From Gallionellales bacterium RIFCSPLOWO2_02_FULL_57_47 (GTDB lineage Bacteria; Pseudomonadota; Gammaproteobacteria; Burkholderiales; Gallionellaceae): 40,471 nucleotides of DNA. The translations under genes were made by a program, and so were the position numbers. This document shows, one piece after another, positions 1 to 40,471 of this stretch. Where the stretch lies: assembly GCA_001801175.1 (NCBI GenBank), contig MGWZ01000114.1:1-40471 (forward strand), in the 5' to 3' direction. Below the pieces are notes generated by a model. It was not told where the DNA came from and did not search any database. It saw only the letters and a program-made list of their open reading frames with translations. Numbering within the stretch: the stretch's first letter is position 1; each line of letters starts with the position of its first letter.

Positions 1-79
1 CGTGGCAATCCAGTTGTTTGATATCAAAAGAACTTCTGGATTGCCACGTCGCTACGCTCCTCGCAATGACGATTTAATC
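1..79. repeat. Dispersed palindromic repeat, copy 1 (possibly cut by the window edge)
   Basis: A 13-bp inverted repeat (1-13 against 36-48, core GGCAATCCAG) is followed by an arm at 49-79 reading TCGCTACGCTCCTCGCAATG onward. Positions 36-79 match the reverse complement of 23261-23304 at 42 of 44 bases. The element type (TTGCGAG..GTGGCAATCCAG) is an intergenic repeat family. The left part may continue outside the window. Confidence 0.85.
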
Positions 80-183
80 TGCGTTTCCTTAAGCTTGCCA
101 ACCCGGAGGTTCTTTAAAACATCCTTCGTTCGCAGTGGAAATACTGAACTGCGGGCGTAGGATTATTAATTCAGTGAGGTAAA

Positions 184-202
184 CCCCCGGCTTTGCCGGG
201 GG
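184..202. repeat. Short GC hairpin (CCGGCTTTGCCGG core)
   Basis: Perfect 8-bp stem CCCCCGGC / GCCGGGGG around a TTT loop. The same core and loop recur at 441-459, so this is probably a small dispersed hairpin and not a gene-specific terminator; there is no T-run after it. Confidence 0.7.
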
Positions 203-267
203 ACTCCGTTAGGTTTGACCGTTCCGGTGGTCATTAACGAGTAACGTTAAAACTTAGCTACATTATT

Positions 268-373
268 CCCTCCCCCTTGCAGGGGGAGGGTTAGGGTGGG
301 GGTAGAAATTTAAGCACGGATGCAGTCAAAAGTTTGTACCCCCATCCCAGCCTTCCCCCTGATAGGGGGAAGG
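268..373. repeat. Pair of inverted C/G-rich palindromic repeats
   Basis: Two perfect 10-bp hairpins, 268-277/281-290 (CCCTCCCCCT-TGC-AGGGGGAGGG) and 351-360/364-373 (CCTTCCCCCT-GAT-AGGGGGAAGG), face each other. Their inner flanks, GGGTGGGGGTA (about 294-304) and TACCCCCATCCC (about 338-349), are also complementary, so the whole block can fold as a larger structure. A related copy is embedded in the dsrO reading frame (15824-15885). Confidence 0.75.
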
Positions 374-383
374 AGTGGAAACC

Positions 384-400
384 AGCCGCCTTGGGCGGCT
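384..400. repeat. Short hairpin AGCCGCC/GGCGGCT
   Basis: A 7-bp stem (384-390 with 394-400) lies in the repeat-rich leader upstream of the DUF302-like gene. Nothing else in 1-478 looks coding; this stretch holds only hairpins and repeats. Confidence 0.5.
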
Positions 401-440
401 CATGGTTTTATCAGCGCCTTTGAGGAGCTCACCCAATAAG

Positions 441-459
441 CCTCCGGCTTTGCCGGAGG
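441..459. repeat. Short GC hairpin (CCGGCTTTGCCGG core), second copy
   Basis: Perfect 8-bp stem CCTCCGGC / GCCGGAGG around TTT, 20 bases before the start of the first gene. It shares core and loop with 184-202. With AATTTAACTT after it, it could act as a weak terminator for upstream transcription, but that is a guess. Confidence 0.65.
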
Positions 460-478
460 TAATTTAACTTAAACAAAT

Positions 479-985
479 ATGCGCAAAATTCAATATTGCC
501 TGGCCCTGTTGCTTGCCCTTGTCGTTCATCCGGTGATGGCAGCATCTCCTGCACCGGTACTCTCATACACGAAAATGAAGGTGCAGATTGCGCGCATCCA
601 GATTCAGGATGGTGTCAGTTTTGACGACGCGGTTGAGTCACTCAAACTGCGTGCCAATCAGCACAACCTCAAGTTTGTCGGCGCCAGCCCGCTATACAAG
701 GAAATCGAAGCGTTGACGGGAAAGCCCGCCAGGCGCATGGAAATTTTCAGCTTCTGCGACGGCCTCACGGCGGAGCAGATGATAGCCACCGATCCTTTAA
801 TGATTTCTTTTATGCCTTGTCGTATCGCGATGGTGGAAGATGCACAGGGCAAACGCTGGATCATTTCCATGATGATGGACGAGGCAATGATCCGCGCATT
901 GCCTTCCGACATCCGCAAAGATGCAGAAAGAGTTATGAAGGCCATGAAAGACATGATGCTTGCCGCCAGCAACGGCGACCTCTGA
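479..985 (+). CDS. Exported DUF302-like protein
   Basis: 168-aa protein with a clear signal peptide: a short basic start, a hydrophobic core over residues 6-20, and a likely cleavage after VMA (about residue 21). The mature part resembles DUF302 domains: a segment with SPLYKEIEALTGKPARRMEI and a later strand ending in MVEDAQGKRWI, the usual position of the conserved 'ED..GK.W' strand. The C-terminus is Met-rich and helical. DUF302 proteins have no settled function, and many are periplasmic and linked to redox or sulfur genes. It stands first on a + strand run of sulfur-trafficking genes, but 228 bases separate it from the next one, so cotranscription is uncertain. The start has no strong ribosome-binding site (only AACTTAAACAAAT upstream). 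Confidence 0.7.
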   Translation: MRKIQYCLALLLALVVHPVMAASPAPVLSYTKMKVQIARIQIQDGVSFDDAVESLKLRANQHNLKFVGASPLYKEIEALTGKPARRMEIFSFCDGLTAEQMIATDPLMISFMPCRIAMVEDAQGKRWIISMMMDEAMIRALPSDIRKDAERVMKAMKDMMLAASNGDL

Positions 986-1130
986 AATTGTGCATCGTGC
1001 AGTAAAGTGCACGCACTATAGGCATGACCGTCCAGGTTGTTCCTTGAAAACGGAGGGGTTTGAAAAATAACCCCAATGGGTTACCCCGGTTACCCTTCAT
1101 GGGTATGGACGCATGTAAGCTGATTATTCC

Positions 1131-1136
1131 TATAAT
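1131..1136 (+). promoter_or_regulatory. Possible -10 element (TATAAT) before tusA-like gene
   Basis: A perfect TATAAT lies 77 bases before the ATG of the TusA-like gene, in the 986-1213 gap. No good -35 is seen at 17 bases, so this is only a candidate. A small hairpin AACCCCA/TGGGTT sits upstream at about 1069-1082. Confidence 0.3.
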
Positions 1137-1213
1137 GTTATCCATACGGCTTTATTGAATGCGGTAGCGAATCTGGTATTGACGGGAATTTTAATAATTT
1201 GTGGGAGATGAAC

Positions 1214-1441
1214 ATGAACTTTGATAAAGAATATGATGCCAGCGGCTTGTCCTGTCCTTTGCCTATCCTGAAGACCAAAAAGGCACTCGCCGATATGGCT
1301 TCCGGGCAGGTACTCAAGGTGCTCTCGACCGATAGCGGCTCTGTGAAGGATATGCAGGCATTCGCCGAGCAGACCGGTAATTCCTTGTTGGCTACAGAAG
1401 AGGCTAGCGGGAAATTCACTTTTTACATGAAGAAAAAGTAA
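1214..1441 (+). CDS. tusA: TusA-like sulfur carrier protein
   Basis: 75-aa TusA/SirA-fold protein. The signature CPxP is present as LSCPLPILKTKKAL near residue 12, where the first Cys carries sulfur as a persulfide in the family. The rest follows the usual beta-alpha-beta-alpha pattern (SGQVLKVLSTDSGSVKDM, ending in FTFYMKKK). An in-frame TTG lies at 1199 and an ATG at 1208, but GGGAG at 1203-1207 is correctly spaced for the ATG at 1214, so that start is chosen. In sulfur oxidisers TusA commonly travels with DsrE2 and rhodanese and passes sulfur towards DsrEFH and DsrC; here DsrE2 follows 41 bases later and no rhodanese is present. Its role in the Dsr pathway is inferred from family and context. 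Confidence 0.88.
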   Translation: MNFDKEYDASGLSCPLPILKTKKALADMASGQVLKVLSTDSGSVKDMQAFAEQTGNSLLATEEASGKFTFYMKKK

Positions 1442-1482
1442 GTTATCTGCATCCAACCCAAACCATACTCAAAGGGGAAAGC

Positions 1483-1953
1483 ATGAGCTCTAAAAAAATG
1501 GCAATTATTGCCACCAAAGGCACACTGGATATGGCCTACCCACCATTCATTCTCGCTTCAACCGCCGCCGCTCTGGGCTATGAGGTGCAGGTGTTCTTTA
1601 CCTTCTACGGTTTGCAATTGCTGCGCAAAGACCTGTCCAGCGTAATGATCAGTCCGCTGGCCAACCCTGCGATGCCGATGCCGGTACCGATGCCGGTGAT
1701 GGTGCAAATGCTGCCGGGAATGGAATCCATGGCTACCATGATGATGAAGCAAAAGTTGAAGAAACATGGCGTCGCCTCGCTGGAGGAGTTGCGCGACCTG
1801 TGCCTGGAAGCCGAAGTGAAATTCGTTGCCTGCCAGATGACGGTTGATCTGTTCGAATTCGACAAGAGCGAATTTATCGACAACATCGAATACGGCGGTG
1901 CGGCTACGTTTTTGGGATTTGCCGGAGATACTGATATCTGTCTGTTCGTTTAA
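1483..1953 (+). CDS. dsrE2: DsrE2-like (DsrE/DsrF family) sulfur-relay protein
   Basis: 156-aa protein of the DsrE/DsrF/DsrH fold, DsrE2 branch. It has the typical start MAIIATKGTLDMAYPPFILA, then AALGYEVQVFFTFYG, a central Met/Pro-rich loop (about residues 62-90), and a conserved Cys in KFVACQMTVDLF. This is the usual size and layout of DsrE2, which is encoded next to tusA in many sulfur oxidisers and is thought to take part in sulfane sulfur transfer. No clear transmembrane helix is seen, although the Met/Pro loop is hydrophobic. AAAGGGGAAAGC precedes the ATG with good spacing. It is probably cotranscribed with the TusA-like gene. Confidence 0.88.
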   Translation: MSSKKMAIIATKGTLDMAYPPFILASTAAALGYEVQVFFTFYGLQLLRKDLSSVMISPLANPAMPMPVPMPVMVQMLPGMESMATMMMKQKLKKHGVASLEELRDLCLEAEVKFVACQMTVDLFEFDKSEFIDNIEYGGAATFLGFAGDTDICLFV

Positions 1954-2024
1954 GTCGGCAAGCCGGATTTGCCGTGCAGGGGTAGTGTAGGCATTTGTTA
2001 TATCAATCAACCAGGGAGCTTTTA

Positions 2025-3374
2025 ATGAAGATAAATAAAATTGTCGTTTCGTTGTTCACCGCTGGCTTGATGGCCTCGCCACTCGCTAATGCTACCAACG
2101 GCTACTTTTCGCACGGTTATGGGCTGAAAGCTAAGGGCATGGGTGGCGCGTCGACCGCGATGGTGATCGATACGTTCGGCGGCGCGAACAACCCTGCCAG
2201 CATGGTGTGGGTAGGTGATCGGCTGGACATCGGACTCGATCTCTTCATGCCGAAACGAGAGGTCTCGCGACAAGGAAGTAACACCCCAGTTCCCCCGTTT
2301 CCTGTCGGAACGCCAGCTGGACTGTACGATGGTACGTCCGTGAGCGGCTCGAACCTCTTCTACGTGCCAGAATTTGGTTACAGCAAGCTGATCAATCCGG
2401 ATCTCTTGCTCGGCGTGACAGTCTATGGCAACGGTGGCATGAATACCGACTACGACGCGGGGCTCAACGGCGGGGCGAGCGCGCAGTCGTTCGCGCCTTC
2501 CTGTGCAGGTGCGCCGTCGAACATCCTGTTCGGCTGCGGCAAGTTGGGTGTGGACTTGATGCAGCTCATCATCGCGCCGACTGCCTCCTATAAAATCAAC
2601 GAGAACAATTCGGTGGGAATATCTCCATTGCTTGGCTACCAAAAATTCAAGGTCGACGGCTTACAGGCATTCGAAGGAATGAGCAGCAGCCCCGGCAATG
2701 TCACCAACAATGGCTATGATACCTCGACCGGTTGGGGCGTGCGCTTCGGCTGGCTCAGCAAGCTGTCCGATACCCTAAGCATGGGCGCAGCCTATTCAAG
2801 CCGGATGCGCATGAGCCCCTTTGAAAAGTACAAGGGCCTGTTCGCCGAGGGCGGCGACTTCGATATCCCTGAGAACTACAACATCGGCATTGCTGTCAAG
2901 GCCACGCCGGAAACGACTGTCGCCTTCGATATTCAGCAGATCAATTATTCGGATGTCAAGTCTATTGGCAACGCTGTCAGCAACAGTCTTGCCTCCGCGG
3001 ACGGACTCGGCTCGACCAACGGATCGGGTTTCGGGTGGCGCGACCAGACCGTATACAAGCTGGGCGTCGAATACGCATACAGCACCAGCCTTGTGTTGCG
3101 TGCCGGTTACAACTACGGAAAATCGCCGGTGCGCGGTGACAGCATCGACGATGTGACCTTCAATATCCTCGCGCCGGGGGTGGTGGAGCGGCATCTCACT
3201 CTCGGCACCACTTGGACGCTGGACAACAAGTCGGAGTTGACGGTGTCCTATATGCACGCCTTCAGCAACTCGGTGACCGGCCCGTCGGTTACGTCGCTGC
3301 TTGGCGTCGGCGGCACAGAGACCCTGACGATGAAGCAGAACACCTTGGGCATCGCTTACGGCATGAAGTTATAA
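2025..3374 (+). CDS. FadL/OmpP1-type outer-membrane transport protein
   Basis: 449-aa outer-membrane beta-barrel of the FadL family (usual size 420-460). A signal peptide ends after LANA. The mature N-terminus, TNGYFSHGYGLKAKGMGGAS followed by GGANNPASM, is the characteristic FadL N-terminal plug motif (G-x-KAxGMGGA, NPA). Alternating strands run to the C-terminus, which ends NTLGIAYGMKL. FadL relatives import hydrophobic compounds such as fatty acids or aromatics; the substrate cannot be read from sequence. Its position between tusA/dsrE2 and the dsr region suggests a link to hydrophobic sulfur compounds, but that is inference. The ATG at 2025 is preferred over an upstream in-frame start at 1995 because AGGGAG lies just before it and the signal peptide begins there. 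Confidence 0.88.
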   Translation: MKINKIVVSLFTAGLMASPLANATNGYFSHGYGLKAKGMGGASTAMVIDTFGGANNPASMVWVGDRLDIGLDLFMPKREVSRQGSNTPVPPFPVGTPAGLYDGTSVSGSNLFYVPEFGYSKLINPDLLLGVTVYGNGGMNTDYDAGLNGGASAQSFAPSCAGAPSNILFGCGKLGVDLMQLIIAPTASYKINENNSVGISPLLGYQKFKVDGLQAFEGMSSSPGNVTNNGYDTSTGWGVRFGWLSKLSDTLSMGAAYSSRMRMSPFEKYKGLFAEGGDFDIPENYNIGIAVKATPETTVAFDIQQINYSDVKSIGNAVSNSLASADGLGSTNGSGFGWRDQTVYKLGVEYAYSTSLVLRAGYNYGKSPVRGDSIDDVTFNILAPGVVERHLTLGTTWTLDNKSELTVSYMHAFSNSVTGPSVTSLLGVGGTETLTMKQNTLGIAYGMKL

Positions 3375-3400
3375 TCGCTCGAAGCCGCAAGCAAGCTGAG

Positions 3401-3433
3401 AAGCCCGCTCTCTTCAAAAGGGCGGGTTTTTTT
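3401..3433 (+). terminator. Rho-independent terminator after fadL-like gene
   Basis: CCCGC (3404-3408) pairs with GCGGG (3422-3426), followed by a run of seven T. It lies 27 bases after the stop codon at 3374 and ends the first + strand block. The converging - strand operon ends at 3450. Confidence 0.8.
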
Positions 3434-3449
3434 ACACCCGCAATTTGAA

Positions 3450-4328
3450 TTAGGTGTTGGCAATGCGGTCAAGATAGCGTGCCCGAAATAACAGGCGCGG
3501 GGTAGTTCCATTGTCAGCAAAGGCAGCACGGTCGTGCAGCACGTTGTTGCACAGCAGGCCCATGCCTTGTTCCAGGCGCGCGTGGTGGATGTGCGGCGAA
3601 TCAGACGCCAGCAGCTTTTCCAGCATCGCTACAGCAGCCAGTGTGGTTGCATCCTGCTTCCAGACGATGCTGCGAGTGCGTGCGGTATAGCGCATGTGCA
3701 GGCCGCCACTCGCGGGGTCTATGGAAAATACCGGGCCGGTCTGTGCGGCGCGCGCTATACCTTGTTCGTCGGTACGTTCCGGTATGGTCATGGCATCCGG
3801 CGCGGAGAGTGCGCGGATAAAATCGCTATCTTCATCGCGCAACATCAAATAGGCGATTTCGTGATCCATCAGGCGATTCTCGCCGCCCTGTCCGGCACTC
3901 TGGGCGCAATGCAATACCATGCTGCGCACCTGCCGTTCCGGCGGGTTGTAATAGCCGTCGGTGTGCCATTTGATGGCGCGGTCGGTATAGGGAATATAAG
4001 CATTTCGCAGTCCATCGCCAGCGCACACCGTGATGCGTGTTACCCCTTGTTCACTTGCGAGCCAATTCGCATCCATGCGATTCAGGCCGAACTGTTGCCC
4101 AAGTTGGCGAACCGCATTTTCATCGACGCCCTCGGCCAATGATGCATATATCGCCATGTTGCTGCGGCGGCAACATGCCAAAAGCGCGGCGTGCTCTGAA
4201 GCAGTCAATGCACGCGGGTTTTTGATTTCAACGATCAGATCGTCAGTGCTGGTGATGGCATGCGCCAGTTTGTGCTCGCGCCAGCGCAGGTAGGCATCGG
4301 GATTGTCGGGATCGAATGGATTTTGCAT
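3450..4328 (-). CDS. TauD/TfdA-like Fe(II)/2-oxoglutarate dioxygenase
   Basis: 292-aa protein of the TauD/TfdA (clavaminate synthase-like) superfamily. The iron-binding HxD motif is in AIKWHTDGYYNPP (about residue 140), and the distal His is probably in NNVLHDRAAF (about 268), followed by the C-terminal basic stretch TTPRLLFRARYLDR, which supplies the 2-oxoglutarate-binding Arg in the family. Members hydroxylate substrates such as taurine, carnitine precursors or aryl acids; which one applies here is not evident. It is the last gene of the operon divergent from dsrA, so a role on an organosulfur compound is possible, but the sequence alone does not show this. No strong ribosome-binding site is visible before the ATG. 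Confidence 0.85.
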   Translation of the reverse strand: MQNPFDPDNPDAYLRWREHKLAHAITSTDDLIVEIKNPRALTASEHAALLACCRRSNMAIYASLAEGVDENAVRQLGQQFGLNRMDANWLASEQGVTRITVCAGDGLRNAYIPYTDRAIKWHTDGYYNPPERQVRSMVLHCAQSAGQGGENRLMDHEIAYLMLRDEDSDFIRALSAPDAMTIPERTDEQGIARAAQTGPVFSIDPASGGLHMRYTARTRSIVWKQDATTLAAVAMLEKLLASDSPHIHHARLEQGMGLLCNNVLHDRAAFADNGTTPRLLFRARYLDRIANT

Positions 4329-4355
4329 CAGGGGGCCGGCGCGAAACTGCGCAAT

Positions 4356-4952
4356 TTAATCCCCGCTGACCGTTTTGCGGCTGCGTGGTTGCCTCGGCTC
4401 GGTTTCGAACAAGTCGTGCATGGTTTTTTCAACCATGGTAACGGCCTCTGGAGCTTCGATGCCCATCATCTGGTCTATCACCCAGGCGGCATCTTTTTCA
4501 TCCATCACTTCGCGCATACAGTAGCCAAGGTATCGGGTGAACGCAAAATCTGGGCCATTGTTGTTATATTTGAAGTCAGCATATTCTCCCGCACGCTGGT
4601 TAAGCATGTCGATGAAGTACTGCTTGTGCTTTTCAATGCTGTTGCCTATCAATCTGCTCTGGTTTTCAGCCAGGGTTTCCGCCACGCGATTTGCCAGAGC
4701 GCTGGTGAACGCCATGCGATCTTCTGCGGATAATTGGCGATAGGCGATGCGGTCAGCGACTTGAATAAGGAATATCAGAAATTCGCCGAGAAAAGAAAAG
4801 TATTGTGTGCCGATTGCTATTTCAAATTTGGCATTGCGGGTGTTTTTGAGTGCGTTGTCTCCGATGCGCCAGATGACGAAAGCCAGCGCACCCGCAATTT
4901 CCTGAGGTGTTCTTTTTCGCCCATTTTTGAACCAGTTGCTTTTGATCCTCAT
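4356..4952 (-). CDS. Conserved-looking hypothetical protein in the dsr-divergent operon
   Basis: 198-aa protein that I do not recognise. It is mostly alpha-helical, has no signal peptide, and has a basic N-terminus (MRIKSNWFKNGRKR) and a basic C-terminus (RQPRSRKTVSGD). A moderately hydrophobic segment, TQYFSFLGEFLIFLIQVADR (about residues 49-68), might be a membrane-associated helix but is too mixed for a confident transmembrane call. It is followed by helices rich in charged residues. It lies 27 bases upstream of the dioxygenase gene and 58 bases downstream of the double-TusA gene, all on the - strand, so it is probably one transcript with them. The long ORF, codon use and tight packing support it as a real gene. 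Confidence 0.7.
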   Translation of the reverse strand: MRIKSNWFKNGRKRTPQEIAGALAFVIWRIGDNALKNTRNAKFEIAIGTQYFSFLGEFLIFLIQVADRIAYRQLSAEDRMAFTSALANRVAETLAENQSRLIGNSIEKHKQYFIDMLNQRAGEYADFKYNNNGPDFAFTRYLGYCMREVMDEKDAAWVIDQMMGIEAPEAVTMVEKTMHDLFETEPRQPRSRKTVSGD

Positions 4953-5010
4953 GGCTTTTAATGTTCAAACCGATTTTGGCGATCAAATTCGGCGTCCGTC
5001 ACGGGCTCAA

Positions 5011-5496
5011 TCATCCTTTTTGCAGAAAAAACTCATACTCGCCTGAGGATACCTCAATTGTGTCGAGAATCTTCACGCCGGTCATGCCGGCCCAGCCGAC
5101 GATGTCGGATCGTATCCCCGGGCAATTGCTGACAAGCTTGAGAATCTCGCCGGTGTTCATGCCGTTCAGCAGCTTTTTGGCTTCCACAATTGGCCCAGGG
5201 CAGACTACACCGCGAATATCCAGAATTACATTCGCTTTGCGCGTCACTCCTTTGCCCTTCATGATGTAATAGCCTGTGCCGCCATCCGGCATCGCTTCTG
5301 TCCCCAATACGTTGTTGCGGGTCTGTTCCGCCCACGCGAACAGGTCGTCCCGGGTGCCCGGGCAATCCGAGATCAACAACAGCACTTGTTCGTTTTTTAG
5401 ATCGTCGACCACGCGCTTGGCACCGAGCAGCGGAGCGGGGCAGGTCAAGCCGCGCATATCCAGTTTGATATTGGCGTGTAAATTTGGAGTGTTCAT
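5011..5496 (-). CDS. Tandem TusA-TusA sulfur carrier fusion
   Basis: 161-aa protein made of two complete TusA-like domains. Domain 1 (about residues 9-80) carries MRGLTCPAPLLGAKRVVDDL. Domain 2 (about 88-160) carries IRGVVCPGPIVEAKKLLNGM. Each keeps the CPxP sulfur-binding Cys. Each also has a second Cys at matching positions, in SDCPGTRDDLFAWA and SNCPGIRSDIVGWA, which ordinary single TusA proteins such as the one at 1214 lack (there it is TDSGSVKDM). A double carrier could hold two persulfides or disulfide-link internally; this is inference. It lies between a DsrC paralogue and an unknown gene in the - strand operon. The start has an AGGA box at suitable spacing. Confidence 0.88.
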   Translation of the reverse strand: MNTPNLHANIKLDMRGLTCPAPLLGAKRVVDDLKNEQVLLLISDCPGTRDDLFAWAEQTRNNVLGTEAMPDGGTGYYIMKGKGVTRKANVILDIRGVVCPGPIVEAKKLLNGMNTGEILKLVSNCPGIRSDIVGWAGMTGVKILDTIEVSSGEYEFFLQKG

Positions 5497-5531
5497 TTTG
5501 GAATCCTGTCAGTATCTGTATCGTTGTTTGC

Positions 5532-5861
5532 TCAATACCCGCCCTTGCCATATGGCTGAGGTAGTCCGGCTACTTTAGCGCCTTGTTTGGCCGGGCCGGT
5601 GGGAAACAAATCATACAAGGATTTGCTATCCGCTTCAGGCCAGAACTCCTGCACATCTTTCAGCATATTGCGAAAGTTGGGTGTATGGCCATGTTCGCGG
5701 TATTGGTCGCGCATGTAATTGATGACCTGCAAATGCTTGGGTGTCAACTCAATATTTTCTGCTGCGGCAATGACACTTACTATTTCTTCGCTGTAGTCAG
5801 GTTCCAGCAAGTAGCCGTCCGCATCGGTTTCAAGATCTTTACCCGCAATTATGTATCCCAT
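5532..5861 (-). CDS. DsrC/TusE-family protein lacking both C-terminal cysteines
   Basis: 109-aa DsrC-fold protein. It aligns over its full length with the genuine DsrC at 10553, sharing the LPKP/LPQP arm region and the YDLFPTGPAKQGAKVAGLP block (YGLFPYGPGKQACKIAGLP in DsrC). In DsrC the flexible C-terminal arm carries two redox cysteines (99 and 110). Here the first is Ala (QGAK) and the second is Lys (YGKGGY), and no cysteine remains in the protein. It therefore cannot form the DsrC trisulfide. Cysteine-free DsrC relatives are known in sulfur-oxidiser genomes and have been proposed as regulatory or accessory proteins; some DsrC members have been reported to bind DNA. GGAGG six bases before the ATG gives a strong ribosome-binding site. 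Confidence 0.9.
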   Translation of the reverse strand: MGYIIAGKDLETDADGYLLEPDYSEEIVSVIAAAENIELTPKHLQVINYMRDQYREHGHTPNFRNMLKDVQEFWPEADSKSLYDLFPTGPAKQGAKVAGLPQPYGKGGY

Positions 5862-5905
5862 GATTAACCTCCGTTAAATGAAATGTAAAACTTTCCAAGT
5901 CGTTA

Positions 5906-6505
5906 CTACAATCCGGAAATGACTTTGTGAGGTACAAAAATGCCACAACCGAATCGACGCTCTTCTCCCAGCCCTGCATACTGCAATTGCAGGGATGCAT
6001 CCGGTTTCAGGTCATGAACAACCAGACTGTAACCATGGATAACTTGCTGGTCGCCCGCAAGAGTGCGGCGTTTGCCGCAGACCAGATTAGCCACAATATT
6101 CAATTCGCCTAACTGCTTCCTGATGTCGTCCATGAACATCATTTCGTCGCTTACCCCGGTTACCAGTTGTGCATGCAGGGTGGGATATGGCTGAATCGGG
6201 CGAGTCCTGCCTTCTCCTAACTGCAACTGGCTTGAGCCAATCTGCATGGTGCTTCCGGTCAGGCGCGATGCTGCACCGGCCAGTGCCGCCGGCAGGCGCA
6301 GCACCAGCTTGGCGCGTTTGGGAAGCAGCATTCCTTCGTTGCATTCTGCGGTGCGCAACGGCAACACCCCGACAAATTTTTCTTCCGCAAGCTGTGGTAC
6401 ATGGCGCACAATTTCCGCCCACAGCGCAAATGGATAAGCGGCGGGTAGAGTTGTGCCGCCAAGATCGAACACCAGGTCGATCATTTCCGGGATTCCATCA
6501 GCCAT
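5906..6505 (-). CDS. Stand-alone Cas6/Cmx6-like (type I-MYXAN) RAMP-fold protein
   Basis: About 199-aa protein resembling the Cas6/Cmx6 family of CRISPR RNA endoribonucleases. Features I recognise are the N-terminal DLVFDLGG strand, the PAAYPFALWAEIVRHVPQL helix, GVLPLRTAE, the middle YPTLHAQLVTG strand, ICGKRR-like LVCGKRRTLAGD, GYSLVVHDLKPDASLQLQ, and the Gly-rich C-terminal GCGIFVPHK. No CRISPR array and no other cas gene is visible in the window, so the usual role (crRNA processing) is unsupported here. The start is uncertain. The ATG at 6505 overlaps the stop of the upstream 74-aa gene (ATGGCTGA), suggesting translational coupling. An ATG at 6484 would begin directly at the conserved MIDLVFD. 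It is part of the operon divergent from dsrA. Confidence 0.78.
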   Translation of the reverse strand: MADGIPEMIDLVFDLGGTTLPAAYPFALWAEIVRHVPQLAEEKFVGVLPLRTAECNEGMLLPKRAKLVLRLPAALAGAASRLTGSTMQIGSSQLQLGEGRTRPIQPYPTLHAQLVTGVSDEMMFMDDIRKQLGELNIVANLVCGKRRTLAGDQQVIHGYSLVVHDLKPDASLQLQYAGLGEERRFGCGIFVPHKVISGL

Positions 6506-6722
6506 GGGCTGGATGCACTTGAGAATCTGCCCAATGCTGCATGGTGGCCGCCCATTGTTGTGCGGTTGCAGGGTCAATATCGAAAATCGTAAAACGCTTG
6601 CCCTCGCGAATGCGAACACGCAGCAAACTCATTCCGCCTTCGACGTGGTCGATCTGGTGCAATTCAATTTCCTGGCTACCCAAAGGAACTTTGATCTTTA
6701 ATAATTCACGGGTTATTGCCAA
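6498..6722 (-). CDS. Small conserved-looking protein, first gene of the dsr-divergent operon (TTG start)
   Basis: 74-aa soluble protein (IKVPLGSQEIELHQIDHVEG, then LLRVRIREGKRFTIFDIDPA) with no signal peptide and no cysteine. I cannot assign a function. It may belong to a small DUF (possibly DUF6967) that occurs beside Cmx6-like genes in sulfur oxidisers, but I cannot confirm this. It starts with TTG at 6722; GGGAGAG lies five bases upstream on the - strand, which decides the start. Its stop overlaps the ATG of the Cas6-like gene, so the two are probably translated together. A beta-strand-rich N-terminus and a short C-terminal helix (ATAQQWAATMQHWA) suggest a compact domain. Confidence 0.72.
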   Translation of the reverse strand: MAITRELLKIKVPLGSQEIELHQIDHVEGGMSLLRVRIREGKRFTIFDIDPATAQQWAATMQHWADSQVHPAHG

Positions 6723-6781
6723 TTTGTCTCTCCCAGTTGGTTACATAGCATAGTCCATAAGGGATACTCTGCACGAGATTC

Positions 6782-6809
6782 TTGAAGTAGTTAAGTCTAT
6801 CGCTAATAC
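6782..6809 (+). promoter_or_regulatory. Possible sigma70-type promoter for dsrA in the divergent intergenic region
   Basis: TTGAAG (6782-6787) and TAATAC (6804-6809) are separated by 16 bases, about 250 bases before the dsrA ATG. The whole 6723-7065 region is AT-rich, non-coding and shared with the divergent operon, so it must hold both promoters. I see no clear operator palindrome. The match is modest. Confidence 0.3.
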
Positions 6810-7065
6810 TTTTAATATTGAATACTACTCGGGGAAGATAAAGCACTACTCTTTAGGGTTATAGAAAATAGCCGCTAAGGGTGATGGAATGCGAATGTGT
6901 TGCGCCGTAGTATATCAACAATTATTAATATATTAGGCGTGCAGCCGGATTGAAAGCTGTATGATTCAAACGGAGCGCACGAGTTGAAAGTTAGCCCCGT
7001 CTCTGCCGGGTCATTAAATCGATTGCCAGCAGTAAGCCTTGGGCAATGCGACTGAAAGGAAGATT

Positions 7066-8361
7066 ATGGCTAAGAAAATGCATGATACCCCAAACCTTGA
7101 TCAACTCGAGGATGGTCCATGGCCAAGCTTTGTGACCGGCTTGAAAGCGTTGGCAAGAGACAAGGATTACGTGGTCGACCTGCTTGGACAGCTAGAGACA
7201 TCGTACCAAACCAAAAAAGGCTACTGGAAGGGCGGTACGGTCGGCGTGTTCGGTTATGGCGGCGGCGTAATTCCGCGCTTTACCGAACTCAAGGACGAAA
7301 GCGGCCAGCCTGTTTACAAGGATTGTGCCGAGTTTCACACGCTGCGCATCATGCCACCGCCCGGAATGCACTACGACACCAAGGTATTGCGCGACATGTG
7401 CGATGTCTGGGAAAAACATGGTTCCGGGTTGATCGCATTTCACGGCCAGTCCGGGGACATCATGTTCCAGGGCGCAACCACGGAAAATGTGCAAAAAGCC
7501 TTCGACGAAATCAATGAAATGGGTTTTGACATGGGCGGGGCAGGTCCTGCGGTCCGCACTTCCATGTCTTGCGTGGGCGCCGCGCGCTGCGAACAATCCT
7601 GTTACGACGAGGCCAAGGCGCACCGCGCCGTATTGAACACTTTCCTGGATGATATTCATCGCCCGTCATTGCCGTACAAGTTCAAGTTCAAATTTTCCGG
7701 TTGCCCGAACGATTGCATGAATTCCATACAGCGTTCGGATATGGCCGTGATCGGAACCTGGCGCGACAACATTCGCACCGATGAAGCGCTGGCGAAAAAA
7801 TGGTTTGCCAAGCACAGCATGGACCAGTTGGTGAATGACATTGTCGCGCGTTGCCCCACCAAGACTTTCCAGCTTAAGCAAATCAACAGTGTCAGGAGCG
7901 GCCCTACGATCTCCAGTGTTGCCATTAATGACACCCACGCGATAGAAATCGATAACCGTGATTGTGTGCGCTGTATGCATTGCATCAATGTGATGACCGG
8001 AGCGCTGGCCCCCGGCAAGGATAAGGGCGCCACCATTCTGATGGGCGGGAAGCGCACCCTCAAGATTGGCGATCTGATGGGCACCGTAATTGTCCCGTTC
8101 ATGAAACTGGACACGGACGAAGACATGGAAAAGCTGGTCGACCTCGGTCAGCGCACCATCGATTTCTTCGCGGAAAATGCGCTCGAACACGAACGCACCG
8201 GAGAAATGATTGAGCGTATCGGCCTGGCCAGTTTCCTTGAAGCGATGGAAATCGATGTGGATATCAATATGGTTTCCACCCCGCGCACCAACCCATACGT
8301 CCGCACCGATGGCTGGGATGAAGAAGTCGCCAAGATCAACGCCAAAAAGCAGGCTGCCTGA
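7066..8361 (+). CDS. dsrA: Reverse-type dissimilatory sulfite reductase, alpha subunit
   Basis: 431-aa DsrA, normal length. The siroheme-[4Fe-4S] ligands are complete: C169-x5-C175 (CVGAARC, then C179) and C213-x3-C217 (GCPNDC). The inserted ferredoxin domain has C300, C303 and C306 in CVRCMHC, followed by the family's INVMTGALAPGKDKG. In the oxidative pathway DsrAB converts DsrC-bound sulfur to sulfite in the cytoplasm. The ATG at 7066, with AAAGGA at 7055-7060, is chosen over an in-frame TTG at 7039. It is the first gene of the dsr operon; dsrB follows after 11 bases. The oxidative direction is inferred from the dsrEFH and dsrL neighbours and the absence of dsrD. Confidence 0.97.
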   Translation: MAKKMHDTPNLDQLEDGPWPSFVTGLKALARDKDYVVDLLGQLETSYQTKKGYWKGGTVGVFGYGGGVIPRFTELKDESGQPVYKDCAEFHTLRIMPPPGMHYDTKVLRDMCDVWEKHGSGLIAFHGQSGDIMFQGATTENVQKAFDEINEMGFDMGGAGPAVRTSMSCVGAARCEQSCYDEAKAHRAVLNTFLDDIHRPSLPYKFKFKFSGCPNDCMNSIQRSDMAVIGTWRDNIRTDEALAKKWFAKHSMDQLVNDIVARCPTKTFQLKQINSVRSGPTISSVAINDTHAIEIDNRDCVRCMHCINVMTGALAPGKDKGATILMGGKRTLKIGDLMGTVIVPFMKLDTDEDMEKLVDLGQRTIDFFAENALEHERTGEMIERIGLASFLEAMEIDVDINMVSTPRTNPYVRTDGWDEEVAKINAKKQAA

Positions 8362-8372
8362 GGAGATAGACC

Positions 8373-9452
8373 ATGAATGCCCCCGTACAAATGCGCCGCC
8401 CGAAAGAGACCGGAGTGCCCGACAACAAGCAGTATCTGCATCCATTGCTGCTGAAGAACTACGGCAACTGGAAATATCATGACCGCCCTCGCCCGGGCGT
8501 GCTGCACCATGTCTCGCATAGCGGTGACGAGGTCTGGTCGGTCCGCGCCGGCACGCAGCGGCAAATGGACGTTCATACCATCCGGAGATTGTGCGATATC
8601 GCCGACAAATACGCGGAAGGCCATGTGCGGTTTACGATCCGGTCCAATATCGAGTTCATGGTTTCCAGTGCGAAACAGGTTGATCCGCTGGTTGCAGAAC
8701 TGGAAAAGAGCGGATTTCCGGTAGGCGGCACGGGCAATTCGATTTCGATGATCGCACACACACAAGGCTGGTTGCACTGCGACATTCCCGGCACGGATGC
8801 GTCCGGAGCGGTCAAGGCATTGATGGATGAACTGATCGTTGAATTCAGGCGCGAGGAAATGCCAAACCGCGTGCATCTGTCCACGTCCTGCTGCGAAATC
8901 AATTGCGGCGGGCAGGCCGATATTGCGATCGTTATCCAACATACCAAGCCGCCGGTAATCAATCACGACCTCGTGGCCAACGTTTGCGAACGCCCGACTG
9001 TGGTGGCGCGCTGCCCGGTCGCCGCGATTCGTCCGGCGATGGTGAACGGTAAACCTTCCCTGGAAATCGATGAATCGAAATGCATGTGCTGCGGCGCGTG
9101 CTATCCGCCTTGCCCGCCGATGCAAATCAACGATCCGGAAAATTCCAAGCTGGCGATCTGGGTGGGCGGAAAAAATGCCAATGCGCGCAGCAAGCCGACT
9201 TTCATGAAGATGGTTATTTCCGGCCTGCCGAACAATCCGCCGAGATGGCCTGAAGTTTCCGAAGCAGTAAAAAACATTCTGCACGTATACAAGGATGACG
9301 CCCGCCCGTGGGAGCGGATGGCGGACTGGATCGAGCGTATCGGCTGGCCGCGTTTCTTTGAAAAGACCGGGTTGCCATTCACCAAGTATTTGATCGATGA
9401 TTGGCGCGGCTCCCGTGCATCTCTTAATGCTTCAACTCATATTCGCTTCTAA
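8373..9452 (+). CDS. dsrB: Reverse-type dissimilatory sulfite reductase, beta subunit
   Basis: 359-aa DsrB, normal length. It contains the beta-type cluster motif C173-C174-x3-C178 (TSCCEINCGG) and a ferredoxin domain with C237, C240, C243 and C247 (CMCCGACYPPC), needed for electron transfer to the active site. It pairs with DsrA as alpha2-beta2. The C-terminal arm (TGLPFTKYLIDDWRGSR) is also typical. GAGGAG lies seven bases before the ATG. It is directly after dsrA and 29 bases before dsrE. Confidence 0.97.
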   Translation: MNAPVQMRRPKETGVPDNKQYLHPLLLKNYGNWKYHDRPRPGVLHHVSHSGDEVWSVRAGTQRQMDVHTIRRLCDIADKYAEGHVRFTIRSNIEFMVSSAKQVDPLVAELEKSGFPVGGTGNSISMIAHTQGWLHCDIPGTDASGAVKALMDELIVEFRREEMPNRVHLSTSCCEINCGGQADIAIVIQHTKPPVINHDLVANVCERPTVVARCPVAAIRPAMVNGKPSLEIDESKCMCCGACYPPCPPMQINDPENSKLAIWVGGKNANARSKPTFMKMVISGLPNNPPRWPEVSEAVKNILHVYKDDARPWERMADWIERIGWPRFFEKTGLPFTKYLIDDWRGSRASLNASTHIRF

Positions 9453-9481
9453 CCGTTGATATCTGAATTGGGAGTGGCCGC

Positions 9482-9841
9482 ATGAAATTTGGCATTGTCG
9501 TTAACGAAGGACCCTACCAGCATCAAGCCAGCGATACGGCGTATTTATTCTCCAAGGCGGCCATTGAAAAAGGCCATGAGGTATGGCGCGTATTTTTCTA
9601 TCACGACGGGGTGAATAACTCCTCCAAGCTGACAGAGCCGCCGCAGGATGACCGCCATATAGTGAACCGCTGGAGCAAACTCAACGAGGAACATGGCGTG
9701 GATCTGGTGGTTTGCGTCGCTGCGGCATTACGCCGCGGCATCAAGGAAGAAAATCTGGCGAAGGGCTTCCGAATTTCCGGGCTGGGCCAGTTAACGGAAG
9801 CGGGAATTAAAACCGACCGTCTGGTTGTGTTTGGCGATTAG
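9482..9841 (+). CDS. dsrE: DsrE, sulfurtransferase subunit of DsrEFH
   Basis: 119-aa DsrE. It is homologous to the TusD subunit of the TusBCD complex and is a cytoplasmic persulfide carrier. The catalytic cysteine is C78 (DLVVCVAAALRRGI), at the same number as the known active Cys of Allochromatium DsrE. The start MKFGIVVNEGPYQHQASDTA is the usual nucleotide-fold-like strand and loop. DsrEFH forms a hexamer that passes sulfur from TusA to DsrC. GGGAG precedes the ATG. dsrF begins ten bases after the stop. Confidence 0.95.
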   Translation: MKFGIVVNEGPYQHQASDTAYLFSKAAIEKGHEVWRVFFYHDGVNNSSKLTEPPQDDRHIVNRWSKLNEEHGVDLVVCVAAALRRGIKEENLAKGFRISGLGQLTEAGIKTDRLVVFGD

Positions 9842-9851
9842 GGGGAACGAG

Positions 9852-10217
9852 ATGAGTGAAATCAAGAAATTCATGTTCGTTAACCGCAAGGCTCCGCACG
9901 GCACAATTTATGCGCTGGAGTCGCTCGAAGTGGTACTGATTACCGCAGCGTTTGACCAGGACGTTTCCCTGGTGTTTTTGGACGATGGCGTATATCAGCT
10001 GAAAAAGGGCCAGCAGACCAAGGGTATCGAAACCAAAAATTTCTCATCTGCTTACCGTGCGCTGGAAGGCTACGACATCGAGAAGTTATATGTCGAGAAA
10101 GAATCGCTGGAATTGCGCGGTATCAGTGAAGAAGATTTGCTGGTGGATGTTACCGTGCTTGGCCGTGCTGAAATGGGCGAATTGATGGATCAGCAGGATG
10201 TGATCTTGAGTTTCTAA
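9852..10217 (+). CDS. dsrF: DsrF subunit of DsrEFH
   Basis: 121-aa DsrF, the TusC homologue. It shows the conserved start KKFMFVNRKAPHGTIYALES and DVSLVFLDDGVYQLKKGQQT. DsrF has no catalytic Cys in the family, and none is seen here. The ATG at 9852 follows GGGGGAACGAG, so it is preferred to an upstream in-frame start at 9825 that would overlap dsrE. The stop overlaps an ATG of the next frame, and dsrH follows. Confidence 0.95.
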   Translation: MSEIKKFMFVNRKAPHGTIYALESLEVVLITAAFDQDVSLVFLDDGVYQLKKGQQTKGIETKNFSSAYRALEGYDIEKLYVEKESLELRGISEEDLLVDVTVLGRAEMGELMDQQDVILSF

Positions 10218-10231
10218 TGGAGAACCGTCAA

Positions 10232-10528
10232 ATGTTGCATATCATCAACAAATCTCCGCTGGCGAATTGCTCGCTGGATAGCTGTTTGCGCGTTGCCCAA
10301 CCGGGAGATATTCTGCTTATCGAAGACGCCATTTATGCCGCCACAATCGGTAATGCGTTTGAAGGCAAGTTACGCGAGGCGATGGGACGTTTCAAAATCT
10401 ACGTTTTGCAACCTGATGTCGATGCACGAGGATTCACCGGCCGCGTCATCGAAGGAGTTTCACCTGTGGATTACAGTGGTTTCGTCGAACTCACGACCAC
10501 AAATAAAACCTGCCAATCCTGGCTCTAA
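10232..10528 (+). CDS. dsrH: DsrH subunit of DsrEFH
   Basis: 98-aa DsrH, the TusB homologue. It starts MLHIINKSPLANCSLDSCLR; C18 aligns with Cys20 of Allochromatium DsrH, a residue implicated in the complex. A second nearby Cys (C13) is extra. An upstream ATG at 10217 overlaps the dsrF stop (TAATG), but GGAG at 10219-10222 and the family N-terminus support 10232. It completes the DsrEFH set and is followed after 24 bases by dsrC. Confidence 0.93.
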   Translation: MLHIINKSPLANCSLDSCLRVAQPGDILLIEDAIYAATIGNAFEGKLREAMGRFKIYVLQPDVDARGFTGRVIEGVSPVDYSGFVELTTTNKTCQSWL

Positions 10529-10552
10529 ACCGTTCTTATAAGGAGAAATACT

Positions 10553-10888
10553 ATGGCAAGCATTGAAGTTGACGGCAAGGCTTATGAAACGGATGAAGAG
10601 GGTTACCTTACCAATCTGGCCGACTGGAATACCGAAGTAGCAAACTACATCGCGAAAACAGAAAATATCAACATGACCGATCAGCATTGGGAAGTGGTCA
10701 ATTTTTTGCGTGAATATTTTGAGGAATATCAGATTGCGCCGGCAGTTCGTGTGTTGACCAAGGCCATCGGCAAGAGGTTTGGCGCGGAAAAGGGCACCAG
10801 CGAATATCTGTATGGACTGTTCCCATACGGCCCGGGCAAACAGGCATGCAAGATTGCCGGGTTGCCGAAACCGACAGGCTGCATTTGA
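10553..10888 (+). CDS. dsrC: DsrC, sulfur-carrier substrate of DsrAB
   Basis: 111-aa DsrC. Both functional cysteines of the C-terminal arm are present: C99 (KQACKIAG) and the penultimate C110 (PTGCI). In the family C110 receives sulfur from DsrEFH, and together the two cysteines bracket the trisulfide that DsrAB and DsrMKJOP work on. AAGGAG lies eight bases before the ATG. Codon use is strong and regular, as expected for an abundant protein. The - strand paralogue at 5532 lacks both cysteines. Confidence 0.97.
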   Translation: MASIEVDGKAYETDEEGYLTNLADWNTEVANYIAKTENINMTDQHWEVVNFLREYFEEYQIAPAVRVLTKAIGKRFGAEKGTSEYLYGLFPYGPGKQACKIAGLPKPTGCI

Positions 10889-10980
10889 TTCGGAAGGACA
10901 GAAGGCAGATGAAAGAAAAGCAGGTTCTGAACATTGATTCTGCTTTCTGACAACTGGCAACTGACCCCCGCCCCCTGACA

Positions 10981-11706
10981 ATGAGCACGTTCTTCGCCTT
11001 GCTGTTCTACCTCGCGTTCGCGCTGTTCGCGCTGGGACTCGGATACAAGATTTACGACTTCGCGCGCACTCCAGCCCCGCTCAAGATACCTACCACGCCT
11101 GCTCCCGTAAATGCAGGCGGAGTAGTTTTGCGCATGGCACGTGAAGTCGTGCTTTTCGAAAGCCTGTTCAAGTCGAATTTATGGATTTGGGGTTTGGGCT
11201 GGCTGTTTCATGCCAGCTTGGCGCTCGTTCTGCTGCGGCACTTGCGCTATTTCACCGAACCCGTCTGGATCTGGGTGGCGTTCATTCAGCCATTCGGCAT
11301 GTATGCGGGCATCACCATGCTGCTGGGCGTGGCCGGGCTGTGGGCGCGGCGCTTGTTCGTCGAGCGCATCCGCTACATTTCCACCCCTTCCGACCACCTG
11401 ATGCTGGTACTGCTTATGGCAATTGCCCTGTCCGGCCTGACGATGACTTTTGCAGTGCACACCGACGTGATCGCGGTGAAAGGCTTTTTCCTTGGCTTGA
11501 TGAATTTCAACTGGCAGGCGTTGCCATCAAGCGTTGTTCTTTACGCCCACCTGTTGATGGTCGCGCTATTGCTGCTGATTTTTCCAGTCAGCAAATTGCT
11601 GCACGCGCCCGGCGTGTTCTTTTCTCCCAGCCGCAATCAGGCGGACAACCCGCGCGAGAAACGCCACATCGCTGCCTGGGCGAAACATATGGAATCGGAG
11701 AACTAG
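10981..11706 (+). CDS. dsrM: DsrM, membrane cytochrome b subunit of DsrMKJOP
   Basis: 241-aa integral membrane protein with about five or six hydrophobic helices (first at residues 2-22, WIWGLGWLFHASLALVLL around 66-83, last VLYAHLLMVALLLLIFPVS). His residues in WLFHASL, LRHLRY, YAHLLM and LLHAPG can serve as haem b ligands, as in the NarI-like DsrM family. It passes electrons between the quinone pool and DsrK. A 92-base gap separates it from dsrC and no clear ribosome-binding site precedes the ATG. The stop is one base from dsrK. Confidence 0.93.
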   Translation: MSTFFALLFYLAFALFALGLGYKIYDFARTPAPLKIPTTPAPVNAGGVVLRMAREVVLFESLFKSNLWIWGLGWLFHASLALVLLRHLRYFTEPVWIWVAFIQPFGMYAGITMLLGVAGLWARRLFVERIRYISTPSDHLMLVLLMAIALSGLTMTFAVHTDVIAVKGFFLGLMNFNWQALPSSVVLYAHLLMVALLLLIFPVSKLLHAPGVFFSPSRNQADNPREKRHIAAWAKHMESEN

Positions 11707-11707
11707 C

Positions 11708-13237
11708 ATGGCGGATATCGCCGCACCTGCCTACCGCGTCATACCCATCATTCCGGCGTTGAAACCGGGAGCAATGGAAGGCGTCAAATCGTTCGTTGCG
11801 AACGACAAGATTCAGGAAGCACTAGGCTTTCCCGGTCATCTGGTCGAGGACTGGCATGACCGCGCGATTGCCAAGATGGGCGAGCTGCTCGGCAAGTACC
11901 GCTCGCTCAAAGTGTACATGGATGCCTGTGTGCATTGCGGAGCCTGTTCCGACAAGTGCCATTACTTCATCGGCACGCAAGACCCGAAGAACATGCCGGT
12001 GGCGCGCCAGGATTTGATGCGCAGCGTCTATCGGCGCTACTTCACATTGCCGGGCAAGCTTTTTCCAAAGCTGGTCGGCGCGCGCGATTTGACACGCGAG
12101 GTTCTCGACGAGTGGTACACCTATTTTTACCAATGTTCCGAATGCCGCCGTTGCTCGGTGTTCTGTCCCTATGGCATAGACACGGCCGAAGTCACGATGG
12201 CGGCGCGTGAAATTCTTGCTTCTGTGGGTTATGGCCAGAAGTATTCCAACGAGATCATCGGCAAGGTGCACAAGATCGGCAACAATCTCGGCCTGCCCGG
12301 CCCGGCACTTCTGGATACCCTGCAAGGGCTTGAAGAAGATGTGAAGGAAGACACCGGCATCGATGTGCGCTTCCCGATCGACGTGAAGGGTGCGGAAGTA
12401 TTGCTGATCACGCCTTCTGCCGATTTTTTCGCCGAACCGCATATCGACAGCCTGATTGGCTATGCCAAAGTTTTTCATGCCACCGGCACCAGTTGGACGT
12501 TATCTTCGATGGCCTCCGAGGCGGGCAACTTTGGCATGTTCGTCGGCAATTACGAGCACCTGCGCAAGATCGCGATGCGTATCCGTGAAGCTGCGCTGGA
12601 ATTGGGCGTGAAGCGCATCGTGATAGGTGAGTGCGGCCATGCCTGGCGCGTTGCTTACAGCTTCCTGAATACCTTGACCGGAGCAGGCGATGGGGCCGAT
12701 GCCAATGACCAGTTTGCCATGTTGTTGCAGAAGCAGCTCGACCAGCGCTACAAACAGCCGATGCATATCTGCGAATTTACCTGGGACATGATCGGGAAAG
12801 GCGCATTGTCCTTCGACAAAGAGGCAAATGATAAGCACATCATCACCTTTCATGATTCATGCAATGTGGCCCGAGGCTCGCGCATGGGCGATTTTGCCGG
12901 CGGGCAGTTTGAGATCCCGCGCAATATCATCAAGGCGGTCGCCAACAACTATGTTGAGATGTCGCCTGAAACAACGCGCGAACGCACCTTCTGCTGCGGT
13001 GGCGGTGGAGGGTTGCTGACCGACGACCTGATAGAACTACGCGTCAAGGGTGCATTGCCGCGCATGGAAGTATTGCAGCAGGTTGTGGACGAGCACGGCG
13101 TCAATTTCATGGCAACGATATGTGCCATCTGCAAGGCGCAGTTTACCAAGATCATGCCCATTTACGGATTCGACAGAAGAATGGTTGGCGGTGTTCATCA
13201 GTTGGTCAGCAATGCGATCAGACTGGGCGCGAAATAA
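11708..13237 (+). CDS. dsrK: DsrK, HdrD-like iron-sulfur subunit of DsrMKJOP
   Basis: 509-aa cytoplasmic subunit. Two [4Fe-4S] motifs lie at about residues 76-87 (CVHCGACSDKCHYF) and 141-152 (CSECRRCSVFCPYG). The C-terminal half has a CCG-type domain: CCGGGGGLLTD at about residue 427 and a later CAICKAQF, with HDSCNVAR upstream. These bind the special Hdr-type cluster that handles disulfides or trisulfides, here DsrC. GGAG lies seven bases before the ATG. Length and motifs are normal. Confidence 0.95.
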   Translation: MADIAAPAYRVIPIIPALKPGAMEGVKSFVANDKIQEALGFPGHLVEDWHDRAIAKMGELLGKYRSLKVYMDACVHCGACSDKCHYFIGTQDPKNMPVARQDLMRSVYRRYFTLPGKLFPKLVGARDLTREVLDEWYTYFYQCSECRRCSVFCPYGIDTAEVTMAAREILASVGYGQKYSNEIIGKVHKIGNNLGLPGPALLDTLQGLEEDVKEDTGIDVRFPIDVKGAEVLLITPSADFFAEPHIDSLIGYAKVFHATGTSWTLSSMASEAGNFGMFVGNYEHLRKIAMRIREAALELGVKRIVIGECGHAWRVAYSFLNTLTGAGDGADANDQFAMLLQKQLDQRYKQPMHICEFTWDMIGKGALSFDKEANDKHIITFHDSCNVARGSRMGDFAGGQFEIPRNIIKAVANNYVEMSPETTRERTFCCGGGGGLLTDDLIELRVKGALPRMEVLQQVVDEHGVNFMATICAICKAQFTKIMPIYGFDRRMVGGVHQLVSNAIRLGAK

Positions 13238-13257
13238 CAATTTACCGGAGGCAGGCA

Positions 13258-15228
13258 ATGTCATCAACAATTGAAACAACCGAGAAAGTAACGTTCCGCC
13301 GCTACAAAAACGGCGACAACAAGGTTCGCAAATTAAATCAAAAGATTTTTCAGGCGAGTTACACGCACAAATGCCCGACCTACATCCAGTCTACGCCGCC
13401 CTGCCAGGGAAGTTGCCCCTCGGGTGAGGATATCCGCGGCTACCTGTCCATCATGCGCGGCACCGAGAAGCCGCCTGTCGGGGCCGATGGCAAACCGACC
13501 ATGCCGGTGCAGGAATATGCCTGGCGTCGTCTGACCGAGGCCAACCCGTTCCCGTCGGTGATGGGACGCGTGTGCCCCGCGCCTTGCGAGACCGGTTGCA
13601 ACCGCAATGAGGTGGAGGATCACGTCGGCATCAATTCGGTGGAACACTTTCTCGGCGAATATGCCATCGCCAACAATCTGAAATTCAAGAAACCTGACGT
13701 CGCCCCTTCAGGAAAAAAAGTGGCGATCCTCGGCGGCGGTCCGGCCGGGCTGTCCTGCGCCTATCAACTTGTACTGAAGGGTCACGAAGTCACCATCTTC
13801 GACGAGCACGAATTTCTCGGCGGCATGATGCGTTATGGCATCCCGGGCTTCCGTACCCCGCGTGACGTGCTGGACGCGGAAATTCAGCGCATCCTCGACC
13901 TGGGCGTGAAGACCCGCCTGAAGTGCCGCGTCGGTACTGACATCACGATGGAGCAGATCCGCAAGGAATTCGATGCGGTGTTCCTCGGCATGGGCGCTCA
14001 GGCAGGCCGGGCATTGCCCATCGCCGACAGCGCAGCGCCCAATGTGGTGACGGCGACGGCTTTCCTGAAAGCCTTTAACGACGGGCGTCTGCAGCATGTC
14101 GGCAAGCGCGTGGTGGTGGTCGGCGGCGGTGACACCTCCATCGACGTGGCCACTGTGGCACGCCGTCTTGGTCATATTGCGCACGCCAAGCCGACCGATG
14201 CAGAACATGTCATCGCCGGGCGTATGGCGCACGATGTCGCCGATATTTCCGTCAAGCAAGGTGCGGAAGTGACGCTGACCTCGGTGTTCAACATCGACAA
14301 GATGCAGGCCAACAAGCACGAGATCGAGCAGGCGCTGGCTGAAGGCATCCACATTCGCGGCAGCCTGGCACCGGTCGGCATCGTGCGCGACGCGAACGGA
14401 CGTGCCACGGCACTGCGCGTTGTCCAATGCGAGGCCAAGCTGGCTGGCGGCAAGCTGGAAATCAAGAACATCGAAGGCACCGAGGAGGATATCGAGGGGG
14501 ATCTGATCGTGTCGGCAATCGGCCAGGCAGTTGATTTCACCGGACTGGAGGAATTCAACAACGGCAAGGGCGCGATATCGACCGACCGCAACTATGTGGT
14601 CGCGGGGCAGCAGGGGGTGTTTGCCGGCGGCGATGTCATTCGCCCGCATCTGCTTACCACCGCTATCGGCCACGGCTCGATAGCGGCGGACGGCATCCAC
14701 CATTTCCTGAACGGCCAAGATCTGGAGAAGCGTCCCAAGATCGACGCGCACCAGTTCGACCTGATGCGCAAGATGGTGGAAAGGGGTCTGGAGATCAAGG
14801 AAACGCATGAGCCGCTGCGCGGCACCTATAATTCCAGCGTTGCGGTGCACAACTTCGACAACCGCTCCGACCGCTACATCATCCCGCACGACAAACTGTT
14901 TCTGGGGCATTTTTCCTATGTACCGCGCAACCAGCGCAACATCGTCACACTGGACAAGGAGAGCGCCCTTGGCAACTTCGAGGAGCGTCTGGGTGTGCTC
15001 AGCCAGGAGCAGGCGGTGGCCGAGGCCAAGCGCTGTATGAGCTGCGGCTTGTGCTTCGAGTGCGACAACTGTGTGGTGTATTGCCCGCAAACCGCCGTGT
15101 ACCGGGTCAAGAAAAACCAGGCAACGACCGGACGCTATGTGGATACCGATTACAACAAGTGCATCGGCTGCCATATCTGCGCAGATGTGTGCCCGACGGG
15201 CTACATTCAAATGGGCCTGGGTGAGTAA
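13258..15228 (+). CDS. dsrL: DsrL, FAD- and Fe-S-containing NAD(P)H:acceptor oxidoreductase
   Basis: 656-aa DsrL. The N-terminal Cys-rich part (CPTYIQSTPPCQGSCPSGED and CPAPCETGCNR) resembles glutamate synthase small subunits. The FAD site is VAILGGGPAGL (about residues 154-164) and the NAD(P) site VVVVGGGDTS (about 284-293). A C-terminal ferredoxin domain (about 592-656) carries CMSCGLCFECDNCVVYC and CIGCHICADVCP. DsrL is essential for rDsr-based sulfur oxidation and couples DsrAB electrons to NAD. The ATG at 13258 with CCGGAGG upstream is used; an open frame back to 13120 overlaps dsrK and is not the start. The stop overlaps the dsrJ ATG (TAATG). Confidence 0.96.
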   Translation: MSSTIETTEKVTFRRYKNGDNKVRKLNQKIFQASYTHKCPTYIQSTPPCQGSCPSGEDIRGYLSIMRGTEKPPVGADGKPTMPVQEYAWRRLTEANPFPSVMGRVCPAPCETGCNRNEVEDHVGINSVEHFLGEYAIANNLKFKKPDVAPSGKKVAILGGGPAGLSCAYQLVLKGHEVTIFDEHEFLGGMMRYGIPGFRTPRDVLDAEIQRILDLGVKTRLKCRVGTDITMEQIRKEFDAVFLGMGAQAGRALPIADSAAPNVVTATAFLKAFNDGRLQHVGKRVVVVGGGDTSIDVATVARRLGHIAHAKPTDAEHVIAGRMAHDVADISVKQGAEVTLTSVFNIDKMQANKHEIEQALAEGIHIRGSLAPVGIVRDANGRATALRVVQCEAKLAGGKLEIKNIEGTEEDIEGDLIVSAIGQAVDFTGLEEFNNGKGAISTDRNYVVAGQQGVFAGGDVIRPHLLTTAIGHGSIAADGIHHFLNGQDLEKRPKIDAHQFDLMRKMVERGLEIKETHEPLRGTYNSSVAVHNFDNRSDRYIIPHDKLFLGHFSYVPRNQRNIVTLDKESALGNFEERLGVLSQEQAVAEAKRCMSCGLCFECDNCVVYCPQTAVYRVKKNQATTGRYVDTDYNKCIGCHICADVCPTGYIQMGLGE

Positions 15229-15599
15229 TGAGATTATTGTTCGCATCTCTGCTGCTTTGTCTATGCATCCCTGCGGTTTGGGCTGCTGAAACGAACATGC
15301 CCAAGCCGGACATCGGCAAGGGCGGGCAGTGTGTGGAAGACCCGCAGTGGATGCGCAAGAACCACATGCACCTGCTCAGGCATCAGCGTGACGAAACGGT
15401 GCGCAAGGGCATACGCGACGAGAGGCTCAGTCTGAAGAACTGCATCGAATGCCATGCCAGCAGCAAGGATGACAGCGTGATCGCGCGCAACGACAGTTTT
15501 TGTGTCGCGTGCCATCGTTATGAAGCAGTGAAGATCGATTGTTTCGAATGCCATTCCGGCATCAGCAAGAGTGCCTGGTTGCAGAGGAACGCAAAATGA
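15228..15599 (+). CDS. dsrJ: DsrJ, periplasmic triheme cytochrome c
   Basis: 123-aa exported cytochrome with a signal peptide ending after VWA. Three CxxCH haem sites are present: CIECH, CVACH and CFECH, within residues 70-110. An extra Cys near the N-terminus (GGQCVEDPQWM) matches the unusual Cys ligand described for DsrJ. It works on the periplasmic side of DsrMKJOP. The start overlaps the dsrL stop and the end overlaps the dsrO start (ATGA), so the three are translationally coupled. Confidence 0.95.
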   Translation: MRLLFASLLLCLCIPAVWAAETNMPKPDIGKGGQCVEDPQWMRKNHMHLLRHQRDETVRKGIRDERLSLKNCIECHASSKDDSVIARNDSFCVACHRYEAVKIDCFECHSGISKSAWLQRNAK

Positions 15600-16396
15600 A
15601 TGACATCAACATCCAGCGCAGAGGTTTCCTGAAGACTTCGCTTGGGGTCGCTACGGTCGTCATCGCGCCGGGGATGCTGCTGTTCGATATGGCGCATGGC
15701 AAGTCTCAACCAGTCAGTGGCAAGGTGCGCTGGGGGATGCTGATCGACACCACGCAGTGCAGGGAAGGCTGTAATGATTGCGTGGCCGCCTGCAACAAGG
15801 AGAACGGTTTGTCCGGTGGCACCAACGGGCAAGCCCGTTCCCCTCTCCCCAACCCTCTCCCGCAAGCGGGCGAGGGGGCAAACGACTCGCTGCGCGAGAC
15901 TCGTCTTAAATCGACCGACTCGCAATGGATACGCAAGATCGAACTCAAGGATGTCAGCAGCGGGCGCGAACTGTCGCTGCCGATGATGTGCCAGCATTGC
16001 GAGCATCCGCCCTGCGTGGATGTGTGTCCAACGAACGCCTCCTTCAAACGCGCCGATGGCATTGTGCTGGTCGACAGGCACCGCTGTATCGGCTGCCGAT
16101 ACTGCATGATGGCCTGCCCGTACAAGGCGCGTTCCTTTGTGCATGAACCCTTGCACGACCAGAACCCCGATGTGCCGCGCGGCAAGGGCACGGTGGAAGC
16201 CTGTAGCCTGTGCGTGCATCGCATCGACCAGGGCCAGCAGCCAGCCTGTGCGGAAGCATGCCCGAACAAGGCTATCCTGTTCGGTGACCTGAACGATCCG
16301 GAAAGCGAGATTGCCAGGAAGGTAGGCAGTGTCGCGTCCGTGCAGGTTCGTGCCGATCTGCGGCTCAATCCCGGCATCCGTTACCAGGGGCTATAA
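15596..16396 (+). CDS. dsrO: DsrO, periplasmic ferredoxin-like subunit, with repeat-derived insertion
   Basis: 266-aa DsrO. It starts with a Tat-type signal (RRGFLKTSLG, then a hydrophobic stretch). Several four-Cys [4Fe-4S] motifs follow: CREGCNDCVAACN, CQHCEHPPCVDVCP, CIGCRYCMMACP and CSLCVH with CAEACP. Residues 77-98 or so (GTNGQARSPLPNPLPQAGEG and onward) are a Pro/Gly-rich insert between the first Cys cluster and QWIRKIEL; as I recall the family, these two lie close together. The DNA under it is a palindromic repeat (see 15824-15885). The frame stays open and downstream motifs are intact, so the protein may still work. The ATG at 15596 overlaps the dsrJ stop. Confidence 0.93.
   Translation: MNDINIQRRGFLKTSLGVATVVIAPGMLLFDMAHGKSQPVSGKVRWGMLIDTTQCREGCNDCVAACNKENGLSGGTNGQARSPLPNPLPQAGEGANDSLRETRLKSTDSQWIRKIELKDVSSGRELSLPMMCQHCEHPPCVDVCPTNASFKRADGIVLVDRHRCIGCRYCMMACPYKARSFVHEPLHDQNPDVPRGKGTVEACSLCVHRIDQGQQPACAEACPNKAILFGDLNDPESEIARKVGSVASVQVRADLRLNPGIRYQGL
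15824..15885. repeat. Palindromic repeat embedded in the dsrO reading frame
   Basis: Two adjacent hairpins: AACGGGC/GCCCGTT (15824-15830 with 15833-15839) and CCCTCTCCCGC/GCGGGCGAGGG just after it. Read on the - strand, the order is stem-loop then GGGTTGGGGAGAGGGG, matching the layout of the intergenic copies at 268-302 and, inverted, 338-373. It encodes the RSPLPNPLPQAGEG segment in frame. Confidence 0.75.
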
Positions 16397-17602
16397 ATGT
16401 CTGCTCAGACTCCCATTCAATTCTACGATCAGCGGCAGGCACGGTTCAAAAACCGGCTCTTCTATTCGCTGGTTGCTGCGGGCGGATTGATCGTCATGGC
16501 CGGCCTGTATGCCGTGTACCTGATGGAGCATCACGGCCACATCATCACCGGGATGAACAACCAGATCGTGTGGGGTATTCCGCACGTCTTCGCGATTTTT
16601 TTGATCGTTGCGGCTTCCGGCGTGCTGAACGTCGCTTCTATCGGATCGGTGTTCGGCAAGGCTATGTACAAGGCGCGCGCGTCACTGGCCGGCTTGTTGT
16701 CCATCGCGATGCTGGCGGGCGGCCTGACCGTGTTGATGCTGGACTTGGGCAGGCCGGACCGCATCATCGTTGCCGCAACCAATTACAACATCACCTCGAT
16801 GTTCGCCTGGAACGTGGTGCTGTATTCCGGCATGTTCTCGCTGGTGGTAGTTTATCTGTGGACGATGATGGAGCGGCGCATGAATCGCTGGACAAAACCG
16901 GCGGGCTTCGCGGTGTTCGCCTGGCGCTTCATTCTCACCACCGGTACCGGCCTGATCTTTGCCTTTCTTGTAGCAAGACAGGCTTACGCTTCCGCACTGT
17001 TGCCGCCCTTGTTCATTGTCATTTCCTTCGCGTGGGGGATGGCGGTTTTCCTGATCGCACAAGCGATTATCTACGCATGGAACGGCAATGCGATCGCCCC
17101 TGAGATTTTGCAGCGCATGAAAAATTTGCTTGGCGTGTTTGTCATGGGCGCATTGTATCTGGTCGCGGCTTACCATTTGACCAACCTGTATTTCGCCCAT
17201 CAATCCGGCTTCGAGCGCTTCATTCTTGTTGAAGGCGGCATCTATCCGCAACTTTTCTGGTGGGGCTATGTCTTGCTGGGAAATATCCTGCCGTTGCTGC
17301 TGATTTACCTGCCGGGGCAAGGCAAAACAAAAAGCATCACGGCGGCTTCGTTGCTGGTCATCCTGGGGGGCTTCGCGTTCTTGTATGTGTTTATCATCGG
17401 CGGGCAGGCCTATCCCCTCAATATCTTCCCGGGCTACCAGGCCAGCAGCAGCTTCGGCGACGGACAGATCGCCACCTACCATCCTTCGCTGTACGAATTC
17501 ATGCTCGGCTTTGGCGGCCTGGCGATTGCCTTTATCATTACCACCGTCAGCGTGCGCGTGCTGGATTTCATGCCGCACGACAAGCCCTACATCGCTGATT
17601 AA
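16397..17602 (+). CDS. dsrP: DsrP, NrfD-like membrane subunit of DsrMKJOP
   Basis: 401-aa polytopic membrane protein of the NrfD/PsrC family with about ten hydrophobic helices, for example LFYSLVAAGGLIVMAGLYAV near residue 22 and LGNILPLLLIYLP near 295. NrfD-type subunits exchange electrons with quinones without haem. It follows the dsrO stop directly, with no gap. The C-terminus FMPHDKPYIAD is cytoplasmic and typical. Length is normal. Confidence 0.95.
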   Translation: MSAQTPIQFYDQRQARFKNRLFYSLVAAGGLIVMAGLYAVYLMEHHGHIITGMNNQIVWGIPHVFAIFLIVAASGVLNVASIGSVFGKAMYKARASLAGLLSIAMLAGGLTVLMLDLGRPDRIIVAATNYNITSMFAWNVVLYSGMFSLVVVYLWTMMERRMNRWTKPAGFAVFAWRFILTTGTGLIFAFLVARQAYASALLPPLFIVISFAWGMAVFLIAQAIIYAWNGNAIAPEILQRMKNLLGVFVMGALYLVAAYHLTNLYFAHQSGFERFILVEGGIYPQLFWWGYVLLGNILPLLLIYLPGQGKTKSITAASLLVILGGFAFLYVFIIGGQAYPLNIFPGYQASSSFGDGQIATYHPSLYEFMLGFGGLAIAFIITTVSVRVLDFMPHDKPYIAD

Positions 17603-17620
17603 TTCTGTCGGAAGGCTGCC

Positions 17621-19033
17621 ATGAACCGGATGCTCATTTCGGCAGCACACAAGTCTTCGGGCAAAACGATGGTCAGCATCGGCCTGTGCGCGGCGTTGAG
17701 GGCGCGCGGCCATGTCGTGCAGCCATTCAAGAAAGGCCCCGATTACATCGACCCGATGTGGCTATCACAGGCAGCCGGACACGCCTGCCGCAATCTCGAT
17801 CTGTACCTGATGGAACGCGACGATATCATCGCCACCTTCGCGCAGCACAGCGCGGAAGTGAATCTGGTCGAGGGCAACAAGGGACTGTACGACGGACTCG
17901 CGCTGGACGGCAGCAACAGCAACGCCGCCCTGGCGAAGCTGCTCGATTTGCCGGTGTTCCTGGTGATCGATGCGCGCGGCATGACGCGCGGCATCGCGCC
18001 GCTGATCCTCGGCTATCAGGCGTTCGACCGCGACATCAACATCGCCGGAGTGATTCTCAACAACCTTGGCGGTTCCCGGCATGAGGCCAAGCTGCGCGAG
18101 GTCATCGAACATTACACCGACGTGCCGGTGATCGGCGCGATTCATCACGATGAGCGGCTCAGCATCGTCGAACGCCATCTCGGCCTGATGCCCAGCAATG
18201 AGTCCCATGTCGCTACGGCAAAGATCAAACAGATCGGCGAAGCCATCGCGGAACAGGTCGATCTGGACAAACTGCTCGCGCTGTCGCAAAAGGCACCGCT
18301 GAACATTCCGCACAAGGCCAAGGTGAGCCCGCTGCCTTGCGGTAAGCAAGTCAAGATCGGCATCGCGCGCGACCGCGCCTTCGGTTTCTATTACGCCGAC
18401 GATCTTGACGCGCTGGAAGCGGCGGGGGCTGAACTGGTGCCGTTCGATGCGTTGCGCGATGCACGCCTGCCGGAAGTGGATGCGCTGTACATCGGCGGCG
18501 GTTTCCCCGAGACCTGCGCAGCCGAACTGGAAGCAAACAGCACGCTGCGCGCGCAGATCAAACAGGCCATCGAAAACGGCATGCCCGCCTATGCCGAATG
18601 CGGCGGGCTGATGTATCTGTCGCGCGGCATCGAATATCAGGGACGCATCTACCAGATGGTCGGCGCGATCCCCGGCGATGTGAAAATGCACGACAAACCC
18701 ATCGGACGCGGCTATGTCCATCTGAAAGAAGACGAGGCACACCCGTGGCCTCGTCCCAACGCACTGGCCAAGCAGATCAAGGCCCACGAGTTTCATTATT
18801 CCAGTCTGGAAAACCTTCCGCCCGACACCCGCTTCGCTTACCATGTCGAGCGCGGTTACGGCATAGAGGGCAAACGCGACGGACTCATTGTCCACAACCT
18901 GCTGGCTTCCTATACCCACCTGCGCACCATCGGCAGTTGCTACTGGGCCACCCGCTTCGTCGCATTTGTCCGTCGACAACTGGAACAACGCAAACATTTT
19001 GAAGCTACCCATTCCAACCAGCAGGCAATATGA
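17621..19033 (+). CDS. dsrN: DsrN, siroheme amidase (cobyrinate a,c-diamide synthase-like)
   Basis: 470-aa CobB/CbiA-like amidotransferase. An N-terminal P-loop (SAAHKSSGKTMVSIGL, residues 5-20) belongs to the ATP-dependent synthase part. The C-terminal class I glutamine amidotransferase domain has YIGGGFPE and the nucleophile Cys in AECGGLMYLS (about residue 327), with a catalytic His in HEFHYSS. DsrN is thought to amidate siroheme to the siro(heme)amide used by DsrAB. GGAAGG precedes the ATG. The end overlaps the DUF4202 gene by ATGA. Confidence 0.94.
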   Translation: MNRMLISAAHKSSGKTMVSIGLCAALRARGHVVQPFKKGPDYIDPMWLSQAAGHACRNLDLYLMERDDIIATFAQHSAEVNLVEGNKGLYDGLALDGSNSNAALAKLLDLPVFLVIDARGMTRGIAPLILGYQAFDRDINIAGVILNNLGGSRHEAKLREVIEHYTDVPVIGAIHHDERLSIVERHLGLMPSNESHVATAKIKQIGEAIAEQVDLDKLLALSQKAPLNIPHKAKVSPLPCGKQVKIGIARDRAFGFYYADDLDALEAAGAELVPFDALRDARLPEVDALYIGGGFPETCAAELEANSTLRAQIKQAIENGMPAYAECGGLMYLSRGIEYQGRIYQMVGAIPGDVKMHDKPIGRGYVHLKEDEAHPWPRPNALAKQIKAHEFHYSSLENLPPDTRFAYHVERGYGIEGKRDGLIVHNLLASYTHLRTIGSCYWATRFVAFVRRQLEQRKHFEATHSNQQAI

Positions 19034-19629
19034 CACAGCAACGTTATCAGGCCGCGATCGCCGCCTTCGACCAGGCCAACGCTGAAGACCCGAACCAGGA
19101 GATGTCCGATGGCAATGAGTATCCCAGGGAGCTGCGCTACGCGCAGCGCATGAGCGAAATGCAGGAACGTTACGCCCCTGAGGTATCGGAGGCAGTGAAA
19201 CTCGCGGTACGCGCCCAGCACATCCAGCGCTGGAAGATACCGCGCAGCGACTTCCCCATGGACAGGCAGGGCTATCTGCAATGGCGCACCGGGTTGTACA
19301 AGTTCCACGCCGAGACCGCCGGGCGCATCATGCAGGAGGTGGGTTATGACGAGGCGATGGTCGAGCGCGTCAAGACCATCGTCAGCAAGAAGGGGCTGAA
19401 GGTCAACCCGGAGACGCAATTGATGGAAGACGTGGCGGACCTGGTGTTCATCGAGCATTACCTGACGGGATTCGCTGCGCAGCACCCTGAGTACAACGAG
19501 GAAAAGTGGCTCCAGATCATCCGCAAGACCTGGCAGAAGATGTCGCCGCGCGCGCATGAGTTCGCACTCGCCGGCAGGATCAAGCTACCGGTAGCGCTGG
19601 CTCCGCTGATCCTGAAGGCGGTTCAATAG
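19030..19629 (+). CDS. DUF4202 family protein
   Basis: 199-aa soluble protein of the DUF4202 family. Recognised features are the start [15 protein letters not shown], the [10 protein letters not shown] helix, the [16 protein letters not shown] motif, [17 protein letters not shown] and the later [16 protein letters not shown]. Family members look helical, with an HD-like arrangement (His in AQHI and FHAE, Asp/Glu in EDVADLVF.E), but I know of no proven activity. It overlaps the end of dsrN by four bases and is one base from cysG, so it sits inside the siroheme (amide) synthesis part of the operon. A role in siroheme handling is an inference from position. Confidence 0.85.
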
Positions 19630-19630
19630 C

Positions 19631-21034
19631 ATGGACTTCCTGCCGATTTTCCTGAACGTCAAAGGCAGGCTCTGCCTGGTGGTGGGCGGCGGCGAGGTCG
19701 CCAGGCGCAAGGCAGGCGTGCTGCTGGAGGCGGGCGCGCGAGTGCGCGTGGTCGCGCCCGAGATCAACCCTGACCTGGCTGAACAGCAAGGCGTTGAGAT
19801 CATCGCTGCACGTTTCGAAGCGCAGCACCTCGAAGGCGTGACACTGGTCATCGCGGCTACCAGTGATCGCAGTGTCAATCGGCAAGTCTCCGAACTGGCG
19901 CAGGCCCGCAACATCCCTGCAAACGTCGTGGACGATCCGGAGCTGTGCAGCTTCGTCATGCCCGCCATCCTCGACCGCTCGCCGTTGATGGTGGCATTCT
20001 CCAGCGGCGGTGCCTCGCCGGTGCTGACGCGCATGCTGCGCGGCAAGCTGGAAACTTTCATCCCGCAGAATTACAGCCGCCTCGCCGCGTTCGCGGAACG
20101 CTTCCGCGAAGCGGTCAAGCAGCGTGTTTCCAATCCGGCCAAGCGCCGCATCTTCTGGGAAAACGTGTTCGAGGGCGTGGTTGCCGAGAAAGTGCTGACC
20201 GGCGACGAAGGCAGCGCGGAAGCGATGCTGCAACAGATGCTGGAAAACGAGGACAACATCCGGCGCGGCGAGGTGTACCTGGTCGGCGCCGGCCCCGGCG
20301 ATCCCGACCTGTTGACCTTCCGCGCACTGCGCCTGATGCAGAAGGCGGACGTGGTGGTGTATGACAATCTGGTGTCCAAGCCCATCGTCGAGATGGTGCG
20401 GCGCGATGCACAGCGCATCTTCGTCGGCAAGAAACGCGCCGACCACACGATGCGCCAGGAGGAAATCAACGAACTGCTGGTGCGGTTGGCCAAGGAAGGC
20501 AAACGGGTGCTGCGCCTCAAGGGCGGCGATCCGTTCATCTTCGGGCGCGGTGGTGAAGAAATCGAGACCCTGGCGGCGGAGGGCATTCCGTTCCAGGTGG
20601 TGCCCGGCATCACCGCAGCCTCCGGCGTGGCTTCCTACGCGGGCATTCCGCTGACTCACCGCGATCACGCACAGTCATGCATGTTTGTCACCGGCCATTT
20701 AAAGGACGGCACGATGAATCTGGACTGGGATGCGCTCGCGCGTCCCAGGCAGACCGTCGTGGTCTATATGGGCCTGCACGGGCTGGATACGCTGTGCGCA
20801 GAGCTTGTCAAACACGGCATGCCGGACACCACGCCCATCGCCATCGTGCAGCAGGGCACCACGCAAAACCAGCGCGTCATCACTGGCACGCTGGCGACGC
20901 TGCCCGGGATCGCGCAAATTGAAAAGCCGCAAGCCCCGACGTTGATCATCGTCGGCGGGGTCGTCACACTCAGGGAAAAACTTGCCTGGTTCAATCCCGT
21001 AATTTCGGAGAAATCAGTTAGAGAATCACCGTAG
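19631..21034 (+). CDS. cysG: Siroheme synthase (fused CysG)
   Basis: 467-aa fusion. The N-terminal CysG-B part (about residues 1-210) is precorrin-2 dehydrogenase/ferrochelatase with the NAD motif [20 protein letters not shown] and [14 protein letters not shown]. The C-terminal CysG-A part (about 215-460) is uroporphyrinogen-III methyltransferase with [19 protein letters not shown], the VVYDNLVS motif, [16 protein letters not shown] and [10 protein letters not shown]. It makes siroheme, the cofactor of DsrAB, before DsrN amidates it. It is placed directly after dsrN and the DUF4202 gene. The length matches the Escherichia coli fused type. Confidence 0.96.
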
Positions 21035-21061
21035 CCAACCAACCCGTTAAGGAGAATCAGG

Positions 21062-21967
21062 ATGAAACGAATGACGCTCAAGCATGTAATTCTTTCTGCA
21101 TTGTTACTGTTCAGTACAGGCAATGCGATGGCTGAGGACGAGAAACTGAAGCCCTTCGTGCTGGGTTCCAAGGGCGCGGGAACGGTTGCAGAGAAGGCCG
21201 AGCAGGCGAAAGCGGCATTGGTTGCGGGTGGCTTTACGGTGGTCGGCAACTATTCGCCTTATGACGATGCCGTTATATTGGTTGTCACCAGCGACGAGTT
21301 GAAAAAGAATGCGGCGGATTCCGAGCATGGCGGATTCGGCGCGATACAGCGAGTATCGATCACCAAGGAAAAAGACGAGGTGCAGGTGAGTTATACCAAC
21401 CCCGTCTATATGGCGAATGTCTATCGCATGAAGGGCGATTTGAGCGGAGTTGCGACCGGGCTGGCTGCCGCGCTGGGCAGGGTGGAAGAGTTCGGCGCTA
21501 AAGGGATGACCGCCAGACAGGCGCGTAAATACCACTACATGATAGGCATGGAATATTTCGACGAGCCGGACGTGCTGGCCGAATATGCCAGCTACGAAGA
21601 GGCGGTACAGGCGGTGGATGCGAAACTGACCGACAACAAAAACGGCGTCAGCAAAGTCTATCGGGTGGATGTTCCGGGCAAGAAGGAGAGCGTGTTCGGT
21701 GTCGCGATGAAGGGCACAGCAGAAGCCGACAAATACAGGGATGACCGTTTTATCATGAATGAAATCGATTTCCGCGATGTCAAATCCACGGCCCATCTTC
21801 CTTATGAAGTGCTGGTTTCCGACAACAAGGTGTATGCGTTGTATGCCCGCTTCCGTATCGCAATCAGTTTTCCCGATTTGAGCATGATGGGAAAAAACAG
21901 CTTCATGAATATCATGAAGTCCCCGGATGCGATTCGCGATGTTTTGAAGAATACCGTGCAGAAATAG
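21062..21967 (+). CDS. Uncharacterised exported protein downstream of cysG
   Basis: 301-aa protein with a signal peptide (LKHVILSALLLFSTGNAMA, cleavage at about residue 25). The N-terminal half of the mature part (AALVAGGFTVVGNYSPYDDA, then strands to about residue 130) recalls DUF302-like domains. The C-terminal half starts around MTARQARKYHYMIGMEYFDE and is mixed alpha/beta with HLPYEVLVSDNKVYALYARF. No cysteines or haem motifs are present. AAGGAG is placed well before the ATG, 27 bases after cysG, so it is likely in the same transcript. I do not recognise a function; a periplasmic role in sulfur oxidation is suggested only by position. Confidence 0.75.
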   Translation: MKRMTLKHVILSALLLFSTGNAMAEDEKLKPFVLGSKGAGTVAEKAEQAKAALVAGGFTVVGNYSPYDDAVILVVTSDELKKNAADSEHGGFGAIQRVSITKEKDEVQVSYTNPVYMANVYRMKGDLSGVATGLAAALGRVEEFGAKGMTARQARKYHYMIGMEYFDEPDVLAEYASYEEAVQAVDAKLTDNKNGVSKVYRVDVPGKKESVFGVAMKGTAEADKYRDDRFIMNEIDFRDVKSTAHLPYEVLVSDNKVYALYARFRIAISFPDLSMMGKNSFMNIMKSPDAIRDVLKNTVQK

Positions 21968-22156
21968 CAGGGGGTATCCCGCCTGACAGCCATTTGCCGT
22001 GCTATGCGGCGAACCTGGAGAAAGCGCAACAAAAGCGACAGGTTTTTATTCTCGGCAGCGCATTCGCTGTTCATGGCGGGAGCAAGAAATACCCGACAAA
22101 ACTGGTCAGTTAGTTTAAAATTCAATTTTCAGTTTTATCCAATTCAGGAGCGAGTG

Positions 22157-23251
22157 ATGAGTTTTAACGAAGCAGATGTGCAGAGCGCATTGAAGAATTT
22201 GATCGATCCGAACACCAGGAAAGATTTCGTCAGCGGTAAATCCGTGAAGAATATCAAGGTCAGCGGCAACGATGTGTCGCTGGATATCATGCTCGGCTAT
22301 CCTGCCAAGAGTGTGTGGGACGAGATTCGCACATTGGTCGAGGCGCACCTCAAAGCCGCATTGCCGGACAGCGGCAGTGTCAGCGTCAAAGTGACCAGCC
22401 AGGTCGTGCCGCACGCGGTGCAGCGCGGCGCAAAGCTGGTGGACGGCGTGAAAAACATCATCGCGGTAGCGAGCGGCAAGGGCGGTGTGGGCAAATCCAC
22501 CACTGCGGTAAATATCGCATTGGCGCTGGCTGCCGAAGGCGCGCGCGTCGGCATGCTGGATGCCGATATCTATGGACCATCGCAACCGACCATGCTGGGT
22601 ATTTCCGGCCAACCCGACTCGGTAGACGGAAAATCCATGGAACCGATGGTCAATCATGGCTTGCAGGCGATGTCCATCGGCTTCCTCATCGACAACGATG
22701 ACACGCCAATGATCTGGCGCGGCCCGATGGTCACGCAAGCGCTGGATCAATTATTGCGCCAGACGCGCTGGGACAAGCTGGACTATCTGATTGTGGACTT
22801 GCCACCCGGAACAGGCGATATCCAGCTGTCACTGGCCCAGCAAGTGCCGGTCACCGGCGCTGTGATTGTGACCACCCCGCAGGACATCGCGCTGATGGAT
22901 GCGCGCAAGGGCCTCAAGATGTTTGAGAAGGTCGGCATCAAGATCGTCGGCATCGTGGAAAACATGAGCACGCATATCTGCTCCAAATGCGGGCACGAAG
23001 AACACATCTTCGGTGCGGGCGGCGGCGAAAAAATGTGCGCCGATTACAACACCGAGCTGCTCGGCAGTCTGCCGCTGGATATCCGCATCCGCGAGCAGAC
23101 CGATTCCGGCAAACCGACGGTAGTGGCCGATCCGGACGGCAACATCGCCAAGGTATACAAACAGATCGCGCGCCGCATTGCTGTCAGGGTAGCGGAAATG
23201 GCGCAGGATCACAGCGCTGCTTTCCCGAAAATTGTCGTGCAAAACACCTGA
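22157..23251 (+). CDS. apbC: Mrp/NBP35-family Fe-S cluster carrier ATPase (ApbC)
   Basis: 364-aa protein. The N-terminal MIP18-like domain (about residues 5-80) includes SVWDEIRTLVEAHLKAALP. The deviant Walker A is SGKGGVGKSTTAVN (about residue 110), with MLDADIYGPSQP and VDLPPGTGD following. A CxxC pair (CSKCGHEEHIFG, about residue 275) binds the bridging Fe-S cluster. It loads Fe-S clusters onto client proteins, which are plentiful in this locus. The ATG at 22157 with CAGGAG upstream is chosen; the open frame continues back to 22004 but lacks family sequence. It is 189 bases after the previous gene and probably has its own promoter. Confidence 0.94.
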   Translation: MSFNEADVQSALKNLIDPNTRKDFVSGKSVKNIKVSGNDVSLDIMLGYPAKSVWDEIRTLVEAHLKAALPDSGSVSVKVTSQVVPHAVQRGAKLVDGVKNIIAVASGKGGVGKSTTAVNIALALAAEGARVGMLDADIYGPSQPTMLGISGQPDSVDGKSMEPMVNHGLQAMSIGFLIDNDDTPMIWRGPMVTQALDQLLRQTRWDKLDYLIVDLPPGTGDIQLSLAQQVPVTGAVIVTTPQDIALMDARKGLKMFEKVGIKIVGIVENMSTHICSKCGHEEHIFGAGGGEKMCADYNTELLGSLPLDIRIREQTDSGKPTVVADPDGNIAKVYKQIARRIAVRVAEMAQDHSAAFPKIVVQNT

Positions 23252-23260
23252 GGAAGGACC

Positions 23261-23355
23261 GATTAAATCGTCATTGCGAGAAGCGTAGCGATGTGGCAAT
23301 CCAGAAGTTTGTTTTTATCAATGCGCTGGATTGCCGCGTTACGCTCGCAATGACA
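23261..23355. repeat. Dispersed palindromic repeat, copy 2 (complete)
   Basis: Long imperfect inverted repeat: TCATTGCGAG (23271-23280) with CTCGCAATGA (23344-23353), and inside it GGCAATCCAG with CTGGATTGCC. Positions 23261-23304 match the reverse complement of 36-79 with two mismatches. It follows the stop of the Mrp gene and marks the right edge of the sulfur gene block. Confidence 0.85.
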
Positions 23356-23463
23356 GCTTAGTTGAATAAATCGGCGATTCCCAGAATCATCAGGCTGATC
23401 GCGCCGCATGAGCGGGGAATCGCAAGTTTGGCACATCGATGGGATGAATATAACCCCGCCCCA

Positions 23464-23504
23464 CTAGCCGGAGCTAGAAGCATGCCGGCCTCTTGCCCGG
23501 CATG
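23464..23504. repeat. Two small hairpins in the 23252-23650 intergenic region
   Basis: CTAGC/GCTAG (23464-23468, 23473-23477) and CATGCCGG/CCGGCATG (23481-23488, 23497-23504). The rest of this 399-base gap holds the palindromic repeat and a C9 run near 23550-23558. It has no convincing coding frame. Confidence 0.5.
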
Positions 23505-23543
23505 ACTTTACAGCCCGCGCAACAAGTCCGGCAAAAAAATTGC

Positions 23544-23572
23544 TTGACGCCCCCCCCCCTAAGCCATGTTAC
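23544..23572 (+). promoter_or_regulatory. Possible promoter for the M15 peptidase gene
   Basis: TTGACG at 23544-23549 is a good -35. TGTTAC at 23567-23572, 17 bases later, is a weak -10. The spacer contains the poly-C tract, whose length could vary by slippage and affect promoter spacing; this is speculative. Confidence 0.3.
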
Positions 23573-23650
23573 GTTTGCTCAACGGGGTAAAGACCAAAGC
23601 ATCACGAAAACAGGTTTGCTCCCATTCGCAATTCTTCAGGGAGCAGGGCA

Positions 23651-25054
23651 ATGAGCAATCTCTTCAAGCGCGTAGCCGCCTTGGCCGGTGCGACCCGTAA
23701 CAAACGCCACGATTCCTGCCGCAGCCCCTTTTTCTTGTCGCGTGGAATAATGAGTGCGAAGCCAGTGACAGGCATTCCAGCTTTAAATGCAAGAAATATT
23801 GCGCACCCGGCTTTACAATTCATCGCTCTATTTTTGATTATCGTGATGTCGATGATAACGATGTTCAAACCGGCTCAAGCTTCGGGCATGGTGACCAAGC
23901 CTCCTGGCACTAATTTTCTCGCAACTACAAGTTTTGTTGTGTACAACCCTCCTGCCACTATAGCTGGTGGTAATGCTGCGAAACATGCTTGTGATTATCG
24001 TTTTACAATTCATAATACATTTGGTGCTTGTATGCTTTCTCAAACTGCCGAAGGTGCTTATTACGCCCCTGTCCAATCTGCGATTCATGGCGCTGTTTAT
24101 ACTTATAAATTACCTAACCATGGACAATACGAATTTAATTACACTTGGAACAATGCTTCGATATGTCCAGTTAATTCGACGGGTTCTACTACTTGCACCT
24201 GTAACGACGGTTATGAGCCCGACCCCACTGCGACAAGATGTGTTTTGGAGCAATACACCATTTCCCTGTCTGGCCTGGGCGTCGAGGTGATGCCCACCAA
24301 AAAGCTGGAAACAGCCTACGCGCTGGTGACCAAGAGCACGGGCACGCCCAAGAGCGGGGTTAATGTTGATCTGTTACTCACGGTTGAACCGGAGAATGGC
24401 ACCCCGGTTCGTGCCGAACATGTAGGTAACTTGTCGCCGAATGGCGGGCGTACCGACGCGGATGGAAAATTGCCCTTTGTGTTTACAGCGCCCACAGCGG
24501 GCGGCATCAGCACCATTACCGCCGCTTGCACCAGTTGCACCAATATTTATGTGCAAGGCACGATCAGGGTGCCGGGGTGCCCGATACCGCCTTTGACAGC
24601 GCCGCCTTTTACCGATCCGGTCGCACAAGGTTTTGAAAATGGCAACCGCTGGAGGCCGGATCTTCTGACAGCAGGCTATCAAACCAAATTGGCCTGTGTT
24701 CAAGATGCAATCACTGCGAAAAACGGCACTTATTCGCCCACCTCGGCGTATCGCCCTACCGAATATCAGCAGCATTTGTTTGAGATTGTTAAAAAAGACA
24801 AGAAGCTCGATATTGATTACATGACCGCTCATCCGGAATGTCAAGCGCTGAGGGTTAAAGTGACGGCAGAAATGGGTGGGCATGGCTTAAAGTCCAAACA
24901 ACTTGTCGCAGAGCCGGGCACGTCACGCCACGAGTCAGGCACGGCATTCGATCTCACGCCGAGCGGGCTGACCGAAGCCCAGCTGACAGTCATTTATACA
25001 GACTGCAAAGTTACACATACAGCAGTATCCAGCGAACCTTGGCATGTTCAATAA
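23651..25054 (+). CDS. Exported multidomain protein with C-terminal M15-type peptidase (VanY-like)
   Basis: 467-aa protein. A basic N-terminus of about 55 residues is followed by a hydrophobic helix (ALQFIALFLIIVMSMITMF) ending at AQAS, giving a long signal peptide or an anchor. Residues about 80-200 are Cys-rich, with an EGF-like piece (CPVNSTGSTTCTCNDGYEPD). About 200-310 resembles a bacterial Ig-like (Big-1) domain (PKSGVNVDLLLTV, TDADGKLPFVFTAP). The C-terminus has the M15 peptidase motif SRHESGTAFDL and the final EPWH, giving the usual His-Asp-His zinc ligands and the catalytic Glu. M15 enzymes cleave D-Ala-type bonds in peptidoglycan. The DNA for residues about 85-180 is clearly more AT-rich than either side. 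It could be a type II secretion substrate, given the neighbouring locus. Confidence 0.78.
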   Translation: MSNLFKRVAALAGATRNKRHDSCRSPFFLSRGIMSAKPVTGIPALNARNIAHPALQFIALFLIIVMSMITMFKPAQASGMVTKPPGTNFLATTSFVVYNPPATIAGGNAAKHACDYRFTIHNTFGACMLSQTAEGAYYAPVQSAIHGAVYTYKLPNHGQYEFNYTWNNASICPVNSTGSTTCTCNDGYEPDPTATRCVLEQYTISLSGLGVEVMPTKKLETAYALVTKSTGTPKSGVNVDLLLTVEPENGTPVRAEHVGNLSPNGGRTDADGKLPFVFTAPTAGGISTITAACTSCTNIYVQGTIRVPGCPIPPLTAPPFTDPVAQGFENGNRWRPDLLTAGYQTKLACVQDAITAKNGTYSPTSAYRPTEYQQHLFEIVKKDKKLDIDYMTAHPECQALRVKVTAEMGGHGLKSKQLVAEPGTSRHESGTAFDLTPSGLTEAQLTVIYTDCKVTHTAVSSEPWHVQ

Positions 25055-25068
25055 CTGAGAGACATATC

Positions 25069-26001
25069 ATGACAATTCAATTTTTGCGGCAAATTCTTTT
25101 GGGTAATGCATTCCTGATAGCTATTTGCGCGGCTTCTCAAGCAATTGCAGGGGTACCGATCAAGATTAACGCCTGGGGTATACATCAGGGGGGGCAAATC
25201 GTATATCGCTACCAGATTGAGAATAACTCTGCCAGTACAATTTACCAAGCTGATCTTGGCCTCAATTCTCCGGGCAAGGAATTGCCCGGCAAACCTTGGT
25301 CGCTGAATTTCGCTTATTCGGATGTCCCTGTTCCACTTGATGCCGCGTATTGCAAGCCTTTTTACTTCATGGATTGTACCATAGCCGTGTTTCAGTTCGA
25401 TTACATGCCAGAACCCAAAACGAACATCAGCATGCGAGGTGTAGAAAACAACATGATCCCGCCGCCCAAAGTGCTTTCCGGCGCACATTACATAAGACCG
25501 GGCACGCGCAGCAGCGTAGCTGAAATATATATTCCCATCGGCTATCAATCGCCCGGCTACCTCACCTCCTTCGGCGAGGTATCCCTGCTCGACAACAATA
25601 CCAGAAATCCGGACGGCACTATCGTTACTGATGCCGTAATTCCGTTTACCCAAGTCGATGTGACGCCGCCCGCGCTTTCGTTTACGCTGAGCCCCGGCAT
25701 GCTCTGGCCGCCGAACGACAAACTGGTGGCTATCAACGCGACCATTGCTGTGCATGACGATTACGACCCCGAGCCGGAGATCAAGCTGGAATCCATCACC
25801 GCCAGTGAGCCGCTGGCAGCGGGCGACATTCAAGATGCCCAGCTCGGTACCGATGACCGGGATTTTTACCTGGCCGCCAAACGAGCAGGAAACAACCAAG
25901 CAGGGCGCATTTACACCGTCACCTATTCCGCCACCGATGGCTCCGGTAACAAAGCCACCGCCAGCGCCACCGTGAGCGTGGCGCATGATCAGGGGAAATA
26001 G
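25069..26001 (+). CDS. Exported protein with C-terminal Ig-like domain
   Basis: 310-aa protein with a signal peptide (about 25 residues, cleaved after AIAG or thereabouts). The first 195 residues are beta-rich and unrecognised. The C-terminal domain, starting DVTPPALSFTLSPGMLWPPN and ending TYSATDGSGNKATASATVSV, is an Ig-like (HYR-related) module common in secreted and surface proteins. Four cysteines or fewer; no catalytic motif seen. The ATG lies 12 bases after the peptidase stop, so the two are probably cotranscribed. Function unknown; the association with an upstream peptidase suggests a surface or secreted pair. Confidence 0.72.
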   Translation: MTIQFLRQILLGNAFLIAICAASQAIAGVPIKINAWGIHQGGQIVYRYQIENNSASTIYQADLGLNSPGKELPGKPWSLNFAYSDVPVPLDAAYCKPFYFMDCTIAVFQFDYMPEPKTNISMRGVENNMIPPPKVLSGAHYIRPGTRSSVAEIYIPIGYQSPGYLTSFGEVSLLDNNTRNPDGTIVTDAVIPFTQVDVTPPALSFTLSPGMLWPPNDKLVAINATIAVHDDYDPEPEIKLESITASEPLAAGDIQDAQLGTDDRDFYLAAKRAGNNQAGRIYTVTYSATDGSGNKATASATVSVAHDQGK

Positions 26002-26055
26002 ATTACGGAATAGCAAGGCTGGGCGCATGCCTGGCATGAGGTGGACAGCCTGATG

Positions 26056-26071
26056 GCCTGCTTTTGCAGGC
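26056..26071. terminator. Hairpin between convergent genes (weak terminator candidate)
   Basis: GCCTGC/GCAGGC stem (26056-26061, 26066-26071) around TTTT, between the + strand exported-protein gene and the - strand end of the type II secretion locus. There is no strong T-run, so terminator activity is uncertain. Confidence 0.35.
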
Positions 26072-26087
26072 GTTCAAATTACTTCGC

Positions 26088-26495
26088 TTACCTGCGCTTT
26101 GCTTTTTCGGACAATTCGACCCGTTTGATCGCACCGCCTTCAGACAGCAGCACGTAGCTTCGTTGTATTTCCTTGACCGTCACGCCGGGAATTACTGCCT
26201 CATTGGTTCTGACCGATTGAGCCGGTTTGCCGTTAGCCGCCAGGATCGCGACACTTTCTGCCGGGTTGCTGGCGACCACAACTCCCTTTAATTGAAAATT
26301 GCTGGCGACGGCGAAGGATGAACGACCGCCAAACAAGCCTGCCGCGGCATCCAGCCTCGGTGCGGGCTGAGCCGTTTGTGGCGGTGCCGAGACGGCACGC
26401 ACCGGCGGCTTGAGCAACTGGATTGCCCAGTATGCAGCCGATACGCACAAGGCGACGAATAGCACAAAGCTCGAAACAAGAGGCCAGCGTTTCAT
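26088..26495 (-). CDS. gspC: Type II secretion inner-membrane protein, GspC N-terminal (HR) domain
   Basis: 135-aa protein. One membrane helix near the N-terminus (LVSSFVLFVALCVSAAYWAI) is followed by a Pro-rich linker and a GspC homology region: DAAAGLFGG, FQLKGVVVASNPAESVAIL, the GKPAQSV strand and PGVTVKEIQRSYVLLSEGG. GspC links the inner-membrane platform to the GspD secretin through this HR domain. It lacks a PDZ or coiled-coil C-terminus, so it is shorter than the classic GspC. AAGGA sits five bases before the ATG at 26495, which is preferred over an ATG at 26510. It is last in the operon, separated from gspF by a repeat. Confidence 0.8.
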   Translation of the reverse strand: MKRWPLVSSFVLFVALCVSAAYWAIQLLKPPVRAVSAPPQTAQPAPRLDAAAGLFGGRSSFAVASNFQLKGVVVASNPAESVAILAANGKPAQSVRTNEAVIPGVTVKEIQRSYVLLSEGGAIKRVELSEKAKRR

Positions 26496-26516
26496 TGTGT
26501 TCCTTAGCAAAATTAG

Positions 26517-26598
26517 TAGGTCGGGTTAGCGGCTTGCCGCGTAACCCGACGTTTATTCACGTACGAGTGTCGGGTTACGCTACGCTAACCCGACCTAC
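26517..26598. repeat. Palindromic repeat between gspF and gspC
   Basis: GTAGGTCGGGTTAGC (26517-26531) pairs with GCTAACCCGACCTAC (26584-26598), with further internal pairing (CGTAACCCGAC and GTCGGGTTACG). This GTAGGTCGGGTTAG type is a common dispersed intergenic repeat in proteobacteria. Confidence 0.85.
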
Positions 26599-26605
26599 GA
26601 AACCC

Positions 26606-27826
26606 TTAACGCACCAACTGGTTGATCTCGATGATCGGCATCAGCACAGCCAGAACGATCAGCAGTACCACCACACCCATCGCCAGGATCAGCGCCGGTT
26701 CGAGCAATCCGGCCATCGTCATCGCGCGCCGTTCCAGATCCTGCTCCTGCGCGTTGGCGGCACGCTCCAGCATCGCCGGCAATTCACCGGTGACCTCGCC
26801 GGCGCGGATCATATGGATCAACATCGCCGGGAAATACTGGTGCGCCGACAGCGCGCGCGCCAGGCTCACCCCTTCGCGCACGCTGGACGTCGCCGCCTCG
26901 ACCTGCGCGCGCATCGCGACGTTGGTCAGGGTGTCGCGGCTGGTTTGCAGCGCTCGCAAGATCGGCACTCCGGAACCGGTGGTGATCGCCAGTGTGCTGG
27001 CGAAGCGCGACGTATTGAGGCTGCGCTCGAATCTTCCATACAGCGGCGCGGTCAACAACCAGGTATGCCAGCGCAGCTTGATTGCCGGGTTTTTTAATGC
27101 GCGATGCCAGGCGAATGCCAGCGCGATGACGGCCAGCAAAACGATCCAGCCGTAATTCCGCACGAAATCCGAAACGCCCAGCATCACCACGGTCAGGAAC
27201 GGCAGCTGCTGTTTGGTGTTGGCGAATACCGACACGATCTGCGGCACCACATAGGTCAGCAAAAAGATCACGATCAAAAAAGCCACCACGGTGACGATTG
27301 CCGGATAGGTAAACGCAAGCTTGACCTTTTGCACCAGCGCATTGCGCCGCTCGATATAGTCGGCCAGCCGCGACAGCACGCGCGCCAACTGGCCGATCTG
27401 CTCGCCGGAGGCGACCAGCGCGCGATAGATGTCGGCAAAATCGCGCGGATGCCGCGCCAGCGCATCGGACAGCGAGGCGCCGCCCATCACTTCAGAACGG
27501 ATTGAAGCGACCAGGTCGCGCACATAAGTGCGTTCGGCTTGCTCCTGCAACGCGGAGAATGCCTGCTCCAGCGGCAGGCTGGCTTCCAGCAGGCTGGCCA
27601 GTTGCCGGGTGAACAGCGCCAGTTCCACCGTGGATAAATGATCGCCGAATGCGCTGCGTTTGGCCTGTCCCGTTTCGTCGAGTTGGGTCGCAATCGCATC
27701 GACAGTGATCGGCACCAGACCCTGGGTGCGCAACTCGGCACGCGCGGCGCGCGCGCTGTCGGCATTGACCACGCCTTTTTTGGTGGCGCCGCCCGCGTCA
27801 ACGGCTTCGTAACTGAATGCTGGCAC
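26606..27826 (-). CDS. gspF: Type II secretion inner-membrane platform protein GspF
   Basis: 406-aa GspF, normal length, with two T2SSF domains. The N-terminus PAFSYEAVDAGGATKKGVVN is characteristic. Each repeat has the conserved LLEASLPLEQAFSAL / TTGSGVPILRAL pattern, and three membrane segments lie around residues 170-190, 222-240 and 375-400 (LILAMGVVVLLIVLAVLMPI). It starts with GTG at 27826; AAGGA six bases upstream supports this. GspF anchors the GspE ATPase. Confidence 0.94.
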   Translation of the reverse strand: MPAFSYEAVDAGGATKKGVVNADSARAARAELRTQGLVPITVDAIATQLDETGQAKRSAFGDHLSTVELALFTRQLASLLEASLPLEQAFSALQEQAERTYVRDLVASIRSEVMGGASLSDALARHPRDFADIYRALVASGEQIGQLARVLSRLADYIERRNALVQKVKLAFTYPAIVTVVAFLIVIFLLTYVVPQIVSVFANTKQQLPFLTVVMLGVSDFVRNYGWIVLLAVIALAFAWHRALKNPAIKLRWHTWLLTAPLYGRFERSLNTSRFASTLAITTGSGVPILRALQTSRDTLTNVAMRAQVEAATSSVREGVSLARALSAHQYFPAMLIHMIRAGEVTGELPAMLERAANAQEQDLERRAMTMAGLLEPALILAMGVVVLLIVLAVLMPIIEINQLVR

Positions 27827-27866
27827 AGCGTGTCCTTATTTCATTCGTAACAAATAGCGAAATATC

Positions 27867-27929
27867 GTAGGAGCCCGATTTATCGGGCGATTTTGGCACA
27901 TTCTATCGCGCAATAAATTGCGCTCCTAC
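27867..27929. repeat. Palindromic repeat between gspE and gspF
   Basis: GTAGGAGC (27867-27874) pairs with GCTCCTAC (27922-27929). Inside are CCCGATTTATCGGGCGA and TCGCGCAATAAATTGCG hairpins. This is the GTAGGAGCGcGATTTATCGCGC type of dispersed repeat. It fills most of the 152-base gap between the two genes. Confidence 0.8.
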
Positions 27930-27978
27930 AAGAGATATTGGTCTTAAGGGGGTTATCCCGGTTTAACGGAAATTGGAA

Positions 27979-29409
27979 TTAATCCTTGGTGACGCGCATT
28001 AATTCCGCCTGCGTCGTCGTACCGTCGGCCAGCCAGCGCTCGCCATCCTCGCGCATCGTGCGCATCCCGTCATGCTGCGCGGTGGCGCGGATGTCGGCTT
28101 CCGATGCGCGGCCATGGATCTGCGCGCGGATCTGGTCGGTGGTCAGCAATAACTCATACACGCCGACCCGGCCCTGATAGCCGGTGTGGCCGCATTTGTC
28201 GCAACCGGCTTCATGCCAGAACCGGCCCTCTTGCCGCTTGCAGTGCGGGCATAATTTGCGCACCAGGCGCTGCGCGACCACGCCGAGCAATGATGACGAG
28301 AGCAGGAACGGTTCGATGCCCATGTCGAGCAAACGTGTGACCGCCGCCGCCGAATCGTTGGTGTGCAGGGTCGCCAGCACCAGGTGGCCGGTCAATGATG
28401 CCTGCACCGCGATCTGCGCGGTTTCCAGATCGCGGATCTCGCCGATCATGATGATGTCCGGGTCCTGCCGCAGGATCGCGCGCAGCGCCTTGGCGAACGT
28501 CATGTCGATGCGCGGATTGACCTGGGTCTGGCCGATGCCGTTCAGTTCGTATTCGATCGGGTCTTCCACCGTCAGGATATTGGTGCTGGTCGCATTCAGC
28601 CTTGAGAGCGCGGCATACAGCGTGGTGGTCTTGCCCGAGCCGGTCGGGCCGGTGACCAGCACGATGCCGTGCGGCTGCGCGATCAGCTTGTCGAATTGCG
28701 CCAGCACTTCCGGACTCATGCCCAGATTCTGCAAGTCGAGCCGGCCGGCTTCCTTGTCGAGCAGTCGCAACACCGCGCGTTCGCCGTGTCCGGTGGGCAG
28801 CGTGGAGACCCGCACATCGACCGGCTTGCCGCCGACGCGCAGCGTGATGCGGCCATCCTGCGGCAGGCGTTTTTCGGCGATGTCGAGCTGCGCCATGATC
28901 TTGATGCGCGAGATCAGCGATGCGTGGATCGCTTTCTTCGGCCGCACCACATCGCGCAGGGTCCCGTCGATGCGGAAGCGCACCACCGAAACCTGCTCGA
29001 ACGGTTCGATATGGATATCCGATGCGCCTTCGCGCAATGCCTGCGTAAGCAGGGCGTTGATCATGCGGATCACCGGCGCGTCATCGGCCGATTCCAGCAA
29101 GTCTTCGATCGCGGGCATGTCCAGCATCAGTTTGGCCAGGTCGAGATCGGACTCATACTCATCGATGACCTGCGCCGCGTCGCCGCCAGAACCCGCATAG
29201 GCTTTGGCGATCGCCGCCTCGAGTTCCACGCGCGGCATCGCTTTCAGCCTGATGCGCCCGAAATTGCGGCTCACTTCCGCGATCGCGCTGGTCTTGGTCG
29301 CATCCGATACCCAGACTTCGACGGTGCTGCCTTTGCGCTGTGCCAGCAGCGCAAAGTCGCGAGCGAACGAGTAGGGGAGCAGGCGGGCATCCATCACAGC
29401 ATCACTCAT
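27979..29409 (-). CDS. gspE: Type II secretion ATPase GspE
   Basis: 476-aa ATPase. The Walker A is GPTGSGKTTTLYAAL (about residue 254), with VEDPIEYEL (Asp box), the Walker B region DPDIIMIGEIRDLETA and the His box LATLHTNDSA. The zinc-binding site has two CxxC pairs (CPHC and CDKC). The N-terminal domain is shorter than in some GspE proteins but contains the GspE-N fold region (residues 1-90). It powers pseudopilus assembly. GAGG lies six bases before the ATG. Confidence 0.96.
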   Translation of the reverse strand: MSDAVMDARLLPYSFARDFALLAQRKGSTVEVWVSDATKTSAIAEVSRNFGRIRLKAMPRVELEAAIAKAYAGSGGDAAQVIDEYESDLDLAKLMLDMPAIEDLLESADDAPVIRMINALLTQALREGASDIHIEPFEQVSVVRFRIDGTLRDVVRPKKAIHASLISRIKIMAQLDIAEKRLPQDGRITLRVGGKPVDVRVSTLPTGHGERAVLRLLDKEAGRLDLQNLGMSPEVLAQFDKLIAQPHGIVLVTGPTGSGKTTTLYAALSRLNATSTNILTVEDPIEYELNGIGQTQVNPRIDMTFAKALRAILRQDPDIIMIGEIRDLETAQIAVQASLTGHLVLATLHTNDSAAAVTRLLDMGIEPFLLSSSLLGVVAQRLVRKLCPHCKRQEGRFWHEAGCDKCGHTGYQGRVGVYELLLTTDQIRAQIHGRASEADIRATAQHDGMRTMREDGERWLADGTTTQAELMRVTKD

Positions 29410-29426
29410 GGGCGCCTCATTGCGAT

Positions 29427-31580
29427 TTATTGCTGCGGAGTTGCCGTCACAGCCGGTTCCTGGGAAGCAGGATTTTGTGCAAGTTCCGGTTGCTTATCAG
29501 CAGTGCCAGGCTCGGCCTGACTGGATAAGATGCCGCCGGCCACGTGCCCGTCCTGCAGCGGCGGCAACAGTGGAGCACCCATGTTCGGCAGCACCATGGA
29601 ATTTTCCGGCTGCGCGGCGATTTCGGCGTTGCGGATGAAATCGTAACGATTGCCTGTCAGGTTCACGCTTTGCTCGTTGTTGCGTATCACGGTCGGCCGC
29701 AGGAACACCATCAAGTTGGTTTTTTTGCGAGTGCGTTTCTGGTATTTGAACAGGTTGCCGAGGATAGGAATGTCGCCCAGGCCAGGCACTTTGACGACGC
29801 CATCACTCTGGGTATCGTCGATCAGTCCGCCCAGCACGATGATTTGCCCATCGTCGACCAGCACGTTGGTATCGATGGAACGTTTGTTGGTGATGATGCC
29901 GGCGGAGCCGGTTGCATCCTGCACGCTCGAGGTTTCCTGATAGATCGCCATCTTGACCGTGCCGCCTTCGGATATCTGCGGCCGCACGCGCAGCGACAGG
30001 CCGATATCCTTGCGCTCGATGGTCTGGAAGGGATTCACGCCCGCACCGCCGCCCGATGCCGTGGTGGTGTACTGGCCGGTGATGAAGGGCACGTTCTGGC
30101 CGACGATGATCTTCGCTTCTTCGTTATCGAGCGTGATCAGGTTGGGCATTGACAGGATGTTGGCGTCGTCGTCGGATGCCAGCGCGCGGGCCAATACACC
30201 CAGGCCGAGCTGCCCGCCGATCTGGCGGAAGATGCCGAGCGATAAGCCGTTGCCCGGTGGCAAGGCACCGCCGGCAGTCGATGCGGCCGCCTGGTTGATC
30301 AGGTTATCCCCTCCGGTGGCAAATCCGGTCACGCCACCGACCCGATAATTGCTGGTGGCATCCCCCGACAGGCCGGCCCATTGCACGCCGAATTCGGCGG
30401 CTCGCGTCGCGCTCACTTCGACAATCAGCGACTCGATATAGACCTGGGCGCGGCGCGCGTCGAGCTGGTCGATGATGAAGCGCAAATTGCGGTAGACCGG
30501 CTCGCTGGCCGTGATGATCAGGGTATTGGTTGCAGCGTCGGCCTGAATGAATCCTGCCGGGCCGCCGCTTGGCAGAGGCTGCTGGGCAGTTACTGGCATG
30601 GGCGACCCGGACGGTGCGGAACTTGACGCGGAAACTTCCGACGACACCACGGCACGCAAGGTTTGCGCGAGCTTGGTCGCTTCCGCATTCTTTAAATACA
30701 CGACATGTACATTGCCTGGATACTCGGTCGGCAGATCGAGTTTTGCGATCAGCGATTTCGCCAGGTTGGCGCGTGCCTCGGACGGCGCGCGCACAATGAT
30801 CGAATTGCTGCGCGGTTCCGCCAGCAGGCTGATGCGCCCTGCATCGCCGCCCGGGCTCGCGGCTCCCGGTTCAAGCAAGCGATTGACCATCACCGCGATA
30901 TCGCTGGCGATTGCGTAACGGACAGGTATCACATCCAGATCGCCGCTTGCAGGTTTATCCAGTGCCGCGATTATCTTGCCCAGCCGCTGCAGGTTGCCGG
31001 CGTAGTCGGTGATGACCAGCGTGTTGTTTCCGGGATTGGCGTTGATCGTGTTGTTGGGTGCAATCAGCGGGCGCAATACCGTCACCAGATTGGCCGCGGA
31101 TTCGTAATTCAAGCGAAAGACCTGTGTCGCGATCTGGTCGCCGCGCACTGTGCCGGCCTGGGTCAGACCTGATTGCAATTTGCCGTCCGCTTCAGGCACC
31201 ACTTTGGTGTAGCCGTTGCTGGTTACCACCGTGTAACCATGCAGGCGCAACACTGAAGTCAGGAGCTGGAATGCCTGAACCTTGGTGAGCGGCTGTTCCG
31301 ATACCAGGTTGACCTTGCCTTTGACGCGCGGATCGATGATGAACGTCGTATTGGTGTAATCGCCGATTGCCGCGATCACAGACTCGATATCGGCATCGAC
31401 GAAATTGAGCGTGCCCTTGTTCGTGCCGGCAGCTTCATTCGCGCCGGCTACCTCGTTCATGCCGCTATCCTGGGCCAGTACCGGCTGCATACCGGCAGTA
31501 GCGCATAGCAAAACGATCATTGCACTCCGGCAGCGCCATGCTGCCGGTGCCTGTATTGCTGTCAATCTGGTTTTTCTCAT
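29427..31580 (-). CDS. gspD: Type II secretion outer-membrane secretin GspD
   Basis: 717-aa secretin with a signal peptide (ATAGMQPVLA). The N0 and N1-N3 domains cover about residues 40-370 (NFVDADIESVIAAIGDYTNT, VIPVRYAIASDIAVMVNRLL, PGNVHVVYLKNAEATKLAQT). The secretin barrel domain has VPFITGQYTT and the signature VPGLGDIPILGNLFKYQKR near residue 600. The C-terminal tail is Gln/Pro/Ala-rich and low in complexity. It forms the outer-membrane pore. The start overlaps the gspN stop by four bases. Confidence 0.95.
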   Translation of the reverse strand: MRKTRLTAIQAPAAWRCRSAMIVLLCATAGMQPVLAQDSGMNEVAGANEAAGTNKGTLNFVDADIESVIAAIGDYTNTTFIIDPRVKGKVNLVSEQPLTKVQAFQLLTSVLRLHGYTVVTSNGYTKVVPEADGKLQSGLTQAGTVRGDQIATQVFRLNYESAANLVTVLRPLIAPNNTINANPGNNTLVITDYAGNLQRLGKIIAALDKPASGDLDVIPVRYAIASDIAVMVNRLLEPGAASPGGDAGRISLLAEPRSNSIIVRAPSEARANLAKSLIAKLDLPTEYPGNVHVVYLKNAEATKLAQTLRAVVSSEVSASSSAPSGSPMPVTAQQPLPSGGPAGFIQADAATNTLIITASEPVYRNLRFIIDQLDARRAQVYIESLIVEVSATRAAEFGVQWAGLSGDATSNYRVGGVTGFATGGDNLINQAAASTAGGALPPGNGLSLGIFRQIGGQLGLGVLARALASDDDANILSMPNLITLDNEEAKIIVGQNVPFITGQYTTTASGGGAGVNPFQTIERKDIGLSLRVRPQISEGGTVKMAIYQETSSVQDATGSAGIITNKRSIDTNVLVDDGQIIVLGGLIDDTQSDGVVKVPGLGDIPILGNLFKYQKRTRKKTNLMVFLRPTVIRNNEQSVNLTGNRYDFIRNAEIAAQPENSMVLPNMGAPLLPPLQDGHVAGGILSSQAEPGTADKQPELAQNPASQEPAVTATPQQ

Positions 31581-32350
31581 TTGGACTCTAGCGCAATAAT
31601 GTCTTTGTCGCCCTCTCTGCGGCGTTGTCCCAGCAAATTAAGCAAATTTGCCAGCCTCTCTTGTTGCCCTGTTTCTGCTTCTGCCTTGCCGGAAAACTGC
31701 AAACGCCCGTTGGACAATATTCCTGTGCCGCTTAATAACATCGGTCCTTTGATCGTCTTGAGGGTCACCGCCGCTTGCGTTCCCCGCCAGTCGAGCGCCA
31801 GATTATAGCTGCCCAGCGGTTTGATCGGCGACATCCGCGATGCGATATCATTCATATTCAGGTTCATCGATCCGGTCATCCAGATGGTTCCATCCTGCCG
31901 CGCCAACAGCAGTGTCCCCCATGATAACCGCATCTGGCCGGATGGCTGCACAGTATTCAGCGGCGCGCCCAAAGCGGCCAGCCGTTCTGCCGGCAACAAA
32001 ACCGCAGCCGGACTCACTTGCCATTGCTGCCAACTGCCGGTCACGCTGACCGGTTGCGACAGTGCCTCGGCATTTTCCAGTTCTGCGTCGACGCTGGCCA
32101 GCAATACCATCGGGGACAACCGCCAGGAGAATCGTCCGGGCAACAGCGGCGTTACCGCATCGCTGGCGCTCGCCGCGCCGCCGATGAAGGCTGAGCCGCG
32201 CCACAATGTGCCCTGCGCATCCCCAAGCGTCAAGCGTCCTGCGGTCTGTTTCTCCGCTATTGCGGCTATCCACGCCGCCGGAAAAAAAGCCAGCACGGTG
32301 AACGCAATACTTATCATTCCCGCGAGCGACCATATCAAGGTGCGGCGCAA
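31577..32350 (-). CDS. gspN: Type II secretion protein GspN
   Basis: 257-aa GspN. One N-terminal membrane helix (LIWSLAGMISIAFTVLAFFP) is followed by a beta-rich periplasmic domain with the family's start-of-domain phrase GRLTLGDAQGTLWRGSAFIG and later TGTGILSNGRLQFSGKAEA. GspN is an accessory subunit found in some type II systems. The stop overlaps the gspD ATG, so translation is coupled. A 231-base gap with a repeat separates it from gspM. Confidence 0.88.
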   Translation of the reverse strand: MRRTLIWSLAGMISIAFTVLAFFPAAWIAAIAEKQTAGRLTLGDAQGTLWRGSAFIGGAASASDAVTPLLPGRFSWRLSPMVLLASVDAELENAEALSQPVSVTGSWQQWQVSPAAVLLPAERLAALGAPLNTVQPSGQMRLSWGTLLLARQDGTIWMTGSMNLNMNDIASRMSPIKPLGSYNLALDWRGTQAAVTLKTIKGPMLLSGTGILSNGRLQFSGKAEAETGQQERLANLLNLLGQRRREGDKDIIALESK

Positions 32351-32396
32351 TGGTTGTCCCTTTTACGTTTAAAGGACATAAGCGAATCTCCAATCG

Positions 32397-32496
32397 TAGC
32401 CCGGAGTAGCCTGTCCTGAGCTTGGTCGAAGGGCGAAGCGCGTCCGGGGTTGATTGACAGCGAACCCGGATTCCACTGCGTTCCCTCCAGGCTACA
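32397..32496. repeat. Dispersed repeat between gspM and gspN
   Basis: GTAGCCCGGAG (32397 on) is partly complementary to a segment ending CTCCAGGCTAC near 32496. The centre has CTGAGCTTGGTCGAAGGGCG, a sequence typical of dispersed proteobacterial intergenic repeats. No coding frame is apparent. Confidence 0.6.
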
Positions 32497-32581
32497 TTCA
32501 ACCGTTTGCACAAGCCCAAATTTACCGGAATATTTTATAAATTTGCCTGATGGTTGCACAGGATTTTGTTTGATTATCAAA

Positions 32582-33094
32582 TTATTCATTCCCTGATTGC
32601 CGCAATGTCAATGTCACATCGACTGTATCGGCCTGGGCCTGTGCAACGATTTTTGCATCGACTACGGCAAGCCCGGCGGTTTTTTGCATATCGTCCAGCC
32701 AGCCCAGCGTACCGGCAAAAGAGACCGCTGCGAGTTGTACCTTTGCAAGGTCACCGGTCAGCATCACGCTTTGCGGTTTCAAGCCTTTGCGCGCGAGCGC
32801 GGTTTCGATACCCTCCCTGGACATTACCGCTATTGAGGGCGCGGTTTTTCCCGAAAGCGCAGCGGCTTCTCTCGACAATGCCTGCAGCAGCGCGACCTGC
32901 TGGCGCAGCACCGGCATGTTTTTGTTCAGCTGCTCGCGTCCGGCAAGGGCAGGATCAATCATGGTTGCGTAGATCAGGCCGAGCGCCACGACGGCAGTGG
33001 CAGCAGCAAGCATCGCGCGCTCGCGCGCGTTGCGCGCCGCCCAGAATTCAGTGAACGATTGCCTGGATTGATTCAACAGATGGTTCAGGCTCAT
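32582..33094 (-). CDS. gspM: Type II secretion protein GspM
   Basis: 170-aa GspM. The layout is a short cytoplasmic N-terminus (FTEFWAARNARERAML), one membrane helix (LAAATAVVALGLIYATMIDP), a coiled-coil-like region (LNKNMPVLRQQVALLQALSR) and a periplasmic ferredoxin-like domain ending VDVTLTLRQSGNE. It partners GspL. The ATG at 33094 overlaps the gspL stop (ATGA) and is preferred to an upstream start at 33115 inside gspL. Confidence 0.9.
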   Translation of the reverse strand: MSLNHLLNQSRQSFTEFWAARNARERAMLAAATAVVALGLIYATMIDPALAGREQLNKNMPVLRQQVALLQALSREAAALSGKTAPSIAVMSREGIETALARKGLKPQSVMLTGDLAKVQLAAVSFAGTLGWLDDMQKTAGLAVVDAKIVAQAQADTVDVTLTLRQSGNE

Positions 33095-34377
33095 TTCGCG
33101 CTCCGTATTTTCCATACCGCCGCCGACCCGGAAGTTTCCTGGTCAAGCGACAGGTTGCGTTCCGCCAGCGCGGTTTTCATCTGCTGCATCGGCGCTTCTG
33201 CATTGGGTTGAAAGCGCACGAACAGGACGCGTTCGCGATATTCCAGCGCGGCAATGGCAGATGGCTTGCCTGAAGCTGCTGCAACGCTTGCCCACGCCTC
33301 GCCAAAGGTTGCTGTGATCGCCGTAAAATCATCCGGCGAGGCCAGTCCCGCATCGTGTCTGGCCATCGCGATCTTCTGCTTCATTTGCGCGGCAGGATCG
33401 ATGATTACAGTCTCTTTCGGAAAAGCCGATTTGTAGACCTGGATCATCGACGCGCGCAACGATTTGGCCTCGGCCTTCATACGCCACCAGTCGATATTCA
33501 AGGCGGCGACATTGATGAGCAGTACCGTTGCCGCAAGTGCCAGCGGCCAGCGCCATGCACGCAGATCCAGCCTGGGGCCGGCTCCCGCACCCAGTCCAGC
33601 CATCAAATCGAGCGTCGCGCCGTTGGCGCCGGAAATCCAGTGTGACCAGTTATCGGTCAATACGCTGATTCGTTTATTCAGTGCGCCGCTGTCATTGACC
33701 GCTTGCTGATATGCGGCCACCCCGGATTGCGGCACATACAGCGCAATCGATGCCTCGGGCACAACCGCGCACAAAGTCTGGATTACCTCGCGCGCAGCCG
33801 ATGCATCGGCTGCTGTACCGATAGCCAGGCCGATGCCGTCATGTTCCGACAAGTGGAGCGTCATATCGATAGCATGGTTAAGTTCGCTTACGGCTACGGC
33901 CACGCTGCCCTGCTGGCCGGATTGGGCAGACTGACAAGGCAAGCACAATTGCGCGGGCAGCGCTGCTATCTGGCGGGCTCCATAAGAGACCAATGTACTG
34001 GACAGAGTTTCGAGCCAGGCGCGCTGCACCACCGCAATGGTGCGCAACCCTTCGGCCAGGCCGCCTGCAACGATCACGCAATCGGGCGGATCGCCAATCA
34101 ACTGATCTTCCACCATGTTGGGCAATGCGGCCTTCAGTCTGGCGGGTGATAGCGGCGGCACTTTAACGCGCAGCAAGGTGACATCGCTGGCGGCCAGCAG
34201 CAGCACCACGCGCTGCGCCGTGGCTACAGTGTCCGACAAATCCGACAATGGGGCTGTGCCCTGACGCTCGATCGAGCAGCCATGCGACACCAGTGCGAAC
34301 ATGCAGGGCAGGGCAGGCCATTGGGGCGTGTTGTCGGCAACGGCCTTGGAAGCCAGGCGGATATAGAGTGTGCTCAA
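33091..34377 (-). CDS. gspL: Type II secretion protein GspL (TTG start)
   Basis: 428-aa GspL. A cytoplasmic actin-like domain (residues 1-260) has VVLLLAASDVTLLRVKVPPL and LPNMVEDQLIGDP, the phrase typical of the family. One membrane helix lies near 277 (WPLALAATVLLINVAALNID), followed by a small periplasmic domain. GspL binds GspE and GspM. The start is TTG at 34377 (STLYIRLASKA follows), with no clear ribosome-binding site. An ATG upstream is in another frame and stops at once. It is the first gene of the type II locus; its promoter must lie in 34378-34631. Confidence 0.92.
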   Translation of the reverse strand: MSTLYIRLASKAVADNTPQWPALPCMFALVSHGCSIERQGTAPLSDLSDTVATAQRVVLLLAASDVTLLRVKVPPLSPARLKAALPNMVEDQLIGDPPDCVIVAGGLAEGLRTIAVVQRAWLETLSSTLVSYGARQIAALPAQLCLPCQSAQSGQQGSVAVAVSELNHAIDMTLHLSEHDGIGLAIGTAADASAAREVIQTLCAVVPEASIALYVPQSGVAAYQQAVNDSGALNKRISVLTDNWSHWISGANGATLDLMAGLGAGAGPRLDLRAWRWPLALAATVLLINVAALNIDWWRMKAEAKSLRASMIQVYKSAFPKETVIIDPAAQMKQKIAMARHDAGLASPDDFTAITATFGEAWASVAAASGKPSAIAALEYRERVLFVRFQPNAEAPMQQMKTALAERNLSLDQETSGSAAVWKIRSAK

Positions 34378-34631
34378 GGGGTCTTGCCAGCTTTGCAGGT
34401 GGGTAGCATGAAAAAATGTATGTTTGTCATATCCGAAATAATATCTTAATATGCTCTATGGGATGTATAAGTGTTGTGAGTGCCGCTACTGCACGGGGTT
34501 CATTATCCGCACCCGGACTGTAAATGTCGATCTCACCATGCGCACCCTGAAATGAAGCATTACCCACTTGAAACTCAAAAGATGCACAAAAATTTTGTTC
34601 CGTTGTGGTTGTACACTTTGGAGACAAGTAA

Positions 34632-35369
34632 ATGGGCACCTTTAAAACCGCGGGCCAAACTCCCAAGCAGAATCATCTGCTCGCCGCCCTGCCTGAGAAG
34701 ATATTCGAACGGCTTTCCCCCCATCTGGAATTGATCCCTATACAGCTCGGTGAAGTACTTTGCGAATCCGGCGGCCAATCGCAATACGTCTATTTCCCGA
34801 CGACTGCCATCCTGTCCCTGCACTACGTTATGGAGGACGGCGCAACGGCCGAAATCGCGGGTGTGGGCAATGAGGGCGTGCTCGGCATTTCACTTTTCCT
34901 GGGCGGATTAACCACACCCATCCAGGCCACTGTGCAGACTGCGGGCTGGGGTTACCGGTTGAAAGCGCGGTTGATGATGGAAGAATTCAACCGTACCGGG
35001 GGGCGACGTGCCGGCGCATTGCATAATAAGTTTCTGCGTTACACCCAGGCATTAATGACACAGATGTCCCAAACAGCGGTCTGCTATCGACATCATTCTG
35101 TGGAGCAGCAACTATGCCGCTGGCTGTTGTTAACCCTCGATCGGCTTCCCACAAATGAATTGACCATGACACAGGAATTGATTGCCAGCATGCTAGGCGT
35201 TCGCCGCGAAGGTATCACGGAATCCGCCGGGAACTTGCAGCGCGCTGGTTTGATCAGTTACCGCCGGGGGCACATCACGGTGCTTGATCGATCAGGGTTG
35301 GAGTCTCACGCCTGCGAATGTTACAACGTGGTCAAGAAAGAATTCCATCGCTTGCTGAGCGAGGTATAG
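34632..35369 (+). CDS. Crp/Fnr-like transcriptional regulator (paralogue A)
   Basis: 245-aa Crp/Fnr-superfamily regulator. An N-terminal cyclic-nucleotide-binding-like fold (about residues 10-140) has LGEVLCESGGQSQYVYFPTT and VGNEGVLGISLFLGG. A C-terminal winged helix (about 165-240) has LTMTQELIASMLGVRREGIT as the recognition helix region. It lacks the Arg-Ser/Thr cAMP pocket motif of Crp and the N-terminal cysteines of Fnr, so the ligand is unknown. GGAG precedes the ATG by eight bases. It is divergent from gspL and about 75 percent identical by eye to the gene at 38993. Confidence 0.9.
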   Translation: MGTFKTAGQTPKQNHLLAALPEKIFERLSPHLELIPIQLGEVLCESGGQSQYVYFPTTAILSLHYVMEDGATAEIAGVGNEGVLGISLFLGGLTTPIQATVQTAGWGYRLKARLMMEEFNRTGGRRAGALHNKFLRYTQALMTQMSQTAVCYRHHSVEQQLCRWLLLTLDRLPTNELTMTQELIASMLGVRREGITESAGNLQRAGLISYRRGHITVLDRSGLESHACECYNVVKKEFHRLLSEV

Positions 35370-35398
35370 AACCGCAAAGCAATTAACCCGGTTAATCC

Positions 35399-35721
35399 TT
35401 TAGCCCGCATATTTCACCAGCCATTGCAGCATTGATTTTGATGCATTGGAATGCCAGACAACGACCCTATGCCGCAGCCACGGCTGCTGATAAACCGATA
35501 CGGCGATCCATCTGCCGCAACAGCATCACGCCGCCGTCCGAACTGATGACGCCACCCCGGAAATTTGCCTCGATTACACGGCGTCCAGGACGCCCAAATT
35601 CCATCTGCTCTGCGGCGCACTTTGGCATCGGCACAACCCCTCACATAATCTTGTTCGCAACCTGATGATATGCAGGTTTCAAGTTTGTGCCGATCCTTTA
35701 TTATGAAATATGCGGGCTAAA
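35399..35721. mobile_element. IS1380-family remnant with intact inverted ends
   Basis: An 18-bp perfect inverted repeat bounds the element: TTTAGCCCGCATATTTCA at 35399-35416 and its complement at 35704-35721. Between them, on the - strand, is the start of an IS1380-type transposase (35467-35628). Most of the transposase gene is missing, leaving about 320 bases. It lies 30 bases after the stop of Crp/Fnr paralogue A. Confidence 0.75.
35467..35628 (-). pseudogene. Truncated IS1380-family transposase (N-terminal 53 residues)
   Basis: The - strand frame beginning at the ATG at 35628 encodes 53 residues, including QMEFGRPGRRVIEANFRGG and ISSDGGVMLLRQMDRRIG, which is the N-terminus of IS1380-type transposases. 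It ends at a TAG after AAVAAA, where intact transposases run on for about 400 residues with the DDE catalytic domain. It cannot be active. The rest has been lost by internal deletion, since both terminal repeats of the element remain. Confidence 0.8.
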
Positions 35722-35758
35722 CGGGTATGCGCGTTGCCATACACAAGGCGCCAACAAG

Positions 35759-35785
35759 AAAAAGGACCCTCGCGGGTCCTTTTTC
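35759..35785 (-). terminator. Rho-independent terminator after the ice-binding-like gene
   Basis: AAAAGGACCC/GGGTCCTTTT with a TCGC loop. It lies 20 bases downstream of the - strand DUF3494 gene end; on that strand it ends in a T-run. As a symmetric hairpin it may also stop + strand transcripts. Confidence 0.85.
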
Positions 35786-35804
35786 ATGCTTCGATGTTGC
35801 AGTA

Positions 35805-36755
35805 TTACCTACGGTCGCCTTTACGGCCCGGGTTGCCCGGTTTGTAGTCATCGTCCTCATCGTTCGAACCCCAGGGGTTGTTGTTCGAATTGCCCGGATC
35901 GCAGCCCTCAGGACCGTTGCCTACGCCCTGGTTGCATTTTTTGTGATCTTTATCTTTATCATGGCCATAATGATGCCCATGGCGTTCCTCGACCTTGCAG
36001 ACCAAGGCGCCACCCGGCGGCACCGTGTCGCAACCGGTGACGATGGTGCCACTCATCGTCACTGCGGCCTTCGCCAAAGCTCGCCCGGCGAAGGTTCCCC
36101 TGGTCGTAGTGATCGCTGCACCCGCGAGAATATTTCCTTGGAACACCGAATCCGTCATCTTCGCCGCCTCGGCGACCTGCCAAAACACGTTACACGCGTT
36201 CCCGCCGTTGGCCATGACCATCGAGAAGCTGGTGCCCGTGAGCGCGCCGGTCCCTGCGGTCCCGACTCTGAAAATCCAAGGGCCGTTCCCATTGAGCGTC
36301 AACACGCTGTTCGTGAACGTGACCGCTGCGGGGAAACAGATGACACCGGAATTGACCGAGAGCGGTACGCCCGTGAAGGCCACCTCATTGATGGTCTGCG
36401 TGCATGTCTGGTTGAGCGCGGCGTACGCGGTGTCGAAGTCCGTTACAACCTGAGCGGGGAGCGGCGTGGTGGTCGTCCCCGAAATCGTGCTCCCGGTATT
36501 AGTGAGCGCGCCGGTGAGGACCACGTTTCCGGTGATGGTGGAATCGGTTAAAGTGACCGCACCGGAGGAGCCCACGTTCCCGGTGATGGAGGAACCGGTA
36601 GTGGACACCGCCCCCCCAGACGCGGGCGCACTCAGAACCGCGAAGTCCCCGGCCACACCCATATCTGGTGCGGTTGCGGCTTGAGCCCATGACGTGGAAA
36701 ATAACGCGGCCAGTGCAATCAGGCTCGCGGAGAAATGTTTCTGAAGATGATTCAT
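35805..36755 (-). CDS. DUF3494 ice-binding-type exported protein
   Basis: 316-aa exported protein with a signal peptide cleaved after AQA. The DUF3494 (ice-binding protein, beta-solenoid) domain covers about residues 28-245: start MGVAGDFAVLSA, TYAALNQTCTQ, GVICFPAAVTFTNSVLTLNG, PWIFRVGTAG, the conserved NACNVFWQVAEAAKMTDS and FAGRALAKAAVTMSGTIVTG. The usual SVxG-type repeats are seen (SSITGNVGSSGAV and STITGNVVLTGAL). A C-terminal tail of about 65 residues is low complexity, rich in His, Asp, Lys and Asn-Pro-Gly. DUF3494 proteins bind ice in cold-adapted microbes, but many serve as surface adhesins, so ice binding is not certain. AAGGAG lies close before the ATG. Ca or metal binding by the acidic/His tail is possible. 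Confidence 0.88.
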   Translation of the reverse strand: MNHLQKHFSASLIALAALFSTSWAQAATAPDMGVAGDFAVLSAPASGGAVSTTGSSITGNVGSSGAVTLTDSTITGNVVLTGALTNTGSTISGTTTTPLPAQVVTDFDTAYAALNQTCTQTINEVAFTGVPLSVNSGVICFPAAVTFTNSVLTLNGNGPWIFRVGTAGTGALTGTSFSMVMANGGNACNVFWQVAEAAKMTDSVFQGNILAGAAITTTRGTFAGRALAKAAVTMSGTIVTGCDTVPPGGALVCKVEERHGHHYGHDKDKDHKKCNQGVGNGPEGCDPGNSNNNPWGSNDEDDDYKPGNPGRKGDRR

Positions 36756-37338
36756 GATGAGTCTCCTTAAAAGGTTATTGCCGAAATTAATCAGGAAAGA
36801 ACCCCATGCGGATATGAGCCTTTAGTGAATACACCGCCGACCCCAATGCTGGTGTTCTTTACTTCACGATGAAGACAGAATCTCATACCGGATTTTTTCA
36901 GGCCAACATGACATCAACCGATTTGAAACCATCCATCGATGCGTATTTGTAGCACTTGCCCCAGCGACGCACCGTGCGCTGGCACACACACAAAAGCAAT
37001 TTCCCACGACCGACGCCCGTTCTCCCGTATCGGGTATCTCCAGCTCACCGCCCGAACACAGCATGCTCTGGGCTTCGACAAGGCGCGGGTGTTGCCGCAG
37101 TTTATGGGCAGCAAACCCGTAACGATCACTTTCGCCGGAGGGTAATGAAGCCAAGTGTGCGCTGGCGTACATACAACAGAAAATCCTTGATGTAGTTTCA
37201 CGCCATGCAGCAGGTCGCCGAGGTGCATGGCGTGATCGCGCTGCCAATACAGTATCGGTTTTCGGCATCGGAAGGTTACTTTACATGTCCGGTTGCCGAC
37301 GATGGATACACCAGACTGCGAACTACCAAGGATTTCCA
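36756..37338. other. Intergenic region, no convincing gene
   Basis: 583 bases between the divergent DUF3494 gene and Crp/Fnr paralogue B. It must hold promoters for both. Open frames of 68-151 codons exist on both strands, but none has a recognisable domain, good ribosome-binding site or coherent codon use. I see no tRNA, terminator or transposase fragment here. Confidence 0.5.
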
Positions 37339-38055
37339 ATGCTGGTTGCGTATCGAGTTCCTGCTGCAAACAGTCTGCTAGCTGCCTTGCCTCGCAAGGA
37401 CCGTCAACTGCTGCTTGACCGTCTGGAGCCGATCATGCTGACTTTCGGCGAAGTGCTCTATCGTCCCGGTGAACCGATACGCCATGTCTACTTCCCGACC
37501 GATTCGCTGGTGTCTTTGCTCGCGCTGGCAGAAGGACATCAGGCCCTGGGTGTCGGACTGGTCGGCCATGAAGGCATGCTCGGAATCCCCCTGGCGCTTG
37601 GGGTAAGCGTTTCGCCGGTGTGCGCCATGGTACAGGGGGCCGGGATGGCCTTGCGCATGACATCCGCGCACTTTAACAACGAATTTCAGCGAAACGCGTT
37701 CCTGCAACGCGAGGTGTACCGGTACACTTACGAACTGATGGTCCAATTTACGCAAACCGCCGCGTGCAACCGCTTTCACCTGGTAGAAGCCCGCCTCGCC
37801 CGCTGGCTGCTGATGACGCGCGACCGAGTGGGGTCGAATCAATTTCATCTGACGCAGGATCTTCTTGGCAATATGCTGGGTGTGCGGCGTGTCGGCGTTA
37901 CCAAGGCCGCCGGCGATTTGCGCCTGCGCAAGCTGATCAGTTACAACCGAGGCGAAATCAGTGTTCTTGACGGTGGTGGTCTGGAAGCAGCCGCTTGCCA
38001 GTGTTACCAGATCATCAAGGGCATGCATTACGTCGCGAGTTCAGTGAGGTATTGA
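37339..38055 (+). CDS. Crp/Fnr-like transcriptional regulator (paralogue B, diverged)
   Basis: 238-aa Crp/Fnr-superfamily regulator. The sensor domain (about residues 8-135) has LTFGEVLYRPGEPIRHVYFP and VGHEGMLGIPLALG. The winged helix (about 165-235) has FHLTQDLLGNMLGVRRVGVT. It shares the same domain plan and motifs as the two neighbours (YFPT, VGxEGxLGxxLxxG, CxRxH, MLGVRR) but is clearly more diverged. No Fnr-type Cys cluster is present. AAGGA lies six bases before the ATG at 37339, which is preferred to an upstream in-frame ATG at 37285. It is divergent from the ice-binding-type gene. Confidence 0.88.
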   Translation: MLVAYRVPAANSLLAALPRKDRQLLLDRLEPIMLTFGEVLYRPGEPIRHVYFPTDSLVSLLALAEGHQALGVGLVGHEGMLGIPLALGVSVSPVCAMVQGAGMALRMTSAHFNNEFQRNAFLQREVYRYTYELMVQFTQTAACNRFHLVEARLARWLLMTRDRVGSNQFHLTQDLLGNMLGVRRVGVTKAAGDLRLRKLISYNRGEISVLDGGGLEAAACQCYQIIKGMHYVASSVRY

Positions 38056-38133
38056 TTTATTCCCCCAGGCTGCCGTTGCCAAATAGCCTTTGGCAGTAAG
38101 CGTCGTCATGCGTTGTTGGCAGACCAGATCGCG

Positions 38134-38230
38134 AAAAAAGGCCCGGGACGGGATTGCCGTCACCGGGCCTGGGTACTTCAGGTGTTTTCAGGGGGAAGTG
38201 CAAACACCCGTGCGTATCGTCCTCCTCTGC
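38134..38230 (-). ncRNA. Candidate small RNA with terminator on the - strand
   Basis: On the - strand, a hairpin (GGTGTTT/AAACACC, 38208-38181) is followed by a second strong GC hairpin (AGGCCCGG with CCGGGCCT, 38170-38140) and a T6 run (38139-38134), which is the structure of a Rho-independent terminator. No - strand gene feeds it: the only open frame here reads straight through the terminator. The 5' end is unknown; an AGGAGG at 38226-38221 could instead serve a very short peptide. The terminator is well supported; the RNA is inferred. Confidence 0.45.
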
Positions 38231-38379
38231 TCCGAAACACTCTGTTCGATAACGCACATAATGGAACCTCTAAAAATCCCGTTATTGATTAAATCCGATC
38301 ATGGTTCGACAATCTCACACCCACAGGGTGCGAGAACCTCTGCGAGGCCACGAACGGATTAAATCGGCGTTTCCTCAGT

Positions 38380-38520
38380 CTTACTGTGTCACAAAGCGCT
38401 GAAGGGCGCATTGCGGCGTTAAAATCAGGCTCAAAATGCTCATTTACTACATGTAAACTCCGCTTTTTCGCCTGATTTTGCCTTGCGCTGCATCCCTTGA
38501 TCGCTTTGTGACACAGTAAG
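38380..38520. repeat. 141-bp palindromic element
   Basis: Perfect 19-bp ends (CTTACTGTGTCACAAAGCG at 38380-38398, complement at 38502-38520) with further imperfect pairing inside (AAAATCAGGC with GCCTGATTTT, and GTTTACATGTAG near the centre). It has no coding capacity. It looks like a non-autonomous mobile or extragenic palindrome. Confidence 0.8.
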
Positions 38521-38992
38521 ATTAGTGCAAGCGGAACCTGTCATTGATGCAAGGGGTCGTTACAGCAGAGACTGTTCGCGATGTTGCAACTCTTGAGGAG
38601 GCAAGCATCAATTCCAGCCTGTCAGCGTACCTGGCGCACACCATGTCGGGCAAACACTGACAACCAATTCTCCCAATTCCCTACGGAAAAATCAGGCAAA
38701 CACCTATGCAACTTCCTTGCGTTTTGAAACATTATTCGAAAATGGAATTTGCATATCTGGTGAACCACTAAGAATTCAGGGTTCGTCCATTACCCCACAA
38801 GGGGACGCCGACCTGCTACGGGCTGAAGCCCTTGCGGAATCGTCAGCAAGGAGCGGAAGAGTGGCAAGCAGTCTATCCAGCGTATACATCGCAAATATGG
38901 ATTTTTGGAGGTATCTTCTACATGCTCGACCTTCGTTGTTCCGCTGAAATTTTATGTTGACCCTATCTGCAGCGCGCTCTGGAGCAAGGAAA
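38521..38992. other. Intergenic region upstream of Crp/Fnr paralogue C
   Basis: Together with the palindrome and the RNA candidate, this fills the 38056-38992 gap. Only very short frames occur, for example a 12-codon frame after GGAGG near 38909-38913 whose stop (TGA) falls inside the start region of the next gene. That could be a leader peptide, but nothing confirms it. No larger gene is supported. Confidence 0.4.
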
Positions 38993-39766
38993 ATGGTCAC
39001 TATTGTCCCCACACTGCACGGCCCCAGGCAAAACCATCTTCTCGCCACCCTGCCTGCGGAAATACTCGAGCGCCTGTCACCCCATCTGGAACTGGTCTCG
39101 ATGCCGCTCGGCGAAGTCATCTGCGAATCCGGCGGCCAATTGCAGCACGTCTATTTCCCGACGACAGCCATCTTGTCTATACATTACGTGCTGGAGAACG
39201 GCGCATCGTGTGAAATCGCGGGAGTGGGCAATGAAGGCCTGCTCGGGGTTTCACTTTTCATGGGCGGCAATACCACGCCCAGCCGTGCCGCCGTGCAGAC
39301 TGCGGGCCATGCCTACCGACTGAAAGGGCGGTTGATGATAGAGGAATTCAATCGTGCCGGGGGGCGCCGTGCCGGCGCACTACAGAAGTTGATGCTGCGT
39401 TACACCCAGGCACTAATTTTACAGACAGCCAAAACTGCGGTCTGCAACCGGTATCATTCGCTGGAGCAGCAACTGTGCCGCTGGCTGTTGTCTACCCTCG
39501 ATCGATTGCCCTCGAATGAACTGACCATAACGCAGGAATTGATTGCCAACATGCTCGGCGTGCGCCGTGAAGGGATTACCGAGGCAGCCGGGCATTTGCA
39601 GCAAGCGGGATTCATACACTGCCGGCGCGGCCACATCACCGTACTTGACCGATCGGGACTGGAATCCCGCGTGTGTGAATGCTATGCCGTGGTCAAGAAG
39701 GAATTCCATCGCTTGCTGACCGATGTACCTAATCACCAGGCCCTTCCCACAGTCGTTCGCCGTTAA
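38993..39766 (+). CDS. Crp/Fnr-like transcriptional regulator (paralogue C)
   Basis: 257-aa Crp/Fnr-superfamily regulator, close paralogue of the gene at 34632. It shares long identical stretches such as RRGHITVLDRSGLES, LGVRREGITE and GGRRAGAL. The sensor domain runs from about residue 12 to 140 and the winged helix from about 165 to 240. It has a C-terminal extension of about 13 residues (PNHQALPTVVRR) that paralogue A lacks. The ATG at 38993, with GGAGCAAGGAA just upstream, is chosen over an in-frame ATG at 38954 with no ribosome-binding site. The ligand is unknown. Confidence 0.9.
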   Translation: MVTIVPTLHGPRQNHLLATLPAEILERLSPHLELVSMPLGEVICESGGQLQHVYFPTTAILSIHYVLENGASCEIAGVGNEGLLGVSLFMGGNTTPSRAAVQTAGHAYRLKGRLMIEEFNRAGGRRAGALQKLMLRYTQALILQTAKTAVCNRYHSLEQQLCRWLLSTLDRLPSNELTITQELIANMLGVRREGITEAAGHLQQAGFIHCRRGHITVLDRSGLESRVCECYAVVKKEFHRLLTDVPNHQALPTVVRR

Positions 39767-40019
39767 TCCTCCATCCCGCTTCACGCTTGTCATAAATTTC
39801 CGCCCTATGTGCGATAACGCACGGAGGGCAACAGCCTTAATCGTTAAGATTTAAAAAAATGCGCAAAATTCATTTTCCGACTCACTACCCCTTCCTGGCG
39901 CCCGCAAGCAAAGACACGCATTTTATTGTGCAGGATGAGTACATAAGCAGGTGATGTGCTGCGCGCAGTTTCAGCCGCGCGATGCGCCAGCCTAATTCGC
40001 GGTTTAACAAAGGTAAGCC

Positions 40020-40471
40020 ATGCCCGAAACAATCCGCGACCCCGCCATTCTCAACCCCGCCGCTGGCGCGGCGGAGGGCATCACCGAGAGACGACGCCAG
40101 GAGGCCTTGCTTAAAACCGGGGCTTTGCAGAACGCGATTTTCAACAGCGCCAACTTCTCAAGCATCGCCACCGACGCGCAGGGCGTCATCCAGATATTCA
40201 ACGTCGGCGCGGAACGCATGCTGGGCTATGCGGCCGCCGACGTGATGAACAAGATCACGCCGGCCGACATCTCCGATCCGCAGGAAGTGATTGCGCGTGC
40301 CAAGGCGTTGAGCGTCGAACTCGGAACAAAGATTACGCCGGGCTTCGAGGCCCTGGTGTTCAAGGCCTCGCGCGGCATCGAGGACATCTACGAGCTGACC
40401 TACATCCGCAAGGATGGCAGCCGCTTTCCGGCGGTGGTGTCGGTCACGGCGCTGCGCGACGACCAAAACGC
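40020..40471 (+). CDS. PAS-domain signalling protein, N-terminal part (cut by window end)
   Basis: The frame from the ATG at 40020 stays open for 150 codons to the window edge. It encodes a short Pro/Ala-rich start with a helix (ITERRRQEALLKTGAL), then a PAS domain: AIFNSANFSSIATDAQGVIQ, IFNVGAERMLGYAAADVMNK and YIRKDGSRFPAVVSVTALRD. Such PAS modules head sensor histidine kinases, diguanylate cyclases and chemoreceptors; the output domain lies beyond the window. AAAGG is placed six bases before the ATG. The 253 bases before it (39767-40019) are AT-rich and non-coding. Confidence 0.85.
   Translation, partial: MPETIRDPAILNPAAGAAEGITERRRQEALLKTGALQNAIFNSANFSSIATDAQGVIQIFNVGAERMLGYAAADVMNKITPADISDPQEVIARAKALSVELGTKITPGFEALVFKASRGIEDIYELTYIRKDGSRFPAVVSVTALRDDQN

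Follow-up and report, generated by a model that had tools for sequence, protein, structure and literature searches.

We found that a minus-strand operon divergent from dsrA encodes a Cas6-family protein outside any CRISPR context, next to a DsrC-like protein without a single cysteine, and that these genes accompany dsrA in the class Gammaproteobacteria. The operon lies in the stretch of 40,471 nucleotides analysed here (the window). In our reading, to which we give a probability of about 0.45, it is an accessory module for sulfur oxidation by reverse dissimilatory sulfite reductase (rDsr), built around a domesticated Cas6 and acting at the RNA level. That it is a dedicated rDsr module is very probable.

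Gene set and layout

The operon and its dsr neighbours were arranged as follows.

3450..4328, minus strand: TauD-like Fe(II)/2-oxoglutarate dioxygenase with WHTD and distal LHDR motifs (PF02668, 4.3e-17)
4356..4952, minus strand: 198-aa unclassified all-helical protein (26/26 order loci; AF2 model)
5011..5496, minus strand: tandem TusA with a CP.P cysteine motif in both domains (PF01206, two stretches)
5532..5861, minus strand: cysteine-free DsrC-like protein, C-terminus GKGGY (PF04358, 2e-32; TIGR03342, 96.3 bits, over cut-off)
5906..6505, minus strand: Cas6-like protein, 199 aa (PF09559, 1.5e-54; TIGR02807, 135.1 bits, over cut-off)
6498..6722, minus strand: DUF6967 small protein, 74 aa, TTG start (PF22295, 1.6e-29; 25/26 order loci)
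6723..7065, no strand: divergent intergenic region between operon and dsrA (coordinates)
7066..8361, plus strand: dsrA, divergent neighbour (TIGR02064, 504.9 bits, over cut-off)
8373..10528, plus strand: presumably dsrB, dsrE, dsrF and dsrH, named from gene order (ORFs; relatives show similar ORFs in matching order)
10553..10888, plus strand: canonical dsrC with both C-terminal cysteines, KQAC...TGCI (sequence; profile)
10889..10980, plus strand: dsrC-dsrM spacer, containing a moderate hairpin that was examined as a possible Cas6 target (z -2.74)

A sequence-only reading had placed six genes in this order on the minus strand, and all six ORFs were found there, with families assigned by Pfam and NCBIfam profiles. 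They run from the DUF6967 gene through the Cas6/Cmx6-family, DsrC-like and tandem TusA genes to those for the unclassified helical protein and the dioxygenase. The tight spacing that it described was also borne out by the coordinates: the DUF6967 and Cas6-like ORFs overlap by 8 bases, and the remaining gaps are, in order, 44, 35, 58 and 27 bases. Its 74-aa protein with a TTG start lies at 6722-6498, preceded by the stretch GGGAGAGA, and belongs to DUF6967, a known family that it had left unnamed. For the Cas6-like ORF, a longer version starting with GTG at 6619 was also listed; we took the ATG at 6505 because this copy matches its families from residue 7-9. A sigma-70 promoter scan gave 4 promoter-like sites against a shuffle mean of 4.0, and thus no excess.

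Conservation and co-occurrence with dsrA

We compared 274 genomes of the class: 87 carried cas6 and dsrA, 4 cas6 alone, 7 dsrA alone and 176 neither (Fisher 1.9e-57, with genomes counted as independent and kinship ignored). Both genes were thus present in 87 of the 98 genomes carrying either, and most of the misses were broken contigs. The four cas6-only genomes carry cas6 and tauD, and their contigs end about 320 nt or less past tauD, where dsrA would lie. Among the seven dsrA-only genomes, five were cut at a contig edge, one was a fragment and one was apparently real; in G211, dsrA is present with its upstream sequence and there is no cas6. Within the order, dsrA was found in 25/25 cas6 genomes and in 0/20 of the cas6-lacking genomes tested (out of 125 lacking it in the draw), and one genome of the window's own genus has neither gene. 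Such close co-occurrence in the class suggests that a component of sulfur oxidation has gone unnoticed.

The gene order was conserved as well. In 26/26 order loci, the series DUF6967, cas6, DsrC-like gene, 198-aa gene and tauD is kept beside dsrA as far as the genes are present. In the wider class, another small gene replaces DUF6967, and dsrA, tauD, this small gene, cas6 and the DsrC-like gene share one layout, divergent from dsrA, in 54/80 named loci. The parts common across the class are TauD, a small protein, the Cas6-like protein and the cysteine-free DsrC, and the six-gene set itself is lineage-specific. Gene order holds even where identity to the window protein is only 26-38%. The set recurs in different genera and in different families, which indicates more than chance and agrees with the earlier proposal that the genes form a system. 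The possibility it had allowed for, that they lie scattered in relatives, was not what we found, with the exception of at least 9/80 named loci where cas6 has no dsrA beside it despite enough upstream sequence. In G109, some 41 kb separate cas6 from dsrA, with the small gene elsewhere; in G057, the cas6 and dsr clusters are on different long contigs; and in G226, cas6 is far from dsr. All three genomes keep both genes.

Outside the class, cas6 was found in 0/48 dsrA genomes, so dsr can do without cas6. In these genomes dsrE adjoins dsrB in just 6/20 opened dsr loci; many may therefore be no sulfur oxidisers, which weakens the 0/48 comparison.

The Cas6-like protein and its setting

The Cas6-like protein matched PF09559 with 185.3 bits (cut-off 26.7), exceeded the cut-off of 98.85 for TIGR02807 (type I-MYXAN/Cmx6) and also matched PADLOC's Cas6 models. 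Its AF2 model matched the Cas6 of a type I-B CAST (8fcu_B, TM 0.89). Like the Cas6/Cmx6 proteins of these systems, it retains a glycine-rich loop (GLGEERRFGCGIFVPHK); in 109 sequences of the class and 26 of the order, conservation is 98-100% for the loop glycines and 91-97% for the loop C and F. Unlike CRISPR Cas6/Cmx6, the window's copy carries Y and L in place of two histidines that most relatives conserve. One of these is the DH-motif histidine common with CRISPR Cmx6, which is H in 98% of the 109 class sequences and in 18/26 order sequences and Y in the window. By analogy, this histidine is likely the catalytic residue, and the window's copy, having lost it, is likely a binding-only form.

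No CRISPR array was detected by a repeat scan in the window or in the 80 named loci; an array-like repeat in L080 proved to be a minisatellite. Of the nine window proteins scanned with Pfam and NCBIfam profiles, none besides the Cas6-like one matched a cas family. In the genome of the window, the CRISPR locus that was opened proved to be type I-C with Cas5c, Cas7 and Cas8c, and a second cas1 match occurs in G000. Type I-C systems with Cas5c mature their own RNA. A cas1 match was present in 43/91 cas6 genomes and 62/183 others (p 0.035), a weak co-occurrence. CRISPR work is unlikely given the missing array and the type of the opened locus, and the protein is very probably not a CRISPR component. 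Of the earlier label "CRISPR-type", family membership by sequence and predicted fold has held, and the CRISPR context has not.

We built a tree of 32 class, 26 order and 4 plasmid sequences, where the class rows comprised up to 30 randomly drawn locus ids together with fixed ones, with three truncated loci omitted. The 58 dsr-linked proteins formed one side of a 100/99 branch against the plasmid relatives, and the class groups separated much as kinship would predict. The DH motif of three cyanobacterial-plasmid Cmx6 proteins aligns with that of most dsr-linked relatives, and the fourth, L234, shows DHN. Three of the four plasmid genes opened adjoin cas3 and cmx8 or cas8a1 and the fourth does not, whereas the dsr-linked cas6 has neither cas genes nor an array beside it.

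The cysteine-free DsrC-like protein

The paralogue of DsrC described earlier as cysteine-free is indeed a member of the DsrC family (TIGR03342 cut-off 53.5 bits; PDB DsrC 1yx3, 1.4e-17) with zero cysteines in its whole sequence. It shares these matches with the DsrC/TusE/DsvC sulfur carriers; it differs from them in that both C-terminal cysteine positions are replaced, the end is fixed and the partner gene is Cas6-like. The DsrC-like ORFs near cas6 had 0 cysteines in their last 40 aa in 71/71 cases (three being pieces without a true C-terminus), and 115/116 relatives end in KGGY. A protein without cysteine cannot relay sulfur by DsrC chemistry, and the fixed KGGY end suggests a docking tail.

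A cysteine-free DsrC group was reportedly named RspA by Venceslau and co-workers in 2014, and the window protein may belong to it: the definition, a DsrC family member whose conserved cysteines are gone, fits it. For Allochromatium vinosum, Alvin_1508, whose expression falls with dsr (PMC11267869), was considered as a candidate for the cysteine-free DsrC and was set aside.

Sulfurtransferase, dioxygenase and small proteins

The tandem TusA matched PF01206 at 1.4e-34 and carries two cysteine motifs. Its slot was occupied by a rhodanese in 15 of the 26 order loci, by a tandem TusA in 8, by neither in 3 and by both in none. At least two C[PRS].P motifs were present in 8/8 tandem TusA proteins, and CGSG[VAI]T in 15/15 rhodaneses. 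The active-site cysteines are thus kept as in TusA and in rhodanese/3-mercaptopyruvate sulfurtransferase; unlike in those families, the tandem TusA here is one ORF and the two families take each other's place in a single slot of the operon. The slot rhodanese scored 147.7 bits against an NCBIfam equivalog, below its cut-off of 250.

The TauD-like protein has the HxD...H iron-binding motif. Among 107 relatives, WHxD was present in 103, and in the other four the ORF is truncated by the end of its contig; the distal H.R pattern was present in 95. It shares PF02668 and the iron-binding motif with TauD/TfdA, gamma-butyrobetaine and TmpA-type dioxygenases (PDB TmpA 6npb, 9e-05), but falls far under every NCBIfam equivalog cut-off touched (best 38.7 against 400 bits).

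The 198-aa protein matched no Pfam family and no NCBIfam family over cut-off. Its AF2 model (pLDDT 90.9) has six helices, and its family had no convincing PDB relative (best match E 0.53). The DUF6967 protein scored 102 bits against a cut-off of 27 for PF22295, a family of unknown function. Homology of DUF6967 with the small acidic gene of the wider class gained little support (hhalign probability 7%, P 0.005); G033 carries both.

Search for an RNA target

Neither leader folded unusually (dsrA leader, 6920-7065 on the plus strand, z 0.65; operon-side leader, 6723-6850 on the minus strand, z 1.01), and Rfam gave no match in the window. The dsrA upstream sequences of relatives could not be aligned by eye beyond promoter-like parts. 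With the z of 0.65 and no alignment by eye, the dsrA leader was set aside as a candidate structured RNA. A pattern test on upstream regions kept 65 of 71 regions, 6 with a doubtful start codon being dropped, and used a pattern picked after the sequences had been viewed.

The dsrC-dsrM spacer was also rejected as a Cas6 cutting site. In a first survey of loci with dsrC and dsrM on one strand and a gap of at most 400 nt, the best 60-nt dG was -15 or lower in 59/61 class loci outside the order, and in 25 order loci the hairpin tended to be missing where histidine 406 was lost (Fisher 0.003). In the control comparison, confined to gaps of 40 nt or more, a hairpin with z <= -2 was also present in 3/5 measurable cas6-less dsr loci (of 20 fetched), against 45/67 class and 12/18 order loci. 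On a DsrA-DsrB-DsrK tree, the joint loss of histidine and hairpin came down to one clade plus L210; the window, which is in that clade, still has the hairpin. In L162 and L209 the histidine is gone and the hairpin remains; L163 shows the reverse. The best hairpins, viewed for the order and one in three of the rest, shared no common sequence by eye. We consider it rather doubtful that dsr RNA is the target of the Cas6-like protein.

Discussion

In our preferred reading, the operon would be an accessory module of rDsr sulfur oxidation in the class, and a Cas6 that left CRISPR would now serve rDsr. The Cas6-like protein would bind RNA through its kept glycine-rich loop, and in the majority of relatives, which keep the Cmx6-type histidine, it may also cut it; action on RNA is, on balance, the better supposition for this protein. 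The cysteine-free protein probably sits in DsrC's stead at a DsrC partner, and through this stand-in the complex would respond to DsrC or sulfur supply. Sulfur and oxygen state may enter through the sulfurtransferase, which is tandem TusA here and a rhodanese in sister lineages, and through the TauD-like enzyme, which depends on 2-oxoglutarate and O2. The result would be an adjusted dsr expression, perhaps unequal dsrA, dsrEFH and dsrC message from one operon. RNA control of dsr by the module, for which the sequence-only reading had proposed an RNA-binding protein with a DsrC-like sensor, is plausible. The fully specified version, in which a once-recruited CRISPR Cas6 is the RNA-processing or RNA-binding factor that sets dsr message amounts, a DsrC mimic gauges the carrier state and the sulfurtransferase and O2-dependent hydroxylase are inputs, is speculative and, taken whole, unlikely. 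Counting against an RNA-level module are the RNA searches, which found no target, the window's Cas6 without its histidines, the absence of cas6 from the 48 outside dsrA genomes, G211 and the at least 9/80 loci lacking an adjacent dsrA.

The same gene set might work through proteins only, which we regard as somewhat unlikely. The DsrC-like protein would then be a decoy, placeholder or assembly factor at the DsrC site of DsrAB (or of DsrEFH or DsrK), the Cas6 fold a scaffold, and TauD the hydroxylase of a partner. A DsrC profile retained with both cysteine positions gone and a nearly invariant KGGY end would fit this, as would the histidines lost from the window's Cas6 and the blank result for leaders, Rfam and the dsrC-dsrM hairpin. 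However, the RNA-binding loop is among the best-kept stretches of the Cas6-like family and the Cmx6 histidine is nearly universal in the class, which is odd for a mere scaffold.

In other bacteria, TusA and TusE act in the thiolation of tRNA, and an RNA-binding family is encoded among such proteins here. An RNA thiolation or hydroxylation system could accordingly be drawn up, in which a DsrC/TusE-type relay is supplied by TusA or rhodanese, the Cas6-like protein presents an RNA (tRNA) and TauD modifies it; a sulfurtransferase slot filled by two unrelated families would suit it. It is nevertheless improbable, since the DsrC-like protein lacks any cysteine on which sulfur could be carried and the presence of the set tracks dsrA rather than general tRNA needs.

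It is also quite improbable that the genes merely travel with dsr as neighbours and share no common work. We found the association in a single class only, and the Cas6-like tree roughly follows kinship, as linked inheritance would have it. Against this, both genes were kept in the three genomes where they lie far apart, the order survived deep sequence divergence, and the sulfurtransferase slot was refilled by another sulfurtransferase. CRISPR RNA maturation in trans, with an orphan Cas6 serving a locus elsewhere in the genome, has the Cas6 family matches (NCBI, Pfam and PADLOC) and the weak cas1 co-occurrence on its side, yet is very remote given the 48/91 cas6 genomes without a cas1 match, the absence of arrays, the type I-C locus with Cas5c and the window copy's loss of the histidine common to CRISPR Cmx6.

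The sequence-only reading knew of no described system with this combination, and our search of the open literature likewise found no printed description. In a genome paper, one DsrC-like gene has a locus number close to dsr, and binding of DsrC to DNA upstream of the dsr genes is reported (PMC5944118). In A. vinosum, transcript levels of dsrA, dsrEFH and dsrC are unequal (PMC3397948). The proposed regulation resembles these published cases in the unequal transcripts and the DNA-binding DsrC; it differs in that the dsr passages of these papers that were available name no Cas6-like factor or gene beside dsr.

Many bacteria oxidise sulfur with dsr genes, and the rDsr pathway is well studied, yet for this dsrA-linked gene set no description was found in the open literature searched, bar the one DsrC-like gene. 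The NCBI family model labels the dsr-linked genes type I-MYXAN CRISPR proteins, and counts of CRISPR systems in sulfur oxidisers that rely on it would be wrong. Were the module to act on dsr RNA or on DsrAB, it would offer a lever on how a single dsr operon gives rise to widely differing amounts of DsrA, DsrEFH and DsrC. If our reading is true, these bacteria would have domesticated a Cas protein for metabolism, and the operon would exert post-transcriptional control in energy metabolism as a module derived from CRISPR.

Operon structure and gene order in relatives

The sequence-only reading had described a six-gene operon divergent from dsr, and the open reading frames and protein families proved to be as claimed:

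6722 to 3450, - strand: six-gene, closely packed operon, divergent from dsrA at 7066

Family scans assigned the first four products, in gene order, to DUF6967, Cas6/Cmx6, DsrC (here devoid of cysteine) and TusA (a tandem protein in which each domain keeps its cysteine motif). The fifth, of 198 aa, matched no known family, and the sixth is a TauD-like dioxygenase. The 198-aa family (window 4356-4952 and 35 relatives) was confidently predicted to be a six-helix protein; the predicted structure had no confident PDB match and perhaps represents a fold without a solved member. Just past the operon, the plus strand (479-3374) carries genes for a DUF302 protein, a further TusA and a DsrE2 that passes the NF047629 cut-off, as well as a 459-aa ORF resembling an outer-membrane protein.

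We compared gene order in 26 loci of the window's order. Counting the genes present, DUF6967, cas6, the cysteine-free DsrC gene, the 198-aa gene and tauD followed the same order in 26/26 loci, and thus the arrangement recurs in other dsr-bearing genomes, on which the earlier reading had made the idea of a system depend. The cas6, DsrC-like and 198-aa genes were each present in all 26, DUF6967 in 25 and tauD in 21. Between the DsrC-like and 198-aa genes, 15 loci had a rhodanese and 8 a tandem TusA; 3 had neither, and none had both. All 15 rhodaneses carried the motif CGSG[VAI]T, and their closest NCBIfam model was 3-mercaptopyruvate sulfurtransferase, with a score under its cut-off. That two unrelated sulfurtransferases occupy this one slot suggests that sulfur transfer is required. 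DUF6967 was also seen in two genomes with neither a dsrA nor a cas6 match (locus L117 of G223 and L116 of G106), beside ORFs whose sequences resemble ribosomal proteins L28 and L33, so the family is not confined to the module.

One scan of genome contigs gave 158 relatives, and the best 80 were kept as named loci, including Thioalkalivibrio, Thiohalobacter, Thiothrix, Thiogranum, Thioploca and many Gammaproteobacteria. Among these best 80 of 158, profiles found a divergent dsrA in 60, tauD upstream of cas6 in 69 and a small acidic gene in 76, while the cysteine-free DsrC gene lay downstream of cas6 on the same strand in 67 and on the opposite strand in 4 more. All five genes (dsrA, tauD, the small gene, cas6 and the DsrC-like gene) occurred together in 54 of the 80. 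The 20 loci without dsrA were mostly cut short. Despite full upstream flanks, dsrA was missing from L045, which carries dsrE-dsrK, and from L058, L059, L065, L090 and L098 (Thiothrix, Marithrix, Parabeggiatoa and Thioploca records); it was also missing from L047, L082 and L091, with 2-6 kb beyond tauD.

The small acidic protein is conserved, about 62 aa long and encoded just upstream of cas6 (L111:9744-9929 and relatives); the one member scanned had no Pfam or NCBIfam match. Of 274 genomes in the window's class, 80 encode it; 79 of these have cas6, and in the last, G123, cas6 is cut off. Among the best 80 of 158 loci, 52 have a member of another small family, MSDKQ...MLEMQKKF (L033:11427-11645 and relatives), after the DsrC-like gene. 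At 2-6 kb downstream, many named loci encode a DUF6866 protein (33 loci), a PKHD-type 2-oxoglutarate oxygenase and a further ORF that by eye resembles the latter.

Co-occurrence of cas6 with dsrA

The search for TIGR02807 (Cas6) and dsrA covered 274 genomes from the class to which the window belongs. TIGR02807 matched in 91 genomes, once in each except G264, whose two pieces (overlapping ORFs) look like one broken gene. dsrA was counted in 94 genomes (E <= 1e-50, plus one fragment at 6e-33 in G238), 87 of which passed the family cut-off; the weaker matches elsewhere appear to be different sulfite reductases. The results showed 87 genomes with both genes, 4 with cas6 alone, 7 with dsrA alone and 176 with neither (Fisher 1.9e-57, which is not a true probability since the genomes are related). 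Most misfits are explained by contig ends at the locus. Each of the four genomes with cas6 alone has its contig break off no more than about 320 nt from tauD, at the place where dsrA is expected. Among those with dsrA alone, G070, G079, G110 and G207 have a contig edge at most about 360 nt from the dsrA start, G123 keeps tauD and the small gene but its cas6 is cut off, and G238 is a fragment. G211 seems to be a genuine exception.

In a draw of 150 genomes from the order, cas6 was present in 25; among the 45 checked for dsrA, it was found in 25/25 with cas6 and 0/20 without. Both genes were absent from G662, of the window's own genus. A phylum draw gave dsrA in 52/299 genomes, with cas6 in exactly 4, all of the window's order, and in 0/48 of the remainder, all outside the class. 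We opened 20 dsrA loci from 19 of these 48 genomes, and dsrE adjoined dsrB in only 6, so many may not be sulfur oxidisers. These findings indicate that the module is tied to dsr within the class.

The DsrC-like and Cas6-like proteins

A KGGY end was present in 115/116 DsrC-like ORFs scoring best with their own-family profile, a count that leans this way because the profile was built from GGY-ending proteins; the remaining ORF is cut short. The last 105 residues held no cysteine in 105 of these ORFs, one in 10 and two in 1. In an unfiltered count, none of the 71 DsrC-like ORFs near cas6 had a cysteine in the last 40 residues, three of them being pieces without a true end. In contrast, DsrC of the dsr operon in the same set ended in TGCV or TGCI in 95/97. 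A cysteine-free DsrC group was reportedly named RspA by Venceslau et al. in 2014.

The closest solved relative of the window's Cas6-like protein was a type I-B CAST Cas6 (profile E 7e-26), and the AlphaFold model of the window's protein (pLDDT 92.0) matched 8fcu_B at TM 0.89, with other Cas6 structures also matching. We aligned 135 sequences, 26 from the order and 109 from the rest of the class. The loop GxG...GCGxF was nearly invariant. The LPxDHA histidine was kept in 98% of the 109 class sequences and 18/26 order sequences, and a second histidine (GVH) in 94% and 17/26; the window's protein has Y and L at these two sites. By analogy, the LPxDHA histidine may be catalytic, since DHN of Cmx6 from three cyanobacterial plasmids aligned at the same site; a fourth has DHN in its full sequence. 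A 62-protein tree had a 100/99 branch between the 58 dsr-linked and the 4 plasmid proteins. This would fit a single recruitment, with the caveat that the outsiders number only four and the bootstrap had not converged. On Gloeobacter morelensis plasmid pGMOR1 (L234, 3977-7521), a Cmx6-annotated Cas6 without annotated cas neighbours adjoins a cupin and a gene of the phosphoadenosine phosphosulfate reductase family, and may be a further case of Cas6 serving outside CRISPR.

Candidate RNA targets, possible upstream signals and CRISPR context

The dsrC-dsrM spacer hairpin (window 10889-10980) first seemed promising as a Cas6 target because, across much of the window's clade, the histidine and the hairpin are lost together. 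The phylogeny showed about two joint losses against three counter-examples, and the candidate was rejected, as cas6-free dsr loci carry such hairpins too. Hairpins follow dsrC in most long-spacer loci, with and without cas6; in 6/8 tandem-TusA loci of the order the spacer is only 9-33 nt and has no hairpin. The dsrA leader showed no unusual RNA folding. Since neither candidate gave support, it is the protein family that suggests an action on RNA. The main rival explanation, a protein-only decoy role, we consider less likely.

A CRISPR role appears very unlikely: neither the window nor any of the 80 named loci contained an array (exact 20-mer three times at 48-100 nt spacing), 48/91 cas6 genomes had no cas1 match (weak co-occurrence, p 0.035), and the CRISPR locus opened in the window's genome, on contig C9, is type I-C with Cas5c. 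That genome also has a second cas1 match.

Palindromes of the form A[TC][CT]CC-N3-6-GG[GA][AT]T, such as ATCCCATTTGGGAT, were noticed upstream of dsrA (e.g. L066, L060, L095, L107). With this pattern, chosen after looking at the sequences, they occurred 110-293 nt before the dsrA start in 20/45 class loci outside the order versus a shuffled mean of 1.1 (maximum 6), and before dsrA in 5/20 order loci versus 0.5 (maximum 4). They may serve as operators for a common regulator. By eye, order loci also showed related TACCC..GGGTA forms, and the window has a half-site-like GGGTTAT near 6855-6865.

Published context and proposed function

The gene combination, for which the sequence-only reading knew of no described system, had no description in the openly available literature searched, subscription papers being outside this scope; the portions available of PMC10952691 and PMC11636981 likewise held nothing on a Cas6-like/dsr combination. 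Excerpts of other papers bear on the neighbourhood. DsrC-like THSYN_22565 is numbered close to dsr genes THSYN_22480-22545, and DsrC binds DNA upstream of dsr (PMC5944118, in part). On sulfide, dsrEFH and dsrC transcript levels exceed that of dsrA (PMC3397948, in part). As excerpted, PMC11267869 describes dsr as one transcribed element with an extra dsrC promoter and an about 7-fold fall of the TusE/DsrC-family gene Alvin_1508 along with dsr, and PMC7787665, citing others, gives dsrC as the most abundant sulfur mRNA of one symbiont.

The comparative evidence indicates that the system is real and, as far as that literature goes, undescribed. Our best reading, held tentatively at a probability of about 0.45, makes the operon an accessory part of rDsr: a domesticated Cas6 would act on RNA, and a DsrC mimic would couple it to carrier state.
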